Virus record (IMG/VR): IMGVR_UViG_3300032246_000398
Coordinates: 1-34,517 of that record
From: a virus
Strand: one strand, 5' to 3'
Length of the DNA stretch: 34,517 nt
Below, in pieces: positions 1 through 34,517 of this stretch; positions within the stretch are counted from its first letter, which is position 1, and each line of letters starts with the position of its first letter. The notes beneath the pieces were generated by a model. It made no database searches, was not told where the DNA came from, and saw only the letters and a list, made by a program, of their open reading frames with translations. Made by a program: the position numbers and the translations under genes.

Positions 1-351
1 ACTATATCAATCTATGACCGTGTTCCTTCTGGTCGTACTATTCAAATTGTTTACTCTACAGACCCTGATGTATTTACAGACAATGCTCAAGATTTTGCAA
101 CACAAACTGGATTACCTGATTCTTGTAAAGACTTAACAATCCTTGGGGCTACCTATCGTTTGCTTACTAACCTTGACCCAGCACGTGCTGCAATGGTTAG
201 CCCACAGGCTGATGAAACAGATAGCAAACGCCCATATGGTTCATCTCAATCTCTTACTAAAAGTATTTACGCTTTGTATAGTCAACGACTAGCCGAAGAA
301 ATTAAGAAACAAGAAAACAAATATCCTATCCGTGTCCACTACTCCCTCTAA
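1..351 (+). CDS. Partial virion protein, probable connector/neck protein (5' end missing)
   Basis: The frame is open from base 1 and ends at a TAA at 349-351, giving the last 116 residues of a protein that starts outside the window. The visible part is mostly helical, with a segment LTILGATYRLLTNLDPARA followed by a basic C terminus. It is followed 12 nt later by the tail-fibre gene, so it belongs to the virion module. Position just before the fibre genes suggests a head-tail connector or tail-completion protein, but that is inference from order. A TTG at 160 could serve as a start, but the open frame upstream makes an internal start unlikely. Confidence 0.6.
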   Translation, partial: TISIYDRVPSGRTIQIVYSTDPDVFTDNAQDFATQTGLPDSCKDLTILGATYRLLTNLDPARAAMVSPQADETDSKRPYGSSQSLTKSIYALYSQRLAEEIKKQENKYPIRVHYSL

Positions 352-363
352 ATAGGAACCTAA

Positions 364-2361
364 ATGACAACTAGAAAATACTCATCACGAGCACAACAGA
401 CCACACTATCTAGTGCTATCACATCTACTGATACAACTATGGTTGTTGGTTCTGGCTCAAACCTTATGGGTGGTAAAACACCCTCAGCATCTGAAACATA
501 TACGGTTGTTATTGACCCAGATACGGCCCTTGAAGAAATTGTAGATGTAAGTAATTACTCTTCTGGTAATACCCTTACTATCACTAGAGGTAGAGATGGT
601 TCTACTGGTGTAGCACACTCTGCTGGCGCAGTAATTCGCCATATGGTTATTGGTCGTGACTTACAAGAGGCTAATGACCACGTTAACGGAACCCTTGCTC
701 AACACGCAGCAACAACATCTGCCGAATTACGTGGAGTTATATCAGATGAAACTGGTACTGGCTCTTTAGTATTTGCAACATCCCCAACTTTGGTAACTCC
801 AGTACTTGGAACTCCAGCATCTGGTGTACTTACAAATGCAACTGGCTTACCTTTAACTACAGGTGTAACTGGAACTCTTCCAGTAGCCAACGGTGGTACT
901 GGTATTACTGCACTTGGAACTGGCGTAGCCACATTCCTTGGAACTCCATCTAGTGCAAACCTTGCTGCCGCCCTTACCGATGAGACTGGAACTGGTTCAG
1001 TAGTACTTGCTACTAGTCCAACTCTTGTAACTCCAGTATTGGGTGTAGCAACAGCAACATCTATCAATGGAACAACTATTCCTTCGAGTGCTACTCTTGT
1101 TAAGACAAGTGATACAGGCACAGTAACTAGCACAATGATTGCTGATAGCACCATTGTAAATGCTGATATCAGTGCATCTGCTGCTATTTCATATAGCAAA
1201 TTAAATCTTACAGGAACTATTACATCTGCTGATATATCAAATGGAACTATTGTTGCTGCTGATATTGCTGATGGAACTATTACTGCTGCTAAATTAACTG
1301 CTGACCCATTTGCTCGTGCTAACCACACTGGCACACAACTTGCTGCTACAGTTTCTGACTTTGATACACAGGTTCGCACATCTCGCTTAGACCAGATGGC
1401 TGCACCTACTGGTTCAGTATCTGTTAATAGCCAAAAAATTACTAACCTTGCTACTCCTACTGCTAACGCAGATGCCTCAACTAAACTTTACGTAGATACA
1501 TCTATTTCTAACCTTGTTAATGGTGCTCCTAGTACTCTTGATACTCTTTCAGAAATTGCTACTGCTCTTAATAACACAGCCAACTTTTCAGATACAGTAG
1601 TTCTTAAATCAGGTTCAACAATGACTGGAGCCTTAACTCTTTCAGGTGCTCCTTCATCTAACCTACACGCTGCTACAAAGGCTTATGTAGATGCAGTTGC
1701 TCCTGGTGCTGCAGCCTCTGCAACTGCCGCTGCTGCTAGCGCTACTGCTGCTGAAGCCTCTTATGATTCATTTGATGATAGATACTTAGGTTCTAAAACA
1801 TCTGCTCCTACAGTAGATAATGATGGAAACGCTTTACTTACTGGTGCTCTTTATTGGAATAGTACAACCTCTGCTATGCAGGTATGGTCTGGTTCTGCTT
1901 GGGGTGGAATTACCTCTGCAGTATCATCTACTCGTTGGAGTAAGACTGCAGCAGGTGGTGAGACTACAATCAATGGTGCTGACAATAACTCAGTAACCCT
2001 TGCTTACACAGTAGGTTATGAACAAGTATATTTGAATGGTGTATTGCTAGTAAGAAATGATGACTACGTAGCAACTACTGGTTCAAGTCTTACAAGCGTT
2101 GCCGCTCTTACAGCAGGAGACATTATAGAGGTTCTATCTTGGACACCTTATAGCGTATCTAATGCTCTTACTACTACCATAGTAGATGCAAAAGGTGACT
2201 TACTTGTAGCAACCGCAAATGATACAATTGGAAGATTAGCAGTTGGAACAAATACATATGTGCTTACTGCAGATTCAACTCAAACCACAGGTGTTAAGTG
2301 GGCTGCACCAACTGCAACAGGTGCTGCTCTATCTGACATCTTTATGATGATGGGAGCATAA
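364..2361 (+). CDS. Tail fibre protein with repeat modules
   Basis: 665 aa, start ATG preceded by AGGAA at 355-359. The N terminus (about 1-110) is a domain common at the base of phage fibres, with TITRGRDGSTGVAHSAGA. It is followed by two copies of a module starting DETGTGS-V-ATSPTLVTPVLG near residues 127 and 205, a typical fibre repeat. Two short repeats ending T-LYVD and TKAYVD come next, then an Ala-rich probable coiled coil around 449-475 and a beta domain around 524-580 containing VYLNGVLLVRNDDY. The C terminus ends DIFMMMGA. Serine, threonine and glycine dominate, as expected for a trimeric beta-structured fibre. It probably binds the host surface. It overlaps the next gene by one base (TAATG). 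Confidence 0.9.
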   Translation: MTTRKYSSRAQQTTLSSAITSTDTTMVVGSGSNLMGGKTPSASETYTVVIDPDTALEEIVDVSNYSSGNTLTITRGRDGSTGVAHSAGAVIRHMVIGRDLQEANDHVNGTLAQHAATTSAELRGVISDETGTGSLVFATSPTLVTPVLGTPASGVLTNATGLPLTTGVTGTLPVANGGTGITALGTGVATFLGTPSSANLAAALTDETGTGSVVLATSPTLVTPVLGVATATSINGTTIPSSATLVKTSDTGTVTSTMIADSTIVNADISASAAISYSKLNLTGTITSADISNGTIVAADIADGTITAAKLTADPFARANHTGTQLAATVSDFDTQVRTSRLDQMAAPTGSVSVNSQKITNLATPTANADASTKLYVDTSISNLVNGAPSTLDTLSEIATALNNTANFSDTVVLKSGSTMTGALTLSGAPSSNLHAATKAYVDAVAPGAAASATAAAASATAAEASYDSFDDRYLGSKTSAPTVDNDGNALLTGALYWNSTTSAMQVWSGSAWGGITSAVSSTRWSKTAAGGETTINGADNNSVTLAYTVGYEQVYLNGVLLVRNDDYVATTGSSLTSVAALTAGDIIEVLSWTPYSVSNALTTTIVDAKGDLLVATANDTIGRLAVGTNTYVLTADSTQTTGVKWAAPTATGAALSDIFMMMGA

Positions 2362-2687
2362 TGTCAAGAGCAAGAACCAATGCGGATAATTCATCTGCTG
2401 ATATTTTAGGCGTAACAGCCTCAACAGGATTAACAGGTGGTGGAACATCGGGTACTGTATCAGTAGCCCTTGATACAACATCTGTATATGTAATCCCATC
2501 TCAAACAAGTAACTCTGGCAAATACCTTACTACCAATGGAAGTGCTGCTTCCTGGGGTACAGTAAATGCTTTACCTTCACAGACAAGCAATTCAGGCAAG
2601 TATCTAACAACAGATGGTTCGTCAGCAAGTTGGGGAGCCATCACAACTGACCCCACTCCAACAGCACTAATGCTCGGTGGAATGTAA
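2361..2687 (+). CDS. Small fibre-like virion protein
   Basis: 108 aa, coupled to the fibre gene by a TAATG overlap. It holds two copies of a repeat beginning PSQTSNSGKYLTT and ending SASWG (about residues 46-67 and 71-92), a motif known from phage fibres. The C terminus, TALMLGGM, resembles the Met/Gly-rich end of the preceding fibre (DIFMMMGA). It may be a fibre tip or second fibre subunit; co-translation suggests the two assemble together. Confidence 0.75.
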   Translation: MSRARTNADNSSADILGVTASTGLTGGGTSGTVSVALDTTSVYVIPSQTSNSGKYLTTNGSAASWGTVNALPSQTSNSGKYLTTDGSSASWGAITTDPTPTALMLGGM

Positions 2688-2702
2688 CTAAGGAGAAAAA
2701 CA

Positions 2703-3032
2703 ATGGCAACAACATATAAAGTCCTTGGGCAATCAAACCCATCGGCAACAACAGCAACAAATCTATACACAGTACCTGCTTCAACATCAACAGTAGTATC
2801 AACAATTGTAGTTTGTAACCAAACAACAAGTGCTGCTACATTCCGCATATCAGTACGTCCAGCAGGTGCAAGTCAAACTGCTGCAATGTATGTGGCTTAT
2901 GATGTAACAGTCGGAGCATCCGATTCAACAGCACTAACATTAGGCATTACAATGGCTACAACAGATGTTTTAACTGTTTACGCTTCAACCGCTACTTGTT
3001 CATTCGTTGCTTTTGGAAGCGAGATTTCTTAA
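2703..3032 (+). CDS. Virion-associated beta-sandwich protein
   Basis: 109 aa, strong ribosome site AAGGAG at 2690-2695. The sequence is almost entirely short beta-prone segments rich in Thr, Ser and Ala, with the phrase LYTVPASTSTVVSTIVVCNQ, which I recognise from small structural proteins found next to fibre genes in cyanophages and freshwater phages. No enzyme motif is visible. It lies between fibre and propeller genes, so a role in the adsorption apparatus is likely. Confidence 0.7.
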   Translation: MATTYKVLGQSNPSATTATNLYTVPASTSTVVSTIVVCNQTTSAATFRISVRPAGASQTAAMYVAYDVTVGASDSTALTLGITMATTDVLTVYASTATCSFVAFGSEIS

Positions 3033-3035
3033 ATA

Positions 3036-4001
3036 ATGGCTACCTCCCGCATATCAACTTCATCAATACTTCAGGGCTTCCCAAAAAGTAGGTCATTGCT
3101 TGCGGGAAATGCTTATTATGTTCCAACTACTCGTGGCTTATTTGGTGGTGGCAGCCAAGGTCCTACATATCTTTCCAACATTGATTATATAAACATAAAT
3201 TCAACTGGTAATTCTGCATCTTTTGGCAGTTTAACTGTAGTTAGAGGCGATGGTATTGCAAGTTGTTCTTCAACTACTCGAGGAGTATGGGCCAATGGAT
3301 ATGGTTCTGGCAGCAACTCATCTGTAATTGATTATGTAACAATTGCAAGTTTGGGTAATGCTACTAATTTTGGTACATCTTATCAAACAAGAAGAGCGAC
3401 TACTGGTGCTTCTAATGCAACTAGGGGTCTCTTTTTTGGTGGTTATGTTAGTTCTTATACAGATGTTATTGATTATATAACAATTGCGTCTGCTGGTAAT
3501 GCAACTTATTTTGGTAATGCAACCATTGTAGTATGTGCTACGGCTGGTATGGCTTCTCCAACTAGAGCACTATTTGCTGGTGGTTCAAACAGTGGACCAT
3601 ATAAAAGTTCTATAGATTATTTGACTATAGCATCTACTGGTAATGGTACAAGTTTTGGCAGTTTAACTGTTGCCAGAGATAATGTTAGTGGTACTTCATC
3701 GTCTACTAGAGGCGTAGCAATGGGTGGATATGATGGTAGTTTTTTAAGCACACTTGATTATGTAACCATTGCAACTACTGGAAATGCTACCGCTTTTGGA
3801 AGCCTAACAGGAGGAAAATTTGGTGGTTCAGGCACTTCTAATTCAATTAGAGGTGTTAATGGAGGTGGATATACTGGTTCTGTTATTGATACTATTGACT
3901 ATATAACAATAGCAACAACTGGTAATGGTACTGTTTTTGGAAATTTAACATCAGCCAGGTCTTATCTTGCTGCTTGCTCGGATTCACACGGCGGATTATA
4001 A
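3036..4001 (+). CDS. Kelch-like six-repeat beta-propeller protein, copy A
   Basis: 321 aa. Six repeats of about 45-50 residues, each running TRG-(L/V)-GG, then I-DY-TIA-TGN-T-FG-L, then a variable tail. The Gly-Gly pair, Tyr and hydrophobic strands fit kelch or galactose-oxidase-like propeller blades. The start ATG follows the preceding stop by 3 nt with no strong ribosome site, suggesting re-initiation. It has a same-length paralogue at 5083-6048. Propellers in this position would fit receptor or glycan binding; that role is inferred. Confidence 0.75.
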   Translation: MATSRISTSSILQGFPKSRSLLAGNAYYVPTTRGLFGGGSQGPTYLSNIDYININSTGNSASFGSLTVVRGDGIASCSSTTRGVWANGYGSGSNSSVIDYVTIASLGNATNFGTSYQTRRATTGASNATRGLFFGGYVSSYTDVIDYITIASAGNATYFGNATIVVCATAGMASPTRALFAGGSNSGPYKSSIDYLTIASTGNGTSFGSLTVARDNVSGTSSSTRGVAMGGYDGSFLSTLDYVTIATTGNATAFGSLTGGKFGGSGTSNSIRGVNGGGYTGSVIDTIDYITIATTGNGTVFGNLTSARSYLAACSDSHGGL

Positions 4002-4018
4002 ACAATAAGGGGATATAA

Positions 4019-4807
4019 ATGAACGAACTAGAAAAAACACTAGAAGCACTACCAGCACAATACTCACCTATGCTAGCAAAGATAGATGAAGTTTTGCCTT
4101 TGGCTAAGATAGATACTGAAAACTTTAATAAGGCTTCGTCACAGTTTAAGGTAGCAACCTTAGATGTGGTTGACCTAACACCTATTAACTCAGCCAAACA
4201 TTTACTAGCAGTAATTCAACAAACACGTCAAGCATTAGAGGAAGCCTCTATTACTTTGCGCCGTAAGCAAGTTGAGTTAAAGCGTAAAGAATTAGAATTA
4301 ATGTCATCTGAAGGCAATGATATAGATGAGTTAGTTATTGATATTGATGAACTTAAAATACAAATTGCTAACATTGAGGCATCAGGTAGGGGAGCAGTTA
4401 GAAGATTAGCCAATGCTCTTGACCAATATCAATCTATTCTAACCGCATTAGGCAAAGACCATTTAACTGAATTAGATTATGAACAAGACCAAGCAAGGTA
4501 TCATATTATGACTGCCTTCAATCAGGCTCTTACTGCTGCTAGAGCACGAGGTGGATTAATTGATGAGGGTAATCATATCTATCTATTTCAACTTGGTATC
4601 AATGGTGCAGTAGCACAAGCAGAAATAACCTCATTACTTGAGGCAGAACAAGAAGCCCTAAATAATAAAATAGCACCTTCTCACGAAGGAGTTGTTCAGT
4701 GGCTTAATCTTGTAGCAGATAAATTTGAGAAAGCACCAGAGTTATATGCTGCTCAAAGAAATATGCAAACCCTAAATCCATTACTAACCCTGGAGAATAA
4801 ACAATGA
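4019..4807 (+). CDS. Coiled-coil virion-region protein, function unknown
   Basis: 262 aa. Residues about 70-150 form a long charged helix (for example LRRKQVELKRKELEL) typical of a coiled coil; the rest is predicted helical too, with no enzyme motif. It lies between the two propeller paralogues and overlaps the next gene by ATGA. A structural spacer or assembly partner for the propellers is possible, but I do not recognise the family. Confidence 0.6.
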   Translation: MNELEKTLEALPAQYSPMLAKIDEVLPLAKIDTENFNKASSQFKVATLDVVDLTPINSAKHLLAVIQQTRQALEEASITLRRKQVELKRKELELMSSEGNDIDELVIDIDELKIQIANIEASGRGAVRRLANALDQYQSILTALGKDHLTELDYEQDQARYHIMTAFNQALTAARARGGLIDEGNHIYLFQLGINGAVAQAEITSLLEAEQEALNNKIAPSHEGVVQWLNLVADKFEKAPELYAAQRNMQTLNPLLTLENKQ

Positions 4808-5079
4808 AAATGATTAAATATGTATTAACCCCAGAAGGAACTATTCCTGACTATATTGTTGATGGTGGGTATCTTGCTGTGGCAAATAGTGGTTTTTGGC
4901 CACAAAATTTAGATTTAGTAGGCGTAGCAAATGATTCAGCAACTGAAACAAGTTTTGCAAATCAGGCCGCTCTATTAGCATATGCTCAAGAAAAAAACTT
5001 TGAGTTTAAAAGTACAATAACAAACGAAATTACTCCACTAGAAACAGTTATATCATCTCTATGGTCTAAGTTAGGTTAA
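4804..5079 (+). CDS. Small protein coupled to the coiled-coil gene
   Basis: 91 aa, starting in an ATGA overlap with the coiled-coil gene. It begins with a conserved-looking strand region (YVLTPEGTIPDYIVDGGYLA) and has a Trp-containing helix at the C terminus. No named domain recognised. Placement immediately before propeller copy B would suit a fibre-assembly factor or small structural adaptor, which is a guess from context. Confidence 0.6.
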   Translation: MKMIKYVLTPEGTIPDYIVDGGYLAVANSGFWPQNLDLVGVANDSATETSFANQAALLAYAQEKNFEFKSTITNEITPLETVISSLWSKLG

Positions 5080-5082
5080 GTA

Positions 5083-6048
5083 ATGGGAATAACTAAGATA
5101 AGTACAGGTTCATCATTTACCAATTTAAACAAATCTACTAGTTTTCTTGTAGGAAATGATTATTATGGGTCAGTAGTAGCCAGAGGTATATTTTCTGGTG
5201 GCTGGGACCAAGGTAGAGGTACTCAATATGATAATATTGAATATATAACAATAGCCACCACTGGTAATGCAACCAATTTTGGAACTTTAGTTGCTAAAAA
5301 GGCTACCCACGCAGGTTGCGCTTCTGTTACAAGAGGTTTATTTTGTGGTGGATTAACAGCAGGTAATGCCACTACTACTGCTGTTGATTATATAACTATA
5401 GCAACTACTGGTAATGGTACATCATTTGGAAATCTTATTACTGTAATTGAGTATCGAACTGCTTGTAACTCAGCAACTAGGGGTATTATTGCTGGTGGTT
5501 CTTATGTAAACAATATAGAATATGTAACAATAGCATCCACTGGTAACGGTACTAATTTTGGAAATTTAACATTTCCTATATACACATCAGGAACTTCTTC
5601 TTCTACAAGAGGATTATTTATGGGTGGGTATTCAAGTTCTGGAGGAATGAAAACCCAAATAGATTATATAACAATAGCCTCAACTGGAAACGCTACTACT
5701 TTTGGAAATCTAAGTGTTGCTTGGGAAACCTGGCAAGGTGCTTGTTCTTCTGGAGTAAGAGCAGTCCAAGGTGGCGGTTATATATCAGCATTTACTACGG
5801 CTATGGAATATGTAACTATTGCCACTACTGGTAACTCAACTAACTTTGGTAGTTTAACTACTGCACGGGCTGGTTTAGCCGCTGTATCTTCTTCATTAAG
5901 AGGTGTATGGGGTGGCGGAAATAACTCAAGTGACGTTATGGATTATGTAACCATTGCTACAACTGGTAATGCTACAAGTTTTGGAAGTTTAACATTTGCA
6001 AGACGAGAACTTGCTGGTTGTTCAAATCAAAATGGCGGAGTTCAATAA
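5083..6048 (+). CDS. Kelch-like six-repeat beta-propeller protein, copy B
   Basis: 321 aa, exactly the length of copy A. Six repeats with the same core (TRG-F-GG, then YITIATTGNATNFG-L). Its N terminus (KISTGSSF) matches copy A (RISTSSIL). Repeat cores are conserved while loops between the Gly-Gly pair and the IDY/IEY strand differ, as expected when surface loops evolve quickly. It starts 3 nt after the preceding stop, like copy A. Tandem duplication with diverged loops suggests alternative receptor specificities; that function is inferred. Confidence 0.75.
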   Translation: MGITKISTGSSFTNLNKSTSFLVGNDYYGSVVARGIFSGGWDQGRGTQYDNIEYITIATTGNATNFGTLVAKKATHAGCASVTRGLFCGGLTAGNATTTAVDYITIATTGNGTSFGNLITVIEYRTACNSATRGIIAGGSYVNNIEYVTIASTGNGTNFGNLTFPIYTSGTSSSTRGLFMGGYSSSGGMKTQIDYITIASTGNATTFGNLSVAWETWQGACSSGVRAVQGGGYISAFTTAMEYVTIATTGNSTNFGSLTTARAGLAAVSSSLRGVWGGGNNSSDVMDYVTIATTGNATSFGSLTFARRELAGCSNQNGGVQ

Positions 6049-6080
6049 CATTTAAAGCAACAACTATTTAAAGGAGCACT

Positions 6081-8039
6081 GTGGTCAGTCGTGATATAAC
6101 CGAAGGACGAGGCTCGGCAACTGCCAGTATTGGTCGTTCTATTGCCGTTGACCTTGGTATTACAGCAGACAGTTCCGTCTGGACAAATACAGATGTAGCC
6201 TATGATGTAGCCCTTGGTGGTATGCCGTTCATCTATGCACTATCAGATGCTAGGCCATACATAAGACAAACTGCTCCTTATAAAAAGGAACAATTTGATA
6301 ATAACCAAGAACCAGGTGAGCAATCACTTACTGGTTGGTGGATTAGAAGTCAATCATCTTTCCATAGCGGTACAGGTATTAAATTCTATGACCCATCTGG
6401 TGGCGAGACAACAGCACACAGATTTGCTGACTCTTCTAATGTAGATGTATTTACTAAAGGACAAGTAACTTTACTTAAAGAGACAGCCAATATGTCTGGT
6501 GTTACTACTGGTGTATATAAAGTTTTATCTATAGTAGATGCAGGCACAGATAAAATACTTGGCTGGACTCCAGCAAATACAACTATCAAAAACTATACCC
6601 CTACTGGAACTGCTGTTACCTATACACACGTAGTTACTGCTGGACTAGATACCGCCACCCTTGCTATTGCAACTGATGGCGCACATCTATTCGTAGCAGA
6701 TAATGACCATATTTATTCAGGTGAAATTTCAAACCCTACTGCTGGCTACTCAGAGTATTATGCTACTGGTGGTAGTGAGAAAGTAGTACTTGGTTGGGTT
6801 AAGCAACGTCTTGTTGCTGGTGTAGGCGCAGGTATCTATGAGTTAACTGGTAGTAAAGGAACAAGTAGAGCCTTACCAACTGCTACATATACACACCCAA
6901 ACTCTGATTGGACTTGGACATCTATATCAGAAGGTGGCTCTGCCATCTATGCTGCTGGTTATCTTGGTGGTGAGTCTGCTATTTATAAATTTGTTTTATC
7001 TACTGCTGGCGTTATGCCAACTCTTACCTCAGGTATTGTTGCAGCAAAACTACCTAGTGGTGAGTATGTAACTAAAATTGAATCTTACCTAGGTTACCTA
7101 GTAATTGGCACTAACAAGGGTGTACGTGTGGCATCTATATCAGATACTAATGGAGACCTAAGTTATGGTCCATTAATTATTGAAGCATCAAACACAGGAT
7201 TAGATTTTGCATTTAGAGATAGATTTGTTTATGTAACTGGTTCAATCAATACCTATGCTGGTCTATATAAGATTGATTTAGGTAACGAACTTGAGACATT
7301 ACGCTTTGCTTATGCCAATGATACTTACCTTGACGGAGCAACTGGCTATGCTACTAGCGTAGACTTTGTAGGTAACTCAAACCAAATAGCATTTACTACA
7401 TCTGGTAGCAATGGTATTGCTATCCAATCAACTACAGTTCTAGCCCCATCTGGCTATATCAAGACAGGTAAGATTCGCTACGGAACTTTAGAGCCTAAGA
7501 ACTTTAAACGTTTAATTGGTAGAGGTACATTTAATGTAGGAGAAACTACCCTATCTAGCGTAGGAACTAACTATGATGGTACCGAGACAGAGTACGACCA
7601 TATTGTTTACAACAATGATGTTAACCCAGTAGAGATAACTACATCCGTTCCTGCTGTGGCACAAGAATTTTTAGCCTATAAATTTACATTAACCCGTGAT
7701 GCTACAACCACATCAAGTGGTCCTACCTTTAAAGGATACCAGGCTAAAGCAACTATTGCTACACCTCGCGTAAGAGTTATTAAGTTTCCTGTTTACTGTT
7801 TTGATGTAGAGACAGATAAATATAATACTATTGTTGGCTATGAAGGTAGAGCGTTTGACCGTATTAGATTACTTGAAGAGATTGAAAAGACTGGCGACGT
7901 TATTACTTGGCAAGACTTAACTACATCTGAATCCTTACAAGCAGTTATAGAAGAGGTATCATTTACTCGTATGACACCACCTGATAGACGATTTGATGGC
8001 TTTGGAGGAATCATAGAAATTATGATTAGGACCGTATAA
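6081..8039 (+). CDS. Large minor virion protein, beta-propeller-like
   Basis: 652 aa. GTG start supported by AAGGAG at 6071-6076. The N-terminal part contains SLTGWWIRSQSSFHSGTGI and FADSSNVDVFTKGQVTLL, a signature I associate with a minor structural protein of actinophages. The middle consists of repeating strand pairs (DGAHLFVADNDHIYSG, SEGGSAIYAAGYLGG) that resemble propeller blades. The C-terminal 150 residues look like a separate beta domain. The stop overlaps the next gene by one base (TAATG). Tail hub or fibre-attachment protein is the likeliest role. Confidence 0.75.
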   Translation: MVSRDITEGRGSATASIGRSIAVDLGITADSSVWTNTDVAYDVALGGMPFIYALSDARPYIRQTAPYKKEQFDNNQEPGEQSLTGWWIRSQSSFHSGTGIKFYDPSGGETTAHRFADSSNVDVFTKGQVTLLKETANMSGVTTGVYKVLSIVDAGTDKILGWTPANTTIKNYTPTGTAVTYTHVVTAGLDTATLAIATDGAHLFVADNDHIYSGEISNPTAGYSEYYATGGSEKVVLGWVKQRLVAGVGAGIYELTGSKGTSRALPTATYTHPNSDWTWTSISEGGSAIYAAGYLGGESAIYKFVLSTAGVMPTLTSGIVAAKLPSGEYVTKIESYLGYLVIGTNKGVRVASISDTNGDLSYGPLIIEASNTGLDFAFRDRFVYVTGSINTYAGLYKIDLGNELETLRFAYANDTYLDGATGYATSVDFVGNSNQIAFTTSGSNGIAIQSTTVLAPSGYIKTGKIRYGTLEPKNFKRLIGRGTFNVGETTLSSVGTNYDGTETEYDHIVYNNDVNPVEITTSVPAVAQEFLAYKFTLTRDATTTSSGPTFKGYQAKATIATPRVRVIKFPVYCFDVETDKYNTIVGYEGRAFDRIRLLEEIEKTGDVITWQDLTTSESLQAVIEEVSFTRMTPPDRRFDGFGGIIEIMIRTV

Positions 8040-8236
8040 TGACACCGAATGATTGGGCTGGTATAGCACTAGCAATAAGTACTTTGATTGGTTCCTTTGT
8101 TATTACAGTAAGGTGGCTAGTCAAACATTATCTTGAAGAATTAAAACCTAACGGGGGCAGTTCGGTAAAAGACCAAGTCAATAGATTGGAAGCCCGCGTT
8201 GACCAAATTTATATACTCCTTAGTAATAGGGATTAG
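8039..8236 (+). CDS. One-TM protein with C-terminal coiled coil, holin-like
   Basis: 65 aa. One hydrophobic helix at about 7-28 (GIALAISTLIGSFVITV), then basic and Tyr-rich residues and a C-terminal amphipathic helix after NGGSS. The pattern TM, NGGSS, then D-V-RLE-R-D occurs in small actinophage membrane proteins next to lysis genes. It may be a holin or membrane anchor. It is coupled by TAATG to the minor virion gene and its last 38 nt overlap the following secreted-protein gene. Confidence 0.65.
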   Translation: MTPNDWAGIALAISTLIGSFVITVRWLVKHYLEELKPNGGSSVKDQVNRLEARVDQIYILLSNRD

Positions 8237-9371
8237 TTTACTTTTTATACCAACCCCTGCAACTGCCGAAGATATAATAATTAATCTTGATGCTACAACT
8301 GCTTATGTAGATGTAGTAGTAAATGTAGATACAACAACCGCTTATGTTATTACTACCACTACTGGACCTAGGTTTGAGGTAGTGGATTCAGTTACAGTTG
8401 AACGCCCTGCTTGGGTAGATTCCTGGCTATGGTTGTATCGTGGCGTAGCAGATAGCACAACTGCTAACTCTGCTGCTATTGCTGGTGATGATGATGGTAA
8501 CTCTTCATCTAATAACTATTGGGCATCACGGCTTAGTGGAACATTAAATGCTGACACTTATACAATTCGTGCTACCTCATATGACTATGTAGTCGCTGGT
8601 CAAAGGGCAGTAGGAACCTATACTTTAAGTAGTGGTTTGATACCACACAGAGATACTGCTACTGCTGTAGTAGATACACATACTGCATCAGTTGATGGAA
8701 CCACTGCAACGGTAGATACTAGTACCGCTGTGGTACCAACCCCTGCTCCTGAGCCACCTATTGTGGCACCTGAGCCTCCTGGAATTGTTTACATTCCACC
8801 TATTATAGAACCTGAACCTCCAGCAGTTGTTGATGAAGCACCTATTGTTATAGAAGAACCTCCAGTTGTGCCTGAAGAGCCACCTGTAGAGGCTGAGGAA
8901 CCCCCTGATGTGGTGGAAGAAGCACCAGTACCAGTTGAGGAACCACCTTTAGTAATTGAAGAGCCACCTATTGTGGAAGAAGAACCACCTGCAGTAGAAG
9001 TTATACAAGCAAGTGAAGTTGAATTAGAAACCCTTGCACCTGAAACACCAGTTCAATTAGAGAATGGTGTAGTGCTTGAGGCTGGAACGGTAGTAGCCCT
9101 ACAATTATTAGAAAATCCAGCAGAATTAATCTCAGCAATCTTTGATAATCCAGCACAAGTACTTACTGCTCTATCAAACATTGGTGCTGATATGTCTGAT
9201 GAAGAAAGAACAACATCAGAGCAAACAATCATTGCATCTGTTATCGCTGGTCAGGCTGCTATCAATGCAGTAGGCGCAGCCACTGCTACAAGAACAACTA
9301 CCCCTACAGGTGGAGGTTCTAGTGCACTATCAAATGAAAATATTAAATTACTAAAAAGGAGAAAACCTTGA
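8199..9371 (+). CDS. Secreted proline-rich protein in the lysis cassette
   Basis: 390 aa. The TTG start at 8199 lies inside the preceding gene but gives a classical Sec signal peptide: basic start, hydrophobic core YSLVIGISLLFIP and an A-T-A cleavage site after residue 23. Residues about 60-150 resemble a PPC-type beta domain (bacterial pre-peptidase C-terminal). Residues about 180-268 are EEPP/PEPP repeats, likely a stiff wall-spanning rod. The C-terminal 120 residues are helical, ending in a basic tail LLKRRKP. Export plus a Pro-Glu rod suggests action in or across the cell wall. The TTG start is chosen because it completes the signal peptide. Confidence 0.75.
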   Translation: MTKFIYSLVIGISLLFIPTPATAEDIIINLDATTAYVDVVVNVDTTTAYVITTTTGPRFEVVDSVTVERPAWVDSWLWLYRGVADSTTANSAAIAGDDDGNSSSNNYWASRLSGTLNADTYTIRATSYDYVVAGQRAVGTYTLSSGLIPHRDTATAVVDTHTASVDGTTATVDTSTAVVPTPAPEPPIVAPEPPGIVYIPPIIEPEPPAVVDEAPIVIEEPPVVPEEPPVEAEEPPDVVEEAPVPVEEPPLVIEEPPIVEEEPPAVEVIQASEVELETLAPETPVQLENGVVLEAGTVVALQLLENPAELISAIFDNPAQVLTALSNIGADMSDEERTTSEQTIIASVIAGQAAINAVGAATATRTTTPTGGGSSALSNENIKLLKRRKP

Positions 9372-9535
9372 GCGTATTAAAGGATATGGTCCAGCAACTA
9401 TGGACTTTACTAGGTATGTTTATTGCTTGGGTTGTACTAACTGGCTCGGCAAAAACTGTAGTTGGTTATGCAATCATATTAACTTTAATTGTATGGGCAG
9501 TTACTTATCCACTAAGAAATGGGGACAATGAATGA
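9368..9535 (+). CDS. Small two-TM holin-like protein
   Basis: 55 aa, not obvious by length alone. The TTG start at 9368 overlaps the TGA of the preceding gene (TTGA) and has AAGGAG at 9357-9362. The stop overlaps the endolysin start (ATGA, 9532-9535). It encodes two hydrophobic helices, LWTLLGMFIAWVVL and VVGYAIILTLIVWAV, separated by a short turn, with a charged C terminus RNGDNE. Two helices, position and coupling to the endolysin fit a class II holin or holin modulator. Confidence 0.75.
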   Translation: MSVLKDMVQQLWTLLGMFIAWVVLTGSAKTVVGYAIILTLIVWAVTYPLRNGDNE

Positions 9536-9987
9536 GTGTAGTAGATATAGCCAAGTCTCAACTTGGATACCAAGAAGTAGGTAAGAACAATGACAGTATG
9601 TATGGCAAGTGGTACGGATTAAACAACAACCCTTGGTGTGCAATGTTTGTATCTTGGTGCTTTGACCAAGCAGGACTAGCATCAAAAATAGCAGCACAAA
9701 CTGCTAAAGGATTTGCTTCCTGTAATGCAGGACTTAAATGGTTTGTAAGTCATAGTAAAACTGTGCCAGTTGGTAAGGCGCAGGCTGGGGACATAGTTTT
9801 CTTCCAGTTTGATGCAGATGCAGAAGCCGACCACGTCGGTATATGTGCTAGCAACGATGGTAAGAAATACCTTATGGTCTATGAGGGTAATACCTCTGGG
9901 GATAATAAGGGTAGCCAGTCAAACGGAGATGGTGTGTATCTAAAGAAACGTGCCTACTCCCTAGTAATGGGTGTTGCTCGCCCTTAA
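9532..9987 (+). CDS. CHAP-domain endolysin
   Basis: 151 aa. A single CHAP (NlpC/P60-like) amidase/peptidase domain covers the whole protein. The catalytic Cys is C36 in NPWCAMFVSWC, the His is H101 in ADHVGIC, preceded by the usual AGDIVFF strand; a later Glu or Asn (YEGNTS) completes the site. The enzyme would cleave peptidoglycan stem peptides or crosslinks. There is no signal peptide and no separate wall-binding domain, so release probably depends on a holin. It is coupled by ATGA to the two-TM gene and followed by another holin-like gene. Confidence 0.9.
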   Translation: MSVVDIAKSQLGYQEVGKNNDSMYGKWYGLNNNPWCAMFVSWCFDQAGLASKIAAQTAKGFASCNAGLKWFVSHSKTVPVGKAQAGDIVFFQFDADAEADHVGICASNDGKKYLMVYEGNTSGDNKGSQSNGDGVYLKKRAYSLVMGVARP

Positions 9988-9996
9988 AGGACAAAT

Positions 9997-10188
9997 ATGA
10001 ATACAACTAAAGTAAAAGCAATTGTAATTTCCTACGCACGTGCAGCATTCGCTGCTGTGCTTGCTCTATACCTTGCAGGTAATACAGACCTGAAGGCATT
10101 AGCAACAGCAGGAGTTGCAGCAGTAGCAGGACCTCTTCTTAAGGCTTTGGATTCCTCAGCCACAGAGTTTGGTCGTGGTAGTAACTAA
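9997..10188 (+). CDS. Holin, phage r1t-like
   Basis: 63 aa. Two hydrophobic helices, ARAAFAAVLALYLAG and ALATAGVAAVAGPLLKAL, joined by a short NTDLK turn, with a charged C terminus. The order basic N terminus, Arg-Ala-Ala-rich helix, TDL turn, Ala-rich helix resembles the r1t holin family. It would form the membrane lesion that releases the endolysin. AAAGGA lies 9 nt upstream of the ATG. Last gene before the terminator at 10235. Confidence 0.8.
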   Translation: MNTTKVKAIVISYARAAFAAVLALYLAGNTDLKALATAGVAAVAGPLLKALDSSATEFGRGSN

Positions 10189-10234
10189 TTATATACCTCT
10201 CATAAGCCTTTAAAGGCCCATTAGAGAAGACATT

Positions 10235-10274
10235 GACCCCCAACTTAGTAGAGATACTGGGAAGGGGGTCTTTT
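10235..10274 (+). terminator. Rho-independent terminator after the lysis cassette
   Basis: GACCCCC at 10235-10241 pairs perfectly with GGGGGTC at 10264-10270, followed at once by TTTT. A second small helix AGTA-GAGA-TACT sits inside the loop. It lies 47 nt after the last lysis gene and should end the late transcript. Confidence 0.8.
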
Positions 10275-10312
10275 GTCGTTCATTCTCGTGTTTTTAATTA
10301 GCGTGTCTACGA

Positions 10313-10342
10313 CTTACATCTGTCATACCACTGTGTTAGTAT
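10313..10342 (+). promoter_or_regulatory. Possible sigma-70-type promoter for the replication operon
   Basis: CTTACA (10313-10318, 4 of 6 to TTGACA) and TAGTAT (10337-10342, 5 of 6 to TATAAT) with 18-bp spacing and TGTG just before the -10. It is placed after a terminator and before a long leader, which supports it, but the -35 match is modest. Confidence 0.35.
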
Positions 10343-10469
10343 TCACTTACCAGCAATGGTGGGGGCGAAACCTCAATGACGGTTAAACCGACAGGGTTAT
10401 GTCTCCTCTTACCACCCCATATTTATCCCAATTTCTATGGGGGGGTAGGGGGGGCTTTCCTAAATCAAG

Positions 10470-10485
10470 TTGCCCGACAGGGCAA
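10470..10485 (+). other. Perfect hairpin in the replication leader
   Basis: TTGCCC (10470-10475), loop GACA, GGGCAA (10480-10485). No T run follows on either strand, so it is unlikely to be a terminator; a leader stability or folding element is more likely. Confidence 0.5.
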
Positions 10486-10508
10486 TAAGATATATAACTA
10501 AATAAATA

Positions 10509-10586
10509 TTAGATGGTTCTTTTATGTTGAGTACTCTCCTGTCCTCCGTAGGAGAATCATCTAATCTAATTAAGACAGGAGAAATT
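10509..10586 (+). promoter_or_regulatory. Candidate RNA switch that can hide the ribosome site of the nuclease gene
   Basis: TCTCCTGTC at 10535-10543 is the exact complement of GACAGGAGA at 10574-10582, the Shine-Dalgarno of the ATG at 10587. The same segment TCTCCT can instead pair with AGGAGA at 10550-10555. A separate 12-bp helix TTAGATGGTTCT (10509-10520) with AGAATCATCTAA (10553-10564), one G-U pair, encloses this region. Pairings using 10553-10555 exclude each other, giving two plausible states: ribosome site free or sequestered. The pairing is seen directly; the switching is inferred. Confidence 0.5.
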
Positions 10587-10775
10587 ATGCTTAAACTTGA
10601 TGGATATGAACTACCCGCACATATATCCTATTCAGCATTTACAACTTATCTGACCTGCGGTTATCAGTATTACCTAGGAAGATTACTGAAGTTAGAAGAA
10701 GAGCCATCTGTGTGGTCTGCTGGTGGCAGAGCATTTCACTATGCGACAGAATTGTATGACCTAGAAAATGAATGA
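10587..10775 (+). CDS. RecB/Cas4-like nuclease, N-terminal part (split gene)
   Basis: 62 aa. ATG at 10587 is chosen over the in-frame ATG at 10524 because GACAGGAG sits 5 nt upstream and the protein then begins like the family. It has the opening motif IS-SAFTTYLTCGYQYY, with C24 in the place of the first Fe-S cysteine of Cas4/AddB-type nucleases, and the GGRAFHYATE motif with H51. The gene then stops, while the rest of the nuclease continues in the +1 frame from 10768. Together they make one complete PD-(D/E)XK exonuclease. Removing one A from the AAAA at 10765-10768 would join the frames. Confidence 0.75.
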   Translation: MLKLDGYELPAHISYSAFTTYLTCGYQYYLGRLLKLEEEPSVWSAGGRAFHYATELYDLENE

Positions 10776-11364
10776 TTTATGGGACAAGGCTTGGGCTAAA
10801 GAAACTGAAGGATTAGATTTCTCAATTGCTCGTGTTGCTGGTCGTTCAACGATTGCAAATCCAAACAAAGAAGATGCTGTTTGGTGGAATGCACAAGGTT
10901 ACAAGTGGGTAGACAACTACATCGCTTGGCGCAAAAATAATAAAGACTGGAAAATCTGGACTACCCCTCAAGGTGTTCGGGCTATCGAGTTGGAGTTAAA
11001 TCCCATCATTGCTGACGTACCAGTGAAGATGTTTATTGATAGGATATTTGAAGTTAACGGACAACTTGTGATTGTCGACTTGAAAACATCCTCTCGCAAA
11101 CCAATATCTGATTTACAGTTAGGCTTTTATAAAGTCGGTGTAGAAGAGATGCTTGGTGTCAAAGTCAATCTAGGTAATTACTGGATGTCTCGTGAGTCAG
11201 GGACAGGGGAAATGATTGACCTTAGTAGATATACCTTAGACACACTTGAATACTTTGTGTCAGGCTTTGATAAGGCACGCAAGGCTGGTATATTTCTACC
11301 GAACCTACAATCGTGCAGTTACTGTGGACTCACAGAACACTGCCAATTCACGAAGGATAAATAA
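10768..11364 (+). CDS. RecB/Cas4-like nuclease, C-terminal catalytic part (split gene)
   Basis: 198 aa. It holds the PD-(D/E)XK core: D91 in FIDRIFE and D104-L-K106 in VIVDLKTSS, then DLQLGFYKVG as the Gln/Tyr motif. Three cysteines C183, C186 and C192 (CSYCGLTEHC) match the C-terminal Fe-S cysteines of Cas4/AddB-type proteins; the fourth is C24 of the preceding ORF. The ATG overlaps the end of the first part by 8 nt (ATGAATGA), giving coupled translation. A 5'-3' or flap exonuclease role in replication or recombination is likely. Split is natural or an assembly indel. Confidence 0.8.
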   Translation: MNDLWDKAWAKETEGLDFSIARVAGRSTIANPNKEDAVWWNAQGYKWVDNYIAWRKNNKDWKIWTTPQGVRAIELELNPIIADVPVKMFIDRIFEVNGQLVIVDLKTSSRKPISDLQLGFYKVGVEEMLGVKVNLGNYWMSRESGTGEMIDLSRYTLDTLEYFVSGFDKARKAGIFLPNLQSCSYCGLTEHCQFTKDK

Positions 11365-11760
11365 ATGGGAATGGAAGACTGGAAACTACAAGTCTCTTAT
11401 AAAACTCCAACAGGAGACTTGATTAATATACGTGCACAAACAGCCGAAGAATTATCTGTAATGCTTGAGGGTGTGAGTGATTACTCTACTCAAATAGCAG
11501 CAACAGGAAAGTTAATTCAAGGTGCTTACACCGCATCCCCTTTGGGGACCACTGGTTCAACAGCAGGCACAGCGCAAACGCCTACCTCAACAACCGTCCC
11601 GCAATCGGCTCCATCCGCTACGGCAGGTCTGTCAACACCGACTTGTATACACGGAGCAAGAGTTCATCGCAGTGGAGTAGCCAAAACAACGGGGAAGCCT
11701 TACGCGTTTTGGTCTTGCCCGCTACCACAGGGACCAGAGCAGTGCAAACCAGCAAACTAG
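11365..11760 (+). CDS. Zinc-binding-tail protein, possibly ssDNA-binding-associated
   Basis: 131 aa. An N-terminal alpha/beta stretch (WKLQVSYKTPTGDLINIRAQ) is followed by a Thr/Ser/Ala/Pro-rich linker at about 55-92 and a C-terminal zinc-ribbon-like end: C94, H96, then KPYAFWSC with C118 and C127. The pattern CxHG with a later G-PYAFW-C occurs in actinophage proteins near helicase genes. It starts directly after the nuclease stop. Role in DNA metabolism is inferred from neighbours. Confidence 0.65.
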   Translation: MGMEDWKLQVSYKTPTGDLINIRAQTAEELSVMLEGVSDYSTQIAATGKLIQGAYTASPLGTTGSTAGTAQTPTSTTVPQSAPSATAGLSTPTCIHGARVHRSGVAKTTGKPYAFWSCPLPQGPEQCKPAN

Positions 11761-11775
11761 TTCAAGCCGAACTAG
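11757..11775 (+). repeat. 7-bp inverted repeat at the gene end
   Basis: CTAGTTC (11757-11763), spacer AAGCC, GAACTAG (11769-11775). The stop TAG lies in the left arm. No T run follows; probable RNA hairpin. Confidence 0.55.
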
Positions 11776-11809
11776 AATAAGAATTGGTAGAGGGGTAGTT
11801 ATAAAGGGG

Positions 11810-11834
11810 AAGTTGATTATCCCTCTTCCAACTT
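11810..11834 (+). other. Hairpin just upstream of the helicase ribosome site
   Basis: AAGTTG (11810-11815) and CAACTT (11829-11834) pair perfectly around a 13-nt loop that itself carries CCCTCTTCC, able to pair with GGGGAAG on the left. It ends 2 nt before the GACAGGA ribosome site of the gene starting at 11849, so it could tune that start. Confidence 0.4.
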
Positions 11835-11848
11835 AAGACAGGAAACTA

Positions 11849-12634
11849 ATGAGAACGCTTGTTCGTAGCGTAGGCAGAAAAGATATTGGTGGAGAACCAT
11901 TACCTTCTGTATTTAAAACATTTGAAAGTAATAAAATTATATTTCGTAGAGCAGAAGTCTCTATGCTTGCAGGAACTCCAGGAGTAGGTAAGTCAACTCT
12001 TGCTTTAGCCTTAGCATTAAATATGAAAGTTCCTAGCCTATACATATCTGCTGACACTAATGCTCACACTATGGCTATGCGATTAGCCTCAATGATTTCA
12101 GGTAAAAATCAAACCGATGTAGAAGAATTAATGAATGTTGACCAAGGTTGGACTCGTGCTGTATTAGCAAAGGGTTCTCATATTGTATGGTCATTTGAAT
12201 CTAGTCCTACATTGCAAGATATAGATGAAGAAGTCCAAGCCTTTGAAGAACTATGGGGTTGCCCTCCTGTAGCAATCTTTGTAGACAACCTTATGGACAT
12301 TGCAACTGACGGAGGCGAAGAGTTCGCATCTATGAGGGCTATTATGAAGGAGTTAAAATACCTTGCTCGTGCTACTAACGCCGCTGTTATTATTTTGCAC
12401 CATACTTCTGAGGCTGTACTTGGCACTCCTTGCCAACCTCGCTCGGCTCTTCAAGGTAAAGTGGCACAACTTCCTGCTCTTATCTGCACTCTTGGAGTTG
12501 TTGGCACTTCTATGGCTGTTGCCCCTGTAAAGAATAGATATGGGCGTGCCGATGCTAACGCTAACCTAAATTGTTGGCTATCATTTAACCCTGAGTTTAT
12601 GTTTATGTCAGACATACCAGAGAACGGTGGCTAA
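11849..12634 (+). CDS. RecA/DnaB-fold ATPase, probable replicative helicase
   Basis: 261 aa. Walker A GTPGVGKST at 42-50, Walker B AIFVDNLMD with D146, and a HHTSE motif near 183 where DnaB and RecA-fold proteins carry a sensor His. The fold is that of the DnaB C-terminal/KaiC family, but the protein lacks an N-terminal DnaB domain, so it is a short helicase or loader ATPase. GACAGGA precedes the ATG. It stands ahead of nuclease and primase genes and probably works with the split primase at 13663-14512. Confidence 0.8.
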   Translation: MRTLVRSVGRKDIGGEPLPSVFKTFESNKIIFRRAEVSMLAGTPGVGKSTLALALALNMKVPSLYISADTNAHTMAMRLASMISGKNQTDVEELMNVDQGWTRAVLAKGSHIVWSFESSPTLQDIDEEVQAFEELWGCPPVAIFVDNLMDIATDGGEEFASMRAIMKELKYLARATNAAVIILHHTSEAVLGTPCQPRSALQGKVAQLPALICTLGVVGTSMAVAPVKNRYGRADANANLNCWLSFNPEFMFMSDIPENGG

Positions 12635-12833
12635 CGTGATACGTGAAGAAGAAGATGATATGACGCAGGAGATTCGTCGTCTTGTATTACTTGAAGTTAA
12701 TGCAGAGATAAAAGATTTTATTGTAAAAATTGAACAAGCAAAGATTGAAGCAAAAGATGAATGGGGTGATGGACTTAACACTGGTTTAGACTGGGCTGTT
12801 CGTATCCTTAAGAAAGATAAGAGTGCATATTAA
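12627..12833 (+). CDS. Small charged helical protein
   Basis: Up to 68 aa, mostly helix, with acidic N terminus and a Trp-containing C-terminal half (TGLDWAVRIL). It overlaps the helicase end if it starts at GTG 12627; GTG 12636 or ATG 12660 are alternatives and none has a strong ribosome site. The stop overlaps the next ATG by one base. No family recognised. Confidence 0.55.
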   Translation: MANVIREEEDDMTQEIRRLVLLEVNAEIKDFIVKIEQAKIEAKDEWGDGLNTGLDWAVRILKKDKSAY

Positions 12834-13348
12834 TGTGGTCATACGCACTCACTTCACTGGAAGAGGCAACTGCAGTTGAGGTTGGATATCAAAGACAAAA
12901 GGTTTACTTTGGGGACCCAACTAAAAATATAAATTATTCTGAAGGTGATTTGTGGGAACTATGGCAACACGCAATATGCGCTGGTTCAGAGTTAGCCTTT
13001 GCACGTATGCTCGGTAAAAAAAATTTTACTCCGCATTTTAATAAGTGGAAAAATGAATTAGATATTCCTGGTTTTGGTGAGATTAGATACGCATTCCCAC
13101 CTGTACGTGGTATGAGATATACGGTTAGAGATACTGATGATTTAATTTATGTTCTTATATCTGACGGCTTATGTCATAAGACACGAAGGATTGCACCCGA
13201 CTGGCAAGGACCTTATTACAGTGCCAAGGGTTGGATGTATGGAAAAGATTGCAAGAAAGATGAATGGAAATATAATGATAAGACTTGGTATGTTCCAGTT
13301 GAATCCTTAAATAAGATGGAGACATTACCAATTGCCATCACAGTCTAG
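12833..13348 (+). CDS. Actinophage family protein, possible PD-(D/E)XK fold
   Basis: 171 aa. The layout GSELAFARMLG (E53), a gap, ELDIPG (D77) and EIRY (E83-I-R85) followed by DTDDLIYVLISDG and a GWMYG motif matches a hypothetical family common in phages of Actinobacteria. E53, D77 and E83-x-R85 could be a nuclease-like site with Arg in place of Lys; that is inference and activity may be lost. Starts by TAATG coupling to the previous gene. Confidence 0.6.
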   Translation: MWSYALTSLEEATAVEVGYQRQKVYFGDPTKNINYSEGDLWELWQHAICAGSELAFARMLGKKNFTPHFNKWKNELDIPGFGEIRYAFPPVRGMRYTVRDTDDLIYVLISDGLCHKTRRIAPDWQGPYYSAKGWMYGKDCKKDEWKYNDKTWYVPVESLNKMETLPIAITV

Positions 13349-13679
13349 GAAACATAGAGGGTATCGTAGCCAGAAAGTAGTAGCCCAATACCTAGCGGTT
13401 AATGGATTTCCCTATGCAGAATCTACTGGTGCGGGGCGCAGTGGCACAGATATAACTGGGTGTGTTGGTATAGATTGGGAGGTAAAGGCACGAACTGGCT
13501 TTAATCCCTCTAGTGCTGTCAAACAATTAAAAGATAGAGCCAAGTCCAAAATTCTTGGTTTAGTTTGCTTAAGACTTAACGGACAGGGTGAAGAGAAAGT
13601 CAAGGATTGGGTAGTAGTCTTAAGACTGGAAGATGCAGTTAATCTTTTAAGAGAGGCAGGTTATGGTGAGAAGAATTGA
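13332..13679 (+). CDS. Resolvase-like PD-(D/E)XK nuclease
   Basis: 115 aa. The basic N terminus with a KHRGYRSQKVVAQYL helix, then STGAGRSGTDITG (D40) and DWEVKAR (E50-V-K52), is the pattern of small Holliday-junction resolvase or VRR-NUC-type nucleases. The start is TTG 13332, inside the previous gene, with GGAG at 13318-13321. The next start at 13663 lies inside its 3' end. It would trim or resolve branched DNA before packaging. Confidence 0.75.
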   Translation: MPSQSRKHRGYRSQKVVAQYLAVNGFPYAESTGAGRSGTDITGCVGIDWEVKARTGFNPSSAVKQLKDRAKSKILGLVCLRLNGQGEEKVKDWVVVLRLEDAVNLLREAGYGEKN

Positions 13680-14043
13680 TAATGACTTACCAAGTATTAG
13701 AGAAATTCTTTTACACTACGGAGCAACTCTGCGACAAACTCACGGACAAGTTAACCTCAAGTGTCCGTTCCATTCTGACACACATCAATCTGGAACAGCA
13801 AACCTTGACAACAATATTTTCTTTTGCTTCGCCTGCGGAGTGCAAGGTAACAGTTTACAAATCATAAGCCAACAAGAAGGAGTAAATATACGTGAAGCAG
13901 AGCGCATCGCAGAAACAATTACTGGACAAAGCAGCAGCACGTTACGCGGAAAAAATTTATCTGGCGGAAGATTACCTAAGAAGCAGAGGCATCCCGTTGG
14001 AAGTGGCACGTCTGGCACAATTAGGCGTAGTCGCGGAGCCTGA
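13663..14043 (+). CDS. Primase CHC2 zinc-binding part
   Basis: 126 aa. Residues 34-58 form a CHC2 zinc finger: C34-P-F-H37, then C55 and C58 in FFCFACGVQG, as in DnaG primases for template recognition. Useful homology ends around residue 85 (REAERIAETI). The last 40 residues are Arg/Ser/Gly-rich and read through DNA that also encodes the start of the TOPRIM protein in the +1 frame. Either two proteins form the primase, or the C-terminal tail is an out-of-frame extension. Start GTG/ATG region overlaps the nuclease by 17 nt; GGTTATGG precedes it. Confidence 0.75.
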   Translation: MVRRIDNDLPSIREILLHYGATLRQTHGQVNLKCPFHSDTHQSGTANLDNNIFFCFACGVQGNSLQIISQQEGVNIREAERIAETITGQSSSTLRGKNLSGGRLPKKQRHPVGSGTSGTIRRSRGA

Positions 14044-14512
14044 GATTGGACACGAAGCGTTCCACGGAAGACTATCCATACCGTATATTACCAAGACTGG
14101 TGCAGTCGATTTGCGTTTTCGCAGTCTTAATCCTGCTGTGGAACCTAAATATATGGGTATGACTGGTGCTGATACCAAGATGTATAACGTATTAGATATA
14201 GACAAAGCAAACGATTACATAGGAGTGTGCGAAGGTGAACTTGATACTATTACTCTCTCTGCTTGTGTTGGTATCCCTTGTGTCGGTGTTCCTGGGGCTA
14301 ATAGTTGGAAGAAACATTACACTCGTTTACTCGCGGACTTTGAAAGAGTATTTGTCTTTGCCGACGGCGACCAGCCAGGCACGGAGTTCGCACGCTCATT
14401 GGCTAGGGAACTCCCCGTCACTATTGTGCAACTGCCAGAAGGAGAAGATGTCAACTCAGCCTACGTTAAATTTGGAGCAGGATATATAAGAGAGAAGGCT
14501 GGGCTTGAGTGA
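13892..14512 (+). CDS. Primase TOPRIM catalytic part
   Basis: 206 aa. The N terminus (AEDYLRSRGIPLEVARLAQLG) is the usual primase linker, then RLSIPYITKTGAVDLRFR. The TOPRIM domain follows with E114 in CEGELD and D158-G-D160 in FADGDQ, the metal ligands for primer synthesis. GTG 13892 has AAGGAG at 13877-13882, so it is initiated on its own although the CHC2 gene runs 152 nt further in another frame. The stop overlaps the next start (GTGA). No separate DNA polymerase gene is visible in the window. Confidence 0.85.
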   Translation: MKQSASQKQLLDKAAARYAEKIYLAEDYLRSRGIPLEVARLAQLGVVAEPEIGHEAFHGRLSIPYITKTGAVDLRFRSLNPAVEPKYMGMTGADTKMYNVLDIDKANDYIGVCEGELDTITLSACVGIPCVGVPGANSWKKHYTRLLADFERVFVFADGDQPGTEFARSLARELPVTIVQLPEGEDVNSAYVKFGAGYIREKAGLE

Positions 14513-14874
14513 TAGACCCAATTGACCCAGACTATCTCAAGTGTCACGAGTGTGGGCAAGACTTTGATAATTCATTTGATTTAATAGACCATACATTGGA
14601 AGATGAAGATGAGTTTGACCCTTATCTAATTCTTCCTAATGGTTATAGATTAATGCTTGGTTCTTTACTGAGATTTCTTTATGATAATTCCGACAACACG
14701 GAACAAATAAGACATATAGCACAATCTACCTATGTTACACTTTTTGCAGCAGAGAATGGCTATGACTTAATTGACACGTTGATTGAGGATATGATAGTCA
14801 AATCTTCTTTACAGAATTTTGACGAATCGCTTCAGCAATTACTAACCGAGAGTGATAAAGAGAATGGGGAGTGA
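14509..14874 (+). CDS. Acidic protein with a single zinc-finger-like motif
   Basis: 121 aa. C12 and C15 (KCHECG), aromatic/hydrophobic spacing and H28 resemble the first three ligands of a C2H2 finger; a following acidic run replaces the expected second His. The rest is helical and acidic. It starts in a GTGA overlap with the primase. It may be a nucleic-acid or protein-binding accessory; no family recognised. Confidence 0.6.
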   Translation: MIDPIDPDYLKCHECGQDFDNSFDLIDHTLEDEDEFDPYLILPNGYRLMLGSLLRFLYDNSDNTEQIRHIAQSTYVTLFAAENGYDLIDTLIEDMIVKSSLQNFDESLQQLLTESDKENGE

Positions 14875-14880
14875 AGAAGT

Positions 14881-15264
14881 ATGGCAGATTATAACCCACT
14901 TGGAGGCACAAGGTTTCCATATAACGTCAACAAAGATACAGGACAATCAATTGATACTACAAATTACAGTGCCCCTGCTCTCGACCCCAAGTTTGCAATA
15001 GCAGTTAGCGAAACATTTGATGAACTCAAACAATTACTCATCAAGAAACATCTTGATTACGGCCCGAAGAATATCTCCGACTCACCAGGTGGACCTCTTA
15101 ATGGATTACGAGTGCGTATGCACGACAAACTTGCTCGCATTAATAACCTTGTTGACAAAGGCACAACACCACAATACGAATCGCTTGAAGACTCCTTTAA
15201 AGATATGGCAAACTACTCAATCATAGCCTTACTTGTCTTAAGACATAAGTGGGATACTGAGTGA
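14881..15264 (+). CDS. DUF1599-like nucleotide-metabolism-associated protein
   Basis: 127 aa. The sequence KKHLDYGPKNI, GLRVRMHDKLARINNL and ESLEDSFKDMANYSIIALL matches the DUF1599 (nucleotide-modification-associated domain 1) family, related to MazG-type all-alpha pyrophosphatases. Acidic residues in the last motif could bind metal. A role in nucleotide pool control is known only by association for this family. AAGAAG precedes the ATG. Confidence 0.75.
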   Translation: MADYNPLGGTRFPYNVNKDTGQSIDTTNYSAPALDPKFAIAVSETFDELKQLLIKKHLDYGPKNISDSPGGPLNGLRVRMHDKLARINNLVDKGTTPQYESLEDSFKDMANYSIIALLVLRHKWDTE

Positions 15265-15650
15265 AGGAACAAGAGTTATTTGATTGGTTAAAGACTGGAC
15301 ATTATTCTGATTTAGAAAAGTCTTCCAATGAATATGATGGCTTTGATTGCATAAGTAATCACTTTAAAATGTTTATTGAACTTAAGTCTAGGCTTACCCA
15401 CTACGATACTCTTTTATTAGAAAGAAAGAAGTTTGATTTCTTGGTTGTAACCGCAGAAGTTTTAGGCTATCAGCCTTGGTATATAAACTCTACACCCCTT
15501 GGTGTGTGGGCATTCCCTCTTAACTCAGTAGTTAAAGATTTAGAATGGGTTGATAAATGGTTACCTGCTACCACTGAATTCCAAAACAAATCAAAGACAA
15601 CTAAGTTAGTTACATTTCTTCCATTAGAATTGGGTATAAAACTAACGTGA
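15261..15650 (+). CDS. PD-(D/E)XK nuclease-like protein
   Basis: 129 aa, GTGA-coupled to the previous gene. D29 in GFDCIS and E40-L-K42 in FIELKSR form a PD-(D/E)XK site, followed by LLLERKKFDFLV, a helix usual after the active site in phage nucleases. It is the third such fold with intact catalytic residues in this operon. Substrate unknown. Confidence 0.65.
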   Translation: MKEQELFDWLKTGHYSDLEKSSNEYDGFDCISNHFKMFIELKSRLTHYDTLLLERKKFDFLVVTAEVLGYQPWYINSTPLGVWAFPLNSVVKDLEWVDKWLPATTEFQNKSKTTKLVTFLPLELGIKLT

Positions 15651-16291
15651 TTGAATGGGATAGAATAAAGAAATGGGACTACATTGTAGACTCCGTTGCC
15701 TCTGAATATCAACTTAAATTTAAGATTGAGATAAAAGATATAAGACAAAATTTATATCAGTGGTTTGTTGAGCACCCAAATAAACTAGATACTTGGGAAG
15801 CAATAGGTGAGAAGGACGCTAAGAATTTAATCTATCGTTCACTTCGTAATCAGGCACTCGATTATTGTCAGGCTTGGAAAGCAAAGACAGGTGGATATGA
15901 AACCTCTGACCTATTCTTTTACCAAGCAGATATGATTGAAGCCTTGTTGCCTTCTGTCTTAAGGGGTGAAATTAATCTTGCACATAAACTAAATCTTGGT
16001 GGCACTGCTCGTCCCTCTGCGCCCTCTGAAGGTGGCAATATGATGGCTATGATGATTGAGATTGACGCAGGATTTTGGAAGTTAGGTAAAGAAGATAGGA
16101 AGTTATTGTTCCTTCGTTACTCTGAGGCTATGGACTTCCAAGCAATTGCAGATGAAATGAAACTACCCAGTGAAGACACTGCTCGTATGAGAAATAAAAG
16201 AGCCATAAAGAAATTGATTAATAAAATTGGTGGGTTCAAACCTTATCGTGATGAAGACTTACCTGAAGAAACAGAAAATACTGAAAAATAA
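15647..16291 (+). CDS. Sigma-factor-like protein
   Basis: 214 aa, GTGA-coupled. The N-terminal half (EIKDIRQNLYQWF, then KNLIYRSLRNQALDYC) resembles sigma region 2, and the C-terminal half (LLFLRYSEAMDFQAIADEM, then RMRNKRAIKKL) is a sigma region 4-type helix-turn-helix. The protein is longer than an ECF sigma because of an insert with a Pro/Ser/Gly loop around 120. Such proteins occur in actinophages, where late transcription is a plausible target. It ends the rightward operon just before the shared terminator. Confidence 0.7.
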   Translation: MIEWDRIKKWDYIVDSVASEYQLKFKIEIKDIRQNLYQWFVEHPNKLDTWEAIGEKDAKNLIYRSLRNQALDYCQAWKAKTGGYETSDLFFYQADMIEALLPSVLRGEINLAHKLNLGGTARPSAPSEGGNMMAMMIEIDAGFWKLGKEDRKLLFLRYSEAMDFQAIADEMKLPSEDTARMRNKRAIKKLINKIGGFKPYRDEDLPEETENTEK

Positions 16292-16302
16292 AAATAGATA
16301 AA

Positions 16303-16320
16303 CCCCCGCCGAAGCAGGGG
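16303..16320 (-). terminator. Hairpin terminator between converging operons
   Basis: CCCC at 16303 pairs with GGGG at 16317-16320, plus GC/GC and one C-A mismatch around a CGAA loop on the + strand (TTCG on the - strand). On the - strand the hairpin is followed by TTTATCTATTTTTATTTTT, a good U tract, so it mainly ends the leftward operon. On the + strand the T run is poor, but it sits 12 nt after the sigma-like gene and may work both ways. Confidence 0.75.
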
Positions 16321-16334
16321 CTATCCGTATTTAA

Positions 16335-16502
16335 TTAATGTGCTAGGCTTTTAATAACCCCACAACCTTCTTGATGCCCTTCTGGATGTTCTTCTGGACA
16401 ACCACAATCTCTTACTGTCCATATAGGTTCATCACATTGATTACCTGAACAGTTATGACAAAAACAATATGTCTTAATAACTGTATGATTACAGCACTTC
16501 AT
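16335..16502 (-). CDS. Cysteine-rich small protein
   Basis: 55 aa from ATG 16502, with GGGAG 6 nt upstream; an in-frame upstream GTG at 16634 exists but has no ribosome site. Nine cysteines (C3, C4, C13, C15, C18, C23, C33, C35, C47) and several His suggest two zinc sites. Last gene of the leftward operon. No family recognised. Confidence 0.65.
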   Translation of the reverse strand: MKCCNHTVIKTYCFCHNCSGNQCDEPIWTVRDCGCPEEHPEGHQEGCGVIKSLAH

Positions 16503-16516
16503 TTTTTCTCCCGTCA

Positions 16517-16549
16517 TATACCACCAATCAATTTGATTGACTTGGTATA
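16517..16549 (-). promoter_or_regulatory. Nested palindrome upstream of the Cys-rich gene
   Basis: CAATCAA-T-TTGATTG (16525-16539) is perfect with a 1-nt centre, flanked by TATACC (16517-16522) and GGTATA (16544-16549). In RNA it would form a hairpin ending close to the GGGAG ribosome site; in DNA it could be an operator. It lies in a 156-nt gap, unusual for this packed operon. Confidence 0.5.
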
Positions 16550-16640
16550 AGTATAACAAATGGGTTTTTGCATTACCATATTTTTTGTAAATGTTAAACG
16601 GCGACACTCCCATAAATCTTAAATGCTGAGACACTATTGA

Positions 16641-16655
16641 CAGTATAAAATACTG
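16641..16655 (-). other. Hairpin after the FmdB-like gene
   Basis: CAGTAT-AAA-ATACTG (16641-16655) is a perfect 6-bp inverted repeat 4 nt past the FmdB-like stop. No T run follows on the - strand, so an RNA-end stabiliser is as likely as a terminator. TTGACA at 16637-16642 on the + strand overlaps it, probably by chance. Confidence 0.4.
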
Positions 16656-16658
16656 ACT

Positions 16659-16826
16659 TCAGCCACCCGTAGAGTAAAATCCACCTGTTTTAAAAATGGT
16701 AGGGATAGCAGACCACAATCTTGTCATACTTTCATTACAACATACAGGTATTGTTTCGTCGTCGTGCGCTTTGCTTAACTCTTGTTGCCCCCCACATACA
16801 TTACATTTATATTCATATGTCGGCAC
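16659..16826 (-). CDS. FmdB-type zinc-ribbon protein
   Basis: 55 aa, GTG start at 16826 sharing one base with the previous stop (TAGTG). It opens with MPTYEYKCNVCG, the hallmark of FmdB-family putative regulatory zinc ribbons (C8, C11), with C29 and C30 near IPVCC. The second pair is CC rather than CxxC, so zinc binding may be altered. Tail FKTGGFYSTGG is also typical of the family. Function in phages is unknown. Confidence 0.8.
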   Translation of the reverse strand: MPTYEYKCNVCGGQQELSKAHDDETIPVCCNESMTRLWSAIPTIFKTGGFYSTGG

Positions 16827-17002
16827 TAATCACACCCATCTATTTCCGTTGGCGCAGTAGCCACCGCCCCACACTCATCACATACTTGGTCTAGTAAATA
16901 CATTCCTACTTGTCTTGTCTCAGTATCCCACATTACTTTTAAGTTCCACATTTTTGACCCACAAACACAAACAAAAATTGGTTCTCCTCTTAAGTCAAAC
17001 AC
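16826..17002 (-). CDS. Small zinc-ribbon protein
   Basis: 58 aa. GTG 17002 overlaps the transglycosylase stop by one base (TAGTG), the same junction used by the next gene, so it is preferred over ATG 17029 or TTG 17044 inside that gene. C12, C14 (VCVCG) and C41, C44 (CDECG) make a zinc ribbon. Middle is beta-prone with Trp. Unknown partner. Confidence 0.6.
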   Translation of the reverse strand: MFDLRGEPIFVCVCGSKMWNLKVMWDTETRQVGMYLLDQVCDECGAVATAPTEIDGCD

Positions 17003-17460
17003 TAATACCAATTGTGGTGTAAATGCCATCTCCAAGCAGAGCAAGGGGTTTTATACCTGTGTTGAATATATTTATATGTCTTAAGTAATTGAACTGTTGG
17101 GTCTTTGCTTGTCTCACCAAGTAATTGCCCCATACCAAATGCCGTTGAACCTTTTTTATTTTTGGCATAGTTATCGTATCTGCTTTCCTTAATGAAAAGA
17201 TTATCAAGGCACACCCACTCCTTATCTTTCCAGCCATACCCTAGCCAAGCAATATTTTTAGCCAACACTTTATTGGCTTTCTTCTCCTCCATTGTAGCCT
17301 TTGTCGGCTCTGGGGTTGGGGATTTAAAGGGTGTGCCTACCTTATTAATTGAGAATAAGGTTAGGGTGGCAACCAAAAGGACTAAGGCCACCACCCGCTT
17401 GCGTATTAACTTACTCTTCTTCTTAACCTTCGTCTGTCGTGTTCTGTTAGTCCACCCCAT
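17002..17460 (-). CDS. Membrane-anchored transglycosylase-like muralytic enzyme
   Basis: 152 aa. Very basic N terminus, one TM helix at about 23-38 (VVALVLLVATLTLFSI), a Pro/Thr linker, then a lysozyme-like domain from about 66. E92 in FIKESRYD is the catalytic Glu; the following NKKGSTAFGMGQL, QLLKTYKYIQHRY and C-SAWRWHLHHNWY motifs match actinobacterial transglycosylase-like proteins. It would cut glycan strands from outside the membrane. Its place in the early operon, away from the lysis cassette, is unusual. It overlaps the WhiB gene by 55 nt. Confidence 0.8.
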   Translation of the reverse strand: MGWTNRTRQTKVKKKSKLIRKRVVALVLLVATLTLFSINKVGTPFKSPTPEPTKATMEEKKANKVLAKNIAWLGYGWKDKEWVCLDNLFIKESRYDNYAKNKKGSTAFGMGQLLGETSKDPTVQLLKTYKYIQHRYKTPCSAWRWHLHHNWY

Positions 17461-17651
17461 ACGCCAAACCTCTCGTTGTTCTGTAATGAATACTCAAGGC
17501 ATTCTGCCCTAACATCACAGGCTTTACATATCCGTTTAACATATGCTGTCTTATCTCCCTTGTTAGGAAAGAATATCTCAGGGTCTATCTCAGCACACAG
17601 AGCCTTCTTAGTCCACTCAGGTGGCATTAGAACCTCAGCAATTATACTCAT
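17406..17651 (-). CDS. whiB: WhiB-family Fe-S transcription regulator
   Basis: 81 aa. Four cluster cysteines C19, C42, C45 and C51 with C-x2-C-x5-C spacing, then GVWGGLT at 63-69 and a basic C terminus RRRLRRRVS, the full WhiB signature. The 4Fe-4S protein would bind the host sigma factor and alter transcription. WhiB proteins are essentially confined to Actinobacteria and their phages, so this gene sets the host group. GGAGGAG lies 3 nt before the ATG, which also overlaps the stop of a 29-aa gene (ATGA). Confidence 0.92.
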   Translation of the reverse strand: MSIIAEVLMPPEWTKKALCAEIDPEIFFPNKGDKTAYVKRICKACDVRAECLEYSLQNNERFGVWGGLTEHDRRRLRRRVS

Positions 17652-17737
17652 CTACTCCTCCAATTTCTCCAATAGGTAAGCCATTTCTTATAGTATCTGA
17701 GCACAAGTAATAGGAGGAAGAATACAGTTATGCTCAC
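17648..17737 (-). CDS. 29-aa single-TM microprotein
   Basis: GTG 17737 overlaps the stop of the upstream gene (GTGA) and its own TGA overlaps the whiB start (ATGA). It encodes SITVFFLLLLVLRYYKKW, a hydrophobic helix followed by a basic, Trp-rich tail. Exact coupling on both sides argues for translation. It may be a membrane peptide or chiefly a translational relay for whiB. Confidence 0.5.
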   Translation of the reverse strand: MSITVFFLLLLVLRYYKKWLTYWRNWRSR

Positions 17738-18024
17738 TTAAGTTCTTGTATCTGGACTACATCACCCCTATCTACATCTTTCCATTTATAGTTTACATAA
17801 TCTTGGTTCTCAAATAGCCACTCATCTTTGGCTTGCATTGTCCAAGTATCCCAATCTTCTGGAATACAGACGCCCTCTGGGAGGAATACTCTTACGCACT
17901 CCGTCCCTTTGGTTTCATAGACAACATCAAAAGCATTTCTTAGAACAACCACATTGCTAGGTGGGTCTCCTAAAAATCTTTCACCATTACTATCTGTTCT
18001 AACTACTCTGCTTGTTCCAATCAT
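17734..18024 (-). CDS. Hypothetical protein with beta-rich core
   Basis: 96 aa from ATG 18024, with GGAG 8 nt upstream and ATGA overlap with the preceding zinc-finger gene; the longer frame from 18087 lacks such support. Contains VVVLRNAFDVVYETKGTECVRVFLPEG and a Trp-rich C terminus. No family recognised. Confidence 0.6.
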   Translation of the reverse strand: MIGTSRVVRTDSNGERFLGDPPSNVVVLRNAFDVVYETKGTECVRVFLPEGVCIPEDWDTWTMQAKDEWLFENQDYVNYKWKDVDRGDVVQIQELK

Positions 18025-18170
18025 TGCGCCTTCTCCATTTCTGCTTCCATTTCCTTTTGTCTCTCCGTCATTATATCCATATTGCAATCATCGCATAATG
18101 GCTTGTGATTATAGTAGTTATACCAAGCAGGATTTTTTATTTCCCACCCACAAAATTGACATATGTCCAT
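18021..18170 (-). CDS. Small zinc-finger protein with helical tail
   Basis: 49 aa. C4, C7 (CQFCGWE) and C26, C29 (LCDDCN) form a treble-clef-like zinc site, with H22 between; the last 20 residues are a charged helix. Ribosome site GGAGGTG 8 nt upstream; TAATG overlap with the preceding gene and ATGA overlap with the next. Confidence 0.65.
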   Translation of the reverse strand: MDICQFCGWEIKNPAWYNYYNHKPLCDDCNMDIMTERQKEMEAEMEKAQ

Positions 18171-18286
18171 TATTGTTTCACCTCCTCTACTGTTTCCCAT
18201 ATAAATCCTTCTTGATACCTAGTAATCTGACCTAGAATATCAAACCACTGGCTATCAACCTCTGCGGTTATCGTGTATTTAATCAT
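18170..18286 (-). CDS. 38-aa small protein
   Basis: Starts at ATG 18286 inside the end of the preceding gene (8-nt overlap) with AGGAG 9 nt upstream, and ends in TAATG with the next gene. Sequence begins MIKYTITAEV and ends WETVEEVKQ. The TITA strand resembles the start of the 61-aa protein at 18664-18849 (HTITAMVKL), so the two may be distant paralogues. Confidence 0.55.
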   Translation of the reverse strand: MIKYTITAEVDSQWFDILGQITRYQEGFIWETVEEVKQ

Positions 18287-18638
18287 TCTTTTTTTCTCCT
18301 GTCAGTTGAATTAACTTTTCTGCTGATGATATAAGTTCATTGAACAAATCTTCATTAGCATTTGTTGGTGTGCCCTCAAAGGTTAGTTCATCAAGCCAAG
18401 CCCCAAGACTGCAACCTTCATACAAGTCTTCGTCCCAATTAACTGCCCATTCTGGGGCAATATGAGAGTTTAACAACTCACTATCTCTATTTTTCCAATA
18501 GATTTCATACCCATTAAACTCGTCCCAAAATAACAAGACGCTATATTCTTTGTCTTGATATTTAAAATGGATATATCTTTTCCACGATAGAGTTTCCTCC
18601 CGTGTTGAAGATACTATTATGTCCTGCTTTGCATTCAT
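18279..18638 (-). CDS. Hypothetical acidic protein
   Basis: 119 aa from ATG 18638; GACAGGAG lies upstream, so the earlier in-frame ATG at 18659 (which reads through the ribosome site) is rejected. Trp/Tyr-rich beta segment (KEYSVLLFWDEFNGYEIYW) then an acidic helical tail. No family recognised. Confidence 0.6.
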   Translation of the reverse strand: MNAKQDIIVSSTREETLSWKRYIHFKYQDKEYSVLLFWDEFNGYEIYWKNRDSELLNSHIAPEWAVNWDEDLYEGCSLGAWLDELTFEGTPTNANEDLFNELISSAEKLIQLTGEKKND

Positions 18639-18663
18639 TTTTATTTCTCCTGTCTTCATTGGT

Positions 18664-18849
18664 TTAGTTTATTCTTTCTGTGTCTGATTTTGCCATATTA
18701 TCCCAATCAATAGAGACAACATACCAACTTTCTTCATCGTCCTTTGCAAGTTCCCACGCCTGATTAGGGTCGTCGGCACTGTTTCGTTGTCGTAGTTTAA
18801 CCATTGCGGTTATTGTGTGTTCCCATTGTGGCGTATCTTCATCTAACAT
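18664..18849 (-). CDS. Hypothetical 61-aa protein
   Basis: ATG 18849 follows GGAGGAA. HTITAMVKLRQ then WELAKDDEESWYVVSIDW suggests a small beta-alpha-beta fold. Similar opening to the 38-aa protein at 18170-18286. Confidence 0.6.
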   Translation of the reverse strand: MLDEDTPQWEHTITAMVKLRQRNSADDPNQAWELAKDDEESWYVVSIDWDNMAKSDTERIN

Positions 18850-18987
18850 TTATTCCTCCTCTGGGCAATCGTCATACGGATTTTCTTTGCCTTCGTTATC
18901 TTCACACCAACACCAACCAAACTGTTCAACCTGTGTTTTATGGGTAAGGTTTGCTATCTCTCCCCAACTTATAGACATCTCACTCAT
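18850..18987 (-). CDS. 45-aa protein with Cys cluster
   Basis: ATG 18987 in an ATGA overlap with the preceding gene, with GGGGGTGAG upstream; ends directly before the next ATG. C26, C28 and C41 could bind metal; the C terminus is acidic. No family recognised. Confidence 0.55.
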   Translation of the reverse strand: MSEMSISWGEIANLTHKTQVEQFGWCWCEDNEGKENPYDDCPEEE

Positions 18988-19193
18988 AACTCACCCCCAT
19001 TTTCATCTTGATAAATAACATTAGAAAAGTTTATGTCTGCTTCAACATCATCTCCTATCCATTCTAAAATGTCTTCTAGTGTTATTTCTTCTTGTGTTTC
19101 TTTGTAGTCCATAGTCATCATAGCGTCCACTATTGACGCCACATCATAGGTAATACATTTCACAGCGTTTATTGTTTCGGGTAGGTTGCTCAT
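18984..19193 (-). CDS. Hypothetical acidic helical protein
   Basis: 69 aa, ATGA overlaps on both sides (with an 18-aa ORF upstream and the 45-aa gene downstream). Helical, acidic, with a central ITLEDILEWIGDDV. No family recognised. Confidence 0.6.
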   Translation of the reverse strand: MSNLPETINAVKCITYDVASIVDAMMTMDYKETQEEITLEDILEWIGDDVEADINFSNVIYQDENGGEL

Positions 19194-19246
19194 TTATCGC
19201 ACCCACATATCTTTATATCTTGTAGGCAATCTCCGCACATAATCAT
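19190..19246 (-). CDS. 18-aa Cys microprotein or relay ORF
   Basis: Begins in ATGA with the TM gene upstream and ends in ATGA with the 69-aa gene downstream. It encodes CGDCLQDIKICGCDK, a CxxC plus CxC pattern that could hold one metal ion. At this size it could instead serve only to pass ribosomes along. Confidence 0.35.
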   Translation of the reverse strand: MIMCGDCLQDIKICGCDK

Positions 19247-19401
19247 AATCCACCCACTAAGCAGGTATCTGAAGACCCTATGCAGTAGCCACCCTCAACC
19301 CACCAAACTGATGTAGCAATAAACCAGATTAGCAAACCTAACGCCGTCCAGAATAAAATCCTAGCAAGTAGGCGCACTCTGTAATAGTTTTTAGATTTCA
19401 T
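19243..19401 (-). CDS. Small one-TM membrane protein
   Basis: 52 aa. ATG follows the preceding TAA directly. Basic N terminus (KSKNYYRVR), one TM helix ILFWTALGLLIWFIATSVWW, then a short outside tail with two Cys (YC-IGSSDTC) that could form a disulfide. Function unknown. Confidence 0.6.
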   Translation of the reverse strand: MKSKNYYRVRLLARILFWTALGLLIWFIATSVWWVEGGYCIGSSDTCLVGGL

Positions 19402-19851
19402 TTATGCCTCCACCAATTCGTCTTGGTTTGTATTCTGAAACGCTTGGTCTACTACTGCGTCCCACACCATACGCTTTGCGACGAATAAATAAAGGGCTTG
19501 TAGTTTAGTGAGCGTTGGGTCTATACCTTCCGCCATTTCCGCTACTTCCTCGTCTATCTCATTACTAGCCCATAGGCTTAGGGCTTGCACTTCGTCGTTT
19601 ATGTTTTTGTAATAAGTTTCGCATTGTCCGTCGGCGTATTCGTGCCCGTAATCTCTAAGGGTTGAGATTTCGTAACTATCTTCGGCATTAACATAACCTT
19701 GAACATATAAAGCGGTGTCCTTAATTTCATCTAACCAAATCTTGCCACCTGCAATATCTGGCAATAGGTTAAAGATGTCGTAAGTTTCTCCGCCTTTGAT
19801 TTTCTCAAGCGTGGCTAATAAATCTGCGCCCGATACTTTGTCGTTTGTCAT
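19402..19851 (-). CDS. Hypothetical acidic protein, helical
   Basis: 149 aa. Helix-rich and acidic; segments LPDIAGGKIWLDEIKD and KLQALYLFVAKRMVWDAVV. Starts in ATGA overlap with a 20-aa TM ORF. Largely acidic small proteins of early operons often inhibit host factors, but nothing specific is visible here. Confidence 0.6.
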   Translation of the reverse strand: MTNDKVSGADLLATLEKIKGGETYDIFNLLPDIAGGKIWLDEIKDTALYVQGYVNAEDSYEISTLRDYGHEYADGQCETYYKNINDEVQALSLWASNEIDEEVAEMAEGIDPTLTKLQALYLFVAKRMVWDAVVDQAFQNTNQDELVEA

Positions 19852-19910
19852 AAGTCAAACGCACACAATCCCGCAAAGATAGCGATAAATATAATTACCA
19901 ATATTTCCAT
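19848..19910 (-). CDS. 20-aa single-TM microprotein
   Basis: ATG 19910 with GACGGGAG upstream, end overlapping the next ATG (ATGA). Almost the whole peptide, EILVIIFIAIFAGLCAF, is one hydrophobic helix. A strong ribosome site of its own makes translation likely. Confidence 0.5.
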   Translation of the reverse strand: MEILVIIFIAIFAGLCAFDL

Positions 19911-19945
19911 TTTAATTTTCTCCCGTCAAAATGGTCTTAAGGTTT

Positions 19946-20015
19946 GCGGAAATCTTCCGCCTTACCCCGTGCCCTATGGTGTCGTGAACACCGCGCCCCC
20001 GTCAAGGGTTAGGGC
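19946..20015 (-). ncRNA. Three-way-junction RNA element, copy 1
   Basis: On the + strand: P1 GCCCTA (19971-19976) with TAGGGC (20010-20015); P2 GGTG (19978-19981) with CACC (19989-19992), 7-nt loop; P3 CCC (19998-20000) with GGG (20006-20008). Transcribed on the - strand, so the P2 loop reads UUCACGA. A perfect hairpin GCGGAA-ATC-TTCCGC (19946-19960) lies between the element and the ribosome site of the 20-aa gene. The preceding gene stops 23 nt away. Confidence 0.65.
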
Positions 20016-20037
20016 TTTGTTTCGTATAACAATTTCG

Positions 20038-20196
20038 TTATCTATTGCGCCACCTTTTCCAAGCCTTACGCCCTGCAATTACTAGCACGGCAAGGATTAA
20101 GGCACGATAAGGGGCGTAATAATCCCCTAGGTAGCCCTCAATAACTAGCCCGTAATCGTCTAGTGAAATGCTGAATAGGTTTTGAAAGTCAATCAT
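20038..20196 (-). CDS. Small one-TM membrane protein
   Basis: 52 aa, TAATG overlap with the zinc-ribbon gene upstream. An acidic N-terminal half with Tyr (LGDYYAPY), TM helix YRALILAVLVIAG and a basic tail RKAWKRWRNR. Positive-inside rule puts the C terminus in the cytoplasm. Function unknown. Confidence 0.6.
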   Translation of the reverse strand: MIDFQNLFSISLDDYGLVIEGYLGDYYAPYRALILAVLVIAGRKAWKRWRNR

Positions 20197-20354
20197 TATC
20201 TAACCGCCTTTCTATGATTAGCACGGGCACACTTACCGCAAACTTTGTGCGCTGTAAACTTAACAAGTAAGTCATTCTCGTCGCCACATTGCACGCATTG
20301 GCTTGATGTATCTTTAAAAGCCTCAATAAAGGCTTGAGTGCTGTCTTTACTCAT
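20196..20354 (-). CDS. Small zinc-ribbon protein
   Basis: 52 aa. C20, C23 (CVQCGDEN) and C39, C42 (VCGKCAR) form a classic zinc ribbon with basic C terminus (HRKAVR), a shape that can bind nucleic acid. GACAGGGG precedes the ATG, and copy 2 of the RNA element lies just upstream. Confidence 0.65.
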   Translation of the reverse strand: MSKDSTQAFIEAFKDTSSQCVQCGDENDLLVKFTAHKVCGKCARANHRKAVR

Positions 20355-20382
20355 TCTTTCCCCTGTCTTTCTTTTAAGGTTT

Positions 20383-20455
20383 GCGGGTGTCTCCCGCCTT
20401 ACCTTGTGCCCCGCTCAGGTCTTGAGCCTGTGCCCTCTGTTTAAGGAGGCGGGGC
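20383..20455 (-). ncRNA. Three-way-junction RNA element, copy 2
   Basis: P1 GCCCCGC (20408-20414) with GCGGGGC (20449-20455); P2 CAGG (20416-20419) with CCTG (20427-20430), 7-nt loop reading CUCAAGA on the transcribed strand; P3 CCTC (20434-20437) with GAGG (20446-20449), sharing one G with P1. A second hairpin GCGGG-TGTCT-CCCGC (20383-20397) follows toward the next gene. The upstream gene's TAG stop (20463-20465) lies 7 nt before P1. Confidence 0.7.
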
Positions 20456-20462
20456 GGTCTTG

Positions 20463-20648
20463 CTAGTTTCCTATTTTACCGCCGATAATTACTCTTCCTA
20501 ATTCAAAATCTCTCATAACTTTAGCCAATAATTCAATTTGTCCATTGTAGAATTGTCGGCTTTCTGGATTATTGAGATTTTCCATAACTTTAGAGTGCAA
20601 ATACCAAGCCTCTTCTTCTATGTATTCCCTAGTTATCTCTTTATTCAT
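20463..20648 (-). CDS. Hypothetical helical protein
   Basis: 61 aa from ATG 20648, right after the preceding stop, with GGGGTG upstream; an in-frame start at 20663 inside the previous gene is less likely. Charged helices (EITREYIEEEAWYLHSKVM). No family recognised. Confidence 0.6.
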   Translation of the reverse strand: MNKEITREYIEEEAWYLHSKVMENLNNPESRQFYNGQIELLAKVMRDFELGRVIIGGKIGN

Positions 20649-20650
20649 TA

Positions 20651-20833
20651 TTACACCCCACAAGCCTTCAAGAATAGTTCACGATTAAAGCGTGGGTTAG
20701 TGGTTTCTAACTTATCTGCTAACTTACTAGCAAACGGAGACCTTGCGCCGTTGATTGTCCAATCGTCGCCCGTATAAGCGTCTTCCATTTCCTTTATTGC
20801 CTCCGCAATAAGTTCATAGTCTTTCTTAGTCAT
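20651..20833 (-). CDS. Small conserved phage protein, NPRF-FLKACG family
   Basis: 60 aa. Ends TTNPRFNRELFLKACGV, a C-terminal motif found in many small phage and plasmid proteins of unknown function; the middle has FASKLADKLE. ATAGGAG precedes the ATG and RNA element copy 3 lies upstream. Confidence 0.7.
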   Translation of the reverse strand: MTKKDYELIAEAIKEMEDAYTGDDWTINGARSPFASKLADKLETTNPRFNRELFLKACGV

Positions 20834-20852
20834 TCTTTTCTCCTATCAATTG

Positions 20853-20925
20853 GAAGGGGCATTGTTGCCCCTTCTCGTGCCCTCCGTAGGTCTTAAACCT
20901 GCGCCGATTAAATCGGGCGGAGGGC
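20853..20925 (-). ncRNA. Three-way-junction RNA element, copy 3
   Basis: P1 GCCCTCCG (20879-20886) with CGGAGGGC (20918-20925), the longest P1 of the set; P2 AGG (20888-20890) with CCT (20898-20900), 7-nt loop reading UUUAAGA on the transcribed strand; P3 CCGAT (20904-20908) with ATCGG (20912-20916). The accessory hairpin is a perfect 9-bp GAAGGGGCA-TTGT-TGCCCCTTC (20853-20874). The upstream TAG stop is 7 nt from P1. Confidence 0.75.
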
Positions 20926-20932
20926 GGTGTTG

Positions 20933-21145
20933 CTACTTTTGTGCTTCTCTGCTTGGTGGTGTGAAATAATCGGACAATTTGGTAACTGTTGAGAGATAAT
21001 CCTCTGCCTCTTGCATTTCAATTTGAAGGCGTAAATCTGCTCCTTCTTTGGTGGCGTAGGTATAAACCTTCTCTAAGTTAAAAGAAGGGTTAGAGATTAC
21101 TGCCTGCCATTTACCTGCTTCTGTTTGTCGTGTCTGGTATTTCAT
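20933..21145 (-). CDS. Hypothetical small protein
   Basis: 70 aa from ATG 21145, with GACAGGAG upstream; an in-frame TTG at 21166 would read through the ribosome site. Begins with strands KYQTRQTEAGKWQAVIS and has a helix EGADLRLQIEMQEAEDYL. The frame is open back to the stop of the preceding gene, 37 codons upstream. Confidence 0.6.
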   Translation of the reverse strand: MKYQTRQTEAGKWQAVISNPSFNLEKVYTYATKEGADLRLQIEMQEAEDYLSTVTKLSDYFTPPSREAQK

Positions 21146-21202
21146 TTCTTGCTCCTGTCTTTGCAAATCTTGGGTGAGTATTTCCCGCCCTAGTAATTGC
21201 GT

Positions 21203-21249
21203 GCCCCCTGTCGGTCTTGAGCCGTCGCCGTCGTTAGCGGGCGGGGGGC
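21203..21249 (-). ncRNA. Three-way-junction RNA element, copy 4
   Basis: P1 GCCCCC (21203-21208) with GGGGGC (21244-21249); P2 CGG (21212-21214) with CCG (21222-21224), loop CUCAAGA on the transcribed strand; P3 CCG (21228-21230) with CGG (21238-21240), loop CUAACGA. The upstream gene's TAG stop is at 21257-21259, 7 nt from P1. The accessory hairpin is weaker here (GGG/CCC around 21172-21190). Confidence 0.7.
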
Positions 21250-21256
21250 GGTAGTT

Positions 21257-21490
21257 CTAGTTCTTTTTAATTGCCTTAATCTGTGCTAATTTGTCCATTC
21301 TTGCATAAACTATTTCTGCTGTGCCGTCGTAACTTTCTGAGGCTGTGCCGTCCTTGCCCTCTGTCCAAACTAGGGCATTGCCTTTGAATATCTTGCCGTC
21401 TTCTGAGTAGAAAGTGCTAACGATTAATGAAGCGGCTTCAATATCTGTGCACTTTGCTTCTACGATATTCCCTGATTTAACTGTAAACAT
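21257..21490 (-). CDS. First gene of the leftward operon, hypothetical
   Basis: 77 aa. ACAGGAG precedes the ATG. N-terminal strands (FTVKSGNIVEAKC), central VSTFYSEDGKIFKGNALVW, basic C terminus (IKAIKKN). No family recognised. Being closest to the leftward promoter it should be expressed first. Confidence 0.65.
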   Translation of the reverse strand: MFTVKSGNIVEAKCTDIEAASLIVSTFYSEDGKIFKGNALVWTEGKDGTASESYDGTAEIVYARMDKLAQIKAIKKN

Positions 21491-21543
21491 TTTATTTCTC
21501 CTGTTCCTGCCTTTGCGTGGTTGCTTGGGCTAGTAATGTAAAC

Positions 21544-21570
21544 AATATATGCGGGGCTAAGCATAGTCAA
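21544..21570 (-). promoter_or_regulatory. Leftward promoter for the early operon
   Basis: On the - strand TTGACT (21565-21570, 5 of 6) and TATATT (21544-21549, 5 of 6) with 15-bp spacing; TATTGT two bases further gives 17-bp spacing. It lies about 55 nt upstream of the first leftward gene and next to repeated operator-like sites. Confidence 0.6.
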
Positions 21571-21586
21571 GCGATTATTGCCATAT

Positions 21587-21628
21587 TTTGATAACGATTT
21601 GATAACGATTACCTGAGGATTACCTGAG
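21587..21628. repeat. Two adjoining pairs of 11-bp tandem direct repeats
   Basis: TTTGATAACGA occurs at 21587-21597 and 21598-21608; GATTACCTGAG at 21607-21617 and 21618-21628. All copies are exact and the period is one helical turn, so bound proteins would sit on one face of DNA just upstream of the leftward -35 box. Regulator sites or replication iterons are the options. Confidence 0.75.
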
Positions 21629-21635
21629 AGAATTG

Positions 21636-21650
21636 TCTCAATATGTGAGA
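21636..21650. promoter_or_regulatory. Operator-like palindrome
   Basis: TCTCA-ATATG-TGAGA, perfect 5-bp arms around a 5-bp centre, 8 bp beyond the tandem repeats. Suits a dimeric repressor or activator; could also be an RNA hairpin. Confidence 0.45.
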
Positions 21651-21955
21651 TGAGTTGCCCTCTGGATTATTGAATTAAGAAACAAAATTGTTGCGTAAAT
21701 AACGGGGGAGAAGGAGGAGGGGATAGTCAGCCCCTAAACTAATTTAAGTTTAATAATTATTTTTTAATCCTTCAGGATAAAACTCTTTACAAAGGGCAGA
21801 AGAAGAGCAGAAGCAGGCAGAGATAGACCCGTCAGGGTCAATAGTCTGTGGATAACATCAATCAACCCACCATTAGACCCAGACCTTATTAATTTGCTCG
21901 CACACCACATACATACTCTCTCTCGAAAAATTGCTGTTATATCCCCCGCTATATA

Positions 21956-22170
21956 GGCACAAAGTGCCACAAATCAGACATTATAAAAAATATATTCAAT
22001 CTGATTGTTCGGTTTTAGCCTTTCGAACAGGTTATCTTATATAGTAGTTAAAACTACAGAGTTCAACTGAACTCGTCGTTTTGGCTCCTCGTTCGTTGAA
22101 TATAATATATAAATATTTAACCTACGAAGTAGGTAGACGACCACAGTTATGCCGTTTAACGCCTAGCGTT
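21956..22170. repeat. Chain of seven perfect inverted repeats
   Basis: In order: GGCAC/GTGCC (21956-21968), AATCAGA/TCTGATT (21972-21978, 22000-22006), TGTTCG/CGAACA (22006-22011, 22024-22029), GTAGTT/AACTAC (22044-22057), GAGTTCA/TGAACTC (22059-22074), CCTAC/GTAGG (22121-22133), AACGC/GCGTT (22158-22170). Seven perfect stems in 215 bp without a gene suggest a structured RNA or an origin. No tRNA fold fits. Confidence 0.65.
22101..22106 (+). promoter_or_regulatory. Possible rightward -10 box
   Basis: A perfect TATAAT, 88 nt before the terminase ATG. No good -35 is seen at 16-18 bp, so it may depend on an activator or phage sigma-like protein, or be chance in AT-rich DNA. Confidence 0.3.
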
Positions 22171-22193
22171 ATATCACCGATATTAGGGACTAA

Positions 22194-24062
22194 ATGGGAC
22201 GCAAACCAGGGATACAAAATATACCAAAGGGCGAGGCCCAAGAAAAAGTTTTAATACAGTTAGCCCAAGGTTCTACCATTACAGCAGCCTTAGCATCCGT
22301 TGGTAGGAATGATGTTACCTTTAGGCAATGGTCTATGAATGACCCAGCCTTTAAAGAAAGAGCAGATAAAGCCCGCCTTCAAGGTAAGGGAGTTATTGCT
22401 GACTTAGGGGATTTAAAAAACTTATCTTTCCCTGACTTCTCAGAGCAGTTCCTAGATACTAAGTTATTTCCTCATCACCTTGACTGGATAGATTTAATAG
22501 AGGGTCGCCCGCCATCTTGGCTACACCCTGCTATGACTTACGAACAGGCAGCCACAAATCGTATTCTGATTAATGTGCCACCTGAACACGCCAAGTCTAC
22601 TACTTTAACGATTAACTACGTCTTGTATCAGATTGTTACCAACCCTAACTCAAGAGTAATCATAGTCTCTAAGACTCAGGGTATGGCTAGAAAATTCTTA
22701 GGTGCAATTAAGACTCGTCTTAGCCACCCCGCTTTTATTAAACTCCAGACCGCCTTTGGTCCTAATGGAGGATATAAGGCTGATGCTACTCAATGGTCAG
22801 CAGATATGATTTACCTAGGCACTGGAAGAGACTCTGGTGAGAAGGACCCTACGGTACAGGCTTTAGGATTTGGCTCTCAGATTTACGGTGCACGAGCAGA
22901 CCTGATTATCCTAGATGACGTTGTGATGAACTCCAATGCCCACGAATGGGAAAAGCAAATTGAATGGCTTCAAAAAGAAGTTATCACACGGCTGGGGCGG
23001 CACGGAAAATTACTTATAGTAGGAACCCGTGTCTCCTCAATTGATTTATATAAAATGATTAGAGATGGTGGACAGTGGACTGGAGGCAAGTCTCCTTTCA
23101 CATACTTCTCTCAACCAGCAGTTTTAGAATTTGATGAGAACCCAGCCAATTGGAAAACCTTATGGCCTTGGACTGATAGACCAGAGGGCGAAAAAGATGA
23201 AGAAACAAAAGAGGGCTTGTACCCTAAATGGGATGGCACCTCGCTATTTACAAGACGCTCTGAAGTGGCCCCATCTGTCTGGGCTATGGTCTACCAACAA
23301 GAAGATGTCACAGAGAATTCAATCTTTTCTCCAACCTGTGTCGCAGGTAGCGTTAATGGAATGCGAAAAAGAGGACCTCTCAAGCCTGGAGTCCCAGGAC
23401 ATCCAAAGCATTGTGAATCTACATATACAGTTATTGGCCTCGACCCAGCAATGGCGGGAGCAACAGGAGCGGTAGTTGTTTCTTACAACCGTGCTGACGG
23501 CAAGATATATGTTTTAGATTGCGTCAATATGACTGAGCCTACCCCAGCCAAGATACAAAATTTAATTGAAGAGTGGGTTGAGAAGTACAAACCCCAAGAA
23601 CTAAGAATTGAAATTAATGCTCACCAGAAGGCTTACGCCCTAGATGATGTATTAAGAAACTATCTAGCATCACACGGCTGTCAACTTAATTCACACTTCA
23701 CAGGTAAGAACAAGTGGGATGTAGGGTTCGGCGTTGCTTCTATGGCAAGCCTATTTGGTTCTACTAGGGATGGTAGATTCCAAGATAACAACATAATTGA
23801 ACTACCTAGCAATGAAGGCTCTGAAGGTCTTAAGACGCTAGTGCAAGAATTAATTACTTGGAAGCCTGACACAAAGAATCCAACTGACTGTGTGATGGCT
23901 CTATGGTTTGCAATTATCCGTATCCGCGAGTTAATGCAAAGGTCAAGTAAGGTTGGGCAATACCAAACAAATCGTTGGGCTACTAAAGCACAAACTGCTA
24001 GACGTGGTTCACTTAACTTAGATGATGCCTTTGCAGAGCAATGGGCAGAAACTTATAACTAA
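22194..24062 (+). CDS. terL: Large terminase, with small-terminase-like HTH at the N terminus
   Basis: 622 aa. Residues about 15-65 (EKVLIQLAQGSTITAALASVG, then FRQWSMNDPAFKERADKAR with the usual spacing) look like the DNA-binding HTH of small terminases. The ATPase follows: Walker A-like PPEHAKST at 129-136 and Walker B LIILDD at 237-242. The RNase H-like nuclease has D417 in VIGLDPAMAG, an acidic residue near 471 (RIEINAH) and an Asp near 565 (TDCVMALWFA). It packages DNA into the prohead through the portal encoded downstream. AGGGA lies 8 nt before the ATG. Confidence 0.93.
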   Translation: MGRKPGIQNIPKGEAQEKVLIQLAQGSTITAALASVGRNDVTFRQWSMNDPAFKERADKARLQGKGVIADLGDLKNLSFPDFSEQFLDTKLFPHHLDWIDLIEGRPPSWLHPAMTYEQAATNRILINVPPEHAKSTTLTINYVLYQIVTNPNSRVIIVSKTQGMARKFLGAIKTRLSHPAFIKLQTAFGPNGGYKADATQWSADMIYLGTGRDSGEKDPTVQALGFGSQIYGARADLIILDDVVMNSNAHEWEKQIEWLQKEVITRLGRHGKLLIVGTRVSSIDLYKMIRDGGQWTGGKSPFTYFSQPAVLEFDENPANWKTLWPWTDRPEGEKDEETKEGLYPKWDGTSLFTRRSEVAPSVWAMVYQQEDVTENSIFSPTCVAGSVNGMRKRGPLKPGVPGHPKHCESTYTVIGLDPAMAGATGAVVVSYNRADGKIYVLDCVNMTEPTPAKIQNLIEEWVEKYKPQELRIEINAHQKAYALDDVLRNYLASHGCQLNSHFTGKNKWDVGFGVASMASLFGSTRDGRFQDNNIIELPSNEGSEGLKTLVQELITWKPDTKNPTDCVMALWFAIIRIRELMQRSSKVGQYQTNRWATKAQTARRGSLNLDDAFAEQWAETYN

Positions 24063-24074
24063 AAGGAGCAAGAA

Positions 24075-24434
24075 ATGGTAGCATCACGTAGTTCAGCAGG
24101 AATTAATAAAAACGGTGGAAAAAATGTAAATCCACTTTATAAAGCAGTACAATCAGTTACATCATATGTTGGCGGAGCAGCACGAGAAATTCGTGATATT
24201 CCTACAGCAATTGGTGCTCCAAAAAGAATGCAAACTGGAACAAGAGAAGAAAGTATGGACCGTGAAGATGGTACAGTAGATAAATATAAAGTACCAACAT
24301 ATAAAGGAAATCAAGCAAGCGGTATTGGTGCACAATTAAAAGAAGCCGCAGCAGCGATTACTGCTGGTCAAAAAGGAACTTCAGTAGGACATACAACTGC
24401 ATCTGGAAAAACAATAAAACGTACTCAACGCTAA
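24075..24434 (+). CDS. Small basic protein between terminase and portal
   Basis: 119 aa, AAGGAG 8 nt upstream. Gly, Lys and Ala-rich, low complexity ends, a central VTSYVGGAAREIRDIPTAIG. Ends in a basic HTTASGKTIKRTQR tail. Possibly a virion or packaging accessory; family not recognised. Confidence 0.6.
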   Translation: MVASRSSAGINKNGGKNVNPLYKAVQSVTSYVGGAAREIRDIPTAIGAPKRMQTGTREESMDREDGTVDKYKVPTYKGNQASGIGAQLKEAAAAITAGQKGTSVGHTTASGKTIKRTQR

Positions 24435-24461
24435 ATAATTTTTTCTATCGTTAGGATATAA

Positions 24462-26243
24462 ATGGCATTATCAATTGAGCAAGTATCAGCACGGGTTCAA
24501 TCCCTGCGATTCAGAAGTACAGAGCGTGATGCTCGTAACCTAGATGTACTTGCTGTGCGTAGAGGTAAAATTGCTGAGGTATATCCTAACTTCTTTCCAG
24601 ATGGCGTAGACGCTAACGTAGTAGCAAACTTTATTGACATAGTAGCCCGTGACCTTTCAGAGGTTATGGCTCCACTACCCGCAGTTAACTGTTCTGCTGC
24701 TAATCAGGTATCTGACCGTGCTAGAACATTTGCTGATAAGCGTACTCGTATTGCTAGTAACTACTTCCAAAATTCTGACCTATCAGTTCAAATGTATCAA
24801 GGTGCTGACTGGTATCTAACATATGGATTTGTTCCTTTTATTATTGAATTAGATGATGATGCAAAGTTACCTCGTATTCGTTTAGAAAATCCAATTGGTT
24901 CATATCCAGAGTTTGACCGCTATGGTCGCTGTGTAGCATTTGCTAAAAGATACTCCCTTACATTGGGCGAGTTAATAAGCCAATTCCCAGAGTTCCAAAG
25001 AGAGTTACTTGGTCCTGAAGGATACGACCAAAACTTAAATTCTCAAATAGAAATGATTCGGTACTACGACAAAGACCAATCAATTATTTATATACCTACA
25101 AGACAAGATTTAATTTTATCTCAAGCCAAGAATCCACTAGGTAAACTAATGGTTGTTGTTGCCCGCAAGCCATCTATTGATGGTGAGATGCGTGGACAGT
25201 TTGATGATGTATTAGGAATTCAATTACTTCGCAATCGTTTTGCTTTACTTGCTATGGAAGCCGCAGAGAAATCAGTACAAGCGCCTATTGTACTTCCACA
25301 AGATGTGCAAGAATTACAACTTGGTGGAGATGCAGTTATTCGTACCGCTAATCCAGCAGGTGTTCGTCGCGTTGAACTTACTTTACCTCAAGGTGCATTT
25401 ACAGAACAAAATATTCTTAATCAAGAACTTCGTGTAGGTAGCCGTTATCCTGAATCTCGTACTGGAAACATTGATGCTTCTATTGTTACTGGTCAAGGTG
25501 TTCAGGCTCTTATGGGAGCCTTTGATACACAGGTTAAATCAGCACAAGCAATCTTTGCAGCAGCACTTCGTGATGTAATTGGTCTTTGCTTTGAAGTTGA
25601 TGAAGTTATTTACCCTGAAGAAAAAACAATTCGTGGCGTAGATTCTGGCTCTCCATATGAAATTACATATAAGCCAAGCAAAGACATTAAGAACGATTAC
25701 TCAGCAGATGTTCGTTATGGAATGTTGGCAGGACTTAACCCAGCACAAGGTCTTATCTTTATGTTACAGGCTCTTGGCGGTGGCTTAATATCTAAGGATA
25801 TGGCTATGCGTGAGTTGCCATTTACTGTTAACGTTACACAAGAACTTGAAAAGATTGAAATTGAAAATATGAGAACATCTCTTCTTGGTTCTCTTACAGC
25901 ATTAAGTCAAGCAATTCCTCAGATGGTTGCAGGTGGACAAGACGCATCTGGAATAGTAAATAAGATTGCTGCGGTTATCAAGGCTCGTCAAAAGGGTCAG
26001 GCACTAGAAGACGCAATTGAAGCCACTTTCGCTCCGCAGCAACCAGTTCCTTCTGCTGGAGTTTCTAATCCTATGGTTGAGCAAACGTCCCCTGCTCCCT
26101 CTGGTGCTCCAGCAGGAGGCGCTCTTCCACCAGAACAAGGTGCACCAATGCAAGCACCACAAACACCACCAGACATTCAATCAATTCTTACAAGTTTAAC
26201 ATCGGGTGGAAAAGGAAATGCAAGAGTAGTAACTAGAGGTTAA
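24462..26243 (+). CDS. Portal protein
   Basis: 593 aa. Size, place after the terminase and content fit a phage portal: N-terminal helices, a beta wing (YGFVPFIIELDDD, RIRLENPIGSYPEFDRYG), a long stem-like helical region near 270-400 with LLRNRFALLAMEAAEKSVQA, and a Pro/Gln-rich C-terminal tail (from about 525). It would form the dodecameric ring through which DNA enters. The motif IRLENP-GSYP is common in portals of actinophage podoviruses and siphoviruses. Confidence 0.85.
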   Translation: MALSIEQVSARVQSLRFRSTERDARNLDVLAVRRGKIAEVYPNFFPDGVDANVVANFIDIVARDLSEVMAPLPAVNCSAANQVSDRARTFADKRTRIASNYFQNSDLSVQMYQGADWYLTYGFVPFIIELDDDAKLPRIRLENPIGSYPEFDRYGRCVAFAKRYSLTLGELISQFPEFQRELLGPEGYDQNLNSQIEMIRYYDKDQSIIYIPTRQDLILSQAKNPLGKLMVVVARKPSIDGEMRGQFDDVLGIQLLRNRFALLAMEAAEKSVQAPIVLPQDVQELQLGGDAVIRTANPAGVRRVELTLPQGAFTEQNILNQELRVGSRYPESRTGNIDASIVTGQGVQALMGAFDTQVKSAQAIFAAALRDVIGLCFEVDEVIYPEEKTIRGVDSGSPYEITYKPSKDIKNDYSADVRYGMLAGLNPAQGLIFMLQALGGGLISKDMAMRELPFTVNVTQELEKIEIENMRTSLLGSLTALSQAIPQMVAGGQDASGIVNKIAAVIKARQKGQALEDAIEATFAPQQPVPSAGVSNPMVEQTSPAPSGAPAGGALPPEQGAPMQAPQTPPDIQSILTSLTSGGKGNARVVTRG

Positions 26244-26257
26244 TTAAGTAGGGGACT

Positions 26258-26827
26258 ATGACTGCAATTGTTGGTATTCAAGGTAAAGGTTGGTCTGTCT
26301 TAGCATCAGACTCAATGACTACATATACAGATAGACCATATGTAGCAAAAGGTTGCGAGAAGATAGTCAAAATTGGAGAGTATTTAATTGCAGTAGCAGG
26401 TGATGCTATAGCAGGAGATATTCTTAACAACTTATGGCAACCACCTAAAGTAGTTAAAACTCAAGACCCAGATAGATTTATGATGATTAGAGTTTTACCA
26501 TCTATTAAACAAACATTAACTGAAGCAGGGTATGACCCAACACCTAAAGGCAAGAATGATGAAGATGCTGGATGGGATGCATTAGTTTGTTTTAATGGAA
26601 AGTTATATCAAGTTAGTGATGACTATGGATATATGCGAGATGATAGAGGATTTTACGGTATTGGTTCAGGTGGTGGATTAGCCCTTGGTGCATTAGTGTC
26701 AATGGAAAATGAAACTAAGACACACGCTAAAGCAACAAGTGCGGCTAAGAAAGCAATTAACATAGCAATTCAATACAATATATGGTGCGGTGGAACTGCA
26801 AGTATAAAAACACAATTTACTAAGTAG
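26258..26827 (+). CDS. HslV/proteasome-beta-like Thr protease, probable head maturation protease
   Basis: 189 aa. If Met1 is removed, Thr becomes residue 1. Asp17 (VLASDSM) and Lys34 (KGCEKI) then fall where HslV has Asp17 and Lys33. GIGSGGGLALGALVS matches the HslV segment around its conserved GSGG, and AKKAINIAIQYNIWCGG matches the last helix and strand. A central insert of about 30 residues is extra. As it follows the portal and no other prohead protease is seen, capsid maturation is the likely job, but the substrate is unknown. Confidence 0.75.
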   Translation: MTAIVGIQGKGWSVLASDSMTTYTDRPYVAKGCEKIVKIGEYLIAVAGDAIAGDILNNLWQPPKVVKTQDPDRFMMIRVLPSIKQTLTEAGYDPTPKGKNDEDAGWDALVCFNGKLYQVSDDYGYMRDDRGFYGIGSGGGLALGALVSMENETKTHAKATSAAKKAINIAIQYNIWCGGTASIKTQFTK

Positions 26828-26835
26828 GAGGAATA

Positions 26836-27297
26836 ATGGCTGGTAATACTAATAGTGGCGGATACAAGAAGCCTAATAACCCAGCACCAGTGTCAGGCCC
26901 TGGAGCATTATCAAAACGTACAGATGGTGGACCTACGCAAGCAGCAAAATATATGCCAGGACTTGAACAAGGTCAGGGACAAGTAAATATGGCAAACCAA
27001 ATGGCTGCGCCATTGGCTGGAACTGCAAACCCATCTTTGCCTGGATTCCAAGATTTTCGTGCTGGAGAAAAAATGGATGGAATAACTCCATTAACTGCAC
27101 CAACACAAAGACCAAATGAATCAATATCAGTAGGTATGCCATTTGGTAATACACCTGGTCCTGAAATTTTAAATCTTCCCAATGTAACTCAAACACAATA
27201 TGTAAATGCTAAAAGCGTAATTGATGAAATTGCAAATGCCGCAGATGCTTCTCCTATGATGAAATATTTAAGTCAAAGAACTGGACAAGTATTCTAA
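26836..27297 (+). CDS. Hypothetical Pro/Gly/Asn-rich protein
   Basis: 153 aa. Ribosome site GGAGG just before the ATG. Mostly disordered-looking, rich in Asn, Pro, Gly and Gln, with a helical C terminus (AKSVIDEIANAADASPMMKYL). Could be a scaffold-like or virion accessory protein given its place after the protease; no family recognised. Confidence 0.55.
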   Translation: MAGNTNSGGYKKPNNPAPVSGPGALSKRTDGGPTQAAKYMPGLEQGQGQVNMANQMAAPLAGTANPSLPGFQDFRAGEKMDGITPLTAPTQRPNESISVGMPFGNTPGPEILNLPNVTQTQYVNAKSVIDEIANAADASPMMKYLSQRTGQVF

Positions 27298-30200
27298 ATG
27301 GTAGACCCAAAAACTAACTGGAATGATTGGCTTACTCCAGACCTAGCACACAATCCTTCATTGGCTTATGATGTTTCAAAATCATCTAATCCAAAAGCAA
27401 CTGCTCCTGTGGTATCTCATACATACAGAACTGTTGCAACCCAAGATGCGGTCAATGACCATATTGCTGAAAATGGTAGCAATGGATTTTGGGATAAAGT
27501 AGGACATACTGCTTTAACAGGACTTGAAAAATTAAATTATGGTCTTAAAGAAATACAAAGAGATTATAAATTTATTCATTCTGTATATACAAAACATTCT
27601 TTTCTTGAAGGTTTTGCTGTAACACTTGGCGTTATTGGTGGAGGCATTGGCGGAGCAGTTGTTGCTGGTCCAGTTGGTGCTATTGCAGGCGCAGATGCTG
27701 CTGCAGTATTAGCGCGAAAAACTGCTGGATTAGGTCCACTTGGCGATATATATAAAGACTCACTTAAAGACTCAGAAGATGAAAATTATAAAGTTTCTCC
27801 AGGCAGGTCATTTAGCAATGCTATTGCAAATGCTGCTGATAAAGCAGGATTTGAAGGCACTGCTGCTGCATATAGAAATACTGATGCTGGTAGAGGTAAA
27901 GGCACTTCTGGTTTTGTAGATATATTTTTTGATATTAATACTGACCCAGTATTAGTATTATCCAAATTTGGTATGGCAATGCGTGGTGGAAAATTATTAA
28001 AATTAGATGAGGCTGGAGAAATTCAAGCCAAGTATCCTTTATATAAAGCAACTCCTGGAATAAAAAATTTTTTAGCAGAACGAAGTGGGCGAGTATTAAC
28101 ATCTGAACAAATGGATGCAGTTCGTGAAGGCACAACAAAAGTATCTATATTAGGAAGAGATGTTCCACTTCCTGGCAATCAAGTTTCACGAACATATAAT
28201 CGTGCTATTGAAGATATTGCAAATCTTGCAAGAACTTCTAAGACATCAGCAGAAGCCGCAGGAAATATAGTAACTAGATACCCTGCCCTTGGAACTGATG
28301 CTGCTGGGCATTTAAGTGGTATGAAAACAGCCGATGACGTCCACGAATTTTTAAAAAGTGTATTGTATTTTGGGGAAAAAGAAGGAACACTTGCTGGTTC
28401 GGCAACATTACCTTCACGCACAGCACTTCGTGCAAAACTTGGTGACTTAAAAGTGTCTGAAAGATTAAGTGGTAAGAATGCTACTCTTGCTAGATATATA
28501 TTAGACCCTAGTAAGGGTGTATTTGTAGAAAATCCAGAATGGAAAAAACTTAGTCTTAAAAGACTTGGAAGTTCTGTATATAATACCTTTACTGGTTATA
28601 TGCCATATAGCGTTGATGCGGAAACTTTAAAACTTTCAACTTCTGAATTTCGTTGGAACGCACCAGATGCTGCTACTGTAATTTATCGCATAGGTAAATT
28701 TGGTATGGGAGAACAAGCAGCAAAACTTCAGGCTGGTAAATATGCTGAAGCAGTTGTTACTGGAGATATTAACCTTGCACGTATTATTAAAAATGAAACA
28801 ATATTTGAAACATTTAAATCTATGGGATTACCAGACGATGCTATATTTGTAAAATCTATTAAAGATGAACTTGATAAATTAAGTTCTGAAACTATTAGTG
28901 GACAAATCTATGGAGTTAAACCAAATGGTGAAACTATTGGTAAATTTGCCACAGCCAGTGGTTCTAAGCAAGGTGCTATTTGGGAGCATCAAGCAACTGA
29001 TATGTTTAAAATTCCAAACTTTGTTGACATTAAATCTGCATTACGTGAGGCTGGAAAGTATTCAAAAAATATAGGTCAACTTGATGAAATTATAGCAACA
29101 AGATATACAAATAAAATTTTCAAACCTTTAGCCCTTGCAACTGCTGGTTTTGGTTTACGTATTGCTGCATCTGAAATGATACCTACTATTTCAAGATATG
29201 GTTTTATAAATACATTTAAGGCTAGTCTAGGTAAATCTGCTGCTAAGGCAAACTATGAAGTTATTCCTGAGGAACGTAAACATATTTTATCTGCAGTATT
29301 AGTAGCACTTGGTGCAGCGCGGACTGGTGTCCCAGTTGATGTAATGAATACTGGGTTTACTTTATTTAAAGATGCTGCTAAAAAAGGTTTAATTGGCGCA
29401 GCCAAATTAACTGCATCAGAACAACTAGACCTTGCTACACGTTTAATATTAACTCATAATGGTCATATAATAAATGAAGGCGTAAGTACTGGTCACGGTT
29501 TTGGTTCATCAGCAAATCACGATATGGAACGCGCCGCTAACTATTTTTTCCAAATTAAAAAAGGTAATGCAATATTCAAAGACTTACCAGACTACACAAC
29601 ATATCAGGCTGAAAACCCATACTATCCTGGTTTATTAAGCACATCTTACAATAAGGCTGCTCGTAACAAAGCAGAACAAAATATTTCTTTAGATTTACTT
29701 CAATCAGTTGGTAAAAAGGGAAGACTAGATATTGACCCTACTGCTATCGGTCATCAAGAATACCTTGACCTAAGAGAACAACTTATACAAAAAGAATTAA
29801 TGCGTATTCGTGATACAAAACTTGGAACATATACTGATTACAAATCGGAAAGCAAGTTAATTTCTCGTTGGCAAGATGGTGATAACTACGAATTTGCCTC
29901 AGATAGAGTTGATGCAGTTCTTGGGAAATTAATTGGTCAAGATGGAACAATTCAAAAAACAATTGCTAAAAATATAGTAAATGGAAAAGAAACTTCAATA
30001 GAGCAGATTACTGCTATCCAATTACAATCTCCTTTATCTCTGCCTAAAATGACAGAAGGACCAATACTGCTCGAAGGTCCTCCTAAGGGTCATTATCAAG
30101 CAATTATTGATAAAGGGTTTAGAAAAGTAGTTGACCCAATTATAAATAATATGGCTCGTGAACCACTTTATATGTTGCACGTTGCAGATGAATATGCTTA

Positions 30201-31863
30201 TTACATTCCCCGTGTAAAGGCTGGTCAAATTACTGAAGACCAAGCGTTGCGTTATGCAGAACAAAGAGCAGTTTATGCAATGCTTCCACAAATTCACAAC
30301 GTTGCATTGCGTTCACAATTTGCAACTTTTTCTAGAAACGTATTACCATTTTACTTTGCACAAGAGCAGGCATTAAAACGTGCTTTTAATACTTTAAAAG
30401 ACACTAAAGTAGGAAGTCCAGCATTTTCTAAAGGTCTTCGTTACTATCAAATTGCAGAGCAAACACTTAATGACCCAGGCTTTGTTCAAACAGATGATAT
30501 GGGTGGAAGATACTTAACCCTTCCTGGTATTGGTGAGTTTGGACAAGCAACTCAAAATGCTTTATCAATGATTGGAATTCCAATTGTTACTAATTTACCA
30601 GTAAATGCAGTTGGAAATCTTACAAGTCTTAAGACAGTATTGCCAGAATTACAACCTCCTGGAGTAACGCCATTTGTTTCTATCAGTTTAAATGCTTTAG
30701 CAAAATTCTTGCCATTTACAAGACCAGTTGCAAAAACTGTTCTTGGAGATATTGGTTACAGACCAGGATTAAAAATTGATGCATCACTTGATGCTTTGTT
30801 ACCAGCCACTTGGGCTAAAAACTTATTCCGCGCCCTTCCCGCTAGCGAGCAAGATAGACAAACATCAAATGCAATAGCAGCAGCATTAGCAACCGCTTAT
30901 TATTACGAGCAGATTCCTGGCCAAAAAGATGGAATTGAACCAGACCCTGTTCAACAACAAGAATTTTTAAATACAATAAAAAATAATGTTAGAAGCATTC
31001 TTGTTCTTAAAGCCGCAATGAATCTTTTATCACCATTAGCCCCAAGAATTACTCAAGAAGACCCAGGTTTATCTAATGAGTTCTGGAAACTTGTTAAATC
31101 AGAGGGCAACTATACCGACGCAATGATGAAATTTATTGAAAAACGTGGTGCTTCTGCAATATCTTATACAGTGGCTAAATCAGAGTCTAGAATACCAGAT
31201 GTAAAATATCCATATGTAAAACAAACAGTAGATTTTATAAATACTAACAATGATAAATTTAGTGACCCTACAAAATCAACTGGTTATTACTTCTTGATTC
31301 CTCAAAAAACTGAAGAAGAAAGTTCATACGAAGTATTTAATGAACTAGTTGACTTAGGTTTGCGTAAAACTCGTCAACCATTAGACCTGATTCGCCAGTT
31401 CTATATTGCTCAAGGTGAATATGCTATTAGTGAAGAGCGTAAAAATCATTATGCAAGACTTGACCAATACAAAGCAAACTTTGACACATATAGTCAACAG
31501 GTTGAAAATAAAAATTGGTCAAAAACTATGAATGATATGAAGACCTTCTTCCCTATTTGGTATGATGAGAATGCTCCTGGCAAAAGTGCAAATGCTAATG
31601 CAACTAAAGCATACAATCAATTGAATGCAATATTTGCAGACCCAAAGACTGCACCTAAACACGAGCAAGCATTGGCTGTTAAGAAATTACTTGATGCATA
31701 TAATGCTCACGCTTCAACAATGAAGTCATATAAAGATATGAGCATAAATGGCTATTTGCCAACTGCTGAAAAAGAAAGATTTAAAGATTATCTATTATCA
31801 TTGGCAGAGAAACAACCAGAACTTAAGACCGTAATTTACGGTGTATTTAATAAGTTAGGATAA
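27298..31863 (+). CDS. 1521-aa probable internal/ejection virion protein
   Basis: The largest gene. The ATG directly follows the previous stop. Residues about 98-139 form a Gly/Ala-rich hydrophobic segment (VTLGVIGGGIGGAVVAGPVG) able to insert in membranes; the rest is a long helical protein with no visible enzyme motif. Size, membrane-active segment and place among head genes resemble podovirus proteins ejected with the DNA. A lytic transglycosylase or polymerase motif was looked for and not found. Confidence 0.65.
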   Translation: MVDPKTNWNDWLTPDLAHNPSLAYDVSKSSNPKATAPVVSHTYRTVATQDAVNDHIAENGSNGFWDKVGHTALTGLEKLNYGLKEIQRDYKFIHSVYTKHSFLEGFAVTLGVIGGGIGGAVVAGPVGAIAGADAAAVLARKTAGLGPLGDIYKDSLKDSEDENYKVSPGRSFSNAIANAADKAGFEGTAAAYRNTDAGRGKGTSGFVDIFFDINTDPVLVLSKFGMAMRGGKLLKLDEAGEIQAKYPLYKATPGIKNFLAERSGRVLTSEQMDAVREGTTKVSILGRDVPLPGNQVSRTYNRAIEDIANLARTSKTSAEAAGNIVTRYPALGTDAAGHLSGMKTADDVHEFLKSVLYFGEKEGTLAGSATLPSRTALRAKLGDLKVSERLSGKNATLARYILDPSKGVFVENPEWKKLSLKRLGSSVYNTFTGYMPYSVDAETLKLSTSEFRWNAPDAATVIYRIGKFGMGEQAAKLQAGKYAEAVVTGDINLARIIKNETIFETFKSMGLPDDAIFVKSIKDELDKLSSETISGQIYGVKPNGETIGKFATASGSKQGAIWEHQATDMFKIPNFVDIKSALREAGKYSKNIGQLDEIIATRYTNKIFKPLALATAGFGLRIAASEMIPTISRYGFINTFKASLGKSAAKANYEVIPEERKHILSAVLVALGAARTGVPVDVMNTGFTLFKDAAKKGLIGAAKLTASEQLDLATRLILTHNGHIINEGVSTGHGFGSSANHDMERAANYFFQIKKGNAIFKDLPDYTTYQAENPYYPGLLSTSYNKAARNKAEQNISLDLLQSVGKKGRLDIDPTAIGHQEYLDLREQLIQKELMRIRDTKLGTYTDYKSESKLISRWQDGDNYEFASDRVDAVLGKLIGQDGTIQKTIAKNIVNGKETSIEQITAIQLQSPLSLPKMTEGPILLEGPPKGHYQAIIDKGFRKVVDPIINNMAREPLYMLHVADEYAYYIPRVKAGQITEDQALRYAEQRAVYAMLPQIHNVALRSQFATFSRNVLPFYFAQEQALKRAFNTLKDTKVGSPAFSKGLRYYQIAEQTLNDPGFVQTDDMGGRYLTLPGIGEFGQATQNALSMIGIPIVTNLPVNAVGNLTSLKTVLPELQPPGVTPFVSISLNALAKFLPFTRPVAKTVLGDIGYRPGLKIDASLDALLPATWAKNLFRALPASEQDRQTSNAIAAALATAYYYEQIPGQKDGIEPDPVQQQEFLNTIKNNVRSILVLKAAMNLLSPLAPRITQEDPGLSNEFWKLVKSEGNYTDAMMKFIEKRGASAISYTVAKSESRIPDVKYPYVKQTVDFINTNNDKFSDPTKSTGYYFLIPQKTEEESSYEVFNELVDLGLRKTRQPLDLIRQFYIAQGEYAISEERKNHYARLDQYKANFDTYSQQVENKNWSKTMNDMKTFFPIWYDENAPGKSANANATKAYNQLNAIFADPKTAPKHEQALAVKKLLDAYNAHASTMKSYKDMSINGYLPTAEKERFKDYLLSLAEKQPELKTVIYGVFNKLG

Positions 31864-31865
31864 CG

Positions 31866-33107
31866 ATGGCAAAGACTGGACCAAATTACCCATATAATAA
31901 AGAAACCAATCCAAATGGTTACAAGCCTGGAAGCATAGAGGAAAAAAAGGCTAAATCTGGTAGCACTCCAACTGAACAACCTTCTTCTAATTCAAACTTT
32001 ACTTATGACCCAGGAACTGGACAAGTCAGTGATGCCAATGCTGGATTGACTACTCCAACTATTCCAGTTGATGAGTTTGGTAATGAAGTTAATGGAAAAG
32101 TATATGTAATTGCCTCAGATGGTTCAAAAAAACTTGTAACTATAAGTGATTTATATAGTTCAGCAAATGTTGATATAAAGATTTTAAGTAAAATTAGAGC
32201 AGGTATGGCAAAATATGGACAAGTTGCTGCTGATGCTAGCGATAAAACCGTTCTTGCTGCCTATCTAAAATCTTTACAAAGAGCATCTGCTATGAGAACA
32301 GATGTTACTACTGCTTGGAAAGAAGCACAGGCTGCTGGATTTACTTTTGGTGGAGAATCACTACCATCAACTACTATATCAAGCAAGGGTGGTCTTGGCG
32401 CTCAAATAAGCACTGAGTTTCAAACTATGTTTGCTGATGCTGTTCCAGAAGATATAAAGACTGCTTATACTAAAGAAATAAATGACCTTCAGATTTCTCG
32501 TGCTACAAAAACTAAGACAATAAATGGTAAAAAGATATCAGTATCTTCAGCGGTAACAGAACAAGAACAAAAAGATATTCTTAATAAATATCTTAAGCAA
32601 TATGCAACACAGAAAATTTCAGCAGCAGCCACTGGCAACACGATTGCTATGGCTAGCCTATTAAAAGGCAACTTTGGCTTAACTTACACTACTTTAAAGA
32701 ATGCTTATACTCAAAATGGCATCCCAATCAATACACAAACATTGGCTCAGGATGCAACTGAAGCATCATTAAATCCAGAAAGAAAAAATTCAATTCTCAA
32801 TCTTATTAATCTACAGGCTAAGACATACTTCCCAGCCCTAGCAGACAAAATTGATGCTGGATATACAGTTAAACAACTGCTTGGTCCTTATCTTAGTACT
32901 AGAGCAAATATTCTTGAAGAAGACCCAGAGACTATTGATTTAAAACAATTGCAAGGTGTAGCAAAAGACCCTAAGGGCTTAATGGGACTATATGATTATG
33001 AAATTTCTTTACGCAAAGACCCAAAATGGAAAACTACTAAAAATGCTTTAGATACTATGAGTTCACTTGCAAGAGATATAACTAAAATGTTTGGAGTGGG
33101 AGCCTAA
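31866..33107 (+). CDS. Virion-module protein, function unknown
   Basis: 413 aa. Disordered N terminus (PYNKETNPNGYKPGS), then helices with repeated short units (ISKI/SAVTEQEQKDILNKYL). Ends in a C-terminal helix DTMSSLARDITKMFG. TAATG coupling to the next gene. Likely a second internal or ejection protein by neighbourhood. Confidence 0.6.
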   Translation: MAKTGPNYPYNKETNPNGYKPGSIEEKKAKSGSTPTEQPSSNSNFTYDPGTGQVSDANAGLTTPTIPVDEFGNEVNGKVYVIASDGSKKLVTISDLYSSANVDIKILSKIRAGMAKYGQVAADASDKTVLAAYLKSLQRASAMRTDVTTAWKEAQAAGFTFGGESLPSTTISSKGGLGAQISTEFQTMFADAVPEDIKTAYTKEINDLQISRATKTKTINGKKISVSSAVTEQEQKDILNKYLKQYATQKISAAATGNTIAMASLLKGNFGLTYTTLKNAYTQNGIPINTQTLAQDATEASLNPERKNSILNLINLQAKTYFPALADKIDAGYTVKQLLGPYLSTRANILEEDPETIDLKQLQGVAKDPKGLMGLYDYEISLRKDPKWKTTKNALDTMSSLARDITKMFGVGA

Positions 33108-34456
33108 TGGCAAGACCATTTAAAGATGAATATGGTGATGTAATTGATACCCCTATATCAAGAGTAACTCCACAACCAATTACACCTATTGTTGAACCAA
33201 AAGCACCTGATACATCAGGATTTGTTCGCAATCCAGCGCAAGAAGCAGCGGCTATTGCTGCAGGTGTAGCAAGTAAAGCGGAAATTGAAGCACGAGGTGG
33301 AGTTAATGCTTCTGGTTATTATGGAGATTCTTGGAATCCACAAACAAGTTTAACTGATGCTGAATATCAAGCAGCGGTAGCAGGCAAAACTGGAGCAGAA
33401 CAAGGTGCAGCAATTAATGCTGCAATAGCAGCAAAGATGGCAGCAAATAATGTGCCAGGTGCTGGTGGCACAGCAAGTGCTGGTGGTACTACAGCAGGAG
33501 CAGGCACAGGTGCTGGAACAGGTGCTGGAACAGGCACGACCACTGGAGCAGCACAAAGAGATGCAATTGCAGCAATTAGTGCATTACTTTCTTCATATGG
33601 TATTGGTGATTTAAGTGGTCCTATAACCGATGCTGTTCAAAAGGGATACACAAGCGATACTATTCAATTGATTATGCAAGACCCTAATAGTGCTGACCCA
33701 TTATCAGTTGCATTCCAAAAAAGATTTCCAGCAAATAAGGCACGTCTTGCTGCTGGTAAATCAGTATTAAGTGCGGGAGAGTATTTAGCGGCAGAACGAA
33801 CATATACTCAAGTAATGCAATCTTATGGAGTTGCTAATCTTGCAAAACCAGATACTTTAAATAGTTTTATTTCAAATGACGTATCCGCAGCAGAAGTAGC
33901 AGACAGAGTTGACTTAGCAGTTAATAGAGTTAGAAATGCTGACCCGTTTACTAAGGCTGCTTTAGCGGAATATTATCCATCACTTAATCAAACAGATATT
34001 GTTGGAGCACTATTAAATCCAGCAGAAGGTTTACCTGCATTAAAACGTAAGGTTACAATCGCTGAAATAGGTGGTGCTGCTGCTGTTCAAGGTCTTAAGA
34101 CAGGACTTGCTACTGCAAGTGGAGTTGCGACTGGGTATGAGGGAGTAACGACTGGTTCATTGGGAGCAGAAGCATTGGCTCAGTTTGGTATTACTCAAGA
34201 CCAAGCACGTAAGGGATATCAGTTTGCTGCTGAAGTAGCACCAAGAGCAGAATTCTTATCAAGCATATCTGGTGGAGAAGATTACACAAGACTTCAAGCA
34301 GAACAAGAAGCATTTCTTGGTTTAGCATCTGCTAAAAGAGCAAGAGAATCACTTGTTGGACAAGAACAAGCAAGATTTCAAGGTTCAGCAGGCGTAGGTC
34401 CTGCGGGCCTAAGTACTACTTACTTAAGAAAGTCATCTAGCGGCGGACAGTTCTAA
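33107..34456 (+). CDS. Virion-module protein with Gly/Thr/Ala linker
   Basis: 449 aa. Pro-rich N terminus, then a Gly/Ala/Thr linker about residues 117-150 (repeat GTGAGTGAGTG), then a helical body. Ends YLRKSSSGGQF. Starts in a TAATG overlap. Last gene in the window, so the capsid gene probably lies just after the right end. An internal or scaffold-like protein is possible. Confidence 0.6.
   Translation: MARPFKDEYGDVIDTPISRVTPQPITPIVEPKAPDTSGFVRNPAQEAAAIAAGVASKAEIEARGGVNASGYYGDSWNPQTSLTDAEYQAAVAGKTGAEQGAAINAAIAAKMAANNVPGAGGTASAGGTTAGAGTGAGTGAGTGTTTGAAQRDAIAAISALLSSYGIGDLSGPITDAVQKGYTSDTIQLIMQDPNSADPLSVAFQKRFPANKARLAAGKSVLSAGEYLAAERTYTQVMQSYGVANLAKPDTLNSFISNDVSAAEVADRVDLAVNRVRNADPFTKAALAEYYPSLNQTDIVGALLNPAEGLPALKRKVTIAEIGGAAAVQGLKTGLATASGVATGYEGVTTGSLGAEALAQFGITQDQARKGYQFAAEVAPRAEFLSSISGGEDYTRLQAEQEAFLGLASAKRARESLVGQEQARFQGSAGVGPAGLSTTYLRKSSSGGQF
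33506..33529 (+). repeat. 12-bp tandem repeat in a coding linker
   Basis: ACAGGTGCTGGA at 33506-33517 and 33518-33529, followed by a half-copy; encodes TGAG units in the flexible linker. Prone to slippage, so linker length may vary between strains. Confidence 0.7.
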
Positions 34457-34464
34457 ATAGAATC

Positions 34465-34505
34465 CTATGTGAATCCATCGGCCTCACATAGCGTATTAGA
34501 CCGAT
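34465..34505 (+). other. Hairpin with pseudoknot potential after the last gene
   Basis: CTATGTGA (34465-34472) pairs perfectly with TCACATAG (34484-34491). The loop segment ATCGG (34477-34481) can pair with CCGAT (34501-34505), giving an H-type pseudoknot. It sits 8 nt past the stop at the right edge and may control the next gene, which is outside the window. Confidence 0.5.
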
Positions 34506-34517
34506 AGCAAGAGCCAG

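Follow-up and report, generated by a model that had tools for sequence, protein, structure and literature searches.

What role is played by an RNA structure that recurs four times in the gaps between the small genes of one viral operon? The locus that raises this question lies in the DNA of a freshwater phage, 34,517 nucleotides long (IMG/VR record IMGVR_UViG_3300032246_000398), the whole of which is called the window here, where a leftward operon of small genes is found upstream of the terminase gene (22194–24062). Four copies of the structure separate the operon's first units: one element is present in every non-overlapping gap of genes 1–7, and none in the promoter-proximal leader. The initial annotation had located these copies on the minus strand and described their pairings; coordinates, strand and pairings were all confirmed, and model searches place the copies far beyond chance.

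The complete unit reads, in order, stop codon, spacer, P1, one base, P3, a C followed by about two bases, P2 with its 7-nt loop, P1', AC, a second hairpin (P4), ribosome site and start. Two models are used to score the copies: R2, built from elements only, and R3, for which 17 real tRNAs stripped of their anticodon arm were the sole input. On the minus strand, a sigma-70-like promoter predicted from sequence only (TTGACT, 17 nt, TATTGT; 21542–21570) precedes gene 1 (21257–21490, 77 aa, no assigned function), whose TAG stop lies 7 nt before copy 4 (21203–21249), the first to be transcribed. This tRNA-like junction consists of P1 GCCCCC/GGGGGC, P3 and P2 CGG-CTCAAGA-CCG, followed by the invariant AC (21201–21202; by tRNA numbering A73, the discriminator, and C74) and P4 (21163–21200; −12.4 kcal/mol, z −2.5). 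It scores 58.3 bits with R2, and R3 matches 21201–21249 in register. When flanks are included in the folding, copy 4 is the only one whose minimum-energy fold competes with the junction, so its structure rests on comparison. The ORF of gene 2 (20933–21166) is listed with a TTG start, and an in-frame ATG near 21145 carries the ribosome site; its stop lies 7 nt before copy 3 (20879–20925), which has P1 GCCCTCCG/CGGAGGGC, P3 CCGAT/ATCGG and P2 AGG-TTTAAGA-CCT (fold z −4.5; R2 59.5 bits; R3 match at 20877–20925, the second-best in the window), then AC (20877–20878) and P4 (20852–20876; −16.7 kcal/mol, z −5.0). Genes 3 (20651–20833, 60 aa) and 4 (20463–20663, 66 aa as listed) overlap and form one unit between copies 3 and 2, with the gene 4 stop again 7 nt before copy 2 (20408–20455). 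Here P1 is GCCCCGC/GCGGGGC, P3 follows and P2 is CAGG-CTCAAGA-CCTG (R2 61.0 bits; R3 match at 20406–20455, the best in the window), with AC at 20406–20407 and P4 at 20376–20405 (−13.7 kcal/mol, z −4.2). Genes 5 (20196–20354) and 6 (20038–20196), of 52 aa each, likewise overlap as one unit between copies 2 and 1; the gene 6 stop stands 22 nt before copy 1 (19971–20015), which is built from P1 GCCCTA/TAGGGC, P3 and P2 GGTG-TTCACGA-CACC (R2 45.7 bits; R3 match at 19969–20015) and is followed by AC (19969–19970) and a predicted P4 (19939–19968). A second hairpin had earlier been seen after copies 1–3; the hairpins are there, but the limit to three was wrong, as all four copies have one, starting right after AC. 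At the leftward operon's end a GC hairpin followed by a T run (16300–16330) is likely the operon terminator. Elsewhere in the window, two genes of 321 aa (3036–4001 and 5083–6048) both match phrog_19111 and possibly represent a duplicated gene.

Loci for comparison were gathered from terminase relatives and by searching viral contigs with two RNA patterns. A covariance model built from 13 relatives found 104 copies in 97 loci and a second model found 132, while models R1 and R2 together yielded about 280 copies in the gathered loci, 174 of them distinct after filtering. In alignment A7, which holds 104 distinct rows, 97.8% of paired cells can pair, compared to 75% in shuffles, and 300 cells are changed on both sides, a number that falls to 76 in shuffles and does not exceed 45 with partners slid by 1–3 columns. 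The covariation score is 0.551, slid versions reach at most 0.095, and covariation is strong in all three stems. The claim of a structured, covarying RNA is therefore borne out. The initial annotation had also matched the structure to no riboswitch or ribozyme class and had proposed a covariance model as the means of checking this; the searches returned relatives in number, and no Rfam family matched the window above the gathering cut-off, lax searches giving below-threshold matches only. Among whole phage records, 17 of 21 carry one to four copies, clustered and on a single strand. Among cultured phages infecting Ca. Planktophila (PMC10202952), LanE43-AprE7 has three copies and AprF5 two, indicating that the host of the freshwater group is very probably a Nanopelagicales actinobacterium. 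In bacterial chromosomes, 44 pattern matches among genome contigs look like chance, the top ones having broken or displaced stems.

Comparison of these copies defines which parts of the unit are constant. The spacer between stop and P1 is 5–9 nt in 140 of 213 copies, with a mode of 7–8. P1 has 7 bp in 89 of 120 parsed copies, and the partition between P1 and P2 varies while their sum hardly does: counted from the P2 loop, P1' ends after 11 or 12 nt in all 164 parsed copies under a parser that permitted only those two values, and in 118 of 120 under an earlier parse that permitted 10 and 13 as well. The AC after P1' is found in 154 of 164 parsed distinct copies, and G1-C72 in 99 of the 104 rows of A7. 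The initial annotation had treated GGGCAC as invariant, which is correct for the AC but not for the GGGC, replaced in relatives by GGGU, CGAC or CCGC, among others. Likewise, the 7-nt length of the P2 loop was described correctly and its consensus YUYAMGA too narrowly, since the family includes UUCACGA, CUCAAGA, UUCACAA, UGCGAGA, AGCRAGA and canonical T-loops. P4 is present in nearly all copies (mean z of the region −2.8 over 120 distinct copies). The structure does not resemble an intrinsic terminator, as no U run follows the hairpin and AC then P4 are found instead. Its placement is generic: elements adjoin 79 upstream and at least 62 downstream protein clusters, many of them unrelated, and are thus not tied to one gene function. 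By model, an element is present in 239 of the 318 gaps that measure at least 60 nt in copy-bearing regions; among 40 listed gaps without one, promoter leaders, missed copies and apparent errors of gene calling account for many. In freshwater copies, stops at most 9 nt before the element are UAG in 82 cases, UAA in 57 and UGA in 2, while about 32% of long ORFs end in UGA; this scarcity is lineage-specific, since Streptomyces relatives use UGA there, and a release-factor effect behind it was dropped for the same reason. Some loci (L019, L024, L018, L014 and others) have an extra small hairpin in the spacer, e.g. GUGAG-GCAA-CUCAC or GUC-UUAA-GAC, and one lineage (L066, L067, L099, L101, L111) has further tandem hairpins after the element, CTTGACAAG..CGTCAAG and CTATGGTAGGCTACGCCTATC.

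The identity of the structure was suggested by four relatives (L158, L009, L180 and L200) in which a canonical 5-bp tRNA T-arm stands in the place of P2, and the idea that the element is a tRNA mimic was then tested in both directions. R3 placed all three real tRNA genes at the top in 1.24 Mb, and elements in register made up 15 of its 22 other matches, an enrichment with a naive binomial p of ~1e-29, or 4e-19 by groups. Within the window, copies 2 and 3 are its top two matches, both in register; the scores are weak, indicating that the window copies are diverged. Conversely, R2 gave 7 weak matches over 396 actinobacterial genomes, 4 of which fall on the T-arm/acceptor 3' half of tRNA-Arg genes, although these four tRNAs are near-identical and amount to close to one event, and the match partly pairs the anticodon region by chance. 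With a test set that included phages carrying the canonical form, all 8 of the 8 matches to R2 were canonical elements in register. The element is therefore tRNA-like: P1 is the acceptor stem, usually of 7 bp; P2 is the T-arm, with a loop-to-P1-end distance of 11–12 nt compared to 12 in tRNA; AC corresponds to A73 and C74; and P3 occupies the D-arm position. The three-way junction of the initial annotation is thus real, but its key identity, an acceptor/T-arm minihelix formed by P1 and P2, had been missed. What is absent is the anticodon arm: the window elements are only 45–48 nt long, and between the acceptor halves there is, besides the T-arm, only P3 or a short linker. A search of the window with ARAGORN gives no tRNA, and the 3' CCA is not encoded, AC being followed by G, U or A (C at position 75 in 0 of 120 parsed copies) and by P4. 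The T-loop UUCRANY is present in L158, L009, L180, L200, L066, Endor1 and Damien, while the UUCACGA and CUCAAGA of the window and of most freshwater copies are derived forms. Most T-loops of the freshwater group lack A58 and resemble UNRN/GNRA turns with a 3' bulge. In two loci a single tRNA gene lies directly upstream of the terminase on the opposite strand (L035, 9802–9874, Trp; L057, 9914–9985, Arg).

Model R1 found no match in 963 kb of Streptomyces-type relatives, where R3 afterwards found canonical forms; R3 thus led to these phages and then to cultured phages with canonical elements. In Endor1, eight intergenic gaps contain an acceptor, a GG-containing linker, a T-arm with canonical T-loop, AC, P4 and a ribosome site. 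Together, Endor1 and Alsaber (Streptomyces), Damien (Mycobacterium) and Hubbs (Microbacterium) have 22 elements in 32 gaps of 75–260 nt. These canonical relatives share the T-loop UUCGAGU, the GG linker, AC and P4, with stems of mostly 5+6 bp. By blastn, 140 phage records contain 80% or more of one canonical element, and the records inspected among them carry no annotation at the element.

The combination of tRNA-likeness with placement in mRNA right after stop codons points to RNase P, the reader of acceptor/T-arm stacks in precursors. Substrates of this enzyme include phage M3 RNA, phage C4 RNA and mRNAs; its protein contacts the leader at −8 to −3, and the 3' RCC base-pairs with the enzyme's RNA (review, PMC11143913). 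We consider it probable, by a little, that RNase P cuts 5' of P1 and that actinophage early mRNA is punctuated in this way with anticodon-armless tRNA mimics. In such a model, tRNA mimics would be built into the polycistronic early mRNA between translational units, and host RNase P would recognise the acceptor/T-arm stack and cut 5' of the first P1 base, usually 5–9 nt after the upstream stop. The downstream message would then begin with a stable tRNA-like cap plus P4, and in the punctuated operon every unit could be translated and degraded separately. An RNase processing signal was one of the options in the initial annotation and fits this reading, in which we infer both the cleavage and its effect on expression. 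Features consistent with an RNase P substrate are the single-stranded leader that the spacer provides, G1-C72, the unpaired N-1 and N73, and A73-C74. Others fit poorly, namely the lack of C75, the diverged freshwater T-loops, the lack of U at −1 (in copies with a stop nearby, cluster-weighted counts give only A or C at N-1, which sits opposite A73) and the immediate P4. Since position 75 is not C and P4 starts there, the RCC contact with RNase P would be only partial, and a P4 that begins right behind C74 may obstruct tRNA enzymes. RNase Z is an unlikely processing enzyme, as P4 leaves no free trailer.

The main rival is a tRNA mimic that is not cut and that, as a barrier, would together with P4 keep exonucleases away from the 3' end upstream, the 5' end downstream or both, in a REP-like manner, or would bind another tRNA-handling factor. 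Very stable GC-rich folds, a P4 in nearly all copies and a position right after the stop codon would all suit a barrier; it would, however, need no T-loop, discriminator or 11–12 nt ruler, and since the conservation obeys tRNA rules we regard this explanation as unlikely, if the one to be taken most seriously. Recognition by a protein of phage or host origin with control over early genes or antitermination, as at boxB- or put-like sites, is a good deal more doubtful. The freshwater loop does have the appearance of a U-turn or GNRA-like fold with a bulged A (G2 is accompanied by A5 in 30 of 30 cases, and pair 1-6 is present in 139 of 164), and two adjacent helices lie 2 nt apart, but the same arm is a true T-arm in the canonical relatives, and the copies are intergenic, several per operon, with none in the leader of the window's operon. 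It is very improbable that the mimics act as decoys or sponges occupying RNase P or host tRNA-targeting defence nucleases; several copies per early operon would serve that end, yet neither tight intercistronic placement nor a constant layout of P4 and ribosome site would be needed for it.

No more can be said for a stimulator of stop-codon readthrough or frameshifting, in which the structure would stand at the ribosome entrance with the stop in the A site, and we rate it a shade lower still. The 5–9 nt spacing, the UAG-rich and UGA-poor freshwater stops at that distance and the frame that stays open from the TAG before copy 4 into gene 2 speak for such a stimulator. Against it, the stop-to-P1 distance modulo 3 is distributed 32/48/54, the extensions are unconserved and often end inside the element, and Streptomyces relatives have UGA there; the idea was tested and rejected, as an open frame after the stop is not conserved. 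The ligand-sensing riboswitch for several genes at once, offered in the initial annotation and suggested by a compact junction in 5' UTRs, is hardly credible because the elements adjoin so many unrelated genes with no single-pathway association, in addition to their tRNA identity and the lack of any visible alternative expression platform.

RNase P punctuation has known counterparts against which the elements can be set. In mitochondrial polycistronic RNA, tRNA structures between genes mark RNase P cut sites; those tRNAs are functional, whereas the phage elements lack the anticodon arm. The Rfam tRNA family and tRNA genes share with the elements the acceptor stem, T-arm, G1-C72 and A73, and differ in the same respect. 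Model substrates of RNase P, consisting of an acceptor stem and T-arm, have the same minimal parts and T-arm/acceptor ruler; the elements differ in being natural, in having a P3 hairpin or GG linker, in ending in AC rather than ACCA and in the P4 behind. RNase P also cuts polycistronic operon mRNAs of bacteria (Alifano 1994; Li and Altman 2003, via PMC11143913), though not at a repeated dedicated element like that of the phage units. The phage C4 antisense RNA of P1/P7 (Rfam RF01695) and phage M3 RNA are likewise phage RNAs cut by RNase P (PMC11143913), but these are small RNAs, whereas the elements described here occur as several copies per operon and separate mRNA cistrons. In neither the operon region nor the four relatives searched did C4 give a match at E ≤ 10, and it gave none in the window at the gathering threshold. 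Among described repeats, the SAS/ESAS of cluster K mycobacteriophages come closest. They are found upstream of many small phage gene starts, consist of 13-bp GGGATAGGAGCCC and 17-bp inverted repeats, and were described without a function and not as tRNA-like (PMC3203893); their upstream placement is alike, while sequence and structure differ from those of the elements.

Mimics of tRNA, RNase P substrates and mitochondrial tRNA punctuation are already known parts. A description of these actinophage elements was not found in the openly accessible literature, most subscription journals lying outside that scope, and what is openly searchable appears to contain no account of a repeated anticodon-armless tRNA mimic as the standard element between genes in early operons of actinophages. 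The wider proposal, that in actinophages of several genera this mimic is the standard punctuation of early operons, with host RNase P or another tRNA-handling enzyme cutting the transcript into units, seems to us evenly balanced. If true, it would be the phage analogue of tRNA punctuation in mitochondria, carried by well over a hundred sequenced phages and apparently left unannotated, would explain how gaps of about 80–110 nt between early genes are filled in many actinophages, and would define a general scheme of phage mRNA processing resting on a tRNA maturation enzyme. The proposal is directly testable in the cultured hosts S. coelicolor, M. smegmatis and Ca. Planktophila. Annotators gain an element that can be marked, and the family provides a natural gradation that runs from tRNA-like elements to diverged mimics. 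Between the leftward early genes of Streptomyces phage Stella (L098, 41104–44422), long nested hairpins that R1 does not match are possibly another intergenic RNA.
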